DNA from: Geothrix sp.
GTDB taxonomy: Bacteria > Acidobacteriota > Holophagae > Holophagales > Holophagaceae
DNA: 64,000 nucleotides
Assembly (NCBI GenBank): GCA_030681515.1
Contig: JAUXSE010000017.1
Coordinates: 62,001-126,000, forward strand
Direction of reading: 5' to 3'
In this document: positions 1 through 64,000 of the stretch, one piece after another
Numbering within the stretch: the first letter of the stretch is position 1
Layout of the letters: every line of letters starts with the position of its first letter
The notes under the pieces: model-generated
Databases searched by the model: none
The model's input: the letters and a program-made list of their open reading frames with translations, nothing else
What the model was told of the DNA's origin: nothing
Position numbers and translations under genes: made by a program

Positions 1-6
1 GTCTTT

Positions 7-711
7 ATGCCGTCAGCCCTCATGGCACTTCTTTCCGCCGTCAGCATCCTGGCCGCGGATCTCACCATCACCAGCCAGGTCACAGGGAAGGGCGCCCTGG
101 CCAAGAGCGGATCCCAGGTGCAGTACCTCAGCGCCTCCCGGATGCGCGTCAACTCCACCGGATCGAAGACGGACAGCCTGGTGGACTACGGGCAGGGAGT
201 CATCTACAGCATTGACCACGGGAAGAAGGTCGTCACCCGGATGACCTTCAAGGATATGCAGGAGGCCATGCAGTCCCTGGAGGAGCAGATGGCAGGCATG
301 CCCGAGATGGTGACGAAAATGATGTTCGGCGACGTGTCCGAAGTGAAGGTCGAACAACTCGGGGCCGACACGGTGCTGGGCCGCCCCTGCAAGAAAGTGC
401 GCATCACGCTCGGCAAGATGGTCCAGGAACTCAGCGTGGATCCATCCCTCCAGTTCCCGGTCAAGGACTACGCGAAAGCCATGTCCATGCTGAACCGCGC
501 CCCTGGCCAGATGGGCACCCTCCTCATGCGGGTGAACCAGGAAACCGCCAAGCTCAAGGGTGTGGCCCTGCGCACCCACGTCAGCGGCCTCATGGGCATG
601 GATGTGACCACCGAAGCCACGGCCGTATCCACCGCGCCCATCCCCGAATCCACCTGGGCGCTGCCCGCCGGCTACACGATGAAGGACGGCGGCAAGGAGT
701 TGAAAAGGTAA
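7..711 (+). CDS. Exported DUF4412-like protein
   Basis: The protein is 234 residues from the ATG used here. It begins with a hydrophobic stretch ending in a small-residue site (SILAAD), which looks like a signal peptide, so it probably acts in the envelope. The body, with a 'VDYGQGVIYSIDHGKKVV' segment followed by a Met- and Glu-rich helix, resembles DUF4412 proteins, which have no settled function. The frame is open to the first base of the window, so the true start may lie upstream. A strong terminator follows. The family match is from memory of the pattern and is only moderately sure. Confidence 0.6.
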   Translation: MPSALMALLSAVSILAADLTITSQVTGKGALAKSGSQVQYLSASRMRVNSTGSKTDSLVDYGQGVIYSIDHGKKVVTRMTFKDMQEAMQSLEEQMAGMPEMVTKMMFGDVSEVKVEQLGADTVLGRPCKKVRITLGKMVQELSVDPSLQFPVKDYAKAMSMLNRAPGQMGTLLMRVNQETAKLKGVALRTHVSGLMGMDVTTEATAVSTAPIPESTWALPAGYTMKDGGKELKR

Positions 712-737
712 TTTCGCGGCAATGGCTTAGACTGGAT

Positions 738-763
738 GGGGCCCTTCGCGGGCCCCTTCCTTC
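738..763 (+). terminator. Rho-independent terminator after the DUF4412-like gene
   Basis: A perfect GGGGCCC/GGGCCCC stem (738-744 and 750-756) with a TTCGC loop is followed by TTCCTTC. It lies between the first gene and xseB. The short T-rich tract is interrupted, so termination may be partial. Confidence 0.65.
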
Positions 764-772
764 GGATCCCCC

Positions 773-1012
773 ATGAGCGCCCAACCCTCCTTTGATGATG
801 GCCTCGACCGCCTGGAGGCCCTGGTGCAGCAGCTGGAATCCGGCAGCCTCAGCCTGGAGGAGGCCCTTGCCCGCTTCGAAGAGGGCGTGCAGCTGAGCCA
901 GGCCCTTCAGAAACAGCTCGCGGAAGCCCAGCGCAAAGTCGAGGTGCTCAAGGCCGGTCTGGGCGGCGAGTACCGGGCGGAGCCGCTGGACGATGCCAGG
1001 GAAGGCCGGTGA
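773..1012 (+). CDS. xseB: Exodeoxyribonuclease VII small subunit
   Basis: This 79-residue acidic helical protein is the usual size for XseB, the small subunit that binds in several copies to XseA to form the nuclease that degrades single-stranded DNA. The family pattern is clear: 'FDDGLDRLEALVQQLESGSL', then 'SLEEALARFEEGVQLSQ' and a basic-acidic coiled C-terminus. No xseA is present in the window. The stop codon overlaps the GTG start of ispA by four bases (GTGA), so the two are probably translationally coupled; xseB followed by ispA and dxs is a common bacterial gene order. Confidence 0.95.
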   Translation: MSAQPSFDDGLDRLEALVQQLESGSLSLEEALARFEEGVQLSQALQKQLAEAQRKVEVLKAGLGGEYRAEPLDDAREGR

Positions 1013-2037
1013 GCGGGGCCGCCACGCAGGTCCAGGGCGACCTCGACCGGCTTCTGCCGATGCTGGACACCGCGCTGGCCCGGTCTTTCCGGAACGGCGA
1101 AGCCGCCCGCCTGGGAGAGGCCGCGAGATACAGCCTGGAGGCTGGCGGCAAGCGGGTGCGCCCCGTACTCTGCCTGTTGGCCTGCGAGGCCGTGGGAGGT
1201 TCGGCGGAGATGGCCCTTCCCGGGGCCCTCGCCCTGGAGTACGTCCACACCTATTCGCTCATCCACGACGACCTTCCCGCCATGGACGACGACGACCTCC
1301 GCCGGGGGCGGCCCACGAACCACAAGGTCTTCGGCGAAGGCCACGCCATCCTGGCTGGTGATGCCCTGCTGACCGAAGCCTTCGGCGTATTGGCCTCCGC
1401 GGACCTGGAGCCCGCGAGGAGGGCCGAGGCGCTGACGCTGCTGGCGGAAGGCGCCGGCTGGCGCGGCATGGCCGGCGGACAGGCTCTGGACCTGGAGGCC
1501 GAAGCACGAGCGAAGGCCCACCGGCTCGCGAAGCGAGACGGCCCGAAGGGCGAGGCCCAGGGAGGCTCCGCCTCCACGAGAGCAGCGAGTGGGAAGGCGC
1601 TCCAAGAGGAGCGCCTGTCAGGCGGAGGGCCGAGTGAGGGTGAGCAGCTCGACGCCTACGACCTGGACCACCTCCGCCTCATCCACCGGCTGAAGACCGG
1701 CGCGCTGCTGCGCGCCTCCCTGGAGATCGGCGCCGTGCTGGGCGGCGCGGCCTCGGCGGAACGGGCCGCCCTCCGGGCCTACGGCGAGGCCATCGGCCTG
1801 GCCTTCCAGATCCAGGACGATATCCTCGACGCCACCGCCACGGACGCGGATCTGGGCAAGCGGGCCGGAAAGGACGCGGGCAGGGGTAAGATCACCTACC
1901 CTTCCCTTCTGGGCCTGGAAGGCGCCCGCAGGGCCCTGGACGAAGCCACCGAGACCGCCATATGCCAACTAGCCTCCCTATCCAACCGGAATTCCTTGGC
2001 AGCCTGGGCGCGATACCTGGCCCTGCGGGCCAAGTAG
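1009..2037 (+). CDS. ispA: Polyprenyl (farnesyl) diphosphate synthase with in-frame insert
   Basis: Trans-type prenyltransferase, 342 residues, condensing IPP with allylic diphosphates to make farnesyl (or geranylgeranyl) diphosphate for the pathway fed by dxs downstream. The first aspartate-rich motif is DDLPAMDDDDLRRG (residues about 86-99) and the second is QDDILDATATDADLGK (about 268-283); GKRVRP and HRLKTGALLRAS are also present. It starts with GTG, overlapping xseB. Between GGQALDLEAE and the LIHRLKTG motif lie roughly 45 extra residues rich in Arg, Lys, Gly and Ser, where relatives such as E. coli IspA have only a short loop. All catalytic motifs are intact, so the enzyme is probably active. 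Confidence 0.93.
   Translation: MSGAATQVQGDLDRLLPMLDTALARSFRNGEAARLGEAARYSLEAGGKRVRPVLCLLACEAVGGSAEMALPGALALEYVHTYSLIHDDLPAMDDDDLRRGRPTNHKVFGEGHAILAGDALLTEAFGVLASADLEPARRAEALTLLAEGAGWRGMAGGQALDLEAEARAKAHRLAKRDGPKGEAQGGSASTRAASGKALQEERLSGGGPSEGEQLDAYDLDHLRLIHRLKTGALLRASLEIGAVLGGAASAERAALRAYGEAIGLAFQIQDDILDATATDADLGKRAGKDAGRGKITYPSLLGLEGARRALDEATETAICQLASLSNRNSLAAWARYLALRAK
1507..1652 (+). repeat. Palindrome-rich in-frame insertion inside ispA
   Basis: The DNA coding for the extra ispA loop is packed with inverted repeats. AGGCGCTCC (1595-1603) and GGAGCGCCT (1608-1616) form a perfect 9-bp stem around AAGA; GGAGGC and GCCTCC flank TCC near 1561-1575; CTCGC and GCGAG flank GAA near 1524-1536. 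The insert keeps the frame and contains no stop. This is what a short palindromic element inserted into a coding loop looks like. The edges are judged from the protein and are approximate. Its vocabulary (GGAGGCTCCG, GCGAGG) is shared with the large element at 15.5 kb, but a common family is not proven. Confidence 0.6.
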
Positions 2038-2045
2038 GATCCCGC

Positions 2046-3971
2046 GTGAGCACGCCCGATAGCCCCTATCCCCTGCTCGATTCCCTGGCGGCCCCCCAGC
2101 AGATCCGCCACTTCTCCCTGGATCAGCTCGAACGGCTGGCCGCTGAAGTGCGCGGCTTCCTCATCGCCTCCGTATCCGAGACCGGGGGCCATTTCAGCTC
2201 GAATCTCGGCACGGTTGAATTGACCGTCGCCCTCTTCCACCACTTCGACTTCCTCCAGGATCGCATCGTGTGGGACGTGGGCCACCAGGCCTATCCCCAC
2301 AAGATCCTCACGGGCCGCAAGGACCGCTTTCCCACCCTGCGCCAGCATCACGGGTTGTCGGGGTTCCTCAAGCGCGACGAAAGCCCCTATGACCACTTCG
2401 GCGCGGGGCACGCCAGCACCAGCATCTCCGCGGTCCTGGGCATGGCCAAGGCGCGGGATCTCCAGAAGCGGGATCACGCCTGCATCGCCGTCATCGGCGA
2501 TGGTTCCATGACCGCCGGCATGGCCTTCGAGGCCCTCAACCAGGCGGGGTACCTGGTGGTGAAGAACTTCCTGGTGATCCTCAACGACAACGACATGAGC
2601 ATCAATCCCAACGTGGGGTCGCTCCAGGGCTACCTGAACCAGATCATGTCGGGCCAGTACTACCAGCGCTGGCGCGACCGCATCGAGCACGCCATCAAGG
2701 CCATCCCCCTGGAGGGCCTCAGCAAGGGCGTGGCCAAGGCCGCCAAGTGGAGCGAGGAGAGTTTCAAGCGCCTCATGGTGCCGGGCCTGCTCTTCGAGGA
2801 TCTGGGCTTCCGCTACATGGGCCCCGTCAACGGCCACGATCTGAACGCGACCTCGAAGGCCCTCGCCGAGGCCCGGGAGAAGATGAAGGATGGTCCCGTG
2901 CTGCTGCATGTGCAGACCAAGAAGGGCTACGGCTACGAGCCCGCCGTGCAGGATCCCCTGAAATGGCACGGCGTCACCGCCTTCGACGCGGAGGCCGGGG
3001 AGATCATCAAGATCACCGTGGACCCGATGAAACCTGCTCCGCCGAGCTACACCAGCGTGTTCGGCAAGACCCTGGTCGAGCTGGCGAAGACCGACGACAA
3101 GATCGTGGGCATCACCGCCGCCATGCTGGACGGCACGGGGATGAACCTCTTCCAGAAGGCCTTCCCGGACCGTTGCTTCGACGTGGGCATCGCCGAGCAG
3201 CACGCGGTCACCTTCGCCGCGGGTCTCGCGACCCAGGGCATGCGGCCAGTGGCGGCCATCTACAGCACCTTCCTGCAGCGCGGGTTCGACCAGGTGGCCC
3301 ACGACGTGTGCATCCAGGACCTGCCCGTGACCTTCGCACTGGATCGCGCGGGCATCGTCGGCGCGGACGGCCCCACCCACCACGGGCTCTACGATCTGGC
3401 CTACCTCCGCTGCCTGCCGAACATCGTGCTGATGGCCCCCAGGGACGAGAACGAACTGCGGCGCATGCTCATGACCGCCATCTACTGCGGGCACCCCGCG
3501 GCCCTGCGCTACCCCCGGGGCAACGGCCTCGGCGTGGCCCTGGAGGAGCCCATCACCGCCCTGCCCGTCGGGAAGGGGGAGCTGCTCCGGGAAGGCGACG
3601 ACCTCCTGCTCTGCGCCCTCGGCTCCATGGTGGATCCGGCCCAGCAGCTCGCCGAGACCCTCGCGGGCGAAGGCCTGTCCTGCGCGGTCATCAACGCCCG
3701 CTTCGTGAAGCCCCTGGATGCGCCCCTGATCCACGAATGGGCCCGGCACTGCAAAGGGGTGGTGACCCTCGAAGAAGGCTGTGCCCCCGGGGGGTTCAGC
3801 GGCGCGGTGGCGGAGTCCCTGGCGGATGCCCGCGTGCTCCGCCCCCTGCTCCGATGCGCCGTACCTGACCACTTGGTCCACCATGGAGATCCCAAGCGGC
3901 TGCTTGAGGAAGAGGGCCTGACCCCCCGGGCTCTGGAACATCGGATCCGGGAATTCGCCAGCCGCATCTAA
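2046..3971 (+). CDS. dxs: 1-deoxy-D-xylulose-5-phosphate synthase
   Basis: Thiamine-diphosphate enzyme, 641 residues from the chosen start, joining pyruvate and glyceraldehyde 3-phosphate to give DXP, the first step of the MEP isoprenoid pathway. Motifs include the substrate-site DVGHQAYPHKILTGR, the TPP/Mg motif GDGSMTAGMAFEALNQAG, NDNDMSI, and the transketolase-like DRAGIVGADGPTHHG. The frame is open to an ATG at 1962, but that would overlap ispA by 76 bp and add 28 residues unlike the family. The GTG at 2046, eight bases after the ispA stop, gives the expected N-terminus (STPDSPYPLLDSL) and is preferred. It is the last gene of xseB-ispA-dxs. Confidence 0.96.
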   Translation: MSTPDSPYPLLDSLAAPQQIRHFSLDQLERLAAEVRGFLIASVSETGGHFSSNLGTVELTVALFHHFDFLQDRIVWDVGHQAYPHKILTGRKDRFPTLRQHHGLSGFLKRDESPYDHFGAGHASTSISAVLGMAKARDLQKRDHACIAVIGDGSMTAGMAFEALNQAGYLVVKNFLVILNDNDMSINPNVGSLQGYLNQIMSGQYYQRWRDRIEHAIKAIPLEGLSKGVAKAAKWSEESFKRLMVPGLLFEDLGFRYMGPVNGHDLNATSKALAEAREKMKDGPVLLHVQTKKGYGYEPAVQDPLKWHGVTAFDAEAGEIIKITVDPMKPAPPSYTSVFGKTLVELAKTDDKIVGITAAMLDGTGMNLFQKAFPDRCFDVGIAEQHAVTFAAGLATQGMRPVAAIYSTFLQRGFDQVAHDVCIQDLPVTFALDRAGIVGADGPTHHGLYDLAYLRCLPNIVLMAPRDENELRRMLMTAIYCGHPAALRYPRGNGLGVALEEPITALPVGKGELLREGDDLLLCALGSMVDPAQQLAETLAGEGLSCAVINARFVKPLDAPLIHEWARHCKGVVTLEEGCAPGGFSGAVAESLADARVLRPLLRCAVPDHLVHHGDPKRLLEEEGLTPRALEHRIREFASRI

Positions 3972-3979
3972 GTAAAAAC

Positions 3980-4008
3980 TTGCGAACGCCCCCGGGGTTT
4001 CCTATGGT
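3980..4008 (+). promoter_or_regulatory. Sigma70-type promoter upstream of the gene at 4051
   Basis: TTGCGA (3980-3985) and TATGGT (4003-4008) are separated by 17 bp, just after dxs. A start near 4015 would give a leader of about 35 nt before the GTG at 4051. Assigned from sequence pattern only. Confidence 0.5.
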
Positions 4009-4050
4009 TGGACACACCAGCCCATTGGTGACCAAGCCCCCGAGGACTTC

Positions 4051-4953
4051 GTGAGGAATTGCCGCATCCGCGTATCCCTTCTGAGTGCCTTTCTCGGACT
4101 GTCCTCGTTGGCCCTGACCGCCCAGGCCTGGGATGCCGCGAGCCAGGCGCGCGGCTGGGCCAAGCAGGACAAGGACGATTCCTTCACGTTTTTTGATCCC
4201 GCCGCCAGGACGCTCCGCACCTGGACCCGGGACGGTGGGCTCTCGGGGAACCTGCCCCTCGCCAAGCTGGAGGAGACGCCGGACCGCTGGCTGCTCGATC
4301 CGCGGAACAACGCCTGGGTCGCCCACGGCCCGACGCTCACGCTATTCGACCGGACCGGCCGGAGCCTCAACAGCCTCAAGCTTCCCGCGGAGGTGGGGGA
4401 TGTGTGCTGGGACGCCAAGGGCTTCGTCATTTCGTACCGCACACCGGAACCCTACCTGGAGAAACGCGAATTCAAGGGCGGCGGCATCCTCTGGTCCTTC
4501 GGCGCCAAGCCCGCCAAGAGCGATGGCCCGGCCCCGCAGAACCGGCGGCCCATCCTCATGGACGATGCCGGCAACGTGCTGATGGCCGATGGCCGTTCCC
4601 TGAACCTGGCCATCCTGGACGGCAACACCGGAAGGAAAGTCGCCGAGATCAGCCTCAAGCTCCCCTCCGGCCAGGCGGCGCCCTCCCTTGAGGGCAATGC
4701 CCTCGATCGCGACCCCCTGGCGATGTGGCCGGGCAAGGGCGTGGTCTTCGCCACGGTGAAAGCCTCCCAAGTACCGGCGGCGGCCCGCGGAACCCTTCAG
4801 GGAGCGGTCCTGGCCCGCCTCGATCTCACCCACACCGCCCTGGAGTTCCTGCCGACGGGTCTGGATGAAACGCACATCCTGGTGGGCGTGCTGGATTCCG
4901 ACGCCGTGTTCGTCAACCCCAAGGGCGGGTTGATGCTGGTCAAGGTCAAGTAG
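4051..4953 (+). CDS. Exported protein of unknown function
   Basis: A 300-residue protein starting with GTG. The N-terminus has a basic start, a hydrophobic core (SLLSAFLGLSSLALTAQ) and a likely cleavage after AQA, so it is probably periplasmic. The body has recurring short stretches of the type 'NAWVAHGPTLTLFDRTGRSL' and 'NVLMADGRSLNLAILDGNTG', suggesting a beta-propeller or other repeated sheet fold reading out stored values. I do not recognise a family and see no catalytic motif. It has its own candidate promoter and is convergent with the 5'-nucleotidase gene, ten bases away. Confidence 0.7.
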   Translation: MRNCRIRVSLLSAFLGLSSLALTAQAWDAASQARGWAKQDKDDSFTFFDPAARTLRTWTRDGGLSGNLPLAKLEETPDRWLLDPRNNAWVAHGPTLTLFDRTGRSLNSLKLPAEVGDVCWDAKGFVISYRTPEPYLEKREFKGGGILWSFGAKPAKSDGPAPQNRRPILMDDAGNVLMADGRSLNLAILDGNTGRKVAEISLKLPSGQAAPSLEGNALDRDPLAMWPGKGVVFATVKASQVPAAARGTLQGAVLARLDLTHTALEFLPTGLDETHILVGVLDSDAVFVNPKGGLMLVKVK

Positions 4954-4963
4954 TCAGAACCTC

Positions 4964-6571
4964 CTATCTGGCCTGGTTCGCCACCCGTGTCCGGTCGAGG
5001 TAGGGGATCGTGCGCCAGGTGTTCGTGGGGGATGGATTCAGGGCCGGCCGGGCCAGCACGTATTCCAGAATGAGGTTCCGCTGGCTGGCGGGCGTGATGA
5101 ACTCCGGCGCCCCCGTGAATCCGATGGCCTCCATGTAGCCGCCCCCGCCCCGCAGGCGGTAGGTGGAGAGGGCCAGGGTGAAGGTCTGGTCCGGCTTCAC
5201 AGGTTGTCCCTGGTAGGCGAGCCTCAGCACCCGGCTGCCCGCGGGCTTCCCCAGATCCAAGGCGTAGGCCACGCCATCCACCATGTCGTAATTGTAGAAG
5301 GGCACCTCGCGGCTGTAGAGCTCCGGCTCCCAGCTGAAGGCATAGTGCCGCGCCCCATGTTCCAGATAGCGCTTCAACTGGTCCCCCGTGACGCGGATGC
5401 GAGCCACCTGGCTTTCATAGGGCGACAGCGCGTAGAACTGGCGCACGCTCGTCGGCCCCCTGGGGATGAAGATCTTCGGTCCGGGGCTCGCCGCGGCCGA
5501 TAGCTGCGCGCCCGTGGCCTGGCGCTGCACCTGGTGGATGAGCTGCATGAGGGGCGTGTCCTCCATCCGGGACCACCGGCTGTCGAGATCCACCAGCAGG
5601 TTCGTGGCGGACGTATCCAGGTAGCGGTCCGTGGCGGCGCGCAAGGCCGCCGTGAGGCGCAGCACCTCGGGATCGCTGGCCGTCTGGTCGTCTGGCTTCA
5701 ACAGCCGCCCCGAACTCGCCACCACCCGCCAGCGCCCCTTCTCCTGCCGGAGGTCCAGGTCCACCACGGCCAGGGCCCGGCCGTAGCATTGCGCCTGAAG
5801 GATGGGGATGCCCTTGTGCTCGATCTGCACCGCCTGATGGGTGTGGCCGGTGAACACGGCGTCGAGCCCCGGCACCTGGTCCACGAGACGGAGCGCCGCG
5901 TCCTCGTCCCCTTCCCGGCCCTCCAGGGTGCCGAGTCCCGAGTGCAGGATGGCGATCACGACATCGGCCTTCTCCTTCTCGCGGAGGCTGGGCACCAGCC
6001 TCCGCGCCGTGCCGACAATATCCTGGAAGACCAGCCCCGCGTAGTTCCCGGGCTCGGTCATGGAAGGGATCCGCGGCGTGGTGAAACCCACCAGGGCCAC
6101 GCGGACCCCCGCCACGGTCACCACGGTGTGGGCCGGGAACCCGGGCCTGCCCTTGATGTCCATGGTGTTGGCCGACAGGAAGGGGAACTTCGCCTGCCTC
6201 TCCACCTCGCGGAGCACCTCCAGGCCGAAGTCGTACTCATGGTTGCCCACGGTCATGGCGGCATAGCCCAGGGCATTCATGATCGCCACGCTGGGTTCGG
6301 GCAGGTCGCGGCGCAGGGTGTTCCGCACGTAGTTCAAAGGCTCGCCCTGGATCGTGTCGCCGCAATCGAGCAGGACCGTGTTCGGATTCAGGGCCCGCTG
6401 GCGGCGGATCAGGGTGGCGAGCTTCGCCCAGCCCTGGTGCGCGGGCTGGAGGCTGAAGGTCTCCTCGGCCATCACGTGGCCGTGCATGTCCGTGGTTCCA
6501 AGAATCTGAATCCGGGCCTCTTGGGCCTGGAGGCCCCACGCGATCAACAGGATCCAGAACCACTGCCTCAT
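4964..6571 (-). CDS. UshA-like 5'-nucleotidase / metallophosphoesterase
   Basis: A 535-residue exported enzyme of the bifunctional 5'-nucleotidase/2',3'-cyclic phosphodiesterase family. After a short signal peptide (FWILLIAWGLQAQ) come the dimetal ligands: TDMHGH, GDTIQG, GNHEYDFG, ILHSGLG and FTGHTHQ, all in the first 250 residues. The C-terminal half is the substrate-binding domain (NYDMVDGVAYALDL and STYRLRGGGGY). It should hydrolyse extracellular nucleotides to nucleosides and phosphate in the periplasm. It stands alone on the minus strand and is divergent from the gene at 6672. Confidence 0.9.
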   Translation of the reverse strand: MRQWFWILLIAWGLQAQEARIQILGTTDMHGHVMAEETFSLQPAHQGWAKLATLIRRQRALNPNTVLLDCGDTIQGEPLNYVRNTLRRDLPEPSVAIMNALGYAAMTVGNHEYDFGLEVLREVERQAKFPFLSANTMDIKGRPGFPAHTVVTVAGVRVALVGFTTPRIPSMTEPGNYAGLVFQDIVGTARRLVPSLREKEKADVVIAILHSGLGTLEGREGDEDAALRLVDQVPGLDAVFTGHTHQAVQIEHKGIPILQAQCYGRALAVVDLDLRQEKGRWRVVASSGRLLKPDDQTASDPEVLRLTAALRAATDRYLDTSATNLLVDLDSRWSRMEDTPLMQLIHQVQRQATGAQLSAAASPGPKIFIPRGPTSVRQFYALSPYESQVARIRVTGDQLKRYLEHGARHYAFSWEPELYSREVPFYNYDMVDGVAYALDLGKPAGSRVLRLAYQGQPVKPDQTFTLALSTYRLRGGGGYMEAIGFTGAPEFITPASQRNLILEYVLARPALNPSPTNTWRTIPYLDRTRVANQAR

Positions 6572-6604
6572 GCCGCCTCCGGGGTCTCCCCGCCAACCGA
6601 GGGT

Positions 6605-6633
6605 TGGATGGGGCCGACTTCAAGGGTAAACTT
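6605..6633 (+). promoter_or_regulatory. Sigma70-type promoter for the gene at 6672
   Basis: TTGGAT (6605-6610) and TAAACT (6628-6633) are 17 bp apart in the gap between the divergent nucleotidase gene and the gene at 6672. The same TAnACT -10 form recurs in this window (27726, 24437, 48980). Confidence 0.6.
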
Positions 6634-6671
6634 TCCCTTCATCCAAGGATGCCCTCTCTTTCGGAGTCCCC

Positions 6672-7136
6672 ATGCAAGAAGTCCAGATCAAGGCCCCCAA
6701 GCACGAATTCACGCTGCTTTGCGACGACATCCGCCAGGAGATGGGCGGCAAGACCTCGCTGATGGGCCTGTACGACCACCACATCGTGGTGCCCCAGGTT
6801 CCCTTCACCCTGCCCAAGGTGTGCTTCTACACCCGCTTCTCCCGCATGGACGGCCAGTTCAAGTTCGGCTTCTCCATCGTGAGCCCCACCGGCGACCGCA
6901 AGGACGTGATCCGCGACAGCGATGTGCAGATCCCCGATGGCGCCAAGGAAGGCACCTTCAATGTCATCGCCAGCCCCTTCGAGGTGACCGGCGAGGGCGT
7001 CTATGAGGTGATCATCGCCCTCACCAAGGGCGCCGACCGCTTCGAATACGTCTACAAGTTCGCCATCTCCGACGCCAGCCGCCTCCAGGCCGAGTACGAA
7101 AAGGCCATGGCCGAGGCCGGGCAGGTCGGGAACTGA
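6672..7136 (+). CDS. Conserved cytosolic protein of unknown function (DUF6941-like)
   Basis: A 154-residue soluble protein without signal or membrane segment. It begins 'MQEVQIKAPKHEFTLLCDDI' and contains 'FTLPKVCFYTRFSRMDGQFK'. Alternating hydrophobic residues suggest a beta-sandwich followed by an acidic C-terminal helix. The pattern resembles DUF6941 proteins, which have no known role; this match is tentative. It has its own promoter and a strong terminator, so it is a single-gene unit. The start has GGAG ten bases upstream. Confidence 0.75.
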   Translation: MQEVQIKAPKHEFTLLCDDIRQEMGGKTSLMGLYDHHIVVPQVPFTLPKVCFYTRFSRMDGQFKFGFSIVSPTGDRKDVIRDSDVQIPDGAKEGTFNVIASPFEVTGEGVYEVIIALTKGADRFEYVYKFAISDASRLQAEYEKAMAEAGQVGN

Positions 7137-7141
7137 GTCCT

Positions 7142-7230
7142 AGCTGTCAGCCATCAGCTGTCAGCCATCAGTGCGGCGCCCCGGTGGGGCGCCGTTTCTT
7201 TTAGACTGATAGCCGATAGCCGATAGCCGA
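7142..7230. repeat. Short tandem repeats flanking a terminator
   Basis: Two 15-bp units of AGCTGTCAGCCATC type (7142-7171) lie left of the terminator hairpin, and CCGATAG units (about 7205-7228) lie right of it. With G-U pairing the two arms can pair (TCAGCCATCAG against CTGATAGCCGA), extending the terminator stem. It is one of several short-period hairpin elements in this window. Confidence 0.5.
7174..7202 (+). terminator. Rho-independent terminator
   Basis: CGGCGCCCC (7174-7182) pairs perfectly with GGGGCGCCG (7186-7194) around a GGT loop and is followed by TTTCTTTT. It ends the unit at 6672-7136. Confidence 0.9.
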
Positions 7231-7237
7231 GAGCCCC

Positions 7238-8236
7238 ATGAACCGCTACGCCAAGCAGCGCATTTTTCTCGGCCGCGAGGCGGACGAGGCCCTGCGCTCC
7301 AGGCGCGTGGCCGTTCTCGGCCTCGGGGCCCTGGGCTCCGTCATCGCGCCCTGGCTGGCCCGGGCGGGGGTGGGTCACCTCACCCTCATCGATCGTGACC
7401 TGGTGGAGCAGTCCAACCTCCAGCGCCAGCTGCTCTACAACGAATCCGATCTGGGCCGCCCCAAAGCCGAGGTTGCGGCGGAACGCTTGTCCGACTCCAA
7501 TTCGAGCATCGAATTGGAGCCAGTGGTGGCCGACCTCACCAGCGGCAACGCCCGCGAGCTGCTGGCGGGCCACGACCTCATCTGCGATGGCACCGACAAC
7601 TTCGAGGCCCGCTTCCTCATCAACGACATCGCCATCCTCACGGGCACGCCCTGGATCTACGCCGGCGCCATCGGCGGCGAAGGCGTGATCTGGCCCTTGA
7701 ACCCGCCCCGCACGCCCTGCCTGCGCTGCCTCATCGAGGAGCCCCCCGCGGGCGGCGATGTGGATACCTGCGACAGCGCGGGCGTGCTGGGCCCCGCCGT
7801 GGGCATCATCGCCAGCTGGGCGGCGCTGGAGGCCATGAAGGTGCTCACGGGAAAGGTGCCCCATGCCGACCTGGCGCGGTTCGACTTCTGGAACGATGAG
7901 CGCCAGTTCCTGAAGCCGCCGAAAACCCGCTGCCGCTACTGCACGGACAGGATCACCGAATTCCTGGACGCGCGCTGGAGCCTCAAGGCCAGCCCCCTCT
8001 GCGGCCTGGAGGGTGTCCAGATCCGCGTGAACCCGCCCGGAAGGCTCGACCTCGGCATCTTGAAGGATCGCCTCGAAACCCGCACCCACAGCCCCTGGAA
8101 GCAGGCCGGAATGATGCTCAAGGGCCGCGACGGCGCCGACGAGATCACCCTCTTCGCCGACGGCCGCGCCCTCGTCCACGGCCCCATGACCCCCGAGCGG
8201 GCCCGGAGCTGGTACACCGAGGTGGTGGGGTGCTGA
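7238..8236 (+). CDS. ThiF/MoeB/HesA-family adenylyltransferase
   Basis: An E1-like enzyme of 332 residues that would adenylate the C-terminal glycine of a ThiS/MoaD-type sulfur carrier. The Rossmann start VAVLGLGALGSVIAPWLARAGVG (written here in part), the LIDRDLVEQSNLQRQLLY segment with the Arg-Gln pair, GTDNFEARFLIND, and a zinc site of CLRC and CRYC pairs are all visible. It is longer than typical MoeB (about 250) with a C-terminal extension after CRYC that looks like a small beta domain; no rhodanese domain is evident. A MoaD-like carrier is encoded at 34939 and could be a partner. The last codons overlap an rdgB remnant. Confidence 0.88.
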   Translation: MNRYAKQRIFLGREADEALRSRRVAVLGLGALGSVIAPWLARAGVGHLTLIDRDLVEQSNLQRQLLYNESDLGRPKAEVAAERLSDSNSSIELEPVVADLTSGNARELLAGHDLICDGTDNFEARFLINDIAILTGTPWIYAGAIGGEGVIWPLNPPRTPCLRCLIEEPPAGGDVDTCDSAGVLGPAVGIIASWAALEAMKVLTGKVPHADLARFDFWNDERQFLKPPKTRCRYCTDRITEFLDARWSLKASPLCGLEGVQIRVNPPGRLDLGILKDRLETRTHSPWKQAGMMLKGRDGADEITLFADGRALVHGPMTPERARSWYTEVVGC

Positions 8237-8334
8237 CACTGCTCCTCGCCTCCCGCAACGCCGGCAAGCTGCGGGAATTCGCCGCGCTGCTCCCGGACCT
8301 GCAGTTCGTGCCGTGGCCCGCGGGCGCGCCGTGA
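8230..8334 (+). pseudogene. Truncated duplicate of the rdgB 5' end
   Basis: A 34-codon frame opens with GTG overlapping the stop of the ThiF-family gene and reads 'LTLLLASRNAGKLREFAAL', then a segment ending 'WPAGAP', then TGA. It is a diverged copy of the start of the intact rdgB that follows ('ILLASSNQGKLAEFRQL', ending 'WPTGAP'), including the substrate-binding SxNxGK motif. Its TGA overlaps the GTG of intact rdgB in another frame. It cannot make an enzyme; it may serve as a translated leader that couples rdgB to the gene upstream. Confidence 0.8.
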
Positions 8335-8939
8335 AAATCCTGCTGGCTTCCTCCAACCAGGGAAAGCTGGCGGAATTCCGCCAGCTTCTCGCGGGATTTG
8401 ACCTCGTCTCCTGGCCGACGGGCGCGCCCTCCTTGCCGGAAACCGGCGCCTTCTTTCAGGACAACGCCCTGCAAAAGGCGGAAGGTGCCCGCGCCTGGTG
8501 GCAGTCGCACGGCCGAGAGGCCGTGGATGGCGTGCTGGCGGATGATTCGGGGTTGTGCGTGGATGCGCTGTGGGGCGGCCCCGGCGTGCTGAGCGCGCGC
8601 TTCGCGCCGGACCTTCCTTCGTACCACGACAAGGGCCGCCGCCTGCTGGCCATGCTCCCGGAGGACGCCGACCGCACCGCCCGCTTCGTCTGCGTGCTGG
8701 CCTTCGTGCCCATGCCCGGCCCCATGCACGGCGGACCCTTCACTGTCAGTGGCGCCGTGGAGGGCACCCTGGCCTTCGACCCCCGCGGTGATGGCGGTTT
8801 CGGCTACGATCCGATCTTCATCCCCGATGGCCACGAGCACACCTTCGCCGAACTGCCCGCCGGCACCAAGCATACCCTCAGCCACCGGGCCCGGGCCTGC
8901 GCGGCGCTGCGGGCGCGGCTCGCCACCGGGCGGCGCTAG
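8331..8939 (+). CDS. rdgB: Non-canonical purine NTP pyrophosphatase (RdgB/HAM1)
   Basis: A 202-residue enzyme that hydrolyses dITP, ITP and XTP to monophosphates, keeping deaminated purines out of DNA and RNA. Family motifs: ASSNQGKLAEF at the N-terminus, VLADDSGLCVDALWGGPGV, the GGFGYDPIF motif (about residues 154-162), and TKHTLSHRARA at the end. The frame is open from 8313, but GTG at 8331 gives the canonical N-terminus and overlaps the stop of the remnant upstream (GTGA), favouring coupling. Confidence 0.95.
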   Translation: MKILLASSNQGKLAEFRQLLAGFDLVSWPTGAPSLPETGAFFQDNALQKAEGARAWWQSHGREAVDGVLADDSGLCVDALWGGPGVLSARFAPDLPSYHDKGRRLLAMLPEDADRTARFVCVLAFVPMPGPMHGGPFTVSGAVEGTLAFDPRGDGGFGYDPIFIPDGHEHTFAELPAGTKHTLSHRARACAALRARLATGRR

Positions 8940-8978
8940 GGTAAAGGCATGACCTGGAAGCACAAACCCCGTACTTGC
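8937..8978 (+). pseudogene. Remnant duplicate of the EamA-gene start
   Basis: From GCTAGGGT through ATGACCTGGAAG and about 20 bases beyond, this stretch resembles the leader and first codons of the EamA transporter at 10391-10434 (GCTAAGGTGA, then ATGACCTGGAAA). Within the first 29 bases from the ATG, 21 match. It ends exactly where the minus-strand two-gene cassette ends. It reads as a leftover of the old EamA gene start separated from the intact copy by insertion of the cassette. Confidence 0.5.
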
Positions 8979-10079
8979 TCAGTCCCCTCCAAGGACGCGG
9001 TCGTTAATGTCAATTCGGAATCGGAAGCTTTCGATTTCGCCGGGTGAAGTGAATTTCCTGGGTAGACCCGCGGGGGTGGGTTCCCAGGTTAATTGGCCAC
9101 CGACGGGATCAAGATCCCACCACTCCAGCTCCGGATAGGTCGAAACACTCTTCCTCCGCCCCTCGGCCAGAGAGGCATTTCTCGCGAGGGTTCCGGGATC
9201 ATGAACATTTCGGGTGGGTTCGATCTGCTTTTCGAAATCTCGCCCATGCAGGACGGCCTGCTCTGAACGCGCAGCGATGAGGAAATGCCCGTTCTTCCTG
9301 GGTTGGATGCCCAGTATCCCCATCTCCAGCCCCCTCCCAAAGGGACGATCGAGATAGCTTTCATCAATGCCAGGATATAGGCGGACCAACCGAAGGCTTG
9401 GATTCTGTTTTCGTGTTTCCACCAACCAGATCCAACCTAGTTTTCCATCGGCCATGAGGATGGCGTCATCAGAACGTGCCACAAGGTAGCCAAAACCCGT
9501 CGAGAGCGCCGCACATCCTGGGTGGATCTCCCAGGTACCTAGGCGGTCTCGCTGGAATAGGGGTTTCTTTAGGTTCGGTTCGAGTATGTCCTTGACGGAT
9601 AGCTTCTGATCCTTCGAGAGTGTGGCCGTGGCAAGGAAGGAGTGCTGTCTCCCTTGATGGAAGCCATGCATGGATTCCACCAGGAACAGTCCTGTATCCA
9701 GAGGCATAATGCGGCACGGCACACTATCCTTGGGTGCATCTAGGACCGCAGAGAGAAACCACTGGGAGCCGGAAGGACTCCAGAAAACATCCAGAATTCG
9801 CCCTCCATCGCCCCGCTCCCGCTTCGCAATGGCCCAGTACACACCATCAAAGCAATCCAGACTGTCAGGAAGCAAGTAATCGGGAATCTTATGGGTCACT
9901 TTCCCACCCTTCCCGGGCCTCTGAAATGTGTACTCGGCTTTATCCCACTCTTGGTGGACCACACCATCTTTGTGCCAGTACATACTCTGCTGGGGCTTTG
10001 GCATGATCTGCCCCAGCAGGTCGACTGGTGCCAAAATTGTCACGACTGCGAGTAACTGGATAAGCCGCCACAAAATCAT
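8979..10079 (-). CDS. Exported protein of unknown function, partner of a Cys-rich peptide
   Basis: A 366-residue protein from the ATG at 10079, which starts a clear signal peptide (RLIQLLAVVTILAPVDLLGQ). The frame stays open further upstream but would run through the small gene at 10087, so the later start is used. The body is rich in aromatic residues and short beta segments ('SFLATATLSKDQKLSVKDI', 'ILMADGKLGWIWLVE'), possibly a propeller-like sensor; no family is recognised. Base composition is visibly lower in GC than the neighbours. It lies seven bases downstream of the small secreted Cys-rich gene, so the two form an operon, probably acquired. Confidence 0.7.
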   Translation of the reverse strand: MILWRLIQLLAVVTILAPVDLLGQIMPKPQQSMYWHKDGVVHQEWDKAEYTFQRPGKGGKVTHKIPDYLLPDSLDCFDGVYWAIAKRERGDGGRILDVFWSPSGSQWFLSAVLDAPKDSVPCRIMPLDTGLFLVESMHGFHQGRQHSFLATATLSKDQKLSVKDILEPNLKKPLFQRDRLGTWEIHPGCAALSTGFGYLVARSDDAILMADGKLGWIWLVETRKQNPSLRLVRLYPGIDESYLDRPFGRGLEMGILGIQPRKNGHFLIAARSEQAVLHGRDFEKQIEPTRNVHDPGTLARNASLAEGRRKSVSTYPELEWWDLDPVGGQLTWEPTPAGLPRKFTSPGEIESFRFRIDINDRVLGGD

Positions 10080-10086
10080 CGGAGGC

Positions 10087-10287
10087 TCAGCAGTCCGATT
10101 TTTGTTGGATTTTCTTGGCTTGGGCCGGCGAGACATTCTCACAATTCCAGGTACCACCGCCGGAACTCGTGCAAACCGTGCAGAAGGACGAACTGACACA
10201 GTTAACCGTCACGCACTCCGCCGGGAGGTTTGCGGGGACCAATCCCAGTGCAGACGCCGCAAGAAAATGAAAAACCTTCTTCATCAT
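10087..10287 (-). CDS. Small secreted cysteine-rich protein
   Basis: A 66-residue protein starting at ATG 10287 (a second ATG follows at once), with AAGGAGAA about six bases upstream. After a lysine start and hydrophobic core (FHFLAASALGLVPAN) the likely mature part contains six cysteines (AECVTVNC, FCTVC, WNCE, and a terminal Cys). This fits a disulfide-bonded exported peptide. Function unknown: a pheromone, bacteriocin-like peptide or small binding partner are all possible. It is followed after seven bases by the 366-residue exported protein. Confidence 0.65.
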   Translation of the reverse strand: MMKKVFHFLAASALGLVPANLPAECVTVNCVSSSFCTVCTSSGGGTWNCENVSPAQAKKIQQKSDC

Positions 10288-10405
10288 TCTTCTCCTTTGG
10301 ATGGGTTCCGGGGAATTCTTACACACACACATGGATAGGTCAATGCGCTGTCGAAATGTCACCCAAATTTCACCCTTGTGTGTTCGCAAGGCTAAGGTGA
10401 AAACC

Positions 10406-11320
10406 ATGACCTGGAAACGTGAACCGAGCACCTGGCTGGCCATCGTGGGCGTGCTGCTGCTGTGGGCCTCCGCCTTCGCGGGCATCCGGGCCGGCATGCG
10501 GCTCACCCCTGCGGGGGAAGTCGGCGCGGATGGCTACGGTCCCGGCGAACTGGCCCTGCTGCGTTTCGGCACGGCCTCCATGGTGCTGTCCCTGTACGCG
10601 CTGGGGACGCGGATGCGGCTGCCGGAGCGTTCAGACCTTCCCCGGATCAGCCTGGCCGGATTTCTGGGCATCAGCGTCTACCATGTCGCCCTTAACTTCG
10701 GCGAAGTGACCGTCAACGCCGGAGCCGCCTCCCTGCTCATGTCCGCCGGGCCCGTGTTCACCGCGCTGCTCTCGACCCTGTTCCTGAAAGAGCGCCTCAC
10801 CCGGGTGGGCTGGGGCGGCATCCTGCTGGCCTTCGCGGGCGTGTCGCTGATCGCCCTCAGCGGCGGCAGGGGCTTGCGCTTCACACCCGGGGCCCTGCTC
10901 GTCCTGCTGGCGGCCGGGGTCGCGGCCGCCTATTCCATCCTGTCGAAGCAGAGCCTTCGCCGGTACACCGCCATCGAATTCACCTGCTACTCGATCTGGG
11001 CGGGCACGCTGCCCCTGCTCCTCTTCCTGCCCGGGCTGCTCCGCCAGTTGCCCCGGGCCGCGCCGCCCGCCACCTTCGCCGTGATCTACCTGGGCATCTT
11101 TCCCGCCGCCATCGCCTACGTCCTGTGGAACTACGCCCTCGCCCGGATGCCCGCCTCCCTGCTGTCGAGTTTCCTGTACCTGTCCCCGGTACTCGCCAGC
11201 TTCATCGCCTGGGTGTGGCTCGGCGAAGTTCCCGCCCCGCTCACGATCGTGGGCGGCGCCATCGCCATCCTCGGCGTGATCCTGGTGCAGATGAAGGGGT
11301 ACGCCCGGCAGGCCTCCTAG
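10406..11320 (+). CDS. EamA-family (DMT) transporter
   Basis: A 304-residue inner-membrane protein with about ten hydrophobic segments in two repeated halves, as in drug/metabolite transporters: first half from 'TWLAIVGVLLLWASAFAGIR', second from 'LLVLLAAGVAAAYSILSKQ'. The PVFTALLSTLFLKERLT segment and the matching 'YLSPVLASFIAWVWLGEV' near the end are the EamA signatures. Substrate unknown; relatives export amino acids or metabolites. The start is set by AAGGTGA six bases upstream; the open frame from 10301 is not credible protein. Confidence 0.88.
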   Translation: MTWKREPSTWLAIVGVLLLWASAFAGIRAGMRLTPAGEVGADGYGPGELALLRFGTASMVLSLYALGTRMRLPERSDLPRISLAGFLGISVYHVALNFGEVTVNAGAASLLMSAGPVFTALLSTLFLKERLTRVGWGGILLAFAGVSLIALSGGRGLRFTPGALLVLLAAGVAAAYSILSKQSLRRYTAIEFTCYSIWAGTLPLLLFLPGLLRQLPRAAPPATFAVIYLGIFPAAIAYVLWNYALARMPASLLSSFLYLSPVLASFIAWVWLGEVPAPLTIVGGAIAILGVILVQMKGYARQAS

Positions 11321-11431
11321 GGTTTTCTCTCCGAACCCGTGAGCAGGCCCCAAGAAGCAGAGGGTGCCTCCCCTGGCTCAGGAAGGCATCCTCGACTCAA
11401 GCGACAAAGGTGGTGGACCAACCTGCTCCGG

Positions 11432-11452
11432 CCTGATGGCACTCCCATCAGG
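11432..11452 (-). terminator. Stem-loop at the end of the lipoprotein gene
   Basis: CCTGATGG (11432-11439) pairs perfectly with CCATCAGG (11445-11452) and overlaps the stop codon of the minus-strand gene. No U-run follows, so termination is uncertain. The rest of 11321-11447 holds nothing I can identify. Confidence 0.3.
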
Positions 11453-12800
11453 GCGTCACAAAGGCGTTCAATGTTGTGGTTGAACTGCCCGCCGTAAGAC
11501 TGCGAACACAAAGGAACACCTTCCCGGAGGCAGTCTGTCCCACCAGACCACCCGTGATCATGGAATCCGCCATCAACACCTTGGGGCTGAGCCAAGTGCC
11601 GCTCTGGTATTCCTGGATGAGAACCTGCTTCTGGTTACCCGAGGTTTTTGTATAGAGGAGAAAAGCCTTGTCGCGGGAAAGGATTTTCACTCCGAATACC
11701 GCCGAACCCGGCTCATTGAACAACTGTGCAGCTTGCCATTGGCCATTGAGGTAGAGGCGTGTCTGGAAACCCAGGTAATCATTGTCCTGCCAGGCCACCA
11801 GGCGTGCGCCATCGGCGGCAAGGGCCAGGTGGGCCGACATGTCTCCCCCGGTTCCGGCGGGATTGATCAAGCCACCAATCAATTCGGGGCTGCCCCAAGA
11901 CGTGCCGTCAAAGCCCCGTGCGTAGAGTTGGTGGTCGACCTTGTGAACGGCGTATCCAAGGTTGGCTGAGGCAAACACCACGGGTGGGTAAATCCCCCCG
12001 CCGTATTCCCCATATTTCAGGACAGCGGAGAATCCCTCCGCGGGCTGGGTCCAGGAGGAGCCTGAATTTCTGTTGAAGAGTAGGCGATAGCCATACCCCC
12101 CGCCCGGGGCCGCACCCGTGCTTTCCTGCCAGGTCGCTGTGATGGGGTAGCCACCTGAGGTCAGGCCAAGCCTCAGATACAGCAGTGGATTTGGCGAGTC
12201 AATCTGCTGGGAGGTGGACCAGGAGCCATTCACACGTTCCCAGATCCCGAGGTGATTGCTTCCATCGTTGGTCGTGAAGCTAGTGGCGGCAAGGAGGCGG
12301 CCGGCTCCCAGGTTGCAGAGCAGCGGGGTTAGCGTCGTATACACGCCATAGACGAAGGACGGCCCAACGGGGAGCTCCCCACCCCAGGCCCCGCCGGTTC
12401 CCTCCATGAGCTTCATCCCACCGGAGGTGGGGATCGTATCCCGGAGATCGGCCCCATAGAAGAACGTGGACACCTTCGCGGACGCGTCCATGGTGGAGGT
12501 TCCCATCAGGGGGTTGGAGGCGCCAAGCGTCTGATGGGACCAAACCCCATTCTGAACCGAATGTACCCGGAGCTGCCCTGATCCATTCACCGTGGTGATG
12601 ATCGGATGCTCCACGCTTGAATCCGAGAGGGTCACCCGCATGTCCCCGCCATTGGGGAGGGAATCCAGGTAGACCGGGCCCAGCCAGGACGTCCCTGTCG
12701 GTTGGGGAGTCACGGAACTTCCACCCCCCGCGGCCCCTCCTCCGCCACCACACCCAACCAGGATCAGAAGACCGAGACAACCCAGATGCCGAGGCGACAT
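11448..12800 (-). CDS. Large lipoprotein of unknown function
   Basis: 450 residues from ATG 12800, which has AGGAGGGT upstream. The signal ends in a lipobox (LLILVGC) followed by a glycine run, so the mature protein is likely anchored to a membrane by Cys. The rest consists of repeated short beta units ('LRVHSVQNGVWSHQTLGAS', 'NHLGIWERVNGSWSTS'), each built on a Trp, which points to a six- or seven-bladed propeller of the kind found in surface proteins. No enzyme motif seen. The gene is AT-richer than average and its upstream 80 bp is clearly AT-rich. Confidence 0.7.
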   Translation of the reverse strand: MSPRHLGCLGLLILVGCGGGGGAAGGGSSVTPQPTGTSWLGPVYLDSLPNGGDMRVTLSDSSVEHPIITTVNGSGQLRVHSVQNGVWSHQTLGASNPLMGTSTMDASAKVSTFFYGADLRDTIPTSGGMKLMEGTGGAWGGELPVGPSFVYGVYTTLTPLLCNLGAGRLLAATSFTTNDGSNHLGIWERVNGSWSTSQQIDSPNPLLYLRLGLTSGGYPITATWQESTGAAPGGGYGYRLLFNRNSGSSWTQPAEGFSAVLKYGEYGGGIYPPVVFASANLGYAVHKVDHQLYARGFDGTSWGSPELIGGLINPAGTGGDMSAHLALAADGARLVAWQDNDYLGFQTRLYLNGQWQAAQLFNEPGSAVFGVKILSRDKAFLLYTKTSGNQKQVLIQEYQSGTWLSPKVLMADSMITGGLVGQTASGKVFLCVRSLTAGSSTTTLNAFVTP

Positions 12801-12999
12801 GGGACACCCTCCTAATAAGAAAATCGATAATAGTGATTTCCACCAAATTATCATCATTTGATTGAACATACCCTCGCCATTTCAACCAGCACTTGCCACA
12901 ACTCGAAGCGTGACAATTCCAGCTCTGGGCTGGATTTCGCTATCCTCCGGCGCGCTCCACGTCTCGCCTTGGGCTGGGGCCCGGGCTCGGGCTTGGCCG

Positions 13000-13356
13000 C
13001 TATGTTGGCTCACCCGAGCGCGTGAGCAGGCCCAGGAAGGTCAGGGGCCCTTCCGAATCGTTGATGAGGCCATGGCTGCCACCCGCCCTGACCAGGAACA
13101 GGTCGCCGGGCCCCACGGGAAAGTGTTCGCCGTCCAGGATCCCCACGCCCCGGCCCGCCAGGATCAGGTAGAGATCCTCCGTATTGGGATGGGCGTGCTC
13201 ACCGATGGTGGCGCCGGGTTCCAGCGTGATGCGGCCGAGGCTGAGGACGCCGGCCATCTCGCCCGCCTTCAGCAGGTCCACACCCTGGCCCGCGCCCACA
13301 CCCCCGCGGATGTTGGACTTGGGTTCTTCCGCCAGTTCGGACAACCTGCGGATCAT
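13000..13356 (-). CDS. Cupin-domain protein in a vapBC operon
   Basis: 118 residues forming a single small cupin barrel: ITLEPGATIGEHAHPNTEDL carries the first metal-binding motif (two His, Glu), and 'FLVRAGGSHGLIN' the second (His). Likely binds a divalent metal and a small ligand; whether it is enzymatic is unknown. Its ATG overlaps the stop of vapC by four bases, so it is the third gene of a vapB-vapC-cupin transcript. That position could be chance or could mean it modifies the response. The 200 bp between this gene and the lipoprotein start hold AT-rich promoter-like DNA but nothing I can define. Confidence 0.82.
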   Translation of the reverse strand: MIRRLSELAEEPKSNIRGGVGAGQGVDLLKAGEMAGVLSLGRITLEPGATIGEHAHPNTEDLYLILAGRGVGILDGEHFPVGPGDLFLVRAGGSHGLINDSEGPLTFLGLLTRSGEPT

Positions 13357-13787
13357 GGTTCGCTCCTTGAGCCACCCTTGGGCGGGCGCTGTTCCCAGTC
13401 CACGACCTTCAGACCTTTGACGCGAACAAAATGTTTGGTGTTGCCCGTCACCAGGGTCATTTCGTGGGCCAGCGCCGTGGCAGCGATCATGGCGTCCTCG
13501 GCCTCGATGCGGTTCCCTTGCTTGCGGAGCTGGGCATCCAGGTCTGCCCAGTGGTATGCCTCATCAAGACCAAAGGGGAGTACCTGGATGGGACGAAGGA
13601 ACGCCTCCACCTTCGACAACTCCCGATCTGGATCCTCGGAGAGATGGGTTCCAAGCACGAGTTCTCCGACCGTGAGCGAAGAGACGGCCACGGTTGCCGG
13701 TGGGATGCTTCCAAGCGCCTTGAGAGCCCAAGGCTTCCGGCGAAGACAGGCGATGCAGAGATTTGAATCCAGTAGGAAGCGGGCCAT
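13353..13787 (-). CDS. vapC: VapC-type PIN-domain toxin
   Basis: A 144-residue PIN-domain ribonuclease. The acidic metal-binding residues are present: Asp7 (FLLDSN), Glu42 (VGELVLG), Asp98 (EAEDAMIAATAL) and the TGNTKHF ending with Asn116. VapC toxins typically cleave tRNA or rRNA when the antitoxin is degraded. The first residues (LLDSNLCIACLR) fit the VapC/FitB branch. Its ATG shares one base with the stop of the upstream antitoxin, so expression is coupled. Confidence 0.93.
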   Translation of the reverse strand: MARFLLDSNLCIACLRRKPWALKALGSIPPATVAVSSLTVGELVLGTHLSEDPDRELSKVEAFLRPIQVLPFGLDEAYHWADLDAQLRKQGNRIEAEDAMIAATALAHEMTLVTGNTKHFVRVKGLKVVDWEQRPPKGGSRSEP

Positions 13788-14080
13788 CAGAAGCTTCCCT
13801 TGCCACCCAAAAGGCGCTTCATCCGGGCTTCCCGGCTTCCGGCCGGGGACCTTTCGGGGAGCTCGATCGTGGCAGGCTCCCAGCTCTCGAAGTAACCCGC
13901 GGGCCAGCCCATGGCATCGGCGTGCCTCAGCACCAGGGCCTCTCCATCCCGGTAGGCCACGACGCGTTCACCCGGTTCGAAGCCGAGGGCCTTGGGCAAA
14001 CGCAGCGCCGCTGAATTGCCGGATTTGAAAACCGTCAGTTCGAGGGGTTCCGTTTTGGGGGTGCGCACGGGGGTCTCCAT
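13787..14080 (-). CDS. vapB: VapB-type AbrB-fold antitoxin
   Basis: 97 residues from ATG 14080. The N-terminal part is a SpoVT/AbrB swapped-hairpin DNA-binding domain ('LTVFKSGNSAALRLPKAL'), and the C-terminal tail, which should wrap the toxin, ends 'RMKRLLGGKGSF'. It should neutralise VapC and repress its own promoter. An ATG-like start further upstream (14113) would read through the operator repeats and is rejected. Confidence 0.9.
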   Translation of the reverse strand: METPVRTPKTEPLELTVFKSGNSAALRLPKALGFEPGERVVAYRDGEALVLRHADAMGWPAGYFESWEPATIELPERSPAGSREARMKRLLGGKGSF

Positions 14081-14086
14081 GACAAT

Positions 14087-14108
14087 GTATACACCGTAAG
14101 TATACACC
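14087..14108. promoter_or_regulatory. Operator repeats of the vapBC operon
   Basis: Two identical 9-mers, GTATACACC at 14087-14095 and 14100-14108, lie immediately upstream of vapB with a 13-bp period; each contains the palindrome GTATAC. Paired sites of this kind next to an AbrB-type antitoxin gene fit autoregulation. Confidence 0.7.
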
Positions 14109-14137
14109 AACAAATGCTGTCGGCGCCCAGCCCTGAG

Positions 14138-14968
14138 CTACAAGAAGATCTTCGGATCTACCCGCGCGTTGTTGAGGCTGAGGGACCAGTGCAGGTGGGG
14201 GCCGGTGGCGCGACCGGTCTTGCCCACCTCGCCCAGCAGGTCGCCGGCCTTGAGCACCTGCCCCTGCTGCACGGTGATCTTCGACAGGTGGGCGAAGAGA
14301 CTCACCACCCCTTCGCCGTGGGCCAGGAACACGGCGTTGCCGCTGAAGAAGAAATCACCCGTCAGCACCACCACCCCCGCCACCGGAGCCCGTACCGCCT
14401 GGCCCTGGGGGGCCCGGATGTCCAGGCCCGAGTGGGGCGAGCGGGGCACGCCATTGAAGACCCGGCGCAGGCCGAAGGAACTGGTCAGGCTGCCCGGCGT
14501 GGGCTGCCGGAAGCTGAGCGAAGGGATGAGCCCTTCGGGCCAGGCCTTCCAGGCCGTCGAGATGAGAACCTGCTCCTTGGCGATGCGGGCCTCATCCTCG
14601 GGGTTGGGCGTGACCAGGCGCTGGTTCTCCAGGCGCAGCCGCTGCACGGGGTACCGCTTTGGCCGGATGGTGAAGGGAACGGCCTGGCCATCCACGTCAA
14701 TCGTGTCCCTGCCGGGCTTTGCGCTCAGCGGAATCCCCACCACCGCCATCCAGCCCGTGGCGCTGCGCCGCGTCAGCACCGGCTCCCCGCGATAGGTCGC
14801 CCTGGGTGCGTGCTCCTTGCCCTGAAGCGAGACCATGGCCACGCCGCCGGGGACCGGGGAGGCCTTGAAGGGGAGGTTGTCCGACGCCGCGCCAACGATG
14901 GCTGAACCCGTCGTCGCGATCAGCAGAACCACGGGGCGGCAGGCGAAGAGGCAGCGGTGCACGGTCAT
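14138..14968 (-). CDS. M23-family metallopeptidase (LytM/NlpD-like)
   Basis: 276 residues from ATG 14968 with a signal peptide (CRPVVLLIATTGSAIVGAAS). The C-terminal half is an M23 zinc endopeptidase: SSFGLRRVFNGVPRSPHSGLD carries the first ligands (His and Asp), and 'LFAHLSK' and 'GPHLHWSL' supply the H..H pairs. All metal ligands appear to be present, so it should cut peptidoglycan cross-links in the periplasm. The N-terminal half resembles the beta-domain seen in other such peptidases. It is single, between vapBC and rpsT; 14969-15077 holds nothing evident. Confidence 0.9.
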   Translation of the reverse strand: MTVHRCLFACRPVVLLIATTGSAIVGAASDNLPFKASPVPGGVAMVSLQGKEHAPRATYRGEPVLTRRSATGWMAVVGIPLSAKPGRDTIDVDGQAVPFTIRPKRYPVQRLRLENQRLVTPNPEDEARIAKEQVLISTAWKAWPEGLIPSLSFRQPTPGSLTSSFGLRRVFNGVPRSPHSGLDIRAPQGQAVRAPVAGVVVLTGDFFFSGNAVFLAHGEGVVSLFAHLSKITVQQGQVLKAGDLLGEVGKTGRATGPHLHWSLSLNNARVDPKIFL

Positions 14969-15077
14969 TCCAGAACCCTCGCACGGAAAGGGCACTTCCA
15001 GGCGTACGAGGTGCCCGTTGCGCCGGCCTGTCCAGGCTTTCGGTGCCCCCGGCGGGGGCACGCGAGACCACAAAAGG

Positions 15078-15101
15078 AAGGACCCGGATCTCCGGGTCCT
15101 T
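15078..15101 (-). terminator. Rho-independent terminator of rpsT
   Basis: AAGGACCCGGA and TCCGGGTCCTT (15078-15088 and 15091-15101) form a perfect 11-bp stem; read on the minus strand it is followed by CCTTTTG. It lies 20 bp downstream of the rpsT stop. Confidence 0.88.
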
Positions 15102-15121
15102 TCGGGCATTCGAGGTGTCCG

Positions 15122-15385
15122 CTACGCCAGCTTGTTCACCCGGGCGGCGAGGCGGGACTTGGTGCGATTGGCGGCGTTCTTGTGCATCACGCCCTTGCGG
15201 CAGGCCTTGTCCACCAGGCCCTGGGTCAGGGGCAGCAGCTTGGCGGCCTCGTCCTTCTTGCCCCCGGCGATCAGGGCCAGGAAGCTCTTGACGGCGGTCT
15301 TCAGGGTCGAGCGGTTGCCACGGTTGCGGAGGCGAGCCTCGGCATCGCGGCGGGCCTTCTTGGCGGCGGACTTGTGATTGGCCAT
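15122..15385 (-). CDS. rpsT: 30S ribosomal protein S20
   Basis: 87 residues, the normal size for bS20, which binds 16S rRNA in the small subunit. The start MANHKSAAKKARRDAEARLR and the ending 'MHKNAANRTKSRLAARVNKL' are typical. The frame runs open upstream through the repeat element to 15886; that part is not protein. It has its own promoter (15447-15474) and terminator. Confidence 0.97.
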   Translation of the reverse strand: MANHKSAAKKARRDAEARLRNRGNRSTLKTAVKSFLALIAGGKKDEAAKLLPLTQGLVDKACRKGVMHKNAANRTKSRLAARVNKLA

Positions 15386-15446
15386 GGTTCGGGTCTCCAG
15401 CTTCCGATGCAGTCCCCCGTACGGAGTCGGGGAAGCGCGAAAGACC

Positions 15447-15474
15447 ATCCTATCGCAAACAGCCCCTGGGTCAA
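15447..15474 (-). promoter_or_regulatory. rpsT promoter
   Basis: On the minus strand TTGACC (15474-15469) and TAGGAT (15452-15447) are 16 bp apart. The transcript would start near 15440, about 55 nt before the ATG. The promoter sits directly beside the large folded element. Confidence 0.65.
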
Positions 15475-15484
15475 GGGCAAAAGG

Positions 15485-15920
15485 CTTAGAGTACCTAACG
15501 AAACCCCCACAGGGCCGCGCGAGGGCCGCCGGGCGAGCGAGGCGAGGAACGCGAGGCAAAGCGTAGCGGGTACTACGCGCGACGGAGGCTCCGGCTCTGC
15601 GAGCCGGAGGCGAGCAGGAGCGGCGCGGTGCGCCGCGATAGCTGGAGGTGACGCTGCATCGCCCTCCGTCTGACGCCACGCTGCGCGTGGCTCCCGCTCG
15701 CAGACTCGCGGAGCCGGAGCCTCCCCGCCGCCCCTCGCCCGGAGGGATGAAGCCAGGCAGGCGCCCCGCGGCGTCAGGTCCCTTGAACAACGAACCACGT
15801 TGCCCTGCGGGCCCTTCCTTCTCGGTATCGCCTCCGGCGATACGCGAGACAAACTGATATCTGCGGTGCATCCTGCCTGGCTTCATCGCGGCCCCGTCGG
15901 GGTTTTGTTAGGCACTCTTA
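15485..15920. repeat. 436-bp multibranched inverted-repeat element (MITE-like or structured RNA)
   Basis: No credible gene lies here. Imperfect terminal inverted repeats of about 34 bp (15485-15518 and 15887-15920) read CTTAGAGTACCTAAC against CTTA-related GTTAGGCACTCTTA ends. Inside are two long stems: 15584-15603 with 15705-15724 (19 of 20 bp) and 15746-15761 with 15872-15887 (16 of 16). Each encloses smaller perfect hairpins: 15620-15626/15630-15636, 15676-15681/15685-15690 and 15825-15832/15836-15843; another hairpin is at 15561-15566/15573-15578. The whole can fold as a cloverleaf. It may be a non-autonomous mobile element or a transcribed structured RNA. Confidence 0.75.
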
Positions 15921-16007
15921 ACCCAAGGGTCATTCAACCCCTTCCAGAGGGGGGCTCCATGCGCCATGCTGATCGGAGGCGAATGGCCTCCAGAGAAGGA
16001 TGGGGTC

Positions 16008-16838
16008 ATGCCGCAGCAGATACTGGAATCCGTCGTGGATCTCGCGGCGAAGGCGAGAGCCGTTCGCAGGGATGTGCTGCTGCAGGTCTACAAGGCCCAG
16101 AGTGGCCATCCGGGGGGAAGCCTCAGTTGGACCGATATCGGCGTGGCGCTCTACTACCACGAAATGACGGTATTCCCGGAGGATCCGGCCAACCCGGCCC
16201 GGGACCGGTTCGTGCTCTCCAAGGGCCACGCCTGCCCCGCCCAGTACGCCATCCTCGCGGATCAGGGCTTCTTTCCGAGGGCCTGGCTGGAGACCTTCCG
16301 CCAGTACCCGACGAAACTCCAGGGCCACGCCGAGAACCACTACACGCCCGGCGTCGAGGTCACCACCGGCAGCCTGGGCCAGGGCCTGCCCCAGGCCGTG
16401 GGCATCGCCATCGGCCTGAAGGTCCAGAAGGCGAGCCAGCGGGTCTACTGCGTCATCGGCGATGGCGAGAGCCAGGAGGGCGTGATCTGGGAGGCGGCCA
16501 TGGCCGCGCCGCACCACAAGCTCGACAACCTTTGCGTTTTCCACGACCTCAACGGCCTGCAGATTGATGGCGAGGTGAAGAAGGTGATGAACATCCATCC
16601 CGTGCCAGACAAGTGGCGCGCCTTCGGCTGGGCGGTGAAGGAGATTGACGGCCACGACTTCCCTCAGATCCTGGAGGCCCTGGCCTGGGCCCGCACCGTG
16701 AAGGGCCAGCCCGCGGTGATCTGCGCCCGCACAGTGAAGGGCAAGGGCGTGAGCTTCATGGAGAACCAGGCCGGCTGGCACGGCGTGGCCCCCAAGCAGG
16801 ACGAGTACGAAAAGGCCCTGGCCGAGCTCGCTGACTGA
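16008..16838 (+). CDS. Transketolase N-terminal subunit
   Basis: 276 residues covering only the TPP-pyrophosphate-binding half of transketolase. Motifs: 'AQSGHPGGSLSWTDIGVALY', 'SKGHACPAQYAIL', 'TTGSLGQGLPQAVGIAIGL' and the TPP motif GDGESQEGVIWEAAMAAPHH followed by N. Split transketolases work as a dimer with a C-terminal subunit usually encoded next door; here the next gene is argS, so the partner must be elsewhere. ATG 16008 has AGAAGGA eight bases upstream; an in-frame ATG at 15966 has a weaker site. Confidence 0.92.
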   Translation: MPQQILESVVDLAAKARAVRRDVLLQVYKAQSGHPGGSLSWTDIGVALYYHEMTVFPEDPANPARDRFVLSKGHACPAQYAILADQGFFPRAWLETFRQYPTKLQGHAENHYTPGVEVTTGSLGQGLPQAVGIAIGLKVQKASQRVYCVIGDGESQEGVIWEAAMAAPHHKLDNLCVFHDLNGLQIDGEVKKVMNIHPVPDKWRAFGWAVKEIDGHDFPQILEALAWARTVKGQPAVICARTVKGKGVSFMENQAGWHGVAPKQDEYEKALAELAD

Positions 16839-16846
16839 CCCTAGAT

Positions 16847-16910
16847 ATCGGACGGCGCATGCGCCGTCCGATGAAGACTGAAGACCGAAGACTGAAGACT
16901 GAGGACCGAC
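16847..16910. repeat. Perfect 26-bp palindrome with tandem 10-mers
   Basis: The 26 bases at 16847-16872, centred on GCATGC with arms ATCGGACGGC, are a perfect palindrome between the transketolase and argS genes. They are followed by four GAAGACT/CGAAGACTGA-type 10-bp repeats up to 16910. No U-run follows, so it is not a classical terminator. It resembles the other short-period elements in this window. Confidence 0.6.
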
Positions 16911-16914
16911 CCGC

Positions 16915-18714
16915 ATGGACGCACTGCGACACACCTTCGAACAGCAGCTGGCGGCGGCATTGCCCGGCGTGGAGATCACGCTGGAGCGGCCCAAATCCGG
17001 CGAGCTGGGCGACCTGGCCTTCCCCTGCTTCCGCGCGGCCAAGCAGCTGGGGAAGAACCCGGCGCAGCTGTCGCAGGAGCTGGCCGCGGCCATCCGCATC
17101 GAGGGTGCGGCGCTGGCGGCGGCGGGGCCCTACCTGAACCTGAAGCTGGCCCCGGAAACCCGCGCCAAGGCGGTGCTGGCGGCCATCCTGGAAGCGCCGC
17201 CGGAGCGGCCCTATGCTTCTCGTCCCGCCAACGGCAAAAAGGTGATCGTCGAGTACAGCTCGCCGAACATCGCCAAGCTCTTCACCATCGGCCACCTGCG
17301 CTCCACCATGATCGGCCACGCCCTGGCGCAAACCCATCAATTCCTGGGCTACGACGTGGTCCGCCTCAACCACCTGGGCGACTGGGGCACCCAGTTCGGC
17401 ACGCTGCTGGCGGCCTACACCCGCTGGGCCCAGGACGGGAATCCGGATCTGGAAGAGGATTTCGACTGGGCCGAGCCTGCCCCTGATAGGCGCCGTACGC
17501 CGCTGTTCCGCCTGTTCCAGCTCTACGTGCGCTTCCACGCCGAAGAGGAAAACGATCCGGCCATGCGCGACGAGGCGCGGGGCTGGTTCAAGCGGCTGGA
17601 GAACAACGATCCGAAGGCGCGGGGACTCTGGAAGCGGTTCCGCGATCTGTCGCTCACCGAGTTCCAGCGCATCTACGATCGTCTGGGCGTGAGCTTCGAC
17701 ACCCTGGAGCAGGGCGAGGCCTTCTACGAGGACCGGCTCGCGCCCACCATGCAGCGCCTGGAGGATGCGGGCCTGCTGGTGGAGGGTGAGCGGGGGGCCC
17801 GGGTCATCCACCTGGAGGATGTGGGCATCGCCACGCCCTGCCTGGTGCAGAAGGGTGATGGCACCAGCATCTACGCCACCCGCGATCTGGCGGCGGTCCT
17901 GTATCGCCAACAAACCTACGCCTTCGACCGCTGCCTCTACGTGGTGGGCGTGGACCAGGTGCTGCACTTCCAGCAGATCTTCGCCGTGGCGGAGAAGCTG
18001 GATCCCTGGTTCAAGGGCCGTATGCTGCACACGCCCTTCGGCATGGTGAAGCTGCCCGAAGGCAAGATGAGCACCCGCAAGGGCAATGTCATCTTCCTGG
18101 AGGACGTGCTGGACGAGGCCCGGGAACGCGTGGCCGCCATCATCGAGGAGAAGAACCCCGGCCTGAAGGACAAGGCCGAAGTGGCCGAGATGCTGGGCAT
18201 GGGCGCCGTGGTGTTCTTCGACGCCATGAACGATCGCGTGAAGCCCATCACCTTCACCTGGGACCGCGTCATCGCCCTCGATGGCGACACGGGGCCCTAC
18301 GTGCAGTACGCCCACGCCCGCATCATGAGCGTGCTGCGCAAGGCGGGTGGCGATTGGGCCCTGCAGGCTCAGGCCGGAGACCCCGAAGGCCCTGTCGTGC
18401 CGTTCCTGACCAGGCCCCTTCCCACGAATCTCGACGGCCTTGCAGCACCCGAGGCCCAGGCCCTGCTGTTTGAGCTGGCTGGTCTGCCCAGTGCCATCGC
18501 CGCCGTGGCGGAGGGCTGCATGGCCACGCCCCTGGCACGCCAGCTGGTGGCCGTGGCCCGCTCCTTCAGCGGGTTCTACACCAACTGCCCCATCCTGGCC
18601 CCGGACAACGCCCCGGAAGTCCGCGACGCCCGCCTCGCCCTGTGCGTGGCCACGGCGCGAGCCCTCCGCCAGGGCCTGTTCCTCATGGGCATCCAGGCCC
18701 CGGAGGAGATGTGA
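16915..18714 (+). CDS. argS: Arginyl-tRNA synthetase
   Basis: A 599-residue class I synthetase that charges tRNA-Arg. The N-terminal Add-1 domain (residues 1-100) is followed by 'VEYSSPNIAKLFTIGHLRST', which holds the HIGH-like motif (TIGH), then the RLNHLGDWGTQFG segment; a KMSTRKGN signature corresponds to KMSKS. The anticodon-binding domain at the end has 'DGDTGPYVQYAHARIMSVLR' and 'RQLVAVARSFSGFYTNCPIL'. No defects seen. It follows the palindrome by four bases. Confidence 0.96.
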   Translation: MDALRHTFEQQLAAALPGVEITLERPKSGELGDLAFPCFRAAKQLGKNPAQLSQELAAAIRIEGAALAAAGPYLNLKLAPETRAKAVLAAILEAPPERPYASRPANGKKVIVEYSSPNIAKLFTIGHLRSTMIGHALAQTHQFLGYDVVRLNHLGDWGTQFGTLLAAYTRWAQDGNPDLEEDFDWAEPAPDRRRTPLFRLFQLYVRFHAEEENDPAMRDEARGWFKRLENNDPKARGLWKRFRDLSLTEFQRIYDRLGVSFDTLEQGEAFYEDRLAPTMQRLEDAGLLVEGERGARVIHLEDVGIATPCLVQKGDGTSIYATRDLAAVLYRQQTYAFDRCLYVVGVDQVLHFQQIFAVAEKLDPWFKGRMLHTPFGMVKLPEGKMSTRKGNVIFLEDVLDEARERVAAIIEEKNPGLKDKAEVAEMLGMGAVVFFDAMNDRVKPITFTWDRVIALDGDTGPYVQYAHARIMSVLRKAGGDWALQAQAGDPEGPVVPFLTRPLPTNLDGLAAPEAQALLFELAGLPSAIAAVAEGCMATPLARQLVAVARSFSGFYTNCPILAPDNAPEVRDARLALCVATARALRQGLFLMGIQAPEEM

Positions 18715-18821
18715 ACCTCCCCGCTGGCCACATGCCTCGGCAAGGCACCGCAAGGAATGGGAGCCTACGGCTTTCTCAGGGTTCTGCCGATATTTCCGTC
18801 GTGAGGGGCGATTCACCTCAG

Positions 18822-18946
18822 AGAAAAAGAGCGGGAAAGCCACAAAGAACACAAAGGGCACAAAAAGGGCTTGAGACATCCGCTTCCGCGGCCCGTGCGC
18901 ATCTCCTTTGTGTTCTTTGTGCCCTTTGTGGCCCCTTCTCTTTTTT
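18822..18946. repeat. CACAAAG-type inverted-repeat hairpin
   Basis: Left arm 18822-18868 consists of CACAAAGAACACAAAGGGCAC units; the right arm 18905-18946 is its close reverse complement (CTTTGTGTTCTTTGTGCCC). The loop is about 36 nt. The remaining gap from 18715 to 19080 holds a further period-9 stretch (TTCTTGGCGCCCTTGGCG, 19028-19046) and the pyrG ribosome site, but no gene. Peptides encoded by such repeats are commonly mis-annotated as genes. Confidence 0.8.
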
Positions 18947-19080
18947 ACGGTGGGATTTCTTCTCAATTCCGCTATTCCGATGATGAAGAACGGGATTTAT
19001 CAGGTTGTTCTTTAAATGTTTTGGCTGTTCTTGGCGCCCTTGGCGTCTTGGTGGTGATCAGTTGTTGTCAGGAGTGAGCG

Positions 19081-20691
19081 ATGACCAAGTACGTGTTCGT
19101 GACCGGCGGTGTGCTATCGAGCCTGGGCAAGGGCATCGCGGCGGCCAGCCTGGGCGCGCTGCTGGAGGCCCGTGGCCTGAAGGTGACGCTCATGAAGATG
19201 GATCCCTACCTCAACGTGGATCCGGGCACCATGTCGCCCTTCCAGCACGGCGAGGTCTTCGTCACGGACGACGGCGCCGAGACCGATCTGGACCTGGGCC
19301 ACTACGAGCGGTTCACGTCAGTGCCCACCACCCAGAACCACACCATCACCACGGGCCGCATCTACAACACTGTGATCCAGAAGGAGCGGCGGGGCGACTA
19401 CCTGGGCAAGACCGTGCAGGTGATCCCCCACATCACGGATGAGATCAAGGGCGTGATGAAGAAGGTCGCCAAGGACATGGACGTGGTGATCGTGGAGATC
19501 GGCGGCACCGTGGGCGATATCGAAAGCCAGCCGTTCATCGAGGCCATCCGCCAGTTCAAGCTGGAGGCTGGTCTGGATTCCCAGATGAAGGCCAACGCCA
19601 TCAACATGCACCTCACCTATGTGCCCTTCATCAAGGCCGCGGGCGAGCTGAAATCCAAGCCGACGCAGCACAGCGTCAAGGAACTGCGCGCCCTGGGCAT
19701 CCAGCCCGATGTGCTGCTCTGCCGCGCCGAACAGGATATCCCCCGGGAACTGAAGGACAAGATCGCGCTGTTCTGTTCCGTGACGCCCGATGCGGTGTTC
19801 AGCGGCCGGGACGCCCACTCCATCTACGAAGTGCCACTGAACCTGCACCTGGAAGGGCTGGATACCAAGGTGGCGGCGCTGCTCGGGCTCGGGGAGAAGA
19901 AACCCGATCTTGGCGCCTGGGAGAACCTGCTGCACCGCATCCGCAATCCCAAGGGCAGCGTGCGCATCGGCGTGGTGGGCAAGTATGTGGAGTTCAAGGA
20001 GAGCTACAAGAGCCTCATCGAAGCATTGAGTCATGCGGGTTACGGTTTGGAAACCCACGTGGACCTCAAGTGGATCGAGGCCGAGGATCTGGAAAACCAG
20101 GATCCGGCTACCTCCCTGCAGGATTGCCACGGCATCCTGGTGCCTGGCGGGTTCGGCGTGCGCGGCACCCGCGGCATGATCAAGTCCATCCAGTACGCCC
20201 GCGAGTACCGCATCCCCTTCTTTGGCATCTGCCTCGGCATGCAGATGGCGTCCGTGGAGTTCGCCCGGAACATGGCCGGCCTCGAAGGCGCCGATTCCAC
20301 CGAGTTCGACGATGCGCCGAAGCATCGCGTGATCTTCAAGCTGCGGGAGCTGGTGGACGTGGAGGAACTGGGCGGAACGATGCGCCTGGGCGCCTATCCC
20401 TGCCGCCTTTCACCCGGCAGCAATGCGGCGCGTGCCTATGGCAACCTGGAGATCAGCGAACGCCACCGCCACCGCTACGAATTCAACCACGAGTACCGGA
20501 AGGCCCTGGAGGACAAGGGCCTGCTGTTCACCGGCATGAGCCCCGACGGCGTCTTCGTCGAGATCGTGGAGCTGAAGGACCACCCCTACTTCCTGGCCTG
20601 CCAGTTCCACCCCGAGTTCAAGAGCCGCCCCCTGAACCCGCACCCGCTGTTCACCGCCTTCGTGAAGGCGAGCACTGAGGGACGTGGCTGA
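19081..20691 (+). CDS. pyrG: CTP synthase
   Basis: 536 residues, full length. It converts UTP to CTP using ATP and glutamine. The N-terminal synthase domain opens '[19 protein letters not shown]' (P-loop) with '[20 protein letters not shown]' and [10 protein letters not shown]. The C-terminal class I glutamine amidotransferase has GGFGVRG, the nucleophile in '[10 protein letters not shown]', and His/Glu in '[10 protein letters not shown]'. AGGAG lies eight bases before the ATG. Confidence 0.97.
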
Positions 20692-20717
20692 TTCTGCGGG
20701 GGTGGTGGATCGCACCA

Positions 20718-21806
20718 CTACTCGATGATCGAGTTGATGATCTCCCGCTTCGTATCGCTGTGCATCGAAATGCCCGGCAGTGTGTACCAGGAACCGCCGA
20801 TGTTCCTTCGGATCACCGAATCCTCGATGTGCAGGGTGCCGGTGCGATCGTTGGTGACAAAAAAGATCGCAGAACCGTAGGCGTTCACTTCGTTGTGCTC
20901 GAGAAGCGTTCCATACAGTGACAAGGTCATGGTGTTGCCGTCGTTGTAGATGGCCCCGCCGCTGCCTCCCCCCGGAGTTCCCGCTTGGGCCGGATTGCCT
21001 CCGTTGCCGATGGCCCGGTTGTAGGAAAACAGGCTGTTGTACACCGACCAGGACACCCCGATGCTGCTGATGCCGCCGCCGTTCGCACCGATATTGCCAA
21101 AGCCCGGGGCGCCCCCGAAGGTGCTGTTCACCACGAAGACGGGCAGTCCCTGGTATTGGCTGAAGACCCGGATCGCACCACCCCCGACATCGGGTCCAAG
21201 ACTGGCGCAGACATTGTTGAAGAAGCGGCAGTTGACGACCTTGAAGCGGCCACCCCGCACCCAGATGGCTCCACCACCGTCGTATAGGACCTCGTTCCGG
21301 GAGTTGCCATCAATGAGGGTCAGGTTTTGTACGGTCAGGCGCGGCCGATCCTGGTCCTGGCAGTGATTGGTGGTCCACACCTGATCGGGATCGCAGGTGT
21401 TCATGTAGAGGATCCGGGTGGCGCCGCCCCCGCTGATCGTGACCAGCCCTCCGCCGTCAATGACGACATCAGGCTTGTCGTTGAATACCTTGGCCGGGCG
21501 GTTGAGGGTGAGGGTGAAGGGCTTGGATCCACCGTTGAAGGTGATCTTTCCGCCCTGGGCCACCGCCTGGATGAAGGCCTCGGCCGTGCAGCTCTCAGGG
21601 GTTCCCGTCCCAATGACATGGGTCGGCGAAGAAACATCCTCTGCGCGGGCCTCCAGGGGAACAGGGAATAGGCCATTGGGATTCCCGGCCGGAGGACCAT
21701 TCTGGGGATTCGTTGGCAGATAGGTGGATGAAGCCTTCTCGGACCCTCCCCCGCCACAGGCAAGCATGGCGATGAGGGTGGAGGTGACAAGCAGTCGCGA
21801 GTACAT
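20718..21806 (-). CDS. Right-handed beta-helix lipoprotein
   Basis: 362 residues from ATG 21806, with a lipoprotein signal (TLIAMLAC followed by GGGG). The body carries the spaced N/G-rich rungs of a parallel beta-helix ('DVVIDGGGLVTISGGGATRI', 'GGGAIWVRGGRFKVVNCRFF', 'LYGTLLEHNEVNAYGSAIFF'), a fold shared by pectate-lyase-like and polymorphic outer-membrane proteins. I see no catalytic cluster. It is likely displayed on the cell surface. It is convergent with pyrG 26 bases away, where a weak GTGGTG/CACCAC stem lies. Confidence 0.78.
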   Translation of the reverse strand: MYSRLLVTSTLIAMLACGGGGSEKASSTYLPTNPQNGPPAGNPNGLFPVPLEARAEDVSSPTHVIGTGTPESCTAEAFIQAVAQGGKITFNGGSKPFTLTLNRPAKVFNDKPDVVIDGGGLVTISGGGATRILYMNTCDPDQVWTTNHCQDQDRPRLTVQNLTLIDGNSRNEVLYDGGGAIWVRGGRFKVVNCRFFNNVCASLGPDVGGGAIRVFSQYQGLPVFVVNSTFGGAPGFGNIGANGGGISSIGVSWSVYNSLFSYNRAIGNGGNPAQAGTPGGGSGGAIYNDGNTMTLSLYGTLLEHNEVNAYGSAIFFVTNDRTGTLHIEDSVIRRNIGGSWYTLPGISMHSDTKREIINSIIE

Positions 21807-21904
21807 GGTCCACAGCCTCGGTTGGCTGTCACCATCGCATGAAAAATGAATGAAGCAACTCATCCATTCGATCTAGACGCGGGCCGGACAAAGGCCCTTG
21901 GCAA

Positions 21905-21940
21905 AGCAGAAGGGCGGGCCAACCGGCCCGCCCTTCTGCT
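21905..21940 (-). terminator. Terminator hairpin after citrate synthase
   Basis: AGCAGAAGGGCGGGCC (21905-21920) pairs perfectly over 16 bp with 21925-21940. On the minus strand the stem is followed by TTTGCC. It lies 37 bp downstream of the citrate synthase stop. Confidence 0.75.
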
Positions 21941-21976
21941 GCTGAAGACTGAAGATTCAGGACTGAAACCTGAATG

Positions 21977-23287
21977 CTACTTCCGTCCGCCCTTGGCCGC
22001 CCACTCTTCGAGCATGGCGGTGGTGACGGACTTGGGGCGCTCCAGGGCATAGCCCAGGGCGCGGTCCCAGGTGATGTTGGCCAGCACGCCGATGGCGCGG
22101 CCCACGCCGAAGAGCACGGTGTAGAAGTCGTACTCGGTGAGGCCGTAGTGCCACTGGATCACGCCGCTCTGGGCATCCACGTTGGGCCAGGGGTTCTTGG
22201 TCTTGCCCTGCTCGGTGAGCACGCCGGGGGCGACCTTGTAGATCATGTTGACCAGCTTGAAGAGTGGATCGTTGGGCAGGTGCTTCTGGCAGAACTCCAT
22301 CTGCGCGGTGTAGCGCGGATCGGTCTTGCGCAGCACGGCGTGGCCGTAGCCGGGGATGACGTGGCCCGAGTTCAGGGTGTCCCACAGGGCGGCCTTGACG
22401 TTCTCCTCGGTGGGTTCGGCGCCGCTCAGCTTCTTCTGGAAGCCCTTGATCCAGTCCAGCACTTCCTGATTGGCCAGGCCGTGCAGGGGGCCGGCCAGGC
22501 CGTTGAGGCCGGCGCTGAAGGCGTAGTAGGCGTCGGACAGCGCGGAGGCCACCAGGTGGGTGGCGTGGGCGCTGACGTTGCCGCTCTCGTGATCGCTGTG
22601 GAGGATGAAGTACATCCGGGCCACGTCGTCATAGGGCTTGGCGATGCCCATCATGTGGGCGAAGTTGGCGCCGAAGTCCAGATCGGGGCTCGCGGGGATG
22701 ATGTCGCCGTTCTTGTACTTCAGGCGGTAGATGAAGGCGGCGACCTCGGGCAGCTTGGCCAGCAGGTCGCAGGCGTCCTCGTACATCGGGTCCCAGTAGT
22801 CGTTCTTCTTCAGGTCGTGGTACTGCTTGTTGAACTTGCTCTCCTTCTCCATGGTCAGCACGGCCGTGGACAGCATCACCATGGGGTGGGTGTCCTTGGG
22901 CATGGCCTTGAGGACGTCGAAGACATAGGACGGCACCTTGGCCCGGGCCTTGAAGTCCTGCTTCACTTCCTCGGCCTCGGCGGCGGTCGGAACCTCGCCC
23001 GTCAGCATGAAGTACCAGAAGGACTCCACCGTCGGGTATTCCGCGCCGGGCAGCTTGGGCAGGGCGGCGAAGGTCTCGGGGATGTTCTTCCCGCGGAAGC
23101 GGATGCCTTCCTGGGGATCCAGGTACGAAATGTCGGTCACCAGGGCGTGGATATCGCGAGCGCCCCCGATGCACTGATCAATGGTCACCTCGTCAATGAC
23201 GACCTTCCCGTGCTCCTTGATGAGGGCGGTGGTGCGCGGCCGGTGTTCCTGGATCTTTTCCAGCAGAAGGGACTTCAGGCGGGTCAT
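21977..23287 (-). CDS. Citrate synthase, eukaryote-like large type
   Basis: 436 residues. It condenses oxaloacetate and acetyl-CoA. Active-site segments: 'HSDHESGNVSAHATHL', 'AGLNGLAGPLHGLANQEVL' (His), and 'SGHVIPGYGHAVLRKTDPR' (His, Arg). The 'YGLTEYDFYTVLFGVGRAIG' near the end and the overall spacing resemble mitochondrial citrate synthases and those of Geobacter rather than the E. coli GltA type. ATG 23287 is chosen because GGAG stands six bases upstream; ATG 23299 is possible. The 175 bp to the next gene hold an AT-rich stretch but no defined signal. Confidence 0.95.
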   Translation of the reverse strand: MTRLKSLLLEKIQEHRPRTTALIKEHGKVVIDEVTIDQCIGGARDIHALVTDISYLDPQEGIRFRGKNIPETFAALPKLPGAEYPTVESFWYFMLTGEVPTAAEAEEVKQDFKARAKVPSYVFDVLKAMPKDTHPMVMLSTAVLTMEKESKFNKQYHDLKKNDYWDPMYEDACDLLAKLPEVAAFIYRLKYKNGDIIPASPDLDFGANFAHMMGIAKPYDDVARMYFILHSDHESGNVSAHATHLVASALSDAYYAFSAGLNGLAGPLHGLANQEVLDWIKGFQKKLSGAEPTEENVKAALWDTLNSGHVIPGYGHAVLRKTDPRYTAQMEFCQKHLPNDPLFKLVNMIYKVAPGVLTEQGKTKNPWPNVDAQSGVIQWHYGLTEYDFYTVLFGVGRAIGVLANITWDRALGYALERPKSVTTAMLEEWAAKGGRK

Positions 23288-23462
23288 GGCTGACTCCATG
23301 GAAGGAAGGCGTTGAGGGGTGGGGTTTCAAGGGGGCAGGGCTGGATCATCATACGGGCATCATCTATCGGGGGGGCCGTCATTCTCTGATGACCATCGGG
23401 GAAATTATGAAGACAGGCCGGATGGTGGAAGCCGAGTATGGAGGAAGTGCCTGGGGGGTGCC

Positions 23463-24428
23463 GTGACCTGCGTCAATCTGTGGGTGCTTGGAATCGTCAT
23501 GATCAGCAGCGCGCTGGGGGCCCAGGAAACGCCGCGGCCCAACCGGGTGGCCTGGTTCGAGGGGTTTCCGGAACCTCTGCCGGAAGGTGCCAGTGAGGTG
23601 GCGATCGAGGCCACAAGCCAGATGCTCCGCCCGGATCGGGAGCGCAGCGCCGATGGCCGCACCTTCGCCCGGCTGGACGGCGAGGCCTGGCAACTGATGG
23701 GCGACTGGGCGATGAAAGCGGGATCCTCGCGGATCAATCTCCGGGCCCGGCTGGCCTCGCGCTCCGGCGGCATCGCGGATCAGGCCATGTGGAACTGGCA
23801 TCGGATGTTCAACATGCCCCAGGGGGGCCGGGGGGATGTCCCGAAGAACCGGCTCGTCTACCACCTGGAGCGCGATGGCCGCGTGATCGGCGACCTGACG
23901 CGCCCGGGGTTGGCCCTCATGGATCTGGACGTGGCCTGGGTCCGGCCCTTCGGCACCGCCGATGCGGGGGGGCGCGTGGGCGCATCGGTGCAGCTGCCCA
24001 CGGGCAGGCAATCCGACTTCTCAGGCAGCGGAGGCACGGATGGTCTGGTGGGGGCGGCCCTGTGGCGGCGCCAAGGCCGCTGGCGGATCTTCGGCCAAGC
24101 CGAGCGGGTGGTGCTGGGCCTGCCGGAACACAGCCCCCTGCGGACGGTCATGGACAGGTCCTCCTTCAGCCGCGCATGGGCCAGCCTGGGATGGCAGGGC
24201 GAGGGGCCGGGGCTGATCTCCGGCCTCGGGATCGAGGTCAGCCTGGGCTATGCCGGGAGCCCCTACCGCACCGGCCTGGCGCGCCTGGATCGCGCCGGCT
24301 GGCAGCAGCACTGGACCTTCCGCCACACGCGCCTCCCCCGCTGGCGCTTCGGTTTCAGCGAAGAAGCCGGCACCTTCACGGCCCCGGATGTGACGGCCCA
24401 TGTGGTCTATCGGCCCGGCCCAGGGTGA
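23463..24428 (+). CDS. DUF3187-like exported protein
   Basis: 321 residues from a GTG at 23463; a short hydrophobic signal (LWVLGIVMISSALGAQ) follows. The body has alternating beta-strand patterns with many aromatic ends ('WWRIFGQAERVVLGL'-like stretches, 'WQQHWTFRHTRLPRWRFGFS') and ends 'VTAHVVYRPG', as expected of an outer-membrane barrel. It resembles DUF3187 proteins, whose role is unknown. An open frame upstream to 23319 is not protein-like. Start choice is uncertain by some tens of residues. Confidence 0.65.
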   Translation: MTCVNLWVLGIVMISSALGAQETPRPNRVAWFEGFPEPLPEGASEVAIEATSQMLRPDRERSADGRTFARLDGEAWQLMGDWAMKAGSSRINLRARLASRSGGIADQAMWNWHRMFNMPQGGRGDVPKNRLVYHLERDGRVIGDLTRPGLALMDLDVAWVRPFGTADAGGRVGASVQLPTGRQSDFSGSGGTDGLVGAALWRRQGRWRIFGQAERVVLGLPEHSPLRTVMDRSSFSRAWASLGWQGEGPGLISGLGIEVSLGYAGSPYRTGLARLDRAGWQQHWTFRHTRLPRWRFGFSEEAGTFTAPDVTAHVVYRPGPG

Positions 24429-24465
24429 TCGTCCGCTAAACTAGATGGTTCGTGCCGGAGTCCCC

Positions 24466-25980
24466 ATGCAGCCCAATCAGTACCGCGATGTGCGCCTTGA
24501 AAAGCTCGGGAAGCTGAAGGCCCTGGGCCTGGATGTCTGGCCCCGGAAGGCGAAGCGCACCCACGGCATCGCGCAGCTGGCCGCGGCCTATGCCGATGCC
24601 GAGGCCTGGCCCAACGAGCAGCTGGAGGATCTGGGCCTTGCGGTGTCGGTCATGGGCCGCGTGCTCGCCATCCGCGAGATGGGCAAGAGCGTCTTCGCCC
24701 ACCTCACCGAGAACGGGGAAAAGATCCAGGCCTTCTTCCGCACGAACGACCTGGCCGAGCCCGGCTGGGACGTGCTCAAGCTCCTCGACATGGGCGATTT
24801 CATCAGCGTCACGGGCCCGCTCATGCGCACCAAGACCGGCGAACTGAGCGTGCGGGTGAAGGAGATCCAGTTCCTCGGCAAGGCCCTGCTGCCCCTGCCC
24901 GAGAAGTGGCATGGCCTGCAGGACAAGGAACAGCGCTACCGCCAGCGGTACCTGGATCTCATCTCCAACGGCGAGGTGCTGAAGACCTTCCAGACCCGTT
25001 CGCGCATCGTGAGCGCCGTGCGGCGTTTCATGGAGGACCAGGGCTACCTCGAAGTCGAGACGCCCATGATGCAGCCCATCCCGGGCGGGGCCACGGCCCG
25101 GCCTTTCGTCACGCACCACAACGCCCTGGGCATGGACCTCTACCTGCGCGTCGCGCCAGAACTCTACCTCAAGCGCCTCATCGTGGGTGGCTTCGAGAAG
25201 GTCTTCGAGATCAACCGCAACTTCCGCAACGAAGGCCTCAGCGCCCGTCACAACCCCGAATTCACCATGATGGAAATGTACGAAGCGGGCAGCGATCTGC
25301 GGGACATGATGGCCCTCACGGAAAACCTGCTGTCCACCGTGGCGCGCGATGTCATGGGCTCCGAACAGCTGCCCTGGGGCGAGCAGGTGATCTCCTACGC
25401 CGCGCCCTTCCACCGCCTCACCATGAAGGATGCCATCGCCGGGTACGGCCACGTCGAGCGGCACCTGCTGGAGGACGGCGAAAGCGTGCGCACCCTGGCC
25501 AGGTCCGTTTTCATTGAGGACGTGGACAAGAAGACGCTGGGCACCCTGCTGGGCGACCTCTTCGAGCACCATGCGGAGAAGCAGCTCATCCAGCCCACCT
25601 TCATCACCGACTACCCCATCGAGCTGTCCCCCCTCACCAAGACACTGGATGGCGACGACCGCTTCGTGGACCGTTTCGAGTTGTTCATCGGCGGCATGGA
25701 GATCGCCAACGCCTACTCCGAGCTGAACGATCCCGTGGATCAGATGGGCCGCTTCCAGGCCCAGATGGACGAGCGGGACGCAGGCAACGACGAGGCCATG
25801 CTGCTGGACCAGGACTTCATCACCAGCCTGGAACACGGCTTCCCGCCCACCGGCGGCGAAGGCATCGGCATTGACCGCATGGTCATGCTGCTCACCAACA
25901 GCGCCAGCATCCGCGACGTCATCCTCTTCCCCCTCATGCGCCCCACCAAGCCCAACGAGGTTTCAGACACCACGGAATGA
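24466..25980 (+). CDS. lysS: Lysyl-tRNA synthetase, class II
   Basis: 504 residues. It has the N-terminal OB-fold anticodon domain ('VMGRVLAIREMGKSVFAHL') and class II motifs: motif 1 in 'FMEDQGYLEVETPMMQPIPG', motif 2 'FRNEGLSARHNPEFTMMEMY', and motif 3 'GGEGIGIDRMVMLLTNSASI'. The start at 24466 has GGAG seven bases upstream; an ATG at 24445 is less likely. A TAAACT -10-like box lies at 24437-24442. Confidence 0.97.
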   Translation: MQPNQYRDVRLEKLGKLKALGLDVWPRKAKRTHGIAQLAAAYADAEAWPNEQLEDLGLAVSVMGRVLAIREMGKSVFAHLTENGEKIQAFFRTNDLAEPGWDVLKLLDMGDFISVTGPLMRTKTGELSVRVKEIQFLGKALLPLPEKWHGLQDKEQRYRQRYLDLISNGEVLKTFQTRSRIVSAVRRFMEDQGYLEVETPMMQPIPGGATARPFVTHHNALGMDLYLRVAPELYLKRLIVGGFEKVFEINRNFRNEGLSARHNPEFTMMEMYEAGSDLRDMMALTENLLSTVARDVMGSEQLPWGEQVISYAAPFHRLTMKDAIAGYGHVERHLLEDGESVRTLARSVFIEDVDKKTLGTLLGDLFEHHAEKQLIQPTFITDYPIELSPLTKTLDGDDRFVDRFELFIGGMEIANAYSELNDPVDQMGRFQAQMDERDAGNDEAMLLDQDFITSLEHGFPPTGGEGIGIDRMVMLLTNSASIRDVILFPLMRPTKPNEVSDTTE

Positions 25981-25990
25981 CTTGAAGTTT

Positions 25991-26070
25991 TAACCGCAGA
26001 TGTCGCAGATGGGCGCAGAAAAAGCCTGTATCAACTTTTCATCTGCGGCCATCGGCGTCATCTGCGGTTA
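25991..26070. repeat. CGCAGATG-type inverted-repeat hairpin
   Basis: TAACCGCAGATG begins the left arm (25991-26022) and CATCTGCGGTTA ends the right arm (26039-26070). The arms are 32 bp, mostly complementary, with a repeated CGCAGATG unit and a 16-nt loop. The same unit recurs as a single arm at 42466-42504. The rest of 25981-26153 has no gene. Confidence 0.82.
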
Positions 26071-26153
26071 GATGTAGGCTTTTTGTTTGGTTCCGATGTG
26101 ACGGAATCACGCTTGACCCGCTGCCATACTGACCGCCCGTCATTGGAGGCCCC

Positions 26154-27281
26154 ATGCCCGTCCCGATGCTTGAGCTCGCGCCGCAGAATGCCGCCGTGAA
26201 GGCGAAGGTGCTGGAGGGGCTTTCGGGCCTCATAGACCGTTCCTCCTTCATCCTGGGCGAGAACGTGAAGGGGCTCGAAGCCGAGATCTCCGCCTACGCG
26301 GGCGCGGCCCACGCCGTGGGCATGTCCAGCGGCACGGACGCCCTGCTGGCGGCGCTCATGGCCCTGGGCATCGGCCACGGGGACGAGGTGATCGTGCCCA
26401 GCTTCACCTTCTTCGCGTCCGCGGGCGTGGTGTCGCGCCTGGGGGCGAAGCCCGTCTTCATTGATCTCGACCCCGCCAGCTTCAACGCCACGGGCGCCCT
26501 GGTGGAGGCCGCCATCACGCCGCGTACGAAGGCCATCATGCCCGTGCACCTCTTCGGCCAGCTGGCCGACATGCCCGGCATCATGGCCGTGGCGAAGAAG
26601 CACGGCCTCCCCGTCATCGAGGATGCCTGCCAAAGCCTGGGCGCCAAGGGCTGGGGCAAGTCCGCGGGCCAGTTCGGCGACATGACGGCCTACAGCTTCT
26701 ACCCCACCAAGAACCTCGGCGCCTTCGGCGACGCGGGCATGACCGCCATCCGCGACGACGCGGCCCTGGCCGCCCGGGTGCGCCGCATCCGCGTGCATGG
26801 CATGGAGCCCGTCTACATGCACCATGAGGTGGGCATGAACGGGCGCATGGACGAGTTCCAGGCCCTGGTGCTGCGGGCCAAGCTGCCCATGCTGGACGGC
26901 TGGCACGCAGGCCGCCGGAAGCATGCCGCCTGGTACCTGGAGCGCATGAAGGGGCTCACCGCCGAGGAGGCGATCCTGCCCATCGAGGTGGTACCCGATG
27001 GCCGCCACATCTACAACCAGTTCACCATCCGCGTGAAGGGCGGCAAGCGGGACGCCCTGCAGGCCCACCTGAAGGATCGCGGCATCGGCAGCGCCATCTA
27101 CTACCCCATCTGCCTCCACGAGCAGCCCTGCTTCAAGGACCTTGGGTACAAGGCCGGCCAGCTGCCGGAATCCGAGCGCGCCGCCAAGGAAGTGCTCAGC
27201 CTGCCCGTCTACCCCGAGATGACCGGGACCATGCGCGAGGAAGTGGCGGCGGCGATCCTGGGGTTCTTCGGGAAGGGATAG
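26154..27281 (+). CDS. DegT/DnrJ/EryC1/StrS-family aminotransferase
   Basis: 375-residue PLP enzyme of the sugar aminotransferase family, which transfers an amino group to a keto-sugar nucleotide. The N-terminal 'GENVKGLEAEISAYAGAAHA', 'SSGTDALLAALMALGIG', 'VIVPSFTFFASAGVV', 'VIEDACQSLGA' and the Lys site 'SFYPTKNLGAFGDAGM' are clear. The enzyme probably acts in cell-surface glycan or lipid synthesis. No sugar-nucleotide gene is adjacent, so the substrate is unknown. GGAGG stands upstream of the ATG. Confidence 0.92.
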   Translation: MPVPMLELAPQNAAVKAKVLEGLSGLIDRSSFILGENVKGLEAEISAYAGAAHAVGMSSGTDALLAALMALGIGHGDEVIVPSFTFFASAGVVSRLGAKPVFIDLDPASFNATGALVEAAITPRTKAIMPVHLFGQLADMPGIMAVAKKHGLPVIEDACQSLGAKGWGKSAGQFGDMTAYSFYPTKNLGAFGDAGMTAIRDDAALAARVRRIRVHGMEPVYMHHEVGMNGRMDEFQALVLRAKLPMLDGWHAGRRKHAAWYLERMKGLTAEEAILPIEVVPDGRHIYNQFTIRVKGGKRDALQAHLKDRGIGSAIYYPICLHEQPCFKDLGYKAGQLPESERAAKEVLSLPVYPEMTGTMREEVAAAILGFFGKG

Positions 27282-27291
27282 GTCCGGCCAC

Positions 27292-27672
27292 CTACCCCTG
27301 CTGGGCTACGGAGGCCGCCCCCACCCAGGCGTCCAAGGCCGCCCGGGCGGCATCCTCGATCCCCAGGAACTGGACGCCGATCCCCACCATCTCCAGGGGC
27401 TCGGCGGCCGGCCGGCCACCCAGCACATAGGACACCGCCGCCAGGATGGGGGCCTTGGGCAGTTCCGGGTGGAGGAGCACCAGGCTCTCCAGCACCGCGC
27501 CGCGCTCGAAGAGGCGTGCGTCCCGGGCTCCCACCAGGGCGAAGCAGCCCCCGGTGCTCAGGTTGGTGATGCGCACATCCCGGTAGCCATGGCCCTTCAG
27601 GGTGAAGGAGATGCCGAACTCGGGCCCGACGATGATGCGCCGGGTATCGCGTCGGTCGGCGTAGCTGCCCAT
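27292..27672 (-). CDS. PilZ-domain protein
   Basis: 126 residues from ATG 27672 with GGAGG upstream. 'RRDTRRIIVG' carries the RxxxR of a cyclic-di-GMP site and 'RITNLSTGGCFAL' the D/NxSxxG element, so it probably binds c-di-GMP and passes the signal to motility or adhesion systems. The frame upstream to 27948 overlaps rplI and is not coding. It is divergent from rplI. Confidence 0.82.
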   Translation of the reverse strand: MGSYADRRDTRRIIVGPEFGISFTLKGHGYRDVRITNLSTGGCFALVGARDARLFERGAVLESLVLLHPELPKAPILAAVSYVLGGRPAAEPLEMVGIGVQFLGIEDAARAALDAWVGAASVAQQG

Positions 27673-27702
27673 GGGGGCCTCCAGGAGGCGGGAAATCCTT
27701 GC

Positions 27703-27731
27703 TTGGGTATCGGTTGCCCCCAGGATAGACT
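27703..27731 (+). promoter_or_regulatory. rplI promoter with long leader
   Basis: TTGGGT (27703-27708) and TAGACT (27726-27731) are 17 bp apart. A start near 27738 leaves about 145 nt before rplI. The leader holds a perfect stem GACGGCG/CGCCGTC (27793-27799, 27805-27811), which may matter for regulation of the ribosomal protein gene. Confidence 0.65.
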
Positions 27732-27883
27732 GGATTTTCTGATCGGCCTGAACCCATCGGGGGACAGGGCGGATTCCCCGGGATCCGGCCCTGACGGCGC
27801 AGGACGCCGTCTCACCCACGCGGGGACAACGCGAGCACCAGGCGCTGGCCGAACCCTCCCCCCCACAGCTCCCCGGAGTTCCC

Positions 27884-28336
27884 ATGGAAATCCTCCTGAT
27901 CGAGAACGTGACCCACCTCGGCGCCCGCGGCGATGTCGTGAACGTCAAGGACGGCTACGCCCGCAACTTCCTCCTGCCCCGCAAGATGGCCCTGCCGGTC
28001 ACCGCCGGCAACAAGCGCCAGATCGAGCTGGAGAAGGTCCGCGCCGAGAAGCTCCGCGCCAAGGAACTGGCGGACGCCAAGAGCCTGGCGGAGAAGCTCG
28101 AAGCCGTGAACCTCACCGTCGCGAAGAAGGCCGGCGAGAACGGCCACCTCTTCGGATCCGTCACCAACGCCGACGTGGCCGAGCTCTTCAAGGGCAAGGG
28201 CTTCACACTGGACCGCCGCGACATCACCGTGCCGCACATCAAGGATGCCGGCGCCTACATCGTGGACGTGCGCCTCTACACCGGCGTCCACGCCAAGGTC
28301 AATCTGGAAGTCAGCGCCATCGCGGCCGCCGTGTAA
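27884..28336 (+). CDS. rplI: 50S ribosomal protein L9
   Basis: 150 residues, the usual length for bL9, which binds 23S rRNA near the L1 stalk and helps keep reading frame. It opens with the family pattern 'MEILLIENVTHLGARGDVVN' then VKDGYARNFLLPRK; the central helix and the C-terminal domain (VTNADVAELF) are intact. GGAG lies upstream of the ATG. It is followed by an HU gene rather than the common rpsF/rpsR neighbours. Confidence 0.97.
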   Translation: MEILLIENVTHLGARGDVVNVKDGYARNFLLPRKMALPVTAGNKRQIELEKVRAEKLRAKELADAKSLAEKLEAVNLTVAKKAGENGHLFGSVTNADVAELFKGKGFTLDRRDITVPHIKDAGAYIVDVRLYTGVHAKVNLEVSAIAAAV

Positions 28337-28448
28337 GCCACCCACCATCCCGTCCCTCAGGTGGCCGGCCCCCGCAGGGGCATCCGGTCCCGCCGGGATT
28401 CGCCTGTCATCGGGAATCCCGCCCACCCCATCCCCAAGGAGTCCACCC

Positions 28449-28748
28449 ATGGCGAAGACCACCTCCAAGCCCGAAACCCTCGGCATCGCTGAACTCGCCG
28501 CCAACCTCGCGGAAGCTCAGGACCTTTCCAAGGCCCGTGCCAAGTCCATCCTGGACGGCGTCCGCGATCACATCGTCGAAACCCTCCTGACCGGCAACCG
28601 CGTCAACCTCTTCGGCCTCGGCATCTTCGAAGTGCGCGCCACCAAGGAGAAGATGGGCCGCAACCCCAAGACCGGCGAAAGCATCAAGATCCCCGCCGGC
28701 CGGAAGGTCGTGTTTAAGACGGCCAAGGGGCTGAAGGATCAGATGTAG
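28449..28748 (+). CDS. HU/IHF-family DNA-binding protein
   Basis: 99 residues, the size of HU or IHF, nucleoid proteins that bend DNA as dimers. The C-terminal arm region 'GRNPKTGESIKIPAGRKVVF' and the 'VNLFGLGIFEVRATKEKMGR' body are typical. An N-terminal extension of about nine residues precedes the normal start. It lies 112 bases downstream of rplI, probably in the same transcript, and ahead of two hairpins. Confidence 0.95.
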   Translation: MAKTTSKPETLGIAELAANLAEAQDLSKARAKSILDGVRDHIVETLLTGNRVNLFGLGIFEVRATKEKMGRNPKTGESIKIPAGRKVVFKTAKGLKDQM

Positions 28749-28761
28749 CGTTCGTCTCTGC

Positions 28762-28813
28762 TGCGAACCTGAGGTTCGCAGTCAACAACAGGCCGCCGCA
28801 AGGCGGCCTGTTG
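28762..28813 (+). terminator. Tandem hairpins after the HU gene
   Basis: TGCGAACC with GGTTCGCA (28762-28780) and CAACAGGCCGCC with GGCGGCCTGTTG (28786-28813) are perfect stems in series. No clear U-run follows, but the strength and position suggest 3'-end formation. Confidence 0.6.
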
Positions 28814-28896
28814 CATGCGTGAAGCCCAACAATTCCTTGGACGCAAAGCTCATCAGGTGTTTGACTGGGTCCACTTTTCAGGACGATGGGGGGCCC

Positions 28897-30357
28897 ATGG
28901 CGGTGACGCGGGTGGTGGTGTTGGGCGCGGGCGTGGCGGGCCATACGGCCGCGAGCTTCCTGAAGAAGTGGCTCGGCTCGAAGGCCGAGGTGACGGTGGT
29001 GTCCCCGAAGCCGGACTACAACTGGATTCCCTCGAACATCTGGGTGGGGGTGGGCCTGCTGCAACCCCGGCAGGTGCTGTTCCCCCTGGCGCCCGTGTAT
29101 GCCCGGCACGGCATCGCGTTCCACCAGGCGAAGGCCGTGGCCCTTCATCCGGAAGGAGAAGGGGAGAACCCCCAGCCCTTCGTGGCGATCGAATCCACCC
29201 TTCCAGGAGAGGAGGGGAAACCCAGCCGCCTCCCCTACGATTTCCTGATCAACGCCACGGGGCCGAAGCTTTCCTTCGAGGCCACGCCGGGCCTGGGGCC
29301 CGCCGGGAACAGCCTGTCGGTCTGCACGGCCGACCACGCCCATGAAACGGCCGGGGTATTCGACGAACTGGTCCAGCGCATGAAGCGGGGCGAGCGCAAG
29401 CGGTTCCTGGTGGGGACGGGGCACGGGCTCTGCACCTGCCAGGGCGCCGCCTTCGAATACATCGTGAACCTCGAGTTCGAACTGCGGGCGCGGGGGGTGC
29501 GGGACAAGGCCGAAATCGTCTACCTCACCAACGAGTACGAGCTGGGGGATTTCGGGATGGACGGCATCCACATCCGGCGGGGCGGCTACATCACGCCGAG
29601 CAAGATCTTCACCGAATCCCTGTTCGCGGAGCGGGGCCTGGACTGGATCACCCGCGCCCACGTCCAGGGGGTGGAGCCCGGCAAGGCGGTGTACGAAACG
29701 CTGGACGGGGCGGAGGGCGAAATCGCCTTCGACATGGCCATGCTGCTGCCCCCCTTCCGCGGGGTGGGGATGAAGGCCTTCGACCGGATGGGCGGCGATA
29801 TCACCGAGCGCCTCTTCGCGCCCAGCGGCTTCATGAAGGTGGATGCCGACTACGCGCCCAAGCCCTACGAGGCATGGCGGGCCGCGGATTGGCCCCGGAC
29901 CTACCAGAGCGGCGCCTACCGGAACATCTTCGCCGCCGGCATCGCCTTCGCCCCCCCGCATCCGGTCTCGAAGCCGAGGCAAAGCCCCAAGGGGACCTCG
30001 ATCACGCCAGCTCCGCCACGCACGGGCATGCCTTCGGCGATGATCGGAAAGGCCGTGGCGAAGAGCATCGTGGACATGATCGGAGGAAGCGTGGAACCCA
30101 CCCACACCGCCTCCATGGCCGAGATGGGCGCCGCCTGCGTCGCCTCGGCCGGGGCCAATCCCTTCACGGGGACCGCGGCCTCCATCACGGTGTTCCCCAT
30201 CGTGCCGGACTTCGAGCGGTATCCGGAGTACGGGCGGGACATCAACCACACCTTCGGCGAAATCGGCCTGGCGGGGCACTGGATCAAGATCATCCTCCAC
30301 CACCTGTTCCTGCACAAGGCGCGGATGCGCCCCTTCTGGTCCATGATCCCGGAGTAG
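28897..30357 (+). CDS. FAD-dependent sulfide:quinone oxidoreductase-like enzyme
   Basis: 486 residues. The FAD-binding GxGxxG is in 'VVVLGAGVAGHTAASFL' and a second nucleotide-site element in 'DFLINATGPKLSF'. Cysteines in 'SVCTADHA', 'GHGLCTCQGAAFEY' and 'GAACVASA' recall the catalytic cysteines of sulfide:quinone oxidoreductases, and the last 40 residues ('AGHWIKIILHHLFLHKARMR') are amphipathic, as in membrane-attached members. The enzyme probably oxidises sulfide or a similar donor and reduces quinone, but a different substrate is possible. A 61-residue gene follows three bases later. Confidence 0.78.
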   Translation: MAVTRVVVLGAGVAGHTAASFLKKWLGSKAEVTVVSPKPDYNWIPSNIWVGVGLLQPRQVLFPLAPVYARHGIAFHQAKAVALHPEGEGENPQPFVAIESTLPGEEGKPSRLPYDFLINATGPKLSFEATPGLGPAGNSLSVCTADHAHETAGVFDELVQRMKRGERKRFLVGTGHGLCTCQGAAFEYIVNLEFELRARGVRDKAEIVYLTNEYELGDFGMDGIHIRRGGYITPSKIFTESLFAERGLDWITRAHVQGVEPGKAVYETLDGAEGEIAFDMAMLLPPFRGVGMKAFDRMGGDITERLFAPSGFMKVDADYAPKPYEAWRAADWPRTYQSGAYRNIFAAGIAFAPPHPVSKPRQSPKGTSITPAPPRTGMPSAMIGKAVAKSIVDMIGGSVEPTHTASMAEMGAACVASAGANPFTGTAASITVFPIVPDFERYPEYGRDINHTFGEIGLAGHWIKIILHHLFLHKARMRPFWSMIPE

Positions 30358-30360
30358 ACG

Positions 30361-30546
30361 ATGAGCGGCCCCAAGTCCTACTCTCCGGTTGAAAAGGCCC
30401 AGCTCCGCGCGGCCTATTTCGCCACCAAGCCCACCGGGTTCACCTGCTATCTCCGCACCAGCCTTCCCTGGCAGGCCGTCCGGTTCATCCTGCTCAACCT
30501 GAGGATGATCCGGATCATTGGCCTGAGCCACCGGGGGAAGCACTGA
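30361..30546 (+). CDS. Small basic protein linked to the SQR-like enzyme
   Basis: A 61-residue protein whose ATG is three bases after the SQR-like stop. 'SLPWQAVRFILLNLRMIRII' is an amphipathic, basic stretch that could lie on the membrane. The tight spacing supports a role as subunit or anchor for the upstream flavoprotein. I do not recognise a named family. It is convergent with the LysR gene. Confidence 0.65.
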   Translation: MSGPKSYSPVEKAQLRAAYFATKPTGFTCYLRTSLPWQAVRFILLNLRMIRIIGLSHRGKH

Positions 30547-30562
30547 ACCGCCGAGGGCAGGC

Positions 30563-31474
30563 TCAGGATCCGAATTCCGCCGGGCTCAGCGACTGCAGGT
30601 AGCGCGTGAGCAGCTTCTGCTTCTCCTGGGTGGCCTTGACCTTTTTCTGGTAGATGGAGAACCGGTCCTCGGTGGGCCGGATGGTGGGGAACAGGGCCAC
30701 CAGGTCGCCTCGTTCCAGCTCTCCCAGGACGCTGTAGCGGGGCACCAGCAGGGCGCCCATGCCCTCCACGGCGGCGTGGATCATGGCCCGGATGTGGTTC
30801 ACGGCGATGATCCGGTCCAGTTGCGGCTGTTCGTGGTCCGGCACGGCCATGAGGAAGCGGTTCCACCAGGCGCCGGCCTTGTCCAGCGAAAGGACCGGGC
30901 CGCGAGAGAGGTCCGCCGGGACGCGCAGCCGGTGGGCCTTCCGGAAAGCCGGGGCGCAGGCCACCACGTAGGTCTCCCGGAACAGGGGCGCCTTCTTCAG
31001 GGTGGGCAGGGGATGTTCCTGGCAGTCAATGATCAGGTCGAGGCCGTCCCGGAGCAGGGGGGTGATCAGATCGTGGCTGAGGGTGAAATCAATCTCCAGG
31101 TCCGGGTGCGCGGCCAGGAAGGGCTGCATGTGTTTCATGAGGATGCTGCTGCCGAATTCCACCGTGGTGCCGACCCGGAGCCGGCCCCGGGCCAGGGTCT
31201 GGTGCCGCCTCAGATCCTCCGTCGCCGCGTCGAGGGTGGCGAAGACCTGTTCGCAGGCCAGGTAGAGGCGGCGCCCCTCTTCGGTCAGGCCCAGCTCCCG
31301 GCTCTTCCGGTCCAGCAGAGGCACGCCCGCGAGATCCTCCAGTTTGGCCATGGCGTGGCTGACCGCGGATTGGGTGCGGTGCAGCCGGTGGGCGCAGGCG
31401 GTGAAGCTCCCGGTCTGCGCCAGGGTGAAGAAGGTGCGGAGCTGGGGAAGGTCGAGCAGGGCGTCCATGGACAT
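30563..31474 (-). CDS. LysR-family transcriptional regulator
   Basis: 303 residues. The N-terminal helix-turn-helix is 'FFTLAQTGSFTACAHRLHRT' then QSAVSHAMAKLEDLAG; the rest is the periplasmic-binding-like effector domain. It is divergently placed from the ALDH7 gene with dyad operators between them (31473-31525), so it most likely controls that gene in response to a lysine or aminoadipate breakdown product. Its start codon lies within the first dyad, which suggests self-repression. Confidence 0.92.
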   Translation of the reverse strand: MSMDALLDLPQLRTFFTLAQTGSFTACAHRLHRTQSAVSHAMAKLEDLAGVPLLDRKSRELGLTEEGRRLYLACEQVFATLDAATEDLRRHQTLARGRLRVGTTVEFGSSILMKHMQPFLAAHPDLEIDFTLSHDLITPLLRDGLDLIIDCQEHPLPTLKKAPLFRETYVVACAPAFRKAHRLRVPADLSRGPVLSLDKAGAWWNRFLMAVPDHEQPQLDRIIAVNHIRAMIHAAVEGMGALLVPRYSVLGELERGDLVALFPTIRPTEDRFSIYQKKVKATQEKQKLLTRYLQSLSPAEFGS

Positions 31475-31525
31475 GAATCATATTCATGATTCATGTGAAT
31501 AGAATGAATTTTGTAATTGATACAA
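31473..31525. promoter_or_regulatory. LysR operator region between divergent genes
   Basis: Two dyads lie here. ATGAATCAT (31473-31481) and ATGATTCAT (31486-31494) form a 9-bp inverted repeat. TTGTA-ATTGA-TACAA (31511-31525) is a perfect T-N11-A LysR box. TTGTAA (31511-31516) and TACAAA (31533-31538), 16 bp apart, could be the ALDH7 promoter. The gene at 31557 follows with GGAGG five bases upstream of its ATG. Confidence 0.7.
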
Positions 31526-31556
31526 AAAACGGTACAAATGAAGCGTGGAGGACATC

Positions 31557-33071
31557 ATGAAAAAGATCCTGGAATCGTTGGGTATTGCAGATGTGAACGC
31601 AGGCGGCTTCTCGGGCGGCTGGATGGGCGGCGGGAAGGTCCAGACCGTCGTGTCTCCCATCAACGGGGAGGCGCTGGCCTCGGTCACGAACGTGACGCCC
31701 CTGGAGTTCGACGCCATCCTGGCCAAGTGCCATCAGGCCTTCGCGTCCTGGAAGCTGGTGCCCGCCCCCAAGCGCGGCGAGGTGGTGAAGGCCATCGGCG
31801 ACGAGCTGCGCCGGAACAAGGCGGCGCTGGCCGAGCTGGTGACCCTGGAAATGGGCAAGACCCTGCGCGAGGGCCTGGGCGAGGTCCAGGAGATGATTGA
31901 TATCTGCGATTTCGCCGTGGGCCTGTCCCGCCAGCTCTACGGGCTCACCATGCCCAGCGAACGGCGCATGCACCGCCTCCAGGAGCAGTGGCACCCCCTC
32001 GGCGTGGTGGGCGTCATCACGGCCTTCAACTTCCCCGTGGCCGTGTGGAGCTGGAATACCGCCATCGCCCTGGTCTGCGGCGACACGGTGCTGTGGAAGC
32101 CCTCCTCCAAGACGCCCCTGACGGCCATCGCCTGCACGAAGATCGCGGAGAAGGTGCTGCGCGACTTCGGCTACGACCCCGCCATCTGCAGCCTGGCCAT
32201 CGGCAAGGGCAGCGATATCGGCGATCTCATCAACACGGATCCCCGGGTGGCGCTGCTGTCCTACACGGGCTCGGTCCCCGGCGGCCGCCATGTGGGCAGG
32301 CTGGTGCAGGAGCGCTTCGGCAAGCACATCCTGGAACTGGGCGGCAACGGGGCGGTCATCGTGAGCGAGAAGGGCGATCTGGACATCGCCGTGCAGTCCG
32401 TCTATTTCGGCGCCATCGGTACGTCCGGCCAGCGCTGCACCTCCACCCGCCGGGTCATCGTCCACCATTCCATCCACGACACCTTCCTGGACCGTCTGAC
32501 GGCCCTGTACGCCAGGACCCCCATCGGTGATCCCCGCAAGGACGAGATCCTCATGGGCCCCCTGGTGGACACCGCCGCGGTGGAGACCATGCTGGCCGCC
32601 ATCCAGACCGTGAAGGACCAGGGCGGGCGCATCGTGTGCGGCGGCGAGCGGCTTCCGGCCGCCGGCGGCTGCTATGTCACGCCCTGCATCGCTTCGGTTC
32701 CGAAGGACCTGCCCATGCTGCAGGAGGAGACCTTCGCGCCGGTGCTCTACGTGCTGCCCTACGGCCCCATCGAGGAGGCCATCGCCCTCCAGAACGGCGT
32801 GCCCCAGGGCCTCTCCAGCGCCATCATCACCAATGACCATCGGGAGAGCGAACTGTTCCTGTCGGCGGCGGGCAGCGATTGCGGCATCGCCAACGTGAAC
32901 ACGGGCACCAGCGGCGCCGAGATCGGCGGGGCCTTCGGCGGCGAGAAGGAGACCGGCGGCGGCCGCGAAAGCGGTTCCGATGCCTGGAAGGCCTACATGC
33001 GCCGCCAGACCAGCGCCATCAACTTCAGCGGCCAGGTCGAGCTGGCCCAGGGCATCACCCTGGAGCTCTGA
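31557..33071 (+). CDS. ALDH7-family aldehyde dehydrogenase (aminoadipate-semialdehyde dehydrogenase)
   Basis: 504 residues, NAD(P)-dependent. Active-site Cys is in GTSGQRCTSTRR and the general-base Glu in 'KHILELGGNGAVIV'. The whole, including 'EEWHPLGVVGVITAFNFPV'-like and 'NTGTSGAEIGGAFGGEK', is the antiquitin/ALDH7A1 pattern, which oxidises alpha-aminoadipate semialdehyde (piperideine-6-carboxylate) in lysine catabolism. GGAGG sets the ATG at 31557. Regulation by the divergent LysR is likely. A GABA-type or other semialdehyde substrate cannot be ruled out. Confidence 0.88.
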   Translation: MKKILESLGIADVNAGGFSGGWMGGGKVQTVVSPINGEALASVTNVTPLEFDAILAKCHQAFASWKLVPAPKRGEVVKAIGDELRRNKAALAELVTLEMGKTLREGLGEVQEMIDICDFAVGLSRQLYGLTMPSERRMHRLQEQWHPLGVVGVITAFNFPVAVWSWNTAIALVCGDTVLWKPSSKTPLTAIACTKIAEKVLRDFGYDPAICSLAIGKGSDIGDLINTDPRVALLSYTGSVPGGRHVGRLVQERFGKHILELGGNGAVIVSEKGDLDIAVQSVYFGAIGTSGQRCTSTRRVIVHHSIHDTFLDRLTALYARTPIGDPRKDEILMGPLVDTAAVETMLAAIQTVKDQGGRIVCGGERLPAAGGCYVTPCIASVPKDLPMLQEETFAPVLYVLPYGPIEEAIALQNGVPQGLSSAIITNDHRESELFLSAAGSDCGIANVNTGTSGAEIGGAFGGEKETGGGRESGSDAWKAYMRRQTSAINFSGQVELAQGITLEL

Positions 33072-33143
33072 GGGTCCAATCAGGAAGGTGGATTCTTTGC
33101 CCCCTCGCATCCTGGAGGTTCTCGCTATGCTCTGGGGCATCCC

Positions 33144-34952
33144 ATGCGTGAGGCCCCTCTGAACGGGCAAGCCATTCCTTCCCTGCTACCGGTCCACTCC
33201 CCCTTGCCGGTGCCCGCGCCGGCCGGGGAGGGTGTACCCGCGGCCCACGCGAAGGCTGCGAGGGTGGCGCTGGTGGGGGTCTGGGGCCTGGTGGCCCTGA
33301 TCCACCTGAGCCTTTCCGCGGAACAGCGGACCCTGGCCTGGCCTCTGGGGTACGCGCTGCTGGAGATCCTGGCCACGGCGAGCCTGGCCCACCGTGCCTG
33401 GCGCGCCCCGGGCGATACGCGCCTCGCCTGGGGGCTCCTGGCGGTCTCGGCCTTCCTGGAGGTGCCCAACCTGCTGCTGACGCTGCTCCAGAGCCATGGA
33501 CAGGCCCAGCCCTGGGCTTCGGATCTGTCCGGCTACCTGAGCCTGGCGACGGGGATCCTGGTGCTGGCGGGGGTCCTGAGCTTTCCGAGGGAGCGGGAGC
33601 AGGGCCGGATGTTCCGCCGGCGGGCCCTGGACGGACTCATCTTCGCCACGTCCCTGCTGTTCCTCCTCTGGGTGATGGGCGTGCAGGGATCGCTGCGCAC
33701 GGCGGCCCCCGGGGTGGGTCTCCGGGTCTTCGCGGTCTTCCTCAACGCGGCCCTGCTCGGAGGCGGCCTCGTCTTCATGACCTCGTACCATCCGGATCGC
33801 GCCCGAGGCCCGCTCGGATGGCTCGGGGCGTCGGCCCTCGCGTGGCTGGCGGGGCTTTCCTGCTGGACCCTGTCCGGCCTTCCCGCGGTTCCGGCCACCG
33901 AAGGCTGGATCATCCTGGTGGGGGGGATCCCCGTTTTCCAGGGGCTCGCAGCCTGGTCCACCCATCCCGTGGGATCCTCCGGGGCGGCTGGAGATCCCGG
34001 CCGGAGGCCATCGCGGCTGATTCCCTATGCCCCGGTCGTCGGGGCCGTCGTGGTCCTGGCCGTGCTCCTTCCCGGAGCATCCCTGGACGTGATGCGCGGC
34101 ACCTTCGGCATCTTCCTCGCCATGGTGATGCTCCTCATGCTTCGCCAGTTCCAGGCCATCCAGGATCTGCAGGATGCGCGGCGCAACCTGGAGGACCGGG
34201 TCCAGCAGCGGACGCTGGCCCTGGAACAGGCCCAGGACACGGTCATGAGGACGGAGCGCATGAACACCCTGGCCCTGATGGGGGCCGGCCTCGCCCACGA
34301 TCTCAACAACCTCCTGTGCGCCATGAAAAGCTCCGCGGAACTGGCCGTCATGAACATGGAGGAGGGCCGGCCGCCCGCCCCGAGGGATCTCGCGCGCATC
34401 GCCTCGACGGCGGATCGCGCCGCGCTGCTCACGCGCAGGCTGATGGGCTTCGTCCGGCGGGAGGTGGAGGAGTTGTCTCCCACGGACCTCGGCCGCGAAG
34501 TGATGGAGATGGAAGCCACCCTCCGGTTCCTGCTCCCGCGGTCCGTGGACCTGCGCGTCGAGGTATCCCCGGGAGAGCCCCTCGTCGTCCAGAGTTCGAG
34601 GCTCCGGCTGGAGCAGATGCTCGTGAATCTCGTGGCCAACGCCCGGGACGCCATGCCGGAGGGCGGACATCTCTCCATCCATGCGGGACCGGGCGCGCCC
34701 GGCACCAGCCACGCGATCATCGAGGTGGCCGATTCCGGCATGGGGATGACGCCCCAGATCCTGGAGCGGATCTTCGAGCCCTTCTTCACCACCAAGGCCC
34801 CGGGCAAGGGCACGGGCCTGGGGCTTTCCTCCCTGAAGGCCATGGTGGAGGAAAGCGGGGGACGCCTGCACGTGGAAAGCGAACCCGGCCAGGGGGCCCG
34901 GTTCCGCATCCTCCTTCCGCGGGTGCCGGCGGAGGGGCTCAGCCCCCGCTGA
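33144..34952 (+). CDS. Membrane sensor histidine kinase
   Basis: 602 residues. About seven to eight hydrophobic segments (residues 30-330) precede a coiled-coil linker ('LEDRVQQRTLALEQAQDTVM'). The H-box is 'MGAGLAHDLNNLLCAMKSS' (His near 384), the N-box 'LVNLVANARDAMPEGG', and the ATP lid 'EPFFTTKAPGKGTGLGLSSL'. It lacks a receiver domain and has no response regulator next door. The multi-span input domain suggests sensing within the membrane. Its end overlaps the convergent MoaD-like gene by 14 bases. Confidence 0.9.
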   Translation: MREAPLNGQAIPSLLPVHSPLPVPAPAGEGVPAAHAKAARVALVGVWGLVALIHLSLSAEQRTLAWPLGYALLEILATASLAHRAWRAPGDTRLAWGLLAVSAFLEVPNLLLTLLQSHGQAQPWASDLSGYLSLATGILVLAGVLSFPREREQGRMFRRRALDGLIFATSLLFLLWVMGVQGSLRTAAPGVGLRVFAVFLNAALLGGGLVFMTSYHPDRARGPLGWLGASALAWLAGLSCWTLSGLPAVPATEGWIILVGGIPVFQGLAAWSTHPVGSSGAAGDPGRRPSRLIPYAPVVGAVVVLAVLLPGASLDVMRGTFGIFLAMVMLLMLRQFQAIQDLQDARRNLEDRVQQRTLALEQAQDTVMRTERMNTLALMGAGLAHDLNNLLCAMKSSAELAVMNMEEGRPPAPRDLARIASTADRAALLTRRLMGFVRREVEELSPTDLGREVMEMEATLRFLLPRSVDLRVEVSPGEPLVVQSSRLRLEQMLVNLVANARDAMPEGGHLSIHAGPGAPGTSHAIIEVADSGMGMTPQILERIFEPFFTTKAPGKGTGLGLSSLKAMVEESGGRLHVESEPGQGARFRILLPRVPAEGLSPR

Positions 34953-35136
34953 TGAGGTGGATGACCTTCACCACGGCCCCGTCGGGGATGGTCGCGGTGT
35001 CGTAGTCCTGCTTCGGGATCAGCGCACCGCCCACATGGATGATCAGCATGGGGAAGCGGTAGTTCCGGGCGCGAAGCACATCACGGACAGTCATGCCCTC
35101 ATGCCAATCCAGCGGTTCCTCGTTCACCTGGATCAT
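34939..35136 (-). CDS. MoaD/ThiS-like sulfur carrier in the tungsten cluster
   Basis: 65 residues with the ubiquitin-like fold pattern and a terminal 'VVKVIHLISGG', where the diglycine would be adenylated and thiocarboxylated. It is the last gene of the AOR cluster, which suggests it donates sulfur to the tungstopterin cofactor. It is the in-frame 3' portion of a longer open frame whose upstream part merely shadows the AOR gene. The ThiF-family E1 at 7238 is a candidate activator. Confidence 0.8.
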   Translation of the reverse strand: MIQVNEEPLDWHEGMTVRDVLRARNYRFPMLIIHVGGALIPKQDYDTATIPDGAVVKVIHLISGG

Positions 35137-35186
35137 GGTTGTCCTTTTGCGTTTCCTGACTCCGGCCGCAGCGCGGCCGGAGCCGC

Positions 35187-37415
35187 TCAACTGAGATGCT
35201 GCTTCACGACTTCGACCACTCCCGGGAACGCGTCGAGGCCCAGTTCCTTCAGGCGGTCCAGGGTGGGCACGCCGTCCAGGGTCCAGCCGCGGCGGGTGTA
35301 GACGGCGTCCATGAGCTTGGAAAAGCGCCCCGTGCGCCACTCGCGGTGCAGGGCCATCTTTTCCTCGGTGGTCTTGCCCACGGGATCGAGGCCCATCTCG
35401 TCCACGATCTGCTTGTCGTAGCGTTCGGCGCGGGATTCGTACTCCTCGCGGGTGACGGGGCCCAGCGAACGGTACGGCGCGGCGTCGTGCAGGCGGAGGC
35501 CCTTGCCCATGCGGATGTTGAACACGCGCTGGAAGTTGTAGACCCGCGCGGACTGCATGATCAGGTCTTCCTTGGTGATCCTGATGCCCGTGGTGGCGGT
35601 GAAGAGATCCACGTAGTTCTGCACGTGCTCGGGCACCTTCTGGGGCTCTGGCTGGGAGGCGTTGTCCGCCGGAACGACATCGTTCCAGGGCAGCTTGCAG
35701 AAGCCGTTGAGGCCGAACCAGGTGCGGAAGAGGGGGAAGTAGTAGAGGGCCTCGGCCTTGTCCTCGAAGGTGGGCAGCTGCTTGTTCACCATGTCCATGA
35801 AGATCAGCCAGGCCTCGTCGTGCTGGGGGCCCTTGTTGGTGAGGGCGTAGCCGCCCTGCTGGGCGAGCGATTCCTTGGACATGTACTGGGAGTACTCGAG
35901 GCCCTTGTTCTCCATGCCGATGTCGTTGATGAGCTGGGGATCGCCCCAGCCCTGCTGGATGAAATGCTCTTTCATCTTCTTTACGCCCAGGCCGGCGATC
36001 TTCCCGAAGCCTTCGCCGCGGGCCATCTGATGCATCATTTCCAGATCGGCCTCGAAGTTGCCCCAGGTCATCTCCAGGCCGCCGGTGCGTTCCTTGTTGA
36101 GGATGCCGCGCTGGTAGCACTCCATGATGAAGGCCGTGAGCGTGCCGTAGGTGATGGTGCAGATGCCGTAGGTATCGCAGTAGAAGTTCAGTTCAAGGAG
36201 GGCGTCGGGATCGAAGACGCCGCAGTTGGAGCCGAGCCCCGCCGCGTTCTCGTACTCGGGGCCGTCCACGGTGACCATGTGCCCCTGGTAGGGGCCGGTC
36301 TTCAGCACCAGGCCATCGGCGCCCTTGGCGCAGGCCATGGAGCAGCCGTACCAGCAGCCGTCCACGGTGGCCTGGGTGCAGCGCTGCTGCCAGTAGGCTG
36401 AATCAATCCTGTGGACGTCGGGATGCGAGCCGAACTGGAAGTTGTGGACGGGCAGCAGGTCGTAGGCGTCCATGATCTCCACGATGTGGGCCGTGCCGTT
36501 GCGCCGCATCATGCACTGGGTGCCATCGTTCTCGCGGATCTCCTTGTGGTACTTGATGCCGGTCCGGGCGATGGTCTCGGGATCCGCCGGGTGGTTCAGG
36601 TTGCCCTTGACCACGGGCCCGCGGCAGACGAGGGCGCGGATGCGCTTGTTCCGGAACACGGTGCCGATGCCGCCCCGCCCGGCCTGCTTGAAGCGCACGC
36701 AGCCCCGGCGCCGGTCGTAGAAGGAGAAGTTCAACATGCCGATGAGGCTGTGCTCGGCGGCGGCGCCCGTGGACACCACGGAGATGTTCGGCAGGTCCGC
36801 CTCGTTCTCGGCGTACATGTGCGTCAGCACCTCGGCCAGCACGTGGCTGTCCACGGGATCCGTGGGGGCCTCCTCGATGCGGATGATGCCTTTCACGCCG
36901 TCAATGAACAGGATGATGTCCTTGTCGGACTTGCCCTGGAGTTCGAGCGCGTCGAAGCCGGAGAACTTGAGCAGGGGGCCGAAGAAACCGCCCACGTTGG
37001 AATCAATGGGGATGTCGGTCTGGGGTGAAAGGCTCACCACCAGGGACTTTCCGGTGCCCGCGTACTGGGTCATGCCCGCCACGGGTCCGGGGCTGATGAT
37101 GATTTCGTTCTCGGGGTCGTTCCAGCGGGTCGTGGGCTTGACCGCGTTCCAGAGATGGTAGAGGCCGAAGCCGCGGCCACCGATGAAGACATCCTTCATC
37201 TGCTGGGTGACGGGCTTTTCCGTGATCTCCAGGGTGTCCACATTCACATAGAGCGTGCGGTTGGTGTAGCCCTTGTCAGGCAGGCTGGGCGTGTAGGTGA
37301 TCTCCTTCAGCACCTTGTGCGCGGCCTGGATGGCTTCCAGGCCCTCGAGGTACTCGGTGCGCTGGGTGTAGTCAATGTTCATGACCTTGGCGGGATCGAA
37401 GACGAGCTGGCTCAT
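35187..37415 (-). CDS. Tungsten-containing aldehyde:ferredoxin oxidoreductase
   Basis: 742 residues. It has the AOR N-terminal domain ('DVFIGGRGFGLYHLWNAV', 'ISPGPVAGMTQYAGTGK') and the Fe-S cluster ligands in CWYGCSMAC near residue 351, with a further Cys in 'GLNGFCKLPW'. AORs oxidise aldehydes to acids with ferredoxin, or reduce acids in reverse. It resembles the AorB subunit of Aromatoleum-type AOR, which pairs with a polyferredoxin AorA, and the next gene is exactly such a protein. BamB-type catalytic subunits are related; no other Bam genes are here. ATG 37415 is preferred to the longer frame. Confidence 0.93.
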   Translation of the reverse strand: MSQLVFDPAKVMNIDYTQRTEYLEGLEAIQAAHKVLKEITYTPSLPDKGYTNRTLYVNVDTLEITEKPVTQQMKDVFIGGRGFGLYHLWNAVKPTTRWNDPENEIIISPGPVAGMTQYAGTGKSLVVSLSPQTDIPIDSNVGGFFGPLLKFSGFDALELQGKSDKDIILFIDGVKGIIRIEEAPTDPVDSHVLAEVLTHMYAENEADLPNISVVSTGAAAEHSLIGMLNFSFYDRRRGCVRFKQAGRGGIGTVFRNKRIRALVCRGPVVKGNLNHPADPETIARTGIKYHKEIRENDGTQCMMRRNGTAHIVEIMDAYDLLPVHNFQFGSHPDVHRIDSAYWQQRCTQATVDGCWYGCSMACAKGADGLVLKTGPYQGHMVTVDGPEYENAAGLGSNCGVFDPDALLELNFYCDTYGICTITYGTLTAFIMECYQRGILNKERTGGLEMTWGNFEADLEMMHQMARGEGFGKIAGLGVKKMKEHFIQQGWGDPQLINDIGMENKGLEYSQYMSKESLAQQGGYALTNKGPQHDEAWLIFMDMVNKQLPTFEDKAEALYYFPLFRTWFGLNGFCKLPWNDVVPADNASQPEPQKVPEHVQNYVDLFTATTGIRITKEDLIMQSARVYNFQRVFNIRMGKGLRLHDAAPYRSLGPVTREEYESRAERYDKQIVDEMGLDPVGKTTEEKMALHREWRTGRFSKLMDAVYTRRGWTLDGVPTLDRLKELGLDAFPGVVEVVKQHLS

Positions 37416-37428
37416 GGGATTCCCTTTC

Positions 37429-37851
37429 TCAGATGATCCGGACGGCCGGCTCGGGGACATCCACGATGGACAGGGCGCCGTGGGGGCAGACCTTCACGCA
37501 GATGCCGCAGGAGGTGCACTTGTGGGGCACGATCCAGTCGGGGTTCCGCATGAAGGCATCCTTCTCGCAGAAGCCGATGCACATGTAGCACCCCACGCAG
37601 AGCTGCTTGTCTATCATCACGACGCCGAGCTTGTTGCGCTTGAGGGCTTCGGAGGGGCAGACCACCACGCAGTCGCCGCACTGATCGCAGAGCACGGCGT
37701 GGCCGCCGCCATCCTCGTAGGCCCTGATCTGGAGGGCCGCCTGGGCGGGATCGTCCACCTTGAAGACCTTGATGGCGCATTCCATCTCGCACTCGTGATC
37801 GCAGTTGCGCCCCGCGTCACACTTCTTGAAATCAATGACCAGCTGTCTCAT
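37429..37851 (-). CDS. Four-cluster ferredoxin (AorA-like)
   Basis: 140 residues with Cys motifs for up to four [4Fe-4S] clusters: 'CDQCGDCVVVCP', 'CVGCYMCIGFCEKDAF', 'CTSCGICVKVCPHGAL', and an N-terminal set CDAGRNCDHECEMEC. Likely carries electrons to and from the AOR, whose gene starts 14 bases downstream. The 110 bp before the gene contain a GCCTCAC/GTGAGGC stem (37909-37929) and nothing more. Confidence 0.9.
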   Translation of the reverse strand: MRQLVIDFKKCDAGRNCDHECEMECAIKVFKVDDPAQAALQIRAYEDGGGHAVLCDQCGDCVVVCPSEALKRNKLGVVMIDKQLCVGCYMCIGFCEKDAFMRNPDWIVPHKCTSCGICVKVCPHGALSIVDVPEPAVRII

Positions 37852-37962
37852 GGCGCGTGCGCCTCCGGGCGGGGTTCAGGGGATGCAAAGCCACAGGGGG
37901 ACGGCCTCACCATCCCTCAAGTGAGGCTAGTCCTGGGGCTTTCCCGCCGCAATGGCCGCCGG

Positions 37963-39081
37963 TCACAGTTCGGCGTCGAGCCCTTCCTTGCGGATGAGGT
38001 GGACGGTGGTGGCCTTGAAGGAGGCCACCACCGTCCGGCCGGGCTGAAGTCCGAGTTCTGACAGGGATTGGGCCGTGACGAAGGCCGTCAGGAAGAAGCC
38101 GCAATCCAGCTCGATCTTGAAGTAGGGCCCCCGGGGTATGACCTTGGTCACAGCCCCCGGGAAGGCATTCCGGGCGCTGCTCAGGTTGTCGGTCTGCAGG
38201 GACAGGGCGACATGTTCCGGACGGACCCCCACCAGGACCGTCTGGCCGGGCCGGGCCTCGCCGACGGCCACCACTTCGCGGCCCCCTGCATCCTTCCTGA
38301 GCCGCAGGGTGAGCAGGCCCTCCCGGCAGGTCACCACCTGGCCCTTCAACAGCGTTTCCATGCCCACGAAGGCCGCGACGAAGGGATCCTCCGGATGGTT
38401 CATGACCTCCCGCAGTCCCCCCAGCTGGATGATGCGCCCCTCCTTCATCACGGCCAGGCGGTGGGCCAGGCGGGCGGCCTCGCCCTGATCATGGGTGGAG
38501 ATCACCGCGGTGGTGCCGGTCTCCGCCAGGATGTGGCCCAGGTCGTTGATGAGTCCGTCGCGGGCCGGGGCGTCCAGGGCCGAGAAGGGCTCATCCAGGA
38601 AGAGGATCTCCGGATCCAGGACGAAGGCGCGGGCCAGGGAGGTGCGCTGGGCCTCGCCCCCGGAAAGCTGACGGGCCGGGCGGCCCAGGAGTTTTTCGAG
38701 TCCCAGCCGCCGGGCCCAGTCCTCCACCCGCGGATCCCGCCCGGCCTTGGGGATGCCGCGCAGCTTCAGTCCCGAGGCGATGTTCTGGGCCACGGTGGCG
38801 TCAAAGAGCAGCGGGTCCTGGAAGACCATGGTCATGCGGCGCCGGAAGGCCTCGCGATCCGGACGGGACTGGAGTGCCTGGCCCCGGAACCGGAATTCCC
38901 CCGCGGTCGGGGGCAGGAGGCCCGCCAGGGCCAGCATGAGGGTGCTCTTCCCGGCGCCGTTGGGCCCCATGAGGGCGAGCACTTCTCCGGCGCGGAGATC
39001 GAGGGAAGGCACATCCAGCACCTGGGCGCCACCGCGATGCACCTGGAGGTTCCGGGCCTGGAGGAGGGTCTCCCGGGTCAT
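37963..39081 (-). CDS. tupC: Tungstate/molybdate ABC transporter ATP-binding protein
   Basis: 372 residues. Walker A 'GPNGAGKST', signature 'LSGGEAQRTS' and Walker B 'ILFLDEPFSALD' are intact. The C-terminal third is a TOBE-like domain typical of ModC/TupC, which bind oxyanions to sense supply. Its ATG overlaps the stop of the permease gene by four bases. The TupA-type binding protein upstream favours tungstate. Confidence 0.9.
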   Translation of the reverse strand: MTRETLLQARNLQVHRGGAQVLDVPSLDLRAGEVLALMGPNGAGKSTLMLALAGLLPPTAGEFRFRGQALQSRPDREAFRRRMTMVFQDPLLFDATVAQNIASGLKLRGIPKAGRDPRVEDWARRLGLEKLLGRPARQLSGGEAQRTSLARAFVLDPEILFLDEPFSALDAPARDGLINDLGHILAETGTTAVISTHDQGEAARLAHRLAVMKEGRIIQLGGLREVMNHPEDPFVAAFVGMETLLKGQVVTCREGLLTLRLRKDAGGREVVAVGEARPGQTVLVGVRPEHVALSLQTDNLSSARNAFPGAVTKVIPRGPYFKIELDCGFFLTAFVTAQSLSELGLQPGRTVVASFKATTVHLIRKEGLDAEL

Positions 39082-39776
39082 CGGCGCTGGCCCCGCTGCT
39101 GGAGGTGGGTGAGCACGGCGTTCACGGAAAAGGCCAGCACCAGCAGGATGAGGCTGAGGGCGATGGCCACGTCGAAGTTGCCCCGGCCCGTCTCCATCAC
39201 CGTGGCGGTGGTGAGCACCCGGGTCTGGCCCTTGATGTTGCCGCCCACCATGATCGAGGCGCCCACTTCCGAGATGACCCCGCCGAAGCCCGCCATCACC
39301 GCGGCCAGCAGCGGGAGGCGTGCCTCCTTGAGCAGCAGCCACACCATCTGGGGCCGGGAGGCGCCCAGGGCCAGGATCTGGAGGCGGAGCCCCGGCGGCA
39401 GGTGCTGCAGCGCCGAAAGGCTGATGCCCGCGATGATGGGCGAGGCGATGACGGCCTGGGCCAGCACCATGGCGGACGGCGTGTACAGGATGCCGAGGGA
39501 TCCCAGGGGGCCGCTCCGCCACAGCAGGATGGTCACGAAGAGGCCCACCACCACCGGGGGAAGGCCCATGCCCGTATTCAACAGGGCGATGGCCAGGCGC
39601 TTGCCCGGGAATTCGTTCAAGGCCACGGCCACGGCCGCCGAAAGGCCGATGGCCAGGCTGATGAGGGTGGCGGCGCCGGAGATCAGGAGGGATAGCCCAG
39701 TGATCCGGAGGACCTCGGGATCCAGCGTGAGCAGCAGCGCCAGCGCCTTCCGGAGGCCCTCCCAGATCAGGTCCAT
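39078..39776 (-). CDS. tupB: Tungstate ABC transporter permease
   Basis: 232 residues with about six membrane spans. The cytoplasmic 'EAA' motif region is around 'LGASRPQMVWLLLKEARLPL' with 'GGVISEVGASIMVGGNIKGQ' after it, typical of TupB and related oxyanion permeases. It overlaps tupC and lies seven bases downstream of the P5C dehydrogenase gene, so all are likely one transcript. Confidence 0.92.
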   Translation of the reverse strand: MDLIWEGLRKALALLLTLDPEVLRITGLSLLISGAATLISLAIGLSAAVAVALNEFPGKRLAIALLNTGMGLPPVVVGLFVTILLWRSGPLGSLGILYTPSAMVLAQAVIASPIIAGISLSALQHLPPGLRLQILALGASRPQMVWLLLKEARLPLLAAVMAGFGGVISEVGASIMVGGNIKGQTRVLTTATVMETGRGNFDVAIALSLILLVLAFSVNAVLTHLQQRGQRR

Positions 39777-39783
39777 GGGCTTC

Positions 39784-41415
39784 CTATTCTTCCAGGAGGA
39801 AGGGGAACTTGATGTCCCCGGGGGGAGTGAAGCTCTCCTTGATGGTGCGCGGGGAAGTCCACCGGATCAGGTTCAGGAAGCTGCCGGCCTTGTCGTTGGT
39901 GCCCGAGGCGCGAGCGCCGCCGAAGGGCTGGTGGCCCACCACGGCGCCCGTGGGCTTGTCATTGATGTAGAAGTTGCCGGCGGTGTTGGCCAGCACGCCG
40001 GTGAGGTGGTTGATGACGTAGCGGTCCCGGGCGAAGATGGCGCCGGTGAGGGCGTAGGGCGAAGTTTCGTCGAGGATCCTCAGCGTCTCGTCCAGCTTCA
40101 CGTCGTCATAGACGTAGATGGTGACCACCGGCGCGAAGATCTCCTCCTCCATGGTCACGAACTTGGGGTTCGTGGTGAGGATGACCGTGGGCTCGATGAA
40201 GTAGCCCACGGATTCGTCGCCCTTGCCGCCCGCGATGATCTGGGCGTCCTTGGCGTTCCGGGCCAGCTCGATGTACTTCATCGTGTTGTCGTAGGCGGCC
40301 TTGTCAATGACGGCATTGAAGAAGTTCCGGAAGTCGCGCACGTCCCCCATCTTCACTTCTGCGAGCAGGGCCATCATCCGCTCCTTGACCGCCGTCCACC
40401 GGGAGGCCGGGATGTAGACGCGGGAGCAGGCCGAGCACTTCTGGCCCTGGTACTCGAAGCCGGCGCGGACGATGGCGGCGGCCACCTCGGCCACCTCGCC
40501 GGACTCGTGCATGAAGATGTAGTCCTTGCCGCCGGTCTCGCCCACGATCCGCGGATAGCTGCGGTAGCGCCCGAGATTGTCGGCGATGGTCTTCCACATG
40601 CTGTTGAAGACGCCCGTGGAGCCGGTGAAGTGCAGTCCCGCGAAGTCGCGGTCCTCCAGGGCGATCTTGCCGATCATCGAGCCGCGGCCGGGGATGAAGT
40701 TGATGACGCCATCCGGCAGCCCGGCCTCCTTGAAGAGCTGCATCAGGTAGTAGTTCGACAGGATGGAGGTGGACGCGGGCTTCCAGACCACAGTATTGCC
40801 CATGATGGCCGGGGCGGTGGCGAGGTTGGCGCCGATGGCCGTGAAATTGAAGGGCGTGACCGCGAAGACGAAACCCTCCAGCGCGCGGTAGTGGACGCGG
40901 TTCCACACGTGGGGATCGGAGATGGGCTGGTGCCGGTAGATGTCTTCCATGAACTTCGCGTTGAAGCGGAAGAAGTCCGCCGTTTCGCAGGTGCTGTCAA
41001 TCTCCGCCTGGAAGACGCTCTTGGACTGGTTCAGCATGGTCGCGGCGTTCAGGATGTAGCGGTACTTCGAGGAGATGAGGCTGCCCATCTTGTGGAAGAT
41101 GGCGGCGCGGTCCTCCCAGGGCGTGGCCTCCCAGTCCTTCTTGGCGGCCATGGCCGCGGCAATGGCCAGGCGCACCTCGGCCTCGCCGGCCTCGTGGTAG
41201 TGGGCCAGCACGTGCTGGTGGTCGTGGGGGCAGACGGCCTTCTGCGTCTTCCCGGTGCGGACTTCCTTGCCGCCGATGATGAGCGGGATGTCGAGCACCT
41301 GGTTGAACTGGCGGTCCAGCTCCGCCTTCAGCAACGCCCGCTCCTTCGATCCGGGGGCGTAGGGGAGGATGGGTTCGCTGTGGGATTCGGGCAGGCTGAA
41401 GATGGCGTTCGACAT
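39784..41415 (-). CDS. L-glutamate gamma-semialdehyde (P5C) dehydrogenase, ALDH4 type
   Basis: 543 residues. 'FEYQGQKCSACSRVYIP' contains the catalytic Cys, and 'PRIVGETGGKDYIFMH' the base Glu. The segment 'PFGGARASGTNDKAG' and overall length are those of ALDH4A1-like monofunctional P5C dehydrogenases, which oxidise the proline/ornithine breakdown product to glutamate. It sits between tupA and tupB, splitting the transporter operon, with only 5 and 7 bp of spacing. This suggests co-regulation with tungstate uptake. Confidence 0.93.
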   Translation of the reverse strand: MSNAIFSLPESHSEPILPYAPGSKERALLKAELDRQFNQVLDIPLIIGGKEVRTGKTQKAVCPHDHQHVLAHYHEAGEAEVRLAIAAAMAAKKDWEATPWEDRAAIFHKMGSLISSKYRYILNAATMLNQSKSVFQAEIDSTCETADFFRFNAKFMEDIYRHQPISDPHVWNRVHYRALEGFVFAVTPFNFTAIGANLATAPAIMGNTVVWKPASTSILSNYYLMQLFKEAGLPDGVINFIPGRGSMIGKIALEDRDFAGLHFTGSTGVFNSMWKTIADNLGRYRSYPRIVGETGGKDYIFMHESGEVAEVAAAIVRAGFEYQGQKCSACSRVYIPASRWTAVKERMMALLAEVKMGDVRDFRNFFNAVIDKAAYDNTMKYIELARNAKDAQIIAGGKGDESVGYFIEPTVILTTNPKFVTMEEEIFAPVVTIYVYDDVKLDETLRILDETSPYALTGAIFARDRYVINHLTGVLANTAGNFYINDKPTGAVVGHQPFGGARASGTNDKAGSFLNLIRWTSPRTIKESFTPPGDIKFPFLLEE

Positions 41416-41420
41416 GGGTT

Positions 41421-42275
41421 CTATCTCCTTCCGGCGTCCGCTCCGGGGGCGTCGGCATCAGGGAAGAATAGCGGCGAGCCAAAGGTCGCGATTCCGAATT
41501 CTTTGATGCGCGCCTGCACGGCTTTCGACACCAGGAAGTCGGCAAAGGCGCGGGCTCCGGCGCCATTCACCTGGGGGAACCGCGCCGGATTGACCTCGAT
41601 GATGTGGTAGGTGTTCCTGAGGGACGGATCGCCTTCGTGCAGGACGGGAAGATCGAGCTGCTTCCGCAGGGCGAGGTAGGTGCCGCGATCTGACAATGTG
41701 TAAGCCCTTTTCTCGGCGGCGATGGCCAGGGTCTGGCCCATGCCCTGACCCGTCTGCTGGTACCAGGTCTGGCCATCGGGGGAGATGCCGGCGGCCTTCC
41801 AGAGCCTCAGCTCCTGGGCGTGGGTGCCTGAATGGTCGCCGCGCGAAAGGAACAGCGACCGGGACGCCGCGATGCGCTGGAAGGCCTCCACGGCCGTGTG
41901 CTTCGCGACCCCCGCGGGGTCCGCGGGAGGTCCGGCCAGGACGAAGTCGTTGTGCATCACGATCCGGCGGTGGATCCCGGCGCCATCGGCCACCAGGGCC
42001 TTCTCGGCCTCGGGAGAATGCACCAGCAGCACGTCCGCCTCGCCGCGCCTGCCCATGGCGAGGGCCTGGCCGGACCCCACGGCGATGGTCTTCACCAGGT
42101 AGCCCGTCTGCCGCTCGAAGAGGGGGATGATTTCGTCCAGCAGGCCGGAATCCTGGGTGCTGGTGGTCGTGGCGAGGATGATGGCCTTCGGGGCCGGGGG
42201 GGCGGCGGATAGATGTGCGGAAGCCAGCGCCACCCCGAACGCCAGTCCCAAACGCAGGCAAGCAGGTCGGTTCAT
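41421..42275 (-). CDS. tupA: Tungstate-binding periplasmic protein
   Basis: 284 residues with signal peptide (LGLAFGVALASAHLSAA). The family motif 'LATTTSTQDSGLLDEIIPLF', together with 'VGSGQALAMGRRGEADVLL' and 'SRGDHSGTHAQELRLWKAAG', identifies TupA-like binding proteins. They bind tungstate far more tightly than molybdate. The ATG overlaps the stop of the truncated ModE-like frame by four bases. Confidence 0.92.
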   Translation of the reverse strand: MNRPACLRLGLAFGVALASAHLSAAPPAPKAIILATTTSTQDSGLLDEIIPLFERQTGYLVKTIAVGSGQALAMGRRGEADVLLVHSPEAEKALVADGAGIHRRIVMHNDFVLAGPPADPAGVAKHTAVEAFQRIAASRSLFLSRGDHSGTHAQELRLWKAAGISPDGQTWYQQTGQGMGQTLAIAAEKRAYTLSDRGTYLALRKQLDLPVLHEGDPSLRNTYHIIEVNPARFPQVNGAGARAFADFLVSKAVQARIKEFGIATFGSPLFFPDADAPGADAGRR

Positions 42276-42409
42276 GTCATCCTCCAGCGGGCCGCGGCGG
42301 AGATGGAACCGGTGCGGCCGATGGCCTCCAGCGGCTCGGCCTTCCCCAGCCCGATGGCGATGTGCTCCCCGGAGGCGATGCGATTGCGGATGGAGGCGAG
42401 CTTGGTCAT
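42272..42409 (-). pseudogene. Truncated ModE-type regulator gene
   Basis: A 45-codon frame starting at ATG 42409 includes 'IAIGLGKAEPLEAIGRTGSI' followed by SAAAR, the start of a ModE-type winged helix. Where relatives continue with AMGMSYRRAW, this one has WRMT and a stop that overlaps the tupA start (ATGA). The recognition helix and the whole effector domain are missing, so it cannot be a working regulator. It may be a remnant kept as a translated leader for tupA. The deletion may also have removed control of the tungstate genes. Confidence 0.7.
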
Positions 42410-42465
42410 GGCGGATCCCGGGGCATTCTCCCGCGTATCGGATTCACTGAGCCATGAAAGTGATC

Positions 42466-42504
42466 AACCGCAGATGTCGCAGATGTCGCAGATGTCGCAG
42501 AAAA
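42466..42504. repeat. Single-arm CGCAGATG tandem repeat
   Basis: The unit CAGATGTCG is repeated about four times between AACCG and CAGAAAA. It matches the left arm of the hairpin at 25991-26022, including the AACCGCAGATG start, but I do not see the opposite arm. It lies in the 200-bp divergent gap upstream of 42613 (42410-42612). Confidence 0.75.
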
Positions 42505-42612
42505 GGCCTTGGGTCCGGCTTTTGGTCTTGCAAAGAATTCGGGCTGAGACACGCCGATCATCGGGTGATCCTAAAGGCCATGGGCGGGGCCGGACTCTGC
42601 TAGAACGGAGGC

Positions 42613-43056
42613 ATGGACCTCACGAACGCGGGCAGACCACCACGGCGCACCCTCCGGGGCCTCCTCTGCCCCGAAGTCCCCCGGTACTTCCCCTGGGCGC
42701 GGCCGGTGCAGCTGGCGCTGCGCAGCGTCCACATCGCAGCCATGGCCCTGGTGGTGGGCGGCCTTCCCTTCGGGGCCGATTTCGAGGCCCTCCGGGCTCC
42801 CATCCTGATCACCCTGGCGAGCGGGGGGCTGCTCTTCGCCGTGGATCTGGCCCGCGATCTGGCCATCCTCACCCAGGGCAGCGGAGTGGCCGTGCTGCTC
42901 AAGCTGGGCCTGCTGGGCCTGGGTGTCCTGCAGCCCGCGGCCCGCCTGCCCTGGTACCTGGCCGCCACCCTGGTCGCTTCCATCGGTTCCCACATGCCCG
43001 GGAGTTGGCGTCATTTCTCCTTCCTCACATGGAAGGTGGTGAGGTACCCCGACTGA
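42613..43056 (+). CDS. Small membrane protein next to moeA
   Basis: 147 residues with four hydrophobic segments ('LRSVHIAAMALVVGGLPFG', 'APILITLASGGLLFAVDLA', 'GVAVLLKLGLLGLGVLQPA', 'LPWYLAATLVASIGSHM'). The His in the first and last suggests a possible metal or heme site, but no family is recognised. Its stop shares one base with the moeA start (TGATG), so the two are coupled. GGAGG lies upstream of the ATG. Confidence 0.7.
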   Translation: MDLTNAGRPPRRTLRGLLCPEVPRYFPWARPVQLALRSVHIAAMALVVGGLPFGADFEALRAPILITLASGGLLFAVDLARDLAILTQGSGVAVLLKLGLLGLGVLQPAARLPWYLAATLVASIGSHMPGSWRHFSFLTWKVVRYPD

Positions 43057-44282
43057 TGATCAGCCCCGCCGAAGCCCTTGCACTCATCCTGGATCGCGTC
43101 GCGCCCCTCGCGGCCCGCGGGCTGGCGCTTCCGGAGATCCTCGGCCTGGCGGTGGCTGAGGATCTGCGATCGGCGGCCCAGGTGCCGCCCTTCGCGAATT
43201 CAGCCATGGACGGCTACGCGGTGCGGGCCGCGGATCTGACCGGCGCCACCCGGGCCCATCCGGTCCGCCTGCAGGTGCTCGGGGATCTGGCGGCCGGGGG
43301 TGTTCCAAAGGGCGCGGTGGGGTCCGGCGAGGCCCTGCGCATCATGACCGGCGCGCCGCTGCCCGAGGGCGCCGATGCGGTGGTGCCCGTGGAGGACACC
43401 ACCCGCGGCGGGGACTGGGTGGAGCTCCGCAAGCCCACCCGCCGGGGCATCCACATCCGTCTCGCGGGCGAGGATCTCCAGGTGGGCCAGTTGCTGGTGC
43501 GGGCGGGGCAGGGCCTCCGGCCCGGAGACATCGGCGCGCTGGCGGCCGCGGGGCTTCCCACCGTGAACGTCCATCCCCGGGTCCGGGTGGCCGTGCTCAC
43601 CACCGGGGATGAACTGGTGGATGTTTCGGAGGAGCCCGGCCCGGGGCGCATCCGCGATGCCAATATCCACGCGGTGTGCGCCCAGGTGGCCGCCTGCGGG
43701 GCGATCCCTGTGCCCTTTCCGCGGGTGCCCGATGACCGCGCCACGCTGACGCGCACGCTCCGGATGGCCCTGGAGGCCGATGTGGTCCTCACCACCGGCG
43801 GCATCTCCGTGGGCGACTACGATTTCATGAAGGACATGCTCGAAGCCCTCGGGGCCGAGCGGGTCTTCTGGAAGGTGGCCCAGAAACCCGGCGGGCCGCT
43901 GGGGTTCTGGATGCTGGGCGAGAAGCCCATCTTCGGGATTCCCGGGAACCCCGTGGCCGCCATGCTCATGGTGGAGGAGTACGTCCGTCCCGCCCTGCGG
44001 AAGCAGATGGGCTTCGCGAAGCTCCACCGGCCCGTGGCCGAGGCGAATCTGGAAGGCGGCTGGACCGGCAAGGCCGGCGACCCCCGCACCACCTTCCTGC
44101 GGGTGGTGGCGCGGCGCGAGGCCGGGGGGATGCACGCCCGGCTCACCGGACCCCAGGGCTCTGCCATCCTGTCGTCCATGCTCACCGCCAACGCCCTGGC
44201 CGTGATTCCGGGAGGCGTGGCCCGCGTCGAGCCTGGAGATCCCGTCCAGCTCCACCTCACGGAGGAGGCCGAGGATCACTGA
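43056..44282 (+). CDS. moeA: Molybdopterin molybdenumtransferase
   Basis: 408 residues. MoeA inserts the metal into adenylated molybdopterin. Domains in order: 'PPFANSAMDGYAVRAADL', 'RIMTGAPLPEGADAVVPVED', the MoCF_biosynth domain 'VAVLTTGDELVD' and 'VVLTTGGISVGDYDFMKDML', and the closing 'GIPGNPVAAMLMVEEYVRP' and domain IV. With the AOR and TupABC genes divergent from it, this copy may load tungsten rather than molybdenum. No moaA, moaC or moaE genes are in the window. Confidence 0.94.
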   Translation: MISPAEALALILDRVAPLAARGLALPEILGLAVAEDLRSAAQVPPFANSAMDGYAVRAADLTGATRAHPVRLQVLGDLAAGGVPKGAVGSGEALRIMTGAPLPEGADAVVPVEDTTRGGDWVELRKPTRRGIHIRLAGEDLQVGQLLVRAGQGLRPGDIGALAAAGLPTVNVHPRVRVAVLTTGDELVDVSEEPGPGRIRDANIHAVCAQVAACGAIPVPFPRVPDDRATLTRTLRMALEADVVLTTGGISVGDYDFMKDMLEALGAERVFWKVAQKPGGPLGFWMLGEKPIFGIPGNPVAAMLMVEEYVRPALRKQMGFAKLHRPVAEANLEGGWTGKAGDPRTTFLRVVARREAGGMHARLTGPQGSAILSSMLTANALAVIPGGVARVEPGDPVQLHLTEEAEDH

Positions 44283-44286
44283 GCCC

Positions 44287-45777
44287 TCAGGGCGTGACCA
44301 CCACCTGGACCGTGCGGGTGACACTGCCGTAGGGCCCCTGGGCCTGGAGGGTGTAGGTCGTGGTCGCGGTGGGCCGGACGGTGGCGCTGGTGCCGGTCAC
44401 CCAGCCGAGTTCCGGCGTGACAAACCAGCGGGTGGCGCCGGTGGAGGTCCAGGTGAGCGTCGCCGGGGAGCCCGCGGTGATGCTGGCTGGCGTGGCGCCA
44501 AGGCTCGGGATGGTGGGGGCCGCGCCGGTGGGATCGCTGGTGTACACCGTGCCCATCTGCACGACCTCCAGATCCGATCCTTTGATGCCAGAGAGGGTAC
44601 TCAGCTGGGTGTTGTCCCAGCGGTCGTCTGGCGCGCCGGAAAGGTACCAGGCGCTGCCGTTGTCGGCGAGGATCATGCCGTATCGCTTGAGGGCGGCCAG
44701 CACCACCCGGGCCTGGGCCGGATAGGCGCTGATATCCACACCGGCCTTCAGGCGCACCCGCAACCCCATGGGCGGCGCACTGGTGCTGGTGTTGCTGGAG
44801 GCCCAGTGGGTGGCCGGAAGCACGTAGGCCTTGCGCGAGGTGGGCACGGTGAACCGCAGGGCATGGGTGATGGCCCCGGCGGCCACCTCGTCGTAGCGGG
44901 CCAGGCCGGGGAGGACGGGCAGGCCCGCCGCGTCCGCGCTGGTCCAGCCGTAGGGGCGCAGGGCATTGCTCTTGAGGTCCCAGACGGAGGCCGCATCGGC
45001 GGTCCAGCTGCCGTCGGATTGGAGGAAGGCCCGGTACAGCTCGTAGAGCAGGCAGGCATCCCGGTCCAGCACCAGGACATGGCGGTCGCCGGTGGAACTG
45101 CTCCCGCCCTCCACGGGGGCCGTGGCGGGGATGGGCATGGGACCGGGATCGCTTTCGTCACCGTACGCCGTGAAGACCACTGGCACCTTGGCCTGGGAGG
45201 ACGAGGCCACCACGGTGTAGGGGATGCCCATGGGACTGCCGTTGTAGAGGCCGGCGCCGAAATCCGGATGCAGGCCGGTGCCGGCGCCGATGAAGCTGAT
45301 GATGGCGGTGCTGTCGGGGTCCACCGGATCGGCGGCGATGTCCCGGTTCCACGCGTTGTCACCCGGGAAGGGTGTAAAGCCCTGAAAACTGGCGCCGATG
45401 CCGAGGGCCGCGCCGTTGCAGGCGCCCACGGGGGGCTGGATTGACACGGTCACCGAGGCCTGGGTGGACTTCGTGGCGTCGGCCACGCTGAGGGCCTGGA
45501 CGTGGAAGGTCCCGGCACTGCCGGGGGCCGTGTAGAGACCGGCGGCGCTGATGCTGCCGCCGGAGGCTTCGACCACACTCCAGGTCACCGCTTGATTGGA
45601 AGTGCCCGACACGGTCGCCTGGAAGGCCTGGGTACCGCCGGTCCAGAGATTGGCACCGGCAGGGATGAGGGAGATGCTGATGGCCTGTGACGGAGGTGGG
45701 GGTGGGGGGGCGGATCCGCCACCACAAGCCATGACCAGTCCCAGTGTGATTCCGACACCCAAGCCCATCCCGCGCAT
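44287..45777 (-). CDS. Lipoprotein with Ig-like domains
   Basis: 496 residues from ATG 45777 (AGGAGG upstream). A lipobox (GLVMAC) is followed by a proline run, then an Ig-like domain ('QAFQATVSGTSNQAVTWSVV', residues about 40-115), a large central domain of unknown type, and a C-terminal Ig-like domain ('PATLTWTSTGATRWFVTPEL'). The central part ('DRHVLVLDRDACLLYELYRA', 'GLARYDEVAAGAITHALRF') recurs in uncharacterised exported proteins. Likely a surface protein. It is convergent with moeA, four bases away. Confidence 0.8.
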   Translation of the reverse strand: MRGMGLGVGITLGLVMACGGGSAPPPPPPSQAISISLIPAGANLWTGGTQAFQATVSGTSNQAVTWSVVEASGGSISAAGLYTAPGSAGTFHVQALSVADATKSTQASVTVSIQPPVGACNGAALGIGASFQGFTPFPGDNAWNRDIAADPVDPDSTAIISFIGAGTGLHPDFGAGLYNGSPMGIPYTVVASSSQAKVPVVFTAYGDESDPGPMPIPATAPVEGGSSSTGDRHVLVLDRDACLLYELYRAFLQSDGSWTADAASVWDLKSNALRPYGWTSADAAGLPVLPGLARYDEVAAGAITHALRFTVPTSRKAYVLPATHWASSNTSTSAPPMGLRVRLKAGVDISAYPAQARVVLAALKRYGMILADNGSAWYLSGAPDDRWDNTQLSTLSGIKGSDLEVVQMGTVYTSDPTGAAPTIPSLGATPASITAGSPATLTWTSTGATRWFVTPELGWVTGTSATVRPTATTTYTLQAQGPYGSVTRTVQVVVTP

Positions 45778-45896
45778 GGAACCTCCTGAAGGCAGCACCC
45801 GAAACCCTGAGTCTTCTCGGGCCCACGGGAAAGTCAACCACGCCATCCTCATGCTTCGATCCAGCCATGGCACACTGATCGGATCCCGAGGTATCC

Positions 45897-47261
45897 ATGA
45901 CCGCAGAACCTTCTTTCCGCGAGAAGTACACCTTCCCCGCCAGCTACTGGAACGCGAACCTCACGGAGCTGTTCGAGCGAGCAGCCTACTACTCCATGGC
46001 GAGCTTCATCGTCATCTACCTCGGGCGTCTGGGTCTCGGCGACTACTGGCCCAGCACCCTGAACGGCGTGCTGTGGTTCCTGGTCTACTTTCTGCCCATC
46101 CTCAGCGGCACCATCGCGGATCAGATCGGCTTCCGCCGCAGCCTGCTTCTGGCTTGTGGGCTGCTGGTGGGAGGCTACTTCCTCATGGGGTATCCGGTCT
46201 GGTTCGGGGGTCAGACGCTGGCCCTGCAGGCGGGGAAGGAAGTCACGGCGGGCATGGGCGTGATGGCGCCGGTGGCCATGGCCATCGTGCTGATCGGCAT
46301 CGGCGGCTCCTTCGTGAAGCCCTGCATCGCGGGCACCGTGCAGCGCACGCACCTCGGCAAGGCCACCCTGGCCTTCGCCATCTTCTACATGGTGATCAAC
46401 ATCGGCAGCATCTTCGGCCGCATCAGCGCCTTCATCGTCCGGACGAAGCTGGGCAAGCTCGACACCATCTTCATCGTGTCCATGGCGGCGGCGGTGCTGG
46501 CCTTCCTGGTGGTGCTGCTGCTCTACCGGGATCCCGAATCCACCGTGGATCCCAACAAGCCCCGGCGCACCATTCCCGAGGTCTTCTTCGGCATGTTCAA
46601 GGTGCTGCGCAGTGGACGCTTCGTCATGTTCCTGGTGGTGAGCAGCGGCTTCTACTTCATCTACAACCAGGTCTACAACGTGCTGCCGCTGTACGTGAAG
46701 AAGACCGTGGAGCTGACACCGGCCATGGACCTCTACACCATGGCCAACCCCATCACCATCGTGCTGTTCCAGCTGCTCATCACGCGGCTGTTCGGCAAGA
46801 TGCCGCCCATCAAATCCATCATCGTGGGCACGGTGATCATCGGCCTGGCCATGCTCATCAACGTGGCGCCGCTCTACATGGCGGGGGGCGTGACCATGAA
46901 GCTATGGCTCCCCCTGGGCAGCCTTTTCGTGGTGATGACCGTGGCCCTCATCGCCTTCGGCGAGCTGTTCGCCTCGGCCCGGCTCTACGAGTACATCGGT
47001 TCCCTGGCGCCCAAGGGCCAGGAGGGCCTCTTCCTGGGCTACGCCAACCTGCCCATGGCTCTCGGCAGCCTGGTGGGCGGCCCCGCCGGGGCCTGGCTCT
47101 TCAACAAGGTGATGTGCGCGGGTGCCGTGACTCAGGCCGACGGCCTGTTGAAGCTCGACCCCAGGGCCGCCGCCACCGGCTGGATCATCCTCACCCTCTT
47201 CGGCCTGGGCAGCGCGTTGAGCCTCTGGATCTACAACCGGTGGCTGCAGCGGCAGGCGTAA
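45897..47261 (+). CDS. POT-family peptide transporter
   Basis: 454 residues, about 12 membrane spans. The N-terminal ELFERAAYYSM is the POT signature, and 'GGSFVKPCIAGTVQRT' and the 'FLGYANLPMALGSLVGGPAG' region fit proton-coupled oligopeptide symporters. It probably imports di- and tripeptides, which would supply the amino acids degraded by the neighbouring dehydrogenases and homogentisate pathway. Followed by a hairpin element. Confidence 0.88.
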   Translation: MTAEPSFREKYTFPASYWNANLTELFERAAYYSMASFIVIYLGRLGLGDYWPSTLNGVLWFLVYFLPILSGTIADQIGFRRSLLLACGLLVGGYFLMGYPVWFGGQTLALQAGKEVTAGMGVMAPVAMAIVLIGIGGSFVKPCIAGTVQRTHLGKATLAFAIFYMVINIGSIFGRISAFIVRTKLGKLDTIFIVSMAAAVLAFLVVLLLYRDPESTVDPNKPRRTIPEVFFGMFKVLRSGRFVMFLVVSSGFYFIYNQVYNVLPLYVKKTVELTPAMDLYTMANPITIVLFQLLITRLFGKMPPIKSIIVGTVIIGLAMLINVAPLYMAGGVTMKLWLPLGSLFVVMTVALIAFGELFASARLYEYIGSLAPKGQEGLFLGYANLPMALGSLVGGPAGAWLFNKVMCAGAVTQADGLLKLDPRAAATGWIILTLFGLGSALSLWIYNRWLQRQA

Positions 47262-47263
47262 AA

Positions 47264-47362
47264 AGGATCTCCACGAAGGACACCAAGAAAAAGGGAAAGG
47301 ACACGAAGAATTCTTACTGCTTCGTGCCCTCGATCTTCCTTCGTGTCCTTCGTGGAGATCTT
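47264..47362. repeat. GAAGGACAC-type inverted-repeat hairpin
   Basis: Left arm 47264-47308 has GATCTCCACGAAGGACACC followed by AAAGGGAAAGGACACGAAG; right arm 47320-47362 is the near reverse complement ending TCCTTCGTGGAGATC. The loop is 11 nt. It starts two bases after the POT gene stop and may act as its terminator. It is the same architecture as 18822-18946. Confidence 0.82.
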
Positions 47363-47418
47363 GTTCCTGGGGATAAAGCGCCATTCTGGAGATAATGGAT
47401 TCCCCCCCCGAGGTCCCC

Positions 47419-48561
47419 ATGTCCAAGAAGGAAACGCCGCTCTTCCCCCTGCGCAAGGGCCTGCACGCGCGTCAGGCGCATGTGGACCTGCCCGCGGGCA
47501 CCTTCGAAGAGGAACACGCGCGGCAGGGTTTTTTTGGGCGCACCACGCACCTCTACCGTCTGCATCCGGTGACGGACTGGACGCGCATCGAAGGTCCGCT
47601 GCGGCCCCACAGCTACGATCTGAACCCCCTGGCGGATTCGACAGACGCCAAGGTGCGGGCTTCGATGTTTGGCTCCACGGAGCCTGCCTTTGCCCCCATC
47701 TGCCTGCTGCACAACAGTGACGTGGCGCTGCACTGGGTGGCGCCTGCGGCCATGGATTTCTTCTACCGCAATGCCGACGGCGATGATGTCTACTACATCC
47801 ATGCGGGAGCCGGGAAGCTCGAGACCACCTTCGGCGCGCTCACCTATGCCACCGGCGATTACCTGGTGATCCCGCGTGGCACCACCTACCGCTTCCTGCC
47901 GGATGCCACGCCCCAGCGCTACCTGCTCATCGAGAGCTTCAGCGAGGTCACCATTCCCGACCGCAACCAGCTGGGCCCCAACGCCATCTTCGATCCGGCC
48001 ATGATTGATACGCCGGAGCTGGAACCCTACGACGCGACTCCCCGAGAATGGGCCGTCCACATCAAGCGCGAGAGCCAGATCACCAAGGTCTACTACCCCT
48101 TCAACCCGCTGGACGTGGTGGGCTGGAAGGGCGACCTCACCGTGTGGCGCATCAACGTGAAGGACATCCGGCCCATCCTCAGCGCCCGCTACCACCTGCC
48201 GCCCAGCGCGCACTCCACCTTCATCGCCCACAACTTCGTCATCTGCTCCTTCCTGCCCCGGCCCTTCGAGGAGGAAGAGGGCGCCATGCGCGTGCCCTTC
48301 TTCCACAGCAACATTGACTACGACGAAGTGCTGTTCTACTCCGCGGGCCACTTCTTTTCGCGGGACGGCATCGGCGAAGGCATGATGACCTGGCATCCCC
48401 AGGGCATCCACCACGGCCCGCACCCGAAGGCCATCCCCCTCAGCCGCACCAAGGACCGCACCGACGAAGTGGCCGTCATGGTGGATACCTTCAGGCCCCT
48501 CAAGGCCACGGCGGCGGCCGGGCTGGTGGAGAACACCGACTATTGGGCAAGCTGGAAGTAG
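47419..48561 (+). CDS. hmgA: Homogentisate 1,2-dioxygenase
   Basis: 380 residues. It opens the ring of homogentisate to maleylacetoacetate in tyrosine and phenylalanine breakdown. Iron ligands are likely in the C-terminal cupin: 'FFHSNIDYDEVLFYSAGHF' (His, Glu) and 'TWHPQGIHHGPHP' (His). It is shorter than human HGD (about 445), in line with bacterial forms. GAGG stands ahead of ATG 47419. The FAH-family gene at 60601 could act two steps later. Confidence 0.87.
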   Translation: MSKKETPLFPLRKGLHARQAHVDLPAGTFEEEHARQGFFGRTTHLYRLHPVTDWTRIEGPLRPHSYDLNPLADSTDAKVRASMFGSTEPAFAPICLLHNSDVALHWVAPAAMDFFYRNADGDDVYYIHAGAGKLETTFGALTYATGDYLVIPRGTTYRFLPDATPQRYLLIESFSEVTIPDRNQLGPNAIFDPAMIDTPELEPYDATPREWAVHIKRESQITKVYYPFNPLDVVGWKGDLTVWRINVKDIRPILSARYHLPPSAHSTFIAHNFVICSFLPRPFEEEEGAMRVPFFHSNIDYDEVLFYSAGHFFSRDGIGEGMMTWHPQGIHHGPHPKAIPLSRTKDRTDEVAVMVDTFRPLKATAAAGLVENTDYWASWK

Positions 48562-48613
48562 TCGGACGCCTGTGTCTTCGGCGTGATTTGTCCCTCCCCG
48601 GAGGGCCAAACCC

Positions 48614-48730
48614 TCAGCGGTGGGAACCGCCCCAGCCCAGGTACCGTTTCAGGAAGGCGGAAAGACTCATGTGCAGGAAGCGCCAGGGGCCGTGATGCCT
48701 GCGCCGGTCGAGGGAGTTGACGTCAGTCAT
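48614..48730 (-). CDS. Possible very small protein
   Basis: A 38-codon frame (ATG 48730) encodes a basic peptide with 'HHGPWRFLHMSLSAFLKRYL', an amphipathic stretch. It is too short to judge coding bias and has no strong ribosome site. On the opposite strand at 48755 a strong GGGAGGAG precedes a 12-codon frame that ends at 48793. Either could be real; neither is certain. Confidence 0.3.
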   Translation of the reverse strand: MTDVNSLDRRRHHGPWRFLHMSLSAFLKRYLGWGGSHR

Positions 48731-48793
48731 GCATCACCGTGAGGGAGGAGTGCCATGAATCTCCGCCATGCGGGGCCTTCATGCAAGGGGTAA

Positions 48794-49022
48794 CAGTAAA
48801 TATTTGCAAAGAATACATACCGCTCGTGAATTATTGAATCAACGCTGGCGGGCCTTTTCCTCAATCATGCCCCTCCTCCCTTTTTTGGGGAAGGAGCACC
48901 CGGCCTGGAGCGGGCCCCCTCAGAGGGTGGCCCAACCGATTTTTCACAAGTGTGCCTATTGGACCTGGAGCGGTTTTCCTAAACTAGAAAATCAGCCTTC
49001 CGGTTCCTTTTCTGGAGTCCCC
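48794..49022 (+). promoter_or_regulatory. AT-richer leader and promoter region of the CsgG-like gene
   Basis: No gene is evident. This stretch is distinctly AT-rich at its start. TTGGAC (48959-48964) and TAAACT (48980-48985), 15 bp apart, are a candidate promoter. GGAG at 49012-49015 serves the TTG start at 49023. A frame open through here from 48768 is unlikely to be protein. Confidence 0.4.
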
Positions 49023-49760
49023 TTGCGCCTTCGTCCTCTGCTCCTTCCTCTCCTGGCGGTGTTCGCGATGAGCGCGCCGGCCTTCGCCCAGACGAAGCTA
49101 TCCAAGGCGGAGAAGGCGAAGCTCCCCCGCATCGCCATCCTCGATTTCAAGACGGCGCCCGATGCCTGGCACGGCTGGCGCCACGGCGGCTGGGGCAACC
49201 AGATGGGCACCATCTCCAATCAGTTGCGGGACCTCTTCACGACCGAGATCGTGGAGAAGGGCAAGAACAAGATCCGCGTCATCGAGCGGGAGCGCCTGGC
49301 CGAGATCCGCGGGGAACTGGATTTCCAGCAGAGCGGCGAGGTGGATACCGCCACGGTCCAGAAAATCGGCAAGCTGCTCGGCGCGAAGTACGTGATGACT
49401 GGCAAGGTCACCCGATTCGCCTACAAGGAGGGTGGCTTCAAGACCGGCTGGGGCGTGGGCGCCCTGGTGAGCAAGGTGACCGGCGATGGGATGGCCGGGG
49501 CCGTGGCCGGCAGCGTGAACGTCCACAAGGCGTCCTTCACCGGCCGGCTGGACATCCGGCTCATCGAGGTGGAGACCGGCGAGATCCTGGGGGCCTGGAA
49601 GGACGAGGACAAGGTTTCCGATACCAGTGTGAAGGTGGCGGGCACGGGCGCCGAGGTGCAGTACGACGAGGAGCTGGTGAACAAGGTGTTCGAGCCCATC
49701 GTCCAGCGCATCGCCCCCAAGCTGCTGCGTGCCACTGTGTCGGCCAACGAAGACGAGTGA
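49023..49760 (+). CDS. CsgG/HfaB-like exported protein
   Basis: 245 residues from a TTG start placed by GGAG eight bases upstream and by the signal peptide that follows (LRPLLLPLLAVFAMSAPAFA). The body has the CsgG-like pattern: 'RIAILDFKT', 'KNKIRVIERERLAEIRGELD' and 'GKLLGAKYVMTGKVTRF'. CsgG forms the outer-membrane curli pore, but many relatives lacking a lipobox Cys, as here, are periplasmic and of unknown role. No other curli genes are near. Confidence 0.8.
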   Translation: MRLRPLLLPLLAVFAMSAPAFAQTKLSKAEKAKLPRIAILDFKTAPDAWHGWRHGGWGNQMGTISNQLRDLFTTEIVEKGKNKIRVIERERLAEIRGELDFQQSGEVDTATVQKIGKLLGAKYVMTGKVTRFAYKEGGFKTGWGVGALVSKVTGDGMAGAVAGSVNVHKASFTGRLDIRLIEVETGEILGAWKDEDKVSDTSVKVAGTGAEVQYDEELVNKVFEPIVQRIAPKLLRATVSANEDE

Positions 49761-49785
49761 TCCGGGAAGGCTCAGCGGATCGGAC

Positions 49786-49805
49786 GGGGCCCTGCGGGGC
49801 CCCGT
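49786..49805 (+). terminator. Rho-independent terminator
   Basis: CGGGGCCC and GGGGCCCCG pair around TGC, followed by TTCCGTGTT. It lies 25 bp after the CsgG-like gene. Confidence 0.7.
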
Positions 49806-49877
49806 TCCGTGTTCACGCCAGCTCCTCCTGCGGTCAGGGAGCCACAGGGTTTGCTAGGCTGGACCTGGAGATGACGC

Positions 49878-50783
49878 ATGGAACGGTTCGCGGGCATGGC
49901 GTTGATGTTTCAGCCCCTTGATGGGGCCAGGGGAATCCTGAGATGGATGGGAGGCCCCGGCTGGTCCCGTCTATCGCATCTCCTCCTGGTGGCCGCGGCC
50001 TGCATCGCGATCCTGGTCGCGGTCCGGCTCGTCGCCCGGGCCGTGCGCCGGGCCGTGGATGACGGCAATGAAGCCGTGACTTCCGAGGCCGAACGCCGCG
50101 CGGAAACCCTGGGATCCGTGCTGACCAACGCGGCCCGGGTGATCGTGGTGGCCTTCTTCCTGCTCATGACGCTCCAGGAGTTCGGCGTGAACATCGGACC
50201 TCTGGTGGCCGGTGCCGGCGTGGTGGGCCTGGCGCTGGGCTTTGGCGCCCAGAGCCTGGTGAAGGACGTCATCAGCGGCTTCTTCCTGCTCATGGAGAAC
50301 CAGTTCGGCGTGGGAGACATCATCAATGTGGACGACAAGCATGTGGGCACTGTCGAGCGCATGACCCTGCGCATCACCCAGCTGCGGGATGCCGAGGGCC
50401 GGGCCCACTTCGTGCCCAACGGTTCCATCGTCCGCGTGGTGGTGCTTTCCAAGGATTTCGCCCGGGCCCTGGTGGATGTGGAAGTCGGCTACGGCACCGA
50501 TCCCGATCAGGCCTTCGCGGTGCTGCTGGAGGCCGGACGGAAGCTGCATGAGGAGTGGCCGTACCAGGCCGTGGAGCCCCTGGAGGTGAAGGGCATCGAA
50601 GTGCTCGGGCCCAGCGGCTTCATCATCCGCACCCTCACCAAGACGGCCCCCGGGGCCCAGTGGGAGGTGGCGCGGGAACTGCGCCGCCGCATCCTGCTCG
50701 CCTTCCGCGAGGCCGGCATCGAGATCCCCTACCCGCAACGGGTGGTGCACCACCGGGGCGGCGCGGCTGAATCCGGGGATTGA
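49878..50783 (+). CDS. Small-conductance mechanosensitive channel (MscS family)
   Basis: 301 residues. Three N-terminal membrane spans precede the pore-lining helix 'VAGAGVVGLALGFGAQSLVK', followed by the beta domain ('GVGDIINVDDKHVGTVERMT') and the C-terminal mixed domain. It opens under membrane tension to release solutes. An upstream ATG at 49872 would add two residues and cannot be excluded. A TAGGCT box stands at 49855-49860. Confidence 0.9.
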   Translation: MERFAGMALMFQPLDGARGILRWMGGPGWSRLSHLLLVAAACIAILVAVRLVARAVRRAVDDGNEAVTSEAERRAETLGSVLTNAARVIVVAFFLLMTLQEFGVNIGPLVAGAGVVGLALGFGAQSLVKDVISGFFLLMENQFGVGDIINVDDKHVGTVERMTLRITQLRDAEGRAHFVPNGSIVRVVVLSKDFARALVDVEVGYGTDPDQAFAVLLEAGRKLHEEWPYQAVEPLEVKGIEVLGPSGFIIRTLTKTAPGAQWEVARELRRRILLAFREAGIEIPYPQRVVHHRGGAAESGD

Positions 50784-50816
50784 AAGGGCCGCACTGCGCC
50801 CGACGATGCCACGCCA

Positions 50817-51674
50817 TCAGGCCTTCAGGCGCAGCCCCACCAGCCGCCAGGCCTCGTCCATATCGCCGATGGCGAGGGCCCGGTGGATGGCATGGTCCAG
50901 CCCCGCAGGCCCAGGCGGGTCTCCGGGTTGGCGGGCCATGGCTGACAGGTCCGGCAGGCCCGGGCTGTTGGCCAGCTGGCCGAGATCGTTGCCGGTGAGG
51001 ATGTGGCTCTGCTTCAGGGCCTCGGGGAGCGCATCGTAGCCCAGGGGTTTCCCCGCGGGCTTGGGCACCTGGAACACGGCGGCCCCGCTGGCCCGGGTGT
51101 AGAAGGCCCCGCCGTTGCGGCCCACGAGGTCGAGGGCATCCGGGTGGAGGATCCCGTCCACGAAGCAGTCCTCCCGCACGTGGAAGGCCAGCACCTCGCC
51201 GATGAGCATGAGCCCCGAACCGGGGCCGCTGCCCAGCTCCACCACCTGCTTCAGGTGGCATTCCATCTGGAAGGGGCTTTCCCCGACCAGCGCGGGTTTC
51301 ACGAGGCTCGCCGGCAGGGGCGTCAGCCCGCACTTGGGGAACTCGTCCACGCCCTCGGGCCATTCGGCGCTGGCCACGTTCATCGGGTGCAGCATGGCGT
51401 GGCTCACGGCGGCGATGACGAACTCGCCCGTGGCCACGGCATTCAGGTAGGTGTGCTTCACCGTGCCGTCCCGGCCGCGCCGGTTGGGCGCGAAGGCCAC
51501 CGTGGGCGGGTTGGATCCGAAGGCGTTGAAGAAGCTGAAGGGCGACAGGTTCCGCACGCCGTCCGCGCTGATCGTGCTGGCCAGGGCGATGGGGCGCGGG
51601 GCCACGCCGCCGCAAAGCAGGGCGTTGGTCTCCATGGGCGAAAGGTCGGCGGGAAGGATCCTGCGATGGCTCAT
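50817..51674 (-). CDS. Flavin reductase-like FMN-binding protein
   Basis: 285 residues. The N-terminal 'GGVAPRPIALASTISADGVR' and 'NLSPFSFFNAFGSNPPTVAF' are the flavin reductase-like split-barrel pattern. It likely binds FMN and may reduce flavin or act directly on a substrate; family members serve in aromatic degradation. The last 60 residues extend beyond the usual domain. Its ATG overlaps the end of the hydrolase gene by four bases, so the two form an operon. Confidence 0.85.
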   Translation of the reverse strand: MSHRRILPADLSPMETNALLCGGVAPRPIALASTISADGVRNLSPFSFFNAFGSNPPTVAFAPNRRGRDGTVKHTYLNAVATGEFVIAAVSHAMLHPMNVASAEWPEGVDEFPKCGLTPLPASLVKPALVGESPFQMECHLKQVVELGSGPGSGLMLIGEVLAFHVREDCFVDGILHPDALDLVGRNGGAFYTRASGAAVFQVPKPAGKPLGYDALPEALKQSHILTGNDLGQLANSPGLPDLSAMARQPGDPPGPAGLDHAIHRALAIGDMDEAWRLVGLRLKA

Positions 51675-52711
51675 GGTTTGGCGAACCGCACGGTCTTCCG
51701 GCCCGCGTCCGTCTCCTTCAGGAAGCGGATGAGGCCCAGGTTGTAGGTGCGCTGATCGTCCCACATGGCCAGGTGGCTGCCGTTCGGGCAGAGCAGGTAG
51801 CTGCCGTGCTGCACCTGGCTGGCCACCCACTTCATGTGGGCGGGATCCATGGTGTCGTGGGCGCTGCCGATGACGAGGGTGGGCATGGCGAGCTTCGGCA
51901 AATCCGCTTTGCGGTCCCACTTCTCCAGGCGGCCCGAAGCCCCGAATTCGCTGGGCCCCTGCATGAGCACGTAGATGGACCGGTTGACCCGGGCGGCGGC
52001 GCGGTTGAAGGCATCGGGCCACTCGGGCAGGCGGCACAGGTGCTTGGCGTAGAAGTGCGGGATGAGCAGCTCCATGTAGCGCGGGCTTTCGTAGAGCCCC
52101 TTGGCTTCCAGCTCCTTCACCTCCTTCACCACGGCGGGATCCATGCCCTTGGCCAGCACCTCGTCCGCGTAGCGGTTGTAGTCGGGGATGCTCATCATCA
52201 TGTTCGAGATGATCAGGCCCTTGAGGTTCCCGCCGTACTTCAGGGCGTACTCCACCGCGAGGATGCCGCCCCACGAATGGCCCAGCAGGTAGAAGTTGTC
52301 CCTGTTGAGTCCGAGGGCCGCGCGCACCTGTTCGACCTCCTCCACGAAACGCTCCGTGGTCCAGAGGTCCGGATCTTTGGGCTGGTCCGAAAACGCGCTG
52401 CCCAGCTGATCGTAGTAGATGAATTCGATGCCTTCGGCCGGAAGAAAGCCCTCCAGGGACTCGAAGTACTCGTGCGTGAAGCCCGGCCCGCCGTGGAGCA
52501 GCAGCACCTTGATGCGCGGGTTGTTCCCGAAGCGCTTGGTCCAGACCTTGAAGATCCCCTTCGGCGTCTGGATGGGGATGAGCTTCACACCCCCTTCGCG
52601 GACCGCCGCCGCATCCGCGAAGTACGAACGGAGGCTGGGCGCGGCCTTTTGTGCCGTGGCCGGGAACGTGGCGATGATGAAGGTGATGAACAGGAGCAGG
52701 GCACGGCGCAT
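51671..52711 (-). CDS. Proline iminopeptidase-like alpha/beta hydrolase
   Basis: 346 residues with signal peptide (LLLFITFIIATFPATAQ). The HGGPGFTHEYFES oxyanion motif and nucleophile 'LLGHSWGGILAVEYAL' are the S33 proline iminopeptidase pattern; Asp and His are likely in 'SAHDTMDPAHMKW' and 'NGSHLAMWDD'. It probably removes N-terminal residues from peptides outside the cytoplasm. The frame upstream of 52711 to 53077 overlaps the restriction gene and is rejected. Confidence 0.9.
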   Translation of the reverse strand: MRRALLLFITFIIATFPATAQKAAPSLRSYFADAAAVREGGVKLIPIQTPKGIFKVWTKRFGNNPRIKVLLLHGGPGFTHEYFESLEGFLPAEGIEFIYYDQLGSAFSDQPKDPDLWTTERFVEEVEQVRAALGLNRDNFYLLGHSWGGILAVEYALKYGGNLKGLIISNMMMSIPDYNRYADEVLAKGMDPAVVKEVKELEAKGLYESPRYMELLIPHFYAKHLCRLPEWPDAFNRAAARVNRSIYVLMQGPSEFGASGRLEKWDRKADLPKLAMPTLVIGSAHDTMDPAHMKWVASQVQHGSYLLCPNGSHLAMWDDQRTYNLGLIRFLKETDAGRKTVRFAKP

Positions 52712-52801
52712 GAGTTGGCTCCGGGAGGTGGGCCCATCATGGGCCACCCGGTGGCTCCGGGGCAACGGCGGCAGTGGAACCAATCCTTCCTTCCGCCCGC
52801 G

Positions 52802-52807
52802 TAGACT
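52802..52807 (+). promoter_or_regulatory. Possible leaderless -10 box of the restriction gene
   Basis: TAGACT ends six bases before the ATG at 52814, and no ribosome-binding site is visible. A -10 box at this spacing is what leaderless transcripts have. No good -35 is seen. An alternative start at 52838 is possible. Confidence 0.4.
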
Positions 52808-52813
52808 GGTCCC

Positions 52814-55800
52814 ATGACGCCCGCCCAGCCCAGCCCCATGAACCTGACCCTGGTCCCTGCCTATACGAATCAGGCCCTGTTCTCGGATCACCACCTGGAA
52901 GTCCGGTTGCCGGGGTCGCCGCAGTGGCAGCGGTGGACCCCTGCGGAACTCGAAGCCATCCACGGCCGCCTGCAGGCTTCTCTTGCCGCCTACGCCCGCC
53001 GCCGCCAACCCAAGAATGAGGAGGACACCCGGCAGTGGCTGGATGACGTGCTGGGCGTCCTCGGCTATGCCTACCACCGGGAAGCCAGCACCGCCACGGG
53101 TCGCCCCGACTATGTGCTGTTCGAGGACACCGCCACCCTCGCATCGGCGGCGCAGGCGCTCCGTTCAGGTCAGACCCAGGCCTACTACCCCCAGGCCCTC
53201 ACCGTGCTGGAGGCCAAGTATTGGGAACGCCCGCTCCAGACCCGGGATACTGAGGGCCACCGCGAGAATCCAGTCCTCCAGATCAACCGCTACCTGGATG
53301 ACGCCGCCATCCACAGTGGCAACCGCATCCAGTGGGCCGTGCTCACCAATGGGCGGCACTGGCGCCTCTACTGGCGCGGCGCGCCCAGCCGGGCGCTGAC
53401 GCACTACGAGGTGGACCTGCCCGACCTGCTGGCGCACCCCCATGTGGAAGAAGGCGATTTCGCCCGCTTCCGCTACTTCCTGCTGTTCTTCGGGCGGGAA
53501 GCCTTCCAGCGGGACAGTGGCGGGAAGACCCTGCTCGACCGCATCCGCGAAGCGTCGGAAACCTTCGCCACCGAAGTGGGCGCCTCGCTGGAGGAGGCCA
53601 TCTACGGTCCATCAGGCGCGTTCCTGCGGCTGGCGGAAGGCCTCTTCCTGGATGCCACTCAGCACGGCGCCAAGACGCTGGAGGAATCGCCTCTCCAGGA
53701 TTTGCGGGCCCTGGAGGCCAGCACGCTCGTGCTGCTCTACCGGTTGCTCTTCCTGCTCTATGCCGAGGATCGGAACCTGCTGCCCCTGGGCCATCCCGAA
53801 TACCAGGCCGCCAGCCTGTCCGCCCTGCGCGACCAGGCCACCCTGGCCGTGGATCAGGGCAAGGTGCCCACCAGCCGCCGGGCCGCCGCCTGGGGCCACC
53901 TCGAAGGCCTGTTCGACCTCGTCCATCGCGGCGATCCCGGCATGGGCCTGCCCTACTACAACGGCGGCCTCTTCGATCCCGAGCGCCACCCGCTGCTGCA
54001 ACAGCTCAAGGTGCCCGACGCCCAACTGCTGCCCGCCCTGGATGCCCTCAGCCGCGTGGTGATGGAGGGCCAGCGCCGCCGCGTGGATTTCCGCGATCTG
54101 GGCGTGCGGCAGCTCGGATCGCTGTATGAAGGCCTGCTTGAATACCGGCTCAACCTTGCGGGGGATGGCCTCTCGATCTCCCAGGACAGCCTGGTGCGGC
54201 GCACCACCGCCAGCTACTACACCCACGAAAGCCTGGTGGCCCGGCTGGTCGCCGACACGCTGACCCCCATCATGGATGACCGCCGTCAGGCTGCGGACAA
54301 GGCTCTACACGCCTGGGCTGCCACCTTCACGACGCCCGCCAAGGGCGAGGCCCAACGCCTGAAACAGGAAAAGGCGCGGGAAGAACACGAAGCCCAGGTG
54401 GTAGCGCTGCTGCTGGATCTGAAGGTGCTCGATCCCGCCATGGGTTCCGGCCACTTCCTGGTGGCCGCGCTGGATCATCTGACCGATGGGCTCATGGTCG
54501 CCCTGTCCCATCACCAGGAGGATCCGGACCTGGCCCCCTGGCTGGCCCAGCACCCCATCTTCCGCACCCTGGAAGCCCAGCGCACGGCCATCGCCCGGTC
54601 CCTGGTGGATCAGGGCCTGTCCACCGAAGCCGTGGATGCCATCCTGCCCCACCTCGACGATCTGCGCCTGCTCAAGCGCCTGGTGATGAAGCGGTGCCTG
54701 TTCGGCGTGGACCTCAATCCCATGGCCGTGGAACTGGCCAAGCTCAGCCTCTGGCTCGACAGCTTCACCCTGGGTGCGCCGCTCAGCTTTCTCGACCATC
54801 ACCTGAAGGCCGGGAACAGCCTGGTGGGCAGTTCCATGGCCGAATACACCGAGCTGCGGCGCGATGCCCAGGGTGCCACCATCGGCGCGGGCCTGTTCGC
54901 CGAAGCCCATGCCTTCGACGCCGACGAAGTGCTGGACGAGCTGCATCACCTGCTGGCGCTGTCCGACGCCACCCGGGATCAGGTGCGCCAATCCCAGGTG
55001 CTTTACCAGACCGTGGAGCGGCAGCTGGCCTTCACCCGCGTGGCGCTGGATGTGGTGGCCAGCCGCGACCTTTCCAACCAGCCCCGCCGCCTCAGCCGGG
55101 GCCGCAGCGGCGTGGTGGTGGACGATGCCGCCGTGCTGCTGGCCGACGATGGCGCCCTGAAGCGCCTGTACCAGCTCATCCACGAAGGGCGCGAACAGGT
55201 GGGGCGCCTGCCCGAGGCCCTGCGCCTGACGGCCCTGAACGTGCTGGAGGATCGCCAGCGCCACGCCTTCTTCCACTGGGATCTGGCCTTTCCCGAAGTC
55301 TTTTTGAGCAAGGGCCCCAGGGGTTTTGATGCGGTGCTCACCAATCCGCCCTGGGAACGCATCAAGCTCCAGGAGAATGAATTCTTTGGCCAGCACCGGC
55401 CCGAGCTGGCGCGGCTGCAAACCGCAGCGCAGCGCCGGGCCGCCATCCAGCGGCTGAGGTCCGAGGATCCCCCGCTGTGGGACACCTACGAATCCGCCCG
55501 CACCGTGCGCGAAGCCCTGCTGAACTACGCCCACCAGAGCGGCCGCTATCCGCTGCTGGGCCGGGGCGATACCAATCTCTACGCGCTGATGGTGGAGCGC
55601 GGCCTCTCTCTGCTGAAACCCGAAGGCCGCGCCGGGTTCGTGGTGCCTTCGGGGCTCGCCACGGATTTTGGCAATGCCCCCTTCTTCGGACAGATGGTGC
55701 GCGACCGGCGCCTGGCCTTCCTCTACGACTTCGAGAATCGACGGGGGTTGTTCCCCGGTGTCCATAGGAGCTTCAAATTCAGCCTGGTGGGTTTCACGGG

Positions 55801-56956
55801 TGCAGGTGTGAGTGCAGAACAAATTCCAGCGGCTTTCTTTCTGCATAGCGCTGCGGATCTGGAGGCACAGCGCCTGCACCTGGACCCAGCCGACTTCACC
55901 CTAATGAACCCCAACACCCTCACCTGCCCCGTGTTTCGCACGGAAGAGGACTACGCCCTGACCCGCCGCATCTACCAGCGCGTGCCCGTGCTGCGCCGCT
56001 TGGATCCGCTGGAGGATCCCTGGGGAATCCGATACCAGCGCCTGTTCGATATGACCAACGACAGCGGCCTCTTCCGCACCGTGGCGGATCTAGAGCGCTT
56101 GGGCGCCTGGCGAGAGGCTGGGCCCATGCCCATCTGGGACAGCCCGGAAGGCCGGTTCGTTCCGCTGCTCGAAGGCAAGATGGTGCAGGCCTTCGATCCC
56201 AGGGCCGCAGGCGTGCGGATCAATCCGGAGAACATTCATCGTCCGGCGATTGCAGAGGCGACGCGGCTTGAACAATGGCAGAATCCTGGGTTCTTCCCAT
56301 CGCCTCAATCCTGGGTGCCAGAGGTTGAGGTCCAATCTCGGTTGGGCCCCGCCTCTCGACCTGCCTTCATCGGGTTCAAGAGCGTCACCAGTCCGACTAA
56401 TTTGCGGACGATGATCGCCTCATGGCTCCCTGTCACAGGTGTTGGCAACAGCATGCCCATCCTGTTGAGCGATCAACCATGGATGAGCCAGCTCCTTCTC
56501 CTGGCGAACCTGAATGCACTGGTCTACGACTACGTTCTTCGTCAGAAGATCGGCGGTCAGAACCTCAATTTCTTCTACCTTGAACAGCAACCCACGCTGC
56601 CACCCGCCTTCTACGACCAGCTTCATCACGACCACCGCTGGCTGGATCTCATCGCGCCCAGGGCCCTGGAGCTGAGCTACACCTGCCACGCCCTGAAGCC
56701 CCTGGCCGAGGCCTGCGGTCACGCGGGCCCGCCCTTTGCCTGGGACCCGGCCCGCCGCCGCGTGCTGCGCGCCCAGCTCGACGCCCTGTTCTTCCTGGCC
56801 TACGGCTTCGACCAGCCCGGCGATGAAGCCGCCGTGGCCCATATGCTCGGCACCTTCCCCATCCTGAACCAGGATGATCCGGGCTACGCCGCGCTGGTCC
56901 AAGGCCACCTCCGCGCCTACCGCGCCGGGCGCATGGATGCGCGGGTAGAGGGGTGA
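52814..56956 (+). CDS. Type IIG-like restriction-methyltransferase fusion protein
   Basis: 1380 residues. The N-terminal region (about 60-190) has a nuclease pattern: 'REASTATGRPDYVLFED' and VLEAKYWERP, the D...ExK of a PD-(D/E)XK fold. The adenine-N6 methyltransferase core follows: motif I 'DPAMGSGHFLVAAL' near residue 540 and motif IV NPPW near 843, with an Eco57I-like arrangement. The C-terminal third should recognise the target; DNA for residues about 1080-1280 is lower in GC than the rest, as expected of a swapped recognition domain. One chain could both cut unmodified and methylate own DNA. A BREX-type PglX role is less likely because no other BREX genes are here. Confidence 0.85.
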   Translation: MTPAQPSPMNLTLVPAYTNQALFSDHHLEVRLPGSPQWQRWTPAELEAIHGRLQASLAAYARRRQPKNEEDTRQWLDDVLGVLGYAYHREASTATGRPDYVLFEDTATLASAAQALRSGQTQAYYPQALTVLEAKYWERPLQTRDTEGHRENPVLQINRYLDDAAIHSGNRIQWAVLTNGRHWRLYWRGAPSRALTHYEVDLPDLLAHPHVEEGDFARFRYFLLFFGREAFQRDSGGKTLLDRIREASETFATEVGASLEEAIYGPSGAFLRLAEGLFLDATQHGAKTLEESPLQDLRALEASTLVLLYRLLFLLYAEDRNLLPLGHPEYQAASLSALRDQATLAVDQGKVPTSRRAAAWGHLEGLFDLVHRGDPGMGLPYYNGGLFDPERHPLLQQLKVPDAQLLPALDALSRVVMEGQRRRVDFRDLGVRQLGSLYEGLLEYRLNLAGDGLSISQDSLVRRTTASYYTHESLVARLVADTLTPIMDDRRQAADKALHAWAATFTTPAKGEAQRLKQEKAREEHEAQVVALLLDLKVLDPAMGSGHFLVAALDHLTDGLMVALSHHQEDPDLAPWLAQHPIFRTLEAQRTAIARSLVDQGLSTEAVDAILPHLDDLRLLKRLVMKRCLFGVDLNPMAVELAKLSLWLDSFTLGAPLSFLDHHLKAGNSLVGSSMAEYTELRRDAQGATIGAGLFAEAHAFDADEVLDELHHLLALSDATRDQVRQSQVLYQTVERQLAFTRVALDVVASRDLSNQPRRLSRGRSGVVVDDAAVLLADDGALKRLYQLIHEGREQVGRLPEALRLTALNVLEDRQRHAFFHWDLAFPEVFLSKGPRGFDAVLTNPPWERIKLQENEFFGQHRPELARLQTAAQRRAAIQRLRSEDPPLWDTYESARTVREALLNYAHQSGRYPLLGRGDTNLYALMVERGLSLLKPEGRAGFVVPSGLATDFGNAPFFGQMVRDRRLAFLYDFENRRGLFPGVHRSFKFSLVGFTGAGVSAEQIPAAFFLHSAADLEAQRLHLDPADFTLMNPNTLTCPVFRTEEDYALTRRIYQRVPVLRRLDPLEDPWGIRYQRLFDMTNDSGLFRTVADLERLGAWREAGPMPIWDSPEGRFVPLLEGKMVQAFDPRAAGVRINPENIHRPAIAEATRLEQWQNPGFFPSPQSWVPEVEVQSRLGPASRPAFIGFKSVTSPTNLRTMIASWLPVTGVGNSMPILLSDQPWMSQLLLLANLNALVYDYVLRQKIGGQNLNFFYLEQQPTLPPAFYDQLHHDHRWLDLIAPRALELSYTCHALKPLAEACGHAGPPFAWDPARRRVLRAQLDALFFLAYGFDQPGDEAAVAHMLGTFPILNQDDPGYAALVQGHLRAYRAGRMDARVEG

Positions 56957-57033
56957 CCGGGGCGCGTTTACGCCACAGGGAAGGGATTTTCCACCACCAA
57001 AATCCCCTTCATCCCCTCCATCCCTGTTGAACC
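56741..57033 (+). repeat. Copy 1 of a long direct repeat at the restriction gene 3' end
   Basis: The last 216 coding bases (56741-56956) recur at 58347-58562 with 11 mismatches and no gaps. Both copies are followed some 40 bp later by a CCCCTTCATCCC-type stretch ending CCCTGTTGAA (here 57000-57031). The two copies bracket the AT-richer two-gene module. Confidence 0.88.
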
Positions 57034-57090
57034 ACTCCTTTTGCTTTTCGGCGGCTACACTTGAGCCCGACCTGTTTGGCGAGGCACATC

Positions 57091-57537
57091 ATGGAGAGGT
57101 CCGAGTTCGAGACGCTGCGAGACCTTCCCGGCAAGGTGATCCGAGGTGATATCCGTCTCACGGAAAAGAGAAATCTGAGTCCCTTGATGACTGCAGAAAA
57201 CATTCGCGTTGAGAACTCGCTCGGCTACGACCTACGATTGACAATCAAATACAACAAGGAGACCGGTACCAAAAATTTCAATGTTGATTGTTCTGGCGTT
57301 GGAGCCATCTGCCGACTGGATGTGGACGACAACCCCCACCACCCGGCTGGGCGCTCACACAAGCACTCCTTGCGAACCCCACAATGCCCCGAACGGAATC
57401 TGCCCCATGTTCAGGACCGTGCTCAGGATGCCGGGTCTTCACTATCGACTCTTTTTCAGCGGTTCTGCACCATGGCGCACATTTCCCATGAGGGCTCCCT
57501 TTTCGGCCCAGAAAACCAGGAAGGAGGTCAGCCGTGA
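57091..57537 (+). CDS. Unknown protein upstream of the DUF1828-like gene
   Basis: 148 residues from ATG 57091, without signal or membrane segment. It begins 'MERSEFETLRDLPGKVIRGD' and has a beta-rich middle ('NIRVENSLGYDLRLTIKYNK') with His and Cys in the C-terminal half ('HHPAGRSHKHSLRTPQCPER'), perhaps a metal site. No family recognised. It overlaps the next gene by four bases (GTGA), so the two are likely partners. Base composition is much lower in GC than the surrounding genes. Confidence 0.68.
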   Translation: MERSEFETLRDLPGKVIRGDIRLTEKRNLSPLMTAENIRVENSLGYDLRLTIKYNKETGTKNFNVDCSGVGAICRLDVDDNPHHPAGRSHKHSLRTPQCPERNLPHVQDRAQDAGSSLSTLFQRFCTMAHISHEGSLFGPENQEGGQP

Positions 57538-58310
57538 ACGAGGTCAAGGAAATCTCCGAGTTCCTATTGGGACATAAACTAGTACGAGAGATTACGCAGC
57601 TTGAGCGGGGCCACATCCGTCTGGAAACGGCCTTCCTCTACCCCGATGGCGGAAACATCGACCTTTTCCTTGTCAAAGAGGGTCCGCTTCTCCCCTTCCA
57701 CAAGCTCTCAGACTTTGGCAACACATCCTCTTGGCTTTTGGACCTTCAGGTAAGGCCGTGGCTCTCTGCAAAACGCAGGGGGATGCTGGAGCAAGCCCTT
57801 CAATCTCTCGATGTGAAGCAGGCGGGCGGGGCTTTGGAAATCGATCTACCCCAACTTGAGGCGCTCATGGATGGCGTCGTTCGCCTAGGGCAGGCCTGCA
57901 TTCGAATGGCGGATTTGTGCTACACAAGGCGATCTTCTTTAGTCTCTGATTTCAATGAAACGGTGGAAGACATCTTCAACGGCTCCGACCTCACCTATGA
58001 AGGAGGGGTGAGTGTCAATGGCCGATATGGGAAGGATGTGACCGTTGATTACATGGTGTTCGGCGCTCGCAAGGTTTCTCTTGTGATGGGCCTTGCCACC
58101 GGGAACTCCTCATACGCTCACACCCGGGCCAACGAGGTTTTCCGGACTTGGTATGACCTGGATGTCCCCGAGAGAACTGAAACCAGGGTCACCATTTTCG
58201 ACGACAGCAAGGACATCTATCGCGACGAGGATTTAAAGCGGATCCGGGACTTTTCGGATGTGCTTCCACTGTCGGATCGCCGTTCGATCCACGATCTTTT
58301 AGTGGCTTGA
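57534..58310 (+). CDS. DUF1828/DUF1829-like protein
   Basis: 258 residues, GTG start overlapping the preceding gene. The N-terminal part ('FLYPDGGNIDLFLVKEG', 'HKLSDFGNTSSWLLDLQ') matches my memory of DUF1828, and the C-terminal part ('SDFNETVEDIFNG', 'YGKDVTVDYMVFGARKVSLV') that of DUF1829. The conserved Asp, Glu and Lys pattern in the latter could be nuclease-like. Such proteins occur in accessory islands; the function is not established. It is bracketed by diverged repeats of the restriction gene, so it probably arrived as a module. Confidence 0.72.
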   Translation: MNEVKEISEFLLGHKLVREITQLERGHIRLETAFLYPDGGNIDLFLVKEGPLLPFHKLSDFGNTSSWLLDLQVRPWLSAKRRGMLEQALQSLDVKQAGGALEIDLPQLEALMDGVVRLGQACIRMADLCYTRRSSLVSDFNETVEDIFNGSDLTYEGGVSVNGRYGKDVTVDYMVFGARKVSLVMGLATGNSSYAHTRANEVFRTWYDLDVPERTETRVTIFDDSKDIYRDEDLKRIRDFSDVLPLSDRRSIHDLLVA

Positions 58311-58346
58311 CTGTGGATGGGCTGGATGTCCACCACAGCGTAGGAT

Positions 58347-58562
58347 TGGGACCCGGCCCGCCGTCGCATGCTGCGCGCCCAGCTCGACGCCCTGTTCTTC
58401 CTGGCCTACGGCTTCGACCAGCCCGCCGACGAAGCCGCCGTGGCCCATATGCTCGGTACCTTCCCCATCCTGCACCAGGACGATCCGGGCTACGCCGCGC
58501 TGGTCCAAGGCCACCTCCGCGCCTACCGCGCCGGGCGCATGGACGCGCAGGTAGAGGGGTAG
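58347..58562 (+). pseudogene. Displaced second copy of the restriction gene 3' end
   Basis: This 216-bp stretch keeps an intact reading frame for the last 71 residues of the 1380-residue protein ('LRAQLDALFFLAYGFDQP', ending in a stop) at about 95% identity. Many of the differences are silent third-position changes, so it evolved as a working gene end, not as junk, before being cut off. Its upstream portion is missing. It follows the DUF1828-like gene by 36 bases. Confidence 0.88.
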
Positions 58563-58599
58563 TCCCTCCCATGGGTTCAAGCCGCAAGGATTGAACCTT

Positions 58600-58685
58600 T
58601 CATCGCCAAAATCCCCTGCATCCCCTTCATCCCTGTTGAAAAACGAAAGCCTTGTGAACAGGGATGAAAGGGATGAAGGGGATGA
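58600..58685. repeat. CCCTTCATC-type inverted-repeat hairpin
   Basis: Left arm 58600-58640 and right arm 58652-58685 (CAGGGATGAAAGGGATGAAG) are near reverse complements with an 11-nt loop. A single-arm relative is at 56993-57031. It may end transcription after the displaced fragment. Confidence 0.78.
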
Positions 58686-58694
58686 AAAGCTTCT

Positions 58695-58768
58695 ACCGGT
58701 GAGGAACAGTGAGGGACGGTGAGAAAGCGCTCTGCTTGTTCACCGTTCCTCACCGTTTCTCACCGGTC
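58695..58768. repeat. GGTGAGAAAC-type inverted-repeat hairpin
   Basis: Left arm ACCGGTGAGGAACAGTGAGG (58695 on) and right arm ending CACCGTTTCTCACCGGT (58768) pair across a 13-nt loop. It is directly beside the previous hairpin but uses a different repeat unit. Confidence 0.75.
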
Positions 58769-58790
58769 CATTGAAGCCCTTGAACGGCCC

Positions 58791-58842
58791 TCGCGCCCCG
58801 GGCGCTGGAGCTGAGCCACACCTGCCACGCCCTGAAGCCGCT
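58791..58842 (+). pseudogene. Second displaced fragment of the restriction gene
   Basis: These 52 bases match 56652-56703 in the restriction gene at 48 positions (shared core CACCTGCCACGCCCTGAAGC). In the gene this piece precedes the 216-bp segment; here it comes after it. The order is therefore scrambled, so at least two events or two source copies are needed. Confidence 0.75.
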
Positions 58843-58880
58843 CTGGGGACGGTAGAATCCCGGGACCCCCTGGAGTCCTC

Positions 58881-59087
58881 ATGGCCCGCAAGCGTGGCAT
58901 CCCTGGCCTCTCGTTTTCCTGGCGCCGCGCCCTGGGCATCTCCCAGGCCCAGGCTCGCCTGTCTCGTCAGATCGGCATCCCCCTCTCAAGGTCTGGCCGC
59001 CAGCGCAAGGTGGGACGCGAGCTGGGCTGTGGCGTCCTGCTGGCCACCCTCGGGGCGGGTCTGGCGGTAGTGAGGATGCTGAGCTGA
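58881..59087 (+). CDS. Small basic protein of unknown function
   Basis: 68 residues. The N-terminal part is very basic ('LSFSWRRALGISQAQARLSR', 'SRSGRQRKVGRELGC') and the end is hydrophobic ('GVLLATLGAGLAVVRMLS'), suggesting nucleic-acid or membrane binding. GGAG lies seven bases before the ATG, with a TAGAAT box at 58853. Similar short proteins occur in accessory regions of many bacteria, as far as I recall. It could be a real partner of the island. Confidence 0.55.
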   Translation: MARKRGIPGLSFSWRRALGISQAQARLSRQIGIPLSRSGRQRKVGRELGCGVLLATLGAGLAVVRMLS

Positions 59088-59147
59088 GATTCACGATCCC
59101 TCACGGGCACTGACAATCACCAAAAATCATTGAAAACTTTGAAATCA

Positions 59148-59175
59148 TTTGAAACTGTTTCAAACTGTTTCAAAC
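59148..59175. promoter_or_regulatory. Inverted and tandem repeats before the Fic gene
   Basis: TTTGAAAC-T-GTTTCAAA (59148-59164) is a perfect 17-bp dyad, followed by a further CTGTTTCAAAC unit. It lies within 45 bases of the Fic ATG in an AT-rich stretch, so it may be an operator for the protein's own helix-turn-helix domain. Confidence 0.5.
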
Positions 59176-59190
59176 AAACCCAGAGATCCC

Positions 59191-60585
59191 ATGCCCAGCC
59201 GGAAGGCCCCCCGCGATCTGGAAGCCGCCATTCTCGCCGCGCTGGCTGGACACGGGGAGGGTCTGACCCGCGAGGCGCTCCAGAAGGCGGTGGGCCTGGG
59301 CAAGGAGGAACCCTGGCGCTTCCGGCGCAGGCTGGTGGCGCTGGAGCGACAGAAGCGCATCTGGAAGGTGGGCCTCACTCGCGGGACGCGCTACCTGGCT
59401 GGAACGGCTGTTCCGGCGGCACCTGCGAACCTCCGGCTGACGGAGTGGACCCCCTCTCCCGAAGGCGCCCAGGCCCTGGCGCTGGTGGACCGGCCCCGGG
59501 ACCAGCGTCCGCCCTGCACGTACCAACGGCCGTTCCTTGATGCCTACCGCCCGAACGAGACCTTCTACCTGGGCGAGGCGCATCGTACGCAGCTGCACGC
59601 CCTGGGGCGCACGCCTGAAGCAGGCGCCCCGGCGGGCACTCACGCGCGGCAGATGCTGGAACGGCTGCTCATAGACCTTTCCTGGAACTCGAGCCGCCTT
59701 GAGGGGAACACCTACTCGCTGCTGGATACGGAGCGGCTCATCAGGGCTGGGGGAGCGCCGGAGGGCAAGAGCGCGCAAGAAACGCAGATGATCCTGAACC
59801 ACAAGCAGGCCATCGAGTACCTGGTGGAGGGAGCGGCGGAGCTCACGCTGTCGCCGGGAACCGTGCGCGCGCTGCACGGGATGCTTTCGGATAACCTGCT
59901 GCCTGATCCGGCGGATGAGGGGCGTCTGCGCCAGTCGCCGGTGAGCATCGGCGATAGCGTGTACGTGCCGCTCGCGGTGCCTCAACTCATCGAGGAGATC
60001 TTTGAGCAGATGCTTCTCACGGCCCAGGCGATCCGGGATCCCTTCGAGCAGTCGTTCTTCATCCTGGTCCACCTGCCCTACCTGCAGCCCTTCGCGGATG
60101 CGAACAAGCGGACCTCGCGACTGGCGGCCAACCTGCCCCTCATGAAGCGCAATCTCCAGCCCCTCTCCTTCTCGGATGTTCCCCGGGAGGCCTACCTGTC
60201 GGCCACACTCACGGTTTACGAAAACCGCAGGGTAGAGGCACTGCGGGATGTGTACCTGTGGGCCTACCAGCGGTCCAGCGAACGGTACCAGGCGATCCGG
60301 CAGTCCATGGGCGAGCCCGATCCTTTTCGGCTCCGCTACCGCGCCCAGTTGCGGGATGCGGTCCGGCAGATCGTGCGTGCGAGCCGGTCGGTTCCTGAAG
60401 TCCGGAAGGGCATCGTGGACTACTTGGAAGCCGTGGTTCCCACCGAAGATCGGATCCGGTTCCAGGCAGTGGTGTCGCAGGAATTGAGAAACCTGAACGA
60501 GGGAACCTACGCCCGCTACGCCCTGCGCCCATCCGAATTCGAGGGATGGAAACCTCTTCAGCTGGAATGGACCGCAGAGGTCTGA
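59191..60585 (+). CDS. Fic-family protein with N-terminal helix-turn-helix
   Basis: 464 residues from ATG 59191. Residues 1-75 look like a winged helix ('LAGHGEGLTREALQKAVG'). The Fic domain has the inhibitory-helix motif SSRLEGN (S/TxxxEG, near 168) and the core motif 'LPYLQPFADANKRTSRLAAN' (near 295-310). In the usual HPFxDGNGR motif the His is catalytic; here the position is Gln, and GNGR is replaced by ANKR. Fic enzymes AMPylate proteins, but this version may have a different or lost chemistry. It closes the island and is convergent with the FAH-family gene. Confidence 0.88.
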   Translation: MPSRKAPRDLEAAILAALAGHGEGLTREALQKAVGLGKEEPWRFRRRLVALERQKRIWKVGLTRGTRYLAGTAVPAAPANLRLTEWTPSPEGAQALALVDRPRDQRPPCTYQRPFLDAYRPNETFYLGEAHRTQLHALGRTPEAGAPAGTHARQMLERLLIDLSWNSSRLEGNTYSLLDTERLIRAGGAPEGKSAQETQMILNHKQAIEYLVEGAAELTLSPGTVRALHGMLSDNLLPDPADEGRLRQSPVSIGDSVYVPLAVPQLIEEIFEQMLLTAQAIRDPFEQSFFILVHLPYLQPFADANKRTSRLAANLPLMKRNLQPLSFSDVPREAYLSATLTVYENRRVEALRDVYLWAYQRSSERYQAIRQSMGEPDPFRLRYRAQLRDAVRQIVRASRSVPEVRKGIVDYLEAVVPTEDRIRFQAVVSQELRNLNEGTYARYALRPSEFEGWKPLQLEWTAEV

Positions 60586-60600
60586 GGTCCTACCGCCAGG

Positions 60601-61620
60601 TCAGTCCCCGGCTTCGCCGCTGGGGGTGCCGGCGTAGAGGTCGGGCAGCGTGCCGCCCAGCAGGTTGGGCGTTACGCCGGTCAGGCGCTCGGGGACATGG
60701 ACGATGGTGTTCACCAGGCGGCCCAGGCCCTCGATCGCCATGACGACTTCGTCCCCGGCCTTGAGCCAGAGGTTGTCCGTGATCTTGGAGCCGTTCAGCT
60801 CCAGCAGGCAGCCGGTGCCCACGGTGCCGCTGCCGATGACTTCGCCGGGGTGCATCTGGATGCCGTAGCTGGTGCGCTGGAGGATCTGGGCGAAGGTCCA
60901 GTTCATGGAGGCCACGTCGCCATTCGACAGCAGTTGTCCATTCACATGGCAGGTCATGGCGGCGTGGAGGATTTCCCCGTGCGGGGTCGGCTCCAGCTGC
61001 AGCTCGTCCTTGGTGACCAGCCAGGGGCCCAGGCTGGTGGCGAAGTCCTTGCCCTTGCAGGGGCCCAGGGACAGCTTCATCTCTTCCATCTGCAGGTATC
61101 GGGCGCTCCAGTCGTTCATGACCACGTACCCGAAGATGGCCGCGTCCGCTTCCTCCAGGGTGGCGTTCTTCAGGGGGCGCCCGGTGACGATGGCGGCCTC
61201 CAGCTCGAAGTCGAGGCGAAGCAGGTGGTGGTCCTGCACCCGCACCTCGCCCGGCCCCGTGACGGCCAGGTGGTTGGTGAAGTAGGTGACGGGAAAGAGG
61301 TCGAACTCGGGGATCATCTCCAGGCCCCGGTTGCGGCGGGCGGTGGATACATGCTGGCGGAAGGCGTAGCCGTCGCGCATGGACACGGGGCGGGGGATGG
61401 GCGCCAGCAGCTGGACGGAACCAGCTTCGAGCAGAGCTGCGGAGGGTGGCGCCATCACCCGGGCGCGGGCCACGGGCATCAACTCATCCTGGCGGCGGAT
61501 GAGGGTGAGCATGTCCACGGCCAGGCGGGCGTCGGTGGCGGCGAAATCAAGAATGTGGCCGTCCGCCATGACGGCCCCGATCTTCTCCATTCCGTCCTGC
61601 AGGAAAGTCACCAGCTTCAT
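60601..61620 (-). CDS. Fumarylacetoacetate hydrolase-family protein
   Basis: 339 residues from ATG 61620. Metal-binding and catalytic segments: 'YFTNHLAVTGPGE', 'LDFELEAAIVTGRP' (Glu pair), 'VMNDWSARYLQMEE' and 'KGKDFATSLGPW', all typical of FAH-fold hydrolases. Given hmgA in the same window, cleavage of fumarylacetoacetate to fumarate and acetoacetate is the best guess. Other FAH-fold reactions remain possible. A start six codons upstream is less likely. Confidence 0.88.
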   Translation of the reverse strand: MKLVTFLQDGMEKIGAVMADGHILDFAATDARLAVDMLTLIRRQDELMPVARARVMAPPSAALLEAGSVQLLAPIPRPVSMRDGYAFRQHVSTARRNRGLEMIPEFDLFPVTYFTNHLAVTGPGEVRVQDHHLLRLDFELEAAIVTGRPLKNATLEEADAAIFGYVVMNDWSARYLQMEEMKLSLGPCKGKDFATSLGPWLVTKDELQLEPTPHGEILHAAMTCHVNGQLLSNGDVASMNWTFAQILQRTSYGIQMHPGEVIGSGTVGTGCLLELNGSKITDNLWLKAGDEVVMAIEGLGRLVNTIVHVPERLTGVTPNLLGGTLPDLYAGTPSGEAGD

Positions 61621-61685
61621 CGCGCGCTCCGGGGCCAAGGGCCAGTGTACCGCCGCAGGAACATCACTCCGGCATCGTCATTCAT

Positions 61686-62363
61686 TCAGTCCAGGATATG
61701 GACAGGGATGGGCAGGAATCCCCGCAGCAGCGCCGCGTTTTCCCCGGCGATCCCGGGTGGGGTGCCATCGGCGCCGGGATTGAGCAGCACGGCCTCGATG
61801 CGCCAGCCCCGCATCATGAGGGCTTCGGCGGAAAGCAGGGTGTGGTTCAGGGTGCCCAGTCCTCCGAGGGCGACCAGTACGCAGGGGATGCGTCCCAGAT
61901 CCTGGGGCCGGCGGCAGGCGCCCGAGGGGCTTCCGGGCAGGGACGGAGGGGGCAGGGCCTCCCAACCGGAGGCCCAGGCCAGGAAATGCACTTTCGGCGC
62001 CAGGGGGACCATGAGGCCATCCACGCCCTCAAGCAGGACGCGGCCATCGGCGGGGCGCCGGCACCAGTCGGCGGCGGCCTGCAGATCCAGCGTCCGCCCT
62101 TCCTGCTGGGCTGCGGAGAGGGGCGACCGTGGCGCGCGCAGCAGCACATGGCTTTCGGCTGTGATGCCAGGGCCTGCGAGGGCGCTGGCATCCGCTCCGG
62201 GATGATCGGCGCGATCCACCCCGGTCTGGAAGGGCTTGCGGTAGGTGACGGGGCCCGAGGCCGCCCAGGCCCGGGCAATGCGGGCTGCTACATGGGTCTT
62301 GCCGACGTCTGTGCCGGTGCCGAGCACCCAGAGGGGATGAGGGAGGGCGTTCAGGTCCAGCAT
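61686..62363 (-). CDS. bioD: Dethiobiotin synthetase
   Basis: 225 residues. The P-loop 'LGTGTDVGKTHVAARIA' and the 'YRKPFQTGVDR' segment (Lys) identify BioD, which closes the ureido ring of dethiobiotin using ATP and CO2. 'VLLEGVDGLMVPLAPKV' supplies the switch region. No other bio genes are in the window. The in-frame extension to 62471 is rejected because it overlaps the S41 gene. Confidence 0.9.
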   Translation of the reverse strand: MLDLNALPHPLWVLGTGTDVGKTHVAARIARAWAASGPVTYRKPFQTGVDRADHPGADASALAGPGITAESHVLLRAPRSPLSAAQQEGRTLDLQAAADWCRRPADGRVLLEGVDGLMVPLAPKVHFLAWASGWEALPPPSLPGSPSGACRRPQDLGRIPCVLVALGGLGTLNHTLLSAEALMMRGWRIEAVLLNPGADGTPPGIAGENAALLRGFLPIPVHILD

Positions 62364-62439
62364 GGCCCAAGGATCGCAGGATTGGCCCGGGGCCTGTTTC
62401 CAATGTGAGTGTGTCTCGCCTCCCCTCTGGGAACAGACC

Positions 62440-63717
62440 CTAGGGCGACGGCTCGATGGGGACGGATCCAAGAAGGGAAAGGCCGGTTCGCAGGGTTCTA
62501 TCGCGCCCTTCCGCGCCGGGGGGGCTGTCCAGGGGAGGGCGCGGCACGAAGGCTTCCCGGGGCGTGCCGTCCACGTGATAGAGCTTCTCCGTGGGAATGC
62601 GGACCACGATGCCGGAGGCCGGGAGCTTGATTTCCCCCAGGGCGCCGAGCATCCGGGCCATCGGCGTGCCGATCACGGGCGCGTTCCGGGCCGCGTTCAG
62701 CCCGATGGCCAGGCCTTCTCCCATACTGCCCGTCCATCGGCCCACCAGCACCACCAGGGGCGCCATGAAGGGCTCACCGCGGGGGGACACGCACTCGATC
62801 CAGCGCCGATGGATGCCGGTCTCCCGGCCCTCCGCGACTAGTTCGTGTTTCTGGTATGGGGACTCCTTGCGCACAAGGCGGCCCATGATTCCCCGGGCCA
62901 CCAGGGAGGTGCCCCCGCTGGGCGTATCGCGCAAATCGAGGATCAGGCCCTTCGATCCCTTCAACCGGTCCAGGGCCTCGTCGAACTGGCGGACCGTGTC
63001 CACCTCGCCCAGCGAATTGTTGAACCGGATGTAGCCCAGCATCCCCTTCTCCCACCGGAAGAAGAGCGCGGCGGCGGCGGGCGAAGGCGCCGGGACATAT
63101 TCGATGGTGGATGGGTGGCCATCCCGCAGGACAGCCAGGCGGACGGGCTGGCCATCCTGTCGCCCCGCAAGCACAGACTGCAACGCCCAGGACCGGGCTT
63201 CCGGATCCGGCGCGGAAAGAAAGCGGGGATGGCGACGGCGAACCGCGGCTTCGATCGGCTCGCCGTTGACGGCCAGCACCCGCATGCCTGCCGCGAGACC
63301 GGCCTTCGACGCGGAGGAGGGTTCGCGGACCTCCTGGATGATGGCGGCATTCTTTTCCCAGGCGGCCCAGGCCTCCGCATCCGTCGGAATGAGCCGTGGC
63401 GAGTTCCGGTTGGAGGATCCCAGGTGGGCATGCGCGTCGTACAGCTCCCCCAAGGCCGACTCCAGCGAGGCCATCAGGACAGCCGTGCCGGTGGTCTGCT
63501 CCGGGCCTGGCCGGTATCCGGCGCAGACCCTGTCCCATTGGGTCTTCTTGGTTCCGAAGTACGCGTAATCCTCCGCCACGAATCGGCAGAACAGGTCGAA
63601 GTCATGCGCCAGGCCCACTTCGGGTTCCCGGGCGGGCGGGGCGGCCAGCAGGGCCGCGCCCATCCACAGCGCGATGGCGAGGACGCGGCGCACGGCGGAT
63701 GGCGGCCGGATCGGCAT
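62440..63717 (-). CDS. S41-family C-terminal processing peptidase-like protein
   Basis: 425 residues with signal peptide (VLAIALWMGAALLAAP). A PDZ-like domain ('AGLAAGMRVLAVNGEPIEAA') precedes the protease core: 'GLILDLRDTPSGGTSLVARG', 'VVLVGRWTGSMGEGLAIGL' with the nucleophile Ser, and a following segment where the family Lys is expected. I cannot place that Lys with certainty, so activity is unproven. ATG 63717 is preferred; a GTG at 63729 abuts the TPR gene stop. Confidence 0.85.
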   Translation of the reverse strand: MPIRPPSAVRRVLAIALWMGAALLAAPPAREPEVGLAHDFDLFCRFVAEDYAYFGTKKTQWDRVCAGYRPGPEQTTGTAVLMASLESALGELYDAHAHLGSSNRNSPRLIPTDAEAWAAWEKNAAIIQEVREPSSASKAGLAAGMRVLAVNGEPIEAAVRRRHPRFLSAPDPEARSWALQSVLAGRQDGQPVRLAVLRDGHPSTIEYVPAPSPAAAALFFRWEKGMLGYIRFNNSLGEVDTVRQFDEALDRLKGSKGLILDLRDTPSGGTSLVARGIMGRLVRKESPYQKHELVAEGRETGIHRRWIECVSPRGEPFMAPLVVLVGRWTGSMGEGLAIGLNAARNAPVIGTPMARMLGALGEIKLPASGIVVRIPTEKLYHVDGTPREAFVPRPPLDSPPGAEGRDRTLRTGLSLLGSVPIEPSP

Positions 63718-63729
63718 GGAACCGCCCAC

Positions 63730-64000
63730 CTACTTCTTGAGCTGGCTCAGCATCTGCCGGGCCTGGGCGGCCTGCTCGCTGGCGGGGGCGATGGCGAGTA
63801 CCTGGTTCCAGGCCTTGGCCGCTTCGTCGGGTTTGTTCAGATCGCTGGCATACACCACGCCGATGTTGAAGAGGCTCTGGACGTGCTTGGGATCCAGCTT
63901 GTTGGCCTTCTGGAAGTTGGCGAGGGCCTGGTCGTGCTGGCCGAGGTTGCGGTACATCACGCCCTGGTCCGTGAGCACGTTGGGATCCCCGGGCTTGAGG
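63730..64000 (-). CDS. TPR-repeat protein, 5' end beyond the window
   Basis: The frame continues past the last base. The visible 90 or so residues carry two to three TPR units ('YRNLGQHDQALANFQKANKL', 'HVQSLFNIGVVYASDL') and end 'AAQARQMLSQLKK'. TPRs mediate protein contacts; a role beside the S41 peptidase 12 bases downstream is possible. The start and any signal are not visible. Confidence 0.85.
   Translation of the reverse strand, partial: LKPGDPNVLTDQGVMYRNLGQHDQALANFQKANKLDPKHVQSLFNIGVVYASDLNKPDEAAKAWNQVLAIAPASEQAAQARQMLSQLKK

What the first reader, a model, noticed from the sequence alone, without database searches (positions are those of the whole stretch)
15485..15920. Large cloverleaf-like non-coding element beside rpsT
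Seen: 436 bp with 34-bp imperfect terminal inverted repeats, two nested long stems (19/20 and 16/16 bp) and four smaller perfect hairpins, all mutually compatible in one multibranched fold. No gene fits. Inference: a non-autonomous mobile element of an unfamiliar type, or a large structured RNA. It shares short words with the ispA insert, so it may be the full-length form of that family.
Basis: partly seen in the sequence, partly recalled or inferred. Interest (0 to 1): 0.85.

Follow-up and report, generated by a model that had tools for sequence, protein, structure and literature searches.

The report
Palindromic mobile element family in Geothrix
A 429-bp folded, gene-less DNA element beside the ribosomal gene rpsT is one copy of a Geothrix-only family of small jumping elements that appear to borrow the transposase of an IS5-type insertion sequence; unusually, their two ends change from species to species but stay complementary to each other.

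Summary
The element is window 15489-15917, flanked by a 3-bp TTA duplication, and folds far better than shuffles (z -10 and -12). It is one member of a multi-copy family confined to Geothrix (Acidobacteriota). Canonical copies are about 275 bp; the window copy carries two further palindromic repeats nested inside it (about 15585-15723 and 15820-15862). The rpsT-tkt site is empty in the 27 other genomes examined. Copies insert at TNA with 3-bp duplications, begin GAG and end CTC. An 869-bp IS5-family element with the same ends and a TTA duplication exists in a congener, with relics in four more species. I read the element as a new type II MITE of an IS1031-like IS. Its unusual feature is covariation: arms and inner stems are about 95% Watson-Crick paired in 70 aligned copies, with many double substitutions. 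Arms stay matched in place at a shared insertion upstream of rlmH in five species, even where the core has been lost. Non-pairing intermediates show no strand bias in the arms, which fits palindrome correction by template switching better than a conserved RNA, but selection is not excluded. The proposed link to the ispA insert is only the nested tip repeat.

The parts
15486..15488 (.). left copy of the 3-bp target-site duplication (TTA)
   Evidence: family-wide TNA duplication
15489..15917 (+). the element: type II MITE, long-tip form, 429 bp
   Evidence: empty site in 27 congeners
15489..15507 (+). left terminal arm GAGTACCTAACGAAACCCC
15899..15917 (-). right terminal arm (reverse complement GAGTGCCTAACAAAACCCC)
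   Evidence: matches the IS right end
15585..15723 (.). expanded tip: nested palindromic repeat module (GGAGGCTCC...GGAGCCTCC) in place of the usual 22-nt tip; relatives occur alone elsewhere in the genome
15746..15761 (+). 5' strand of inner stem GATGAAGCCAGGCAGG
   Evidence: covaries in other copies
15872..15887 (+). 3' strand of the inner stem
15780..15818 (+). most conserved core, with hairpin CAACG-AACCA-CGTTG (CGATG/CATCG in a subfamily)
15820..15862 (+). extra hairpin CTCGGTATCGCCTCCGGCGATACGCGAGAC: REP-like repeat family, nested
15918..15920 (.). right copy of the target-site duplication (TTA)

Best explanation
The element is a non-autonomous transposon (type II MITE) of a Geothrix-specific family. 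It is moved in trans by an IS5-family (IS1031-like) transposase that recognises the GAG...CTAACAAAACC ends and inserts at TNA, duplicating 3 bp. Most genomes have lost the IS and keep MITE copies. Because the element is palindromic, its arms probably extrude or mispair during replication; point differences between the arms are then copied from one arm to the other by template switching, so the arms drift in sequence but stay complementary. Shown: mobility signature, empty sites, genus restriction, matching IS ends, paired drift in place. Inferred: that this IS mobilises it, and that template switching rather than selection keeps the arms matched (the mobile-element part I hold at about 0.93, template switching over selection at about 0.65).
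For: Genus restriction: 25 of 25 congeners and 0 of 16 other-genus genomes; exact core only in Geothrix/Holophagaceae/Acidobacteria-labelled records; none in viral, plasmid or phage sets. The rpsT-tkt site is empty in 27 of 28 genomes. TSD: 26 of 91 copies have identical flanking 3-mers against 11 by shuffling, mostly TAA/TAA and TTA/TTA. IS: 869 bp, TIRs GAACGGCTAACAAAACCC and GAGTGCCTAACAA, TTA duplication, transposase NF033580 at 242.7 bits, cut-off 110. Its relic in G048 ends exactly GAGTGCCTAACAAAAC next to TTA; G018, G010 and G057 also hold relics. IS1031 group: TNA target, 3-bp repeat (PMC12016507). Covariation: arms 94.6% Watson-Crick against 26-35% when slid and 73% when shuffled; about 104 double against 66 single changes on a tree. 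In place: rlmH locus, five species, at least five paired changes and one unpaired; L482 lost the core but has perfect arms. Precedent for template switching: PMC8794818.
Against: The IS was found essentially complete in one genome only, and its transposase needs a frameshift; no transposition was observed. The MITE shares only its ends with the IS. The subfamily amplified in G018 (25 forward and 25 reverse ends) has different arms (AGGAGCTGGAACG...), for which no IS was found. Many copies (65 of 91) lack identical flanking 3-mers. At rlmH the element diverges about half as fast as fourfold sites (0.11-0.22 against 0.30-0.47), and inner stems show a G-T excess over A-C (37:18); both leave room for selection on structure.
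Confidence: 0.75

Rival explanations
1. A structured RNA (or cis-regulatory hairpin) selected at each locus: the transcript folds, and compensatory changes are kept by selection.
For: Strong covariation in all stems; conserved core; slower divergence than fourfold sites at rlmH; G-T over A-C in inner stems 37:18; in cbpA-hspR the right arm carries a Shine-Dalgarno GGGGAGG and the hspR start codon, and the stem is kept; tandem genes 44 against 20 in one orientation.
Against: No clear strand bias in the arms (G-T 28, A-C 20 events). Gene context is mixed, including divergent and convergent pairs. The core is lost in L482 while the arms persist. No detected core in 7 of 31 Geothrix genomes. No Rfam match. 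The orientation bias and the G-T bias point to opposite strands.
Confidence: 0.18
2. A single-stranded hairpin substrate (integron attC-like or IS200/IS605/REP-like), with pairing needed for recombination.
For: Ends read CCTAAC...GTTAGG in many copies; palindromic; sequence varies while pairing is kept.
Against: The AAC/GTT triplets are not conserved. TNA target duplications indicate a DDE transposase. Y1 transposase was found in only 3 of 31 genomes and not in G000 or G018. A matching DDE IS exists.
Confidence: 0.03
3. The element inserted into loops of pre-existing palindromes (for example terminators), so the arms are host sequence.
For: The arms differ among loci while staying paired; copies often abut stop codons.
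Against: Empty rpsT-tkt and rlmH sites hold no such palindrome, and a search for core-less consensus arms with a 3-33-nt loop found none in 6 genomes.
Confidence: 0.02

Closest known systems
Type II prokaryotic MITEs (e.g. Chunjie of Geobacter uraniireducens, QMITE1/2 of Coxiella; PMC10969869)
   Same: 50-500 bp, terminal inverted repeats, short target duplication, intergenic, stable folds, size variants down to hairpins, similarity to an IS limited to the ends
   Different: GC-rich; arms differ between copies yet stay complementary; hosts nested palindromic repeats and, in one case, an IS110-family insertion
IS5 family, IS1031 group insertion sequences
   Same: ends starting GAG, TNA target, 3-bp duplication, two overlapping transposase frames in the matching IS
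   Different: no transposase in the element; only about 16-18 terminal bases shared
ERIC/IRU and other large palindromic intergenic repeats (from general knowledge)
   Same: genus-level palindromic repeats in intergenic DNA, often near gene ends
   Different: no family comparison was run; here a target duplication and a matching IS are visible
Template-switch-maintained hairpins (PMC8794818)
   Same: paired multi-base changes without observed intermediates
   Different: described for RNA genes; here in a bacterial transposable element, and inferred only

Membership tests
Prokaryotic MITE (type II) | short, no transposase gene | tested here: met
   429 bp; canonical about 275 bp; no credible ORF
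Prokaryotic MITE (type II) | terminal inverted repeats | tested here: met
Prokaryotic MITE (type II) | target-site duplication | tested here: met
   TTA here; 26 of 91 against 11 expected in the family
Prokaryotic MITE (type II) | multiple copies and empty orthologous sites | tested here: met
Prokaryotic MITE (type II) | mobilised in trans by an IS with the same ends | tested here: inconclusive
   matching IS and relics found; mobilisation itself not testable here
IS5 family, IS1031 group (as source of the transposase) | TNA target with 3-bp duplication | tested here: met
   group rule from PMC12016507
IS5 family, IS1031 group (as source of the transposase) | IS5-family transposase in the autonomous element | tested here: met
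   NF033580 242.7 bits, PF13340, PF01609; assignment to the IS1031 subgroup rests on TNA and GAG, not on a transposase tree
Integron attC site | conserved RYYYAAC/GTTRRRY boxes | tested here: not met
   AAC/GTT changes in many copies
REP / REPIN | associated RAYT (Y1) transposase | tested here: not met
   Y1 in 3 of 31 Geothrix genomes, absent from G000 and G018
Known RNA family (Rfam 15) | covariance-model match | tested here: not met
   no match at gathering score or E up to 5

The most novel reading that the evidence does not exclude
A bacterial transposon whose terminal repeats evolve as a coupled pair in place, because it is a hot spot of arm-to-arm template switching or because its hairpin has been taken up as a regulatory element at several genes (for example hspR and rlmH).
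Probability: 0.45. Interest if true: 0.7.

Novelty: new member of a known kind. Interest (0 to 1): 0.5.

Why it matters
The family gives many natural replicates, in one genus, of long palindromes evolving at shared sites with empty-site controls. That makes the question of whether compensatory changes in stems come from selection or from template-switch mutation directly testable in bacteria, and warns that covariation alone does not prove a functional RNA. It also shows how such elements end up at stop codons and inside ribosome-binding sites.

Tried and rejected
A coding gene: no credible ORF. Known RNA: no Rfam match at either threshold. attC site: the ends look alike, but the AAC/GTT boxes vary. 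RAYT/Y1 (IS200/IS605-like): too rare in the genus. The 1.9-kb form in G018 (C16:72159-74036), first thought to be the autonomous element, is the MITE interrupted by an IS110-family transposase (PF01548, PF02371). The multi-copy DUF4096 IS of G019 has unrelated ends CTAGGG...CCCTAG. Pre-existing palindromes as targets: contradicted by the empty sites.

Full report
What is there. Window 15489-15917 is a palindromic, gene-less element flanked by TTA. It lies between rpsT (minus strand) and tkt (plus strand).

It is a repeat family. The element matches dozens of places in its own genome, all 25 same-genus genomes searched (its own included), and none of 16 genomes of other genera. The exact 29-base core occurs, in a collection of 84,980 species genomes, only in records named Geothrix, Holophagaceae or Acidobacteria. 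With a 97-base core as query, 24 of 31 Geothrix genomes have it and 7 do not, so it is dispensable. Canonical copies are about 275 bp. The window copy differs by an enlarged tip (15585-15723) and an extra hairpin (15820-15862). Both sequences occur elsewhere in the genome as separate repeats, and long-tip forms occur in several species.

It moves. The rpsT-tkt interval is about 176-198 bp and empty in 27 genomes, against 623 bp here. At rlmH an older insertion is shared by five of the 30 genomes whose sites were read and absent from nearly all others. Identical 3-mers flank 26 of 91 copies against 11 by shuffling, nearly all TAA/TAA or TTA/TTA; no other duplication length shows a signal. Deleted forms down to about 51 bp consist of the two arms and a short loop.

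What moves it. DUF4096 and Y1 searches gave no partner in the copy-rich genomes. Checking the loci of DDE transposases for matching ends found one in G043: 869 bp, ends GAACGGCTAACAAAACCC and GAGTGCCTAACAA, flanked by TTA, two overlapping transposase frames. The joined protein is IS5 family (NF033580, 242.7 bits). Relics occur in G010, G018, G048 and G057; that of G048 ends exactly like the MITE. TNA and a 3-bp repeat are the rule for the IS1031 group (PMC12016507). I call the element a type II MITE (definition in PMC10969869). Mobilisation itself is inferred.

The odd part. In 70 aligned canonical copies the 19 arm pairs are 94.6% Watson-Crick, against 26-35% when the partner is slid and 73% when shuffled. 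Sixteen of 19 arm pairs, and 16 of 41 inner pairs, have two or more Watson-Crick types. On a tree, double changes (about 104 in the arms) outnumber single ones (about 66). Intermediates in the arms are nearly balanced (G-T 28, A-C 20). At rlmH the orthologous copies show at least five paired changes and one unpaired change in the arms. L482 has lost the second half of the body but keeps perfect arms. L096/L283 show the same pattern. An RNA selected on one strand should favour G-T; simple decay should give mostly single changes. Template-switch correction of palindromes predicts paired drift with few intermediates, and has been proposed for RNA hairpins (PMC8794818). Against a purely mutational account, the element diverges more slowly than fourfold sites and inner stems lean to G-T (37:18). 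I give template switching the larger weight and keep selection as a live rival.

Neighbourhood. With a crude codon-usage gene finder, many copies begin within 0-10 bp of a stop codon, as expected for a TNA-target element in a gene-dense genome. Divergent, tandem and convergent pairs are all used. In two species the arm carries the hspR ribosome-binding site and start codon.

Limits. Copy sampling is uneven and includes draft MAGs; the same genome can appear under two names, and duplicates were removed only by identical arms and flanks. The tree of a repeat family is rough, so event counts are approximate. The structure was derived from the same alignment on which pairs were counted, which favours it over slid versions. 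No expression or transposition data were available.

Noticed in passing
window 1515-1645: ispA (1009-2037) carries an in-frame insert of about 43 codons (AHRLAKRDGPKGEAQGGSASTRAASGKALQEERLSGGGPSEGEQL) that contains the same small palindromic repeat as the element's tip: a repeat inserted in a coding sequence and apparently tolerated.
   Followed up: partly
L167 and L255 (Geothrix fuzhouensis and G008), cbpA-hspR junction: The right arm of a copy supplies the Shine-Dalgarno GGGGAGG and ATG of hspR, paired with the left arm; it could act as a translational switch in a heat-shock operon. Gene names are by inspection of the sequence.
   Followed up: partly
L419 (G018:C16:72159-74036): An IS110-family element is inserted in a copy of the MITE, in keeping with the known taste of IS110-type elements for palindromic repeats.
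   Followed up: partly
G018 (25 forward and 25 reverse ends): An amplified subfamily has different, about 30-bp arms (AGGAGCTGGAACGGAATAA...); no IS with such ends was found.
   Followed up: partly
L021:1100-1420 and L024-L027: The tip module belongs to a separate Geothrix repeat family of roughly 60-bp palindromic units (CACCTCCGCCTAAYGCACGCTGCGCGTGCTCC...), in places tandem and mosaic.
   Followed up: partly
L020:1400-1640: A REP-like hairpin TCTCGGTATCGCCTGCGGCGATACGCGAGAC occurs in a roughly 107-bp tandem arrangement.
   Followed up: no
window 56741-56954 and 58347-58560: A 214-bp direct repeat, 96% identical, 1606 bp apart.
   Followed up: no

What the first reader, a model, noticed from the sequence alone, without database searches (positions are those of the whole stretch)
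56741..58842. Scrambled copies of the restriction gene 3' end around an inserted module
Seen: the last 216 bp recur at 58347 (95%, frame intact, many changes silent), and an earlier 52-bp piece (56652-56703) recurs later, at 58791, in reversed order. They bracket an AT-rich two-gene module. Inference: repeated recombination, possibly a recognition-domain exchange system that stores alternative ends, with the module arriving by replacement of the old 3' end.
Basis: partly seen in the sequence, partly recalled or inferred. Interest (0 to 1): 0.8.

Follow-up and report, generated by a model that had tools for sequence, protein, structure and literature searches.

The report
Restriction gene tails flanking inserted defence pair
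A bacterial restriction gene has leftover tails of earlier versions of itself downstream, with a two-gene candidate phage-defence unit lodged between; this is a scar of repeated gene insertion, and the tails cannot switch DNA-recognition specificity because they lack the recognition part.

Summary
The repeats are real. One 294-bp direct repeat (RM codons 1309-stop plus 78 bp of 3' flank; 94.9% identical in the coding part, about 73% downstream) lies on both sides of a two-gene module. A 52-bp piece of a third copy (92%) lies further on. The gene is a type IIG restriction-methylase; the module matches PADLOC's uncharacterised defence pair PDC-M24A/B. The island, which also holds a Fic gene, sits in a gap of about 40 bp between two metabolic genes that adjoin directly in 13 congeners. 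Both tails lie downstream of the variable recognition domain (residues ~1121-1260, exchanged between related species), run in direct orientation, and have no tyrosine or serine recombinase on their contig. So 'stored alternative ends' is not supported, while 'repeated recombination' is. Best reading: successive one-sided insertions ('insertion with long target duplication') left the 3' ends of earlier, closely related alleles downstream. The same module subfamily occurs in only 3 of 93 class genomes and adjoins this restriction gene in all three, twice tail-to-tail: a recurrent defence pair whose direct repeats would allow clean RecA-dependent loss. Ordinary in mechanism; moderately interesting as a defence pairing.

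The parts
52814..56956 (+). type IIG (Eco57I/DrmMI-like) restriction-methyltransferase, 1380 aa; putative nuclease motif PD...EAK near 98-135 (by eye), methylase motifs DPAMGSGHF 540-548 and NPPW 844-847, variable target-recognition region ~1121-1260, conserved tail 1281-1380
   Evidence: Pfam Eco57I 3.6e-19; PADLOC REase_MTase_IIG 1.6e-82 and DrmMI 1.7e-90; ortholog identity profile
56741..57034 (+). repeat copy R1: RM codons 1309-stop plus 78 bp of 3' flank, ending in the apex of a truncated palindrome
   Evidence: 262/294 identical to R2
57091..57537 (+). module gene 1, PDC-M24A-like, 148 aa
   Evidence: PADLOC PDLC04533 E 1.3e-11; 61-62% identical to L129 homolog
57534..58310 (+). module gene 2, PDC-M24B (DUF1828), 258 aa, overlaps gene 1 by 4 bp
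   Evidence: PADLOC PDLC04540 E 2.9e-44; Pfam DUF1828; 66% identical to L129 homolog
58311..58346 (.). 36-bp novel junction between the M24B stop and R2; contains an in-frame TAG just before R2
   Evidence: sequence; RM abuts M24B directly in L129 instead
58347..58640 (+). repeat copy R2: 3' tail of a second, diverged RM allele plus its flank
   Evidence: 94.9% in coding part, about 73% downstream
58611..58683 (.). palindrome 1 (complete here; only its left arm survives after R1)
   Evidence: inverted repeat I3, 32-bp arms, 88%; fold -43.6 kcal/mol
58695..58767 (.). palindrome 2, a dispersed repeat found at many places in the genome
   Evidence: (I2)
58791..58842 (+). R3: 52-bp remnant (RM residues 1281-1297) of a third RM copy
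   Evidence: 48/52 identical to 56652-56703
59149..60585 (+). Fic-domain gene at the right end of the island
   Evidence: Pfam Fic 8.5e-11; PADLOC PDC-S04 and SoFic

Best explanation
This is a small defence island in a Holophagaceae genome: a type IIG restriction-methylase, a PDC-M24A/B candidate defence pair and a Fic gene, inserted between two metabolic genes. The repeated 3' ends are the scar of successive insertions anchored by homology in the RM gene. DNA carrying an RM allele (or its 3' part) joined to M24AB recombined with the resident RM gene on one side and joined illegitimately on the other (or a circle integrated by single crossover). The result is a full RM gene followed by M24AB followed by the stranded tail of the previous allele (R2). 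R3 is the last trace of an earlier round. The tails are inert relics, except that the 294-bp direct repeats would let RecA loop out M24AB and leave an intact RM gene. Shown: the repeat structure, allele-like divergence, the empty site in congeners, the recurrent RM-M24 neighbourhood, the position of the tails outside the recognition domain. Inferred: the insertion route, the order of events, the defence function of M24, RecA-mediated loss.
For: Geometry: R1 is cut on its right by the module and R2 on its left, as in insertion with duplication of the target. R1/R2 differ at 11/216 coding but 21/78 flanking positions (Fisher 9e-7), and R2+R3 show 8 silent of 13 sense changes against 26-30% expected (P 0.007-0.018), so most divergence happened while the sequences were still coding. 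Empty site: FAH and the alpha/beta hydrolase gene adjoin in 13 congeners. RM homologs sit at unrelated sites: in G023 beside tRNA-Glu/Gln, with that genome's FAH/hydrolase site empty; in G031 near a tyrosine integrase. M24B of this subfamily occurs in 3 of 93 class genomes, always next to this RM. Tails exclude the recognition domain. PADLOC names both module genes. No tyrosine recombinase on the contig and no serine resolvase in the genome. Known analogue: R-M genes inserting with long, variable target duplications (PMC3031569).
Against: No strain with an intermediate state (RM plus palindrome without M24, or the second RM allele intact) was found; the nearest RM genes are only 66-68% identical. 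Illegitimate insertion, single-crossover integration of a circle, and decay of a tandem RM array predict nearly the same final structure. The silent/replacement test on R2 alone is marginal (P 0.05-0.10). The defence role of M24 rests on PADLOC candidate models, not on an assay.
Confidence: 0.66

Rival explanations
1. Decayed tandem array: the locus once held two or three RM genes in tandem (with M24 between), and deletions left one intact gene and two 3' remnants.
For: Explains why R3, an earlier part of the gene, lies downstream of R2 without any inversion; all pieces are on the same strand.
Against: Needs nearly complete loss of two 4.1-kb genes; the coding-like divergence of R2 means the copies were not recent duplicates.
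Confidence: 0.2
2. Recognition-domain exchange or storage system: alternative 3' ends are swapped into the RM gene to change specificity.
For: The recognition domain of this family has been exchanged between species (45% identity at 1121-1260 against 84% elsewhere between G031 and L129); direct repeats could recombine.
Against: The stored pieces lie wholly downstream of that domain; recombining R1 with R2 changes at most 4 residues of the conserved tail and deletes M24; no recombinase nearby.
Confidence: 0.04
3. Assembly artefact: strain variants of the RM 3' end mis-joined, since the genome is a 66-contig draft and the repeat may exceed the read length.
For: Draft assembly.
Against: A novel 36-bp junction, a truncated palindrome and R3 are not expected from a collapsed bubble; the contig is 184 kb.
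Confidence: 0.05
4. M24 and the RM form one functional defence unit, and the direct repeats maintain an on/off (excisable) state for M24.
For: RM-M24 adjacency in 3 of 3 class genomes with this M24B; both diverge to a similar degree (RM 66%, M24B 66%, M24A 61% between window and L129).
Against: G023 has the RM without M24; the L129 and G031 RM-M24 loci have no such repeats around M24; orientation of M24 relative to RM is not conserved.
Confidence: 0.05

Closest known systems
Insertion with long target duplication at R-M loci (Nobusato et al. 2000 Gene 259:99; cited in PMC3031569)
   Same: A unit associated with an R-M gene is flanked by long direct repeats of the target; loss or amplification by unequal crossing-over is possible.
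   Different: Here the duplicated target is the R-M gene's own 3' end and the cargo is a PDC-M24 pair; the two copies are already diverged (95% coding, 73% flank); no pre-insertion sister strain was available.
Homology-facilitated illegitimate recombination (PMC3240628)
   Same: One homologous crossover plus one illegitimate join would give this structure.
   Different: Donor and recipient sequences unknown; only the end product is seen.
PADLOC PDC-M24 (M24A+M24B)
   Same: Both genes match, in order, with a 4-bp overlap.
   Different: About 29-36% identical to the other M24B proteins compared in the phylum; here beside a type IIG gene and flanked by its tails; uncharacterised.
Phase-variable R-M loci such as pneumococcal tvr (PMC6265443)
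   Same: R-M gene with partial direct-repeat copies.
   Different: No recombinase at the locus and no alternative recognition domains in the copies.
Type IIG MmeI- and Eco57I-like enzymes with exchangeable recognition domains
   Same: Single polypeptide with methylase core and a C-terminal variable domain that is exchanged between lineages.
   Different: The repeated pieces are not that domain.

Membership tests
type IIG restriction-methyltransferase | nuclease, adenine methylase with motifs I and IV, and a C-terminal recognition region in one polypeptide | tested here: met
   Eco57I Pfam and PADLOC REase_MTase_IIG matches; motifs conserved in orthologs; variable region 1121-1260; the nuclease motif was only seen by eye
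type IIG restriction-methyltransferase | cleavage and methylation activity | not testable with these tools
   no assay
PDC-M24 candidate defence pair | adjacent M24A and M24B genes | tested here: met
   E 1.3e-11 and 2.9e-44, 4-bp overlap
PDC-M24 candidate defence pair | protects against phage | not testable with these tools
   candidate family only; no paper held
insertion with long target duplication | cargo flanked by long direct repeats of the target sequence | tested here: met
   294-bp direct repeat around M24AB
[quoted passage not shown]
   whole island is absent from 13 congeners, but no strain with RM and no M24 at this site was found
recombinase-driven specificity switching (tvr, hsdS inverton) | alternative recognition domains stored at the locus | tested here: not met
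   R2 = residues 1309-1380, R3 = 1281-1297, recognition region ~1121-1260
recombinase-driven specificity switching (tvr, hsdS inverton) | site-specific recombinase at the locus | tested here: not met
   no tyrosine recombinase on contig C3, no serine resolvase in the genome; neighbouring genes are metabolic or envelope genes

The most novel reading that the evidence does not exclude
This type IIG enzyme and PDC-M24AB work together as one mobile defence unit in Holophagaceae, and the RM-tail direct repeats let the module be lost or regained by homologous recombination without damaging the RM gene, so the RM tail acts as a docking site for accessory defence genes.
Probability: 0.1. Interest if true: 0.55.

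Novelty: new member of a known kind. Interest (0 to 1): 0.3.

Why it matters
It shows, in one locus, how defence genes accumulate: homology in an R-M gene's conserved tail serves as the landing point, and each round leaves the old tail behind. It also gives a testable link between a type IIG enzyme and the uncharacterised PDC-M24 pair. It does not reveal a new specificity-switching system.

Tried and rejected
Inversion of the module in place: rejected as the source of R2, because R2 follows M24B head-to-tail on the same strand and no inversion of the convergent RM/M24B arrangement gives that. 'Flipped in the window lineage': not claimed, because the window's RM is an outgroup to L129/G031 and the ancestral orientation is unknown. 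Structure prediction of M24A and M24B: pLDDT 45 and 36, unusable, so no fold search was run. Rfam: only sub-threshold chance miRNA-hairpin matches on the palindromes. M24B in plasmids, phages and IMG/VR: no match; RM in IMG/VR: none; RM in plasmids: below 40% identity in all listed hits. First genome-contig scan with the RM alone found nothing; the alignment scan found four Holophagaceae/Acidobacteria relatives plus three distant ones. RM 3'-end DNA search in 47 genus genomes: outside G000, G023 and G031 only weak chance matches. Other M24-like loci, including a distant paralog in the same genome, show no flanking duplication of this kind.

Full report
OBSERVATION. The window is part of a Holophagaceae-like draft genome (G000, contig C3; the nearest named relatives are Holophagaceae/Acidobacteria). 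The last 216 bp of the RM gene (56741-56956) recur at 58347 (205/216), and the similarity runs on through 78 bp of 3' flank, to 57034 and 58640 (262/294 overall, E=1e-109). The 52-bp piece 56652-56703 recurs at 58791-58842 (48/52). All copies are in direct orientation. Copy 2 (R2) has an open frame but no start for the full frame: a TAG lies two codons upstream.

WHAT THE GENES ARE. The RM gene is a 1380-aa type IIG enzyme (Pfam Eco57I; PADLOC REase_MTase_IIG and DrmMI). The inserted module is PADLOC's candidate defence pair PDC-M24A/PDC-M24B (1.3e-11 and 2.9e-44), the second with DUF1828. No paper in the held library names PDC-M24. A Fic gene (59149-60585) closes the island. GC is 54-55% in the module against 66% in the RM and 65% in the Fic gene.

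THE SITE. In congeners a fumarylacetoacetate-hydrolase-family gene and an alpha/beta hydrolase gene adjoin with about 40 bp between them; this holds in 13 of the loci examined. In the window the whole RM-M24-Fic island lies in that gap. RM homologs in other genomes of the group sit elsewhere: G023 beside tRNA-Glu/Gln, with its own hydrolase site empty (L036); G031 close to a tyrosine integrase. The island genes are therefore mobile on an evolutionary scale.

WHERE THE TAILS LIE IN THE PROTEIN. Among four orthologs, G031 and L129 are 84% identical over residues 1-1120, 45% over 1121-1260 and 78% over 1261-1380; G023 and L129 behave the same way, while G031 and G023 share the region (81%). Residues ~1121-1260 are thus most likely the exchangeable recognition domain. 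R2 covers 1309-1380 and R3 covers 1281-1297, both beyond it. Swapping R1 for R2 would alter four residues of the conserved tail and no part of the recognition domain. No tyrosine recombinase was found on contig C3 and no serine resolvase in the genome, and the neighbouring genes are not recombinases. A stored-specificity system is not supported.

HOW THE COPIES DIVERGED. R1 and R2 differ at 11 of 216 coding positions and about 21 of 78 flanking positions (Fisher P 9e-7). R2 and R3 together show 8 silent and 5 replacement codon changes, where 26-30% silent would be expected without selection (P 0.007-0.018); R2 alone is marginal (P 0.05-0.10). The simplest reading is that R1, R2 and R3 descend from separate alleles that diverged mostly while functional, and that R2 and R3 were broken later.

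RECURRENT PAIRING. A relative of the module lies beside the RM gene in two other genomes. In L129 (ADurb.Bin340; by coordinates the same locus as G432:C64) the order is RM> <M24B <M24A with stop codons overlapping by 4 bp. In G031 a 46-aa 3' remnant of M24B abuts the RM stop in the same tail-to-tail way. M24B of this subfamily was found in 3 of 93 genomes of the class, always beside this RM; G023 has the RM without it. RM and M24 diverge to a similar degree between the window and L129 (66% and 61-66%). In L129 M24A has an in-frame TAG near its start. Orientation differs between the window and the other two; which is ancestral cannot be told.

MECHANISM. R1 is truncated on its right inside the apex of a palindrome that is complete after R2, and R2 is truncated on its left 36 bp after M24B. 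A full gene, a cargo and a truncated second 3' end is the product expected from one-sided homologous insertion, or from single-crossover integration of a circle carrying the RM tail and M24AB. R-M genes are reported to insert with long and variable target duplications (PMC3031569), and joining by homology on one side and illegitimately on the other is documented (PMC3240628, abstract). R3, lying after R2 although it comes from an earlier part of the gene, needs a third copy, so at least two rounds (or a decayed tandem array). The breakpoint in a strong hairpin suggests, but does not show, that the palindrome helped cause the break. A consequence that can be tested is RecA-dependent loss of M24AB with an intact RM gene left behind.

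VERDICT. Observation confirmed with corrections; interpretation partly supported. Real and informative, but mechanistically ordinary: a scar of repeated insertion at an R-M gene, and a recurrent type IIG plus PDC-M24 pairing worth a bench test.

Noticed in passing
58690-58772, and many other places in the genome such as G000:C1:74333-74497: A dispersed palindromic repeat with heptad-like arms (ACCGGTGAGGAACRGTGAGRRACGGTGAG ... CTCACCGTTCCTCACCGTTTCTCACCGGT) and a loop of very variable length; at least ten loci in this genome, no Rfam family above threshold.
   Followed up: partly
L129:5513-5959: M24A homolog in ADurb.Bin340 carries an in-frame TAG at about codon 16, so it is either started downstream at GTG or broken.
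   Followed up: no
L046:11565-12895: In G031 a different Fic-like gene ends just before the M24B remnant, so a Fic gene is again near this RM, as in the window.
   Followed up: no
RM residues 1121-1260 (window 56174-56593): The probable recognition domain of this type IIG family has been exchanged between lineages (45% identity inside, 84% outside, G031 vs L129); G031 and G023 probably share a specificity.
   Followed up: partly
L088:8610-9823 (G000:C1): A second, distant DUF1828-type gene pair in the same genome, without flanking repeats.
   Followed up: partly
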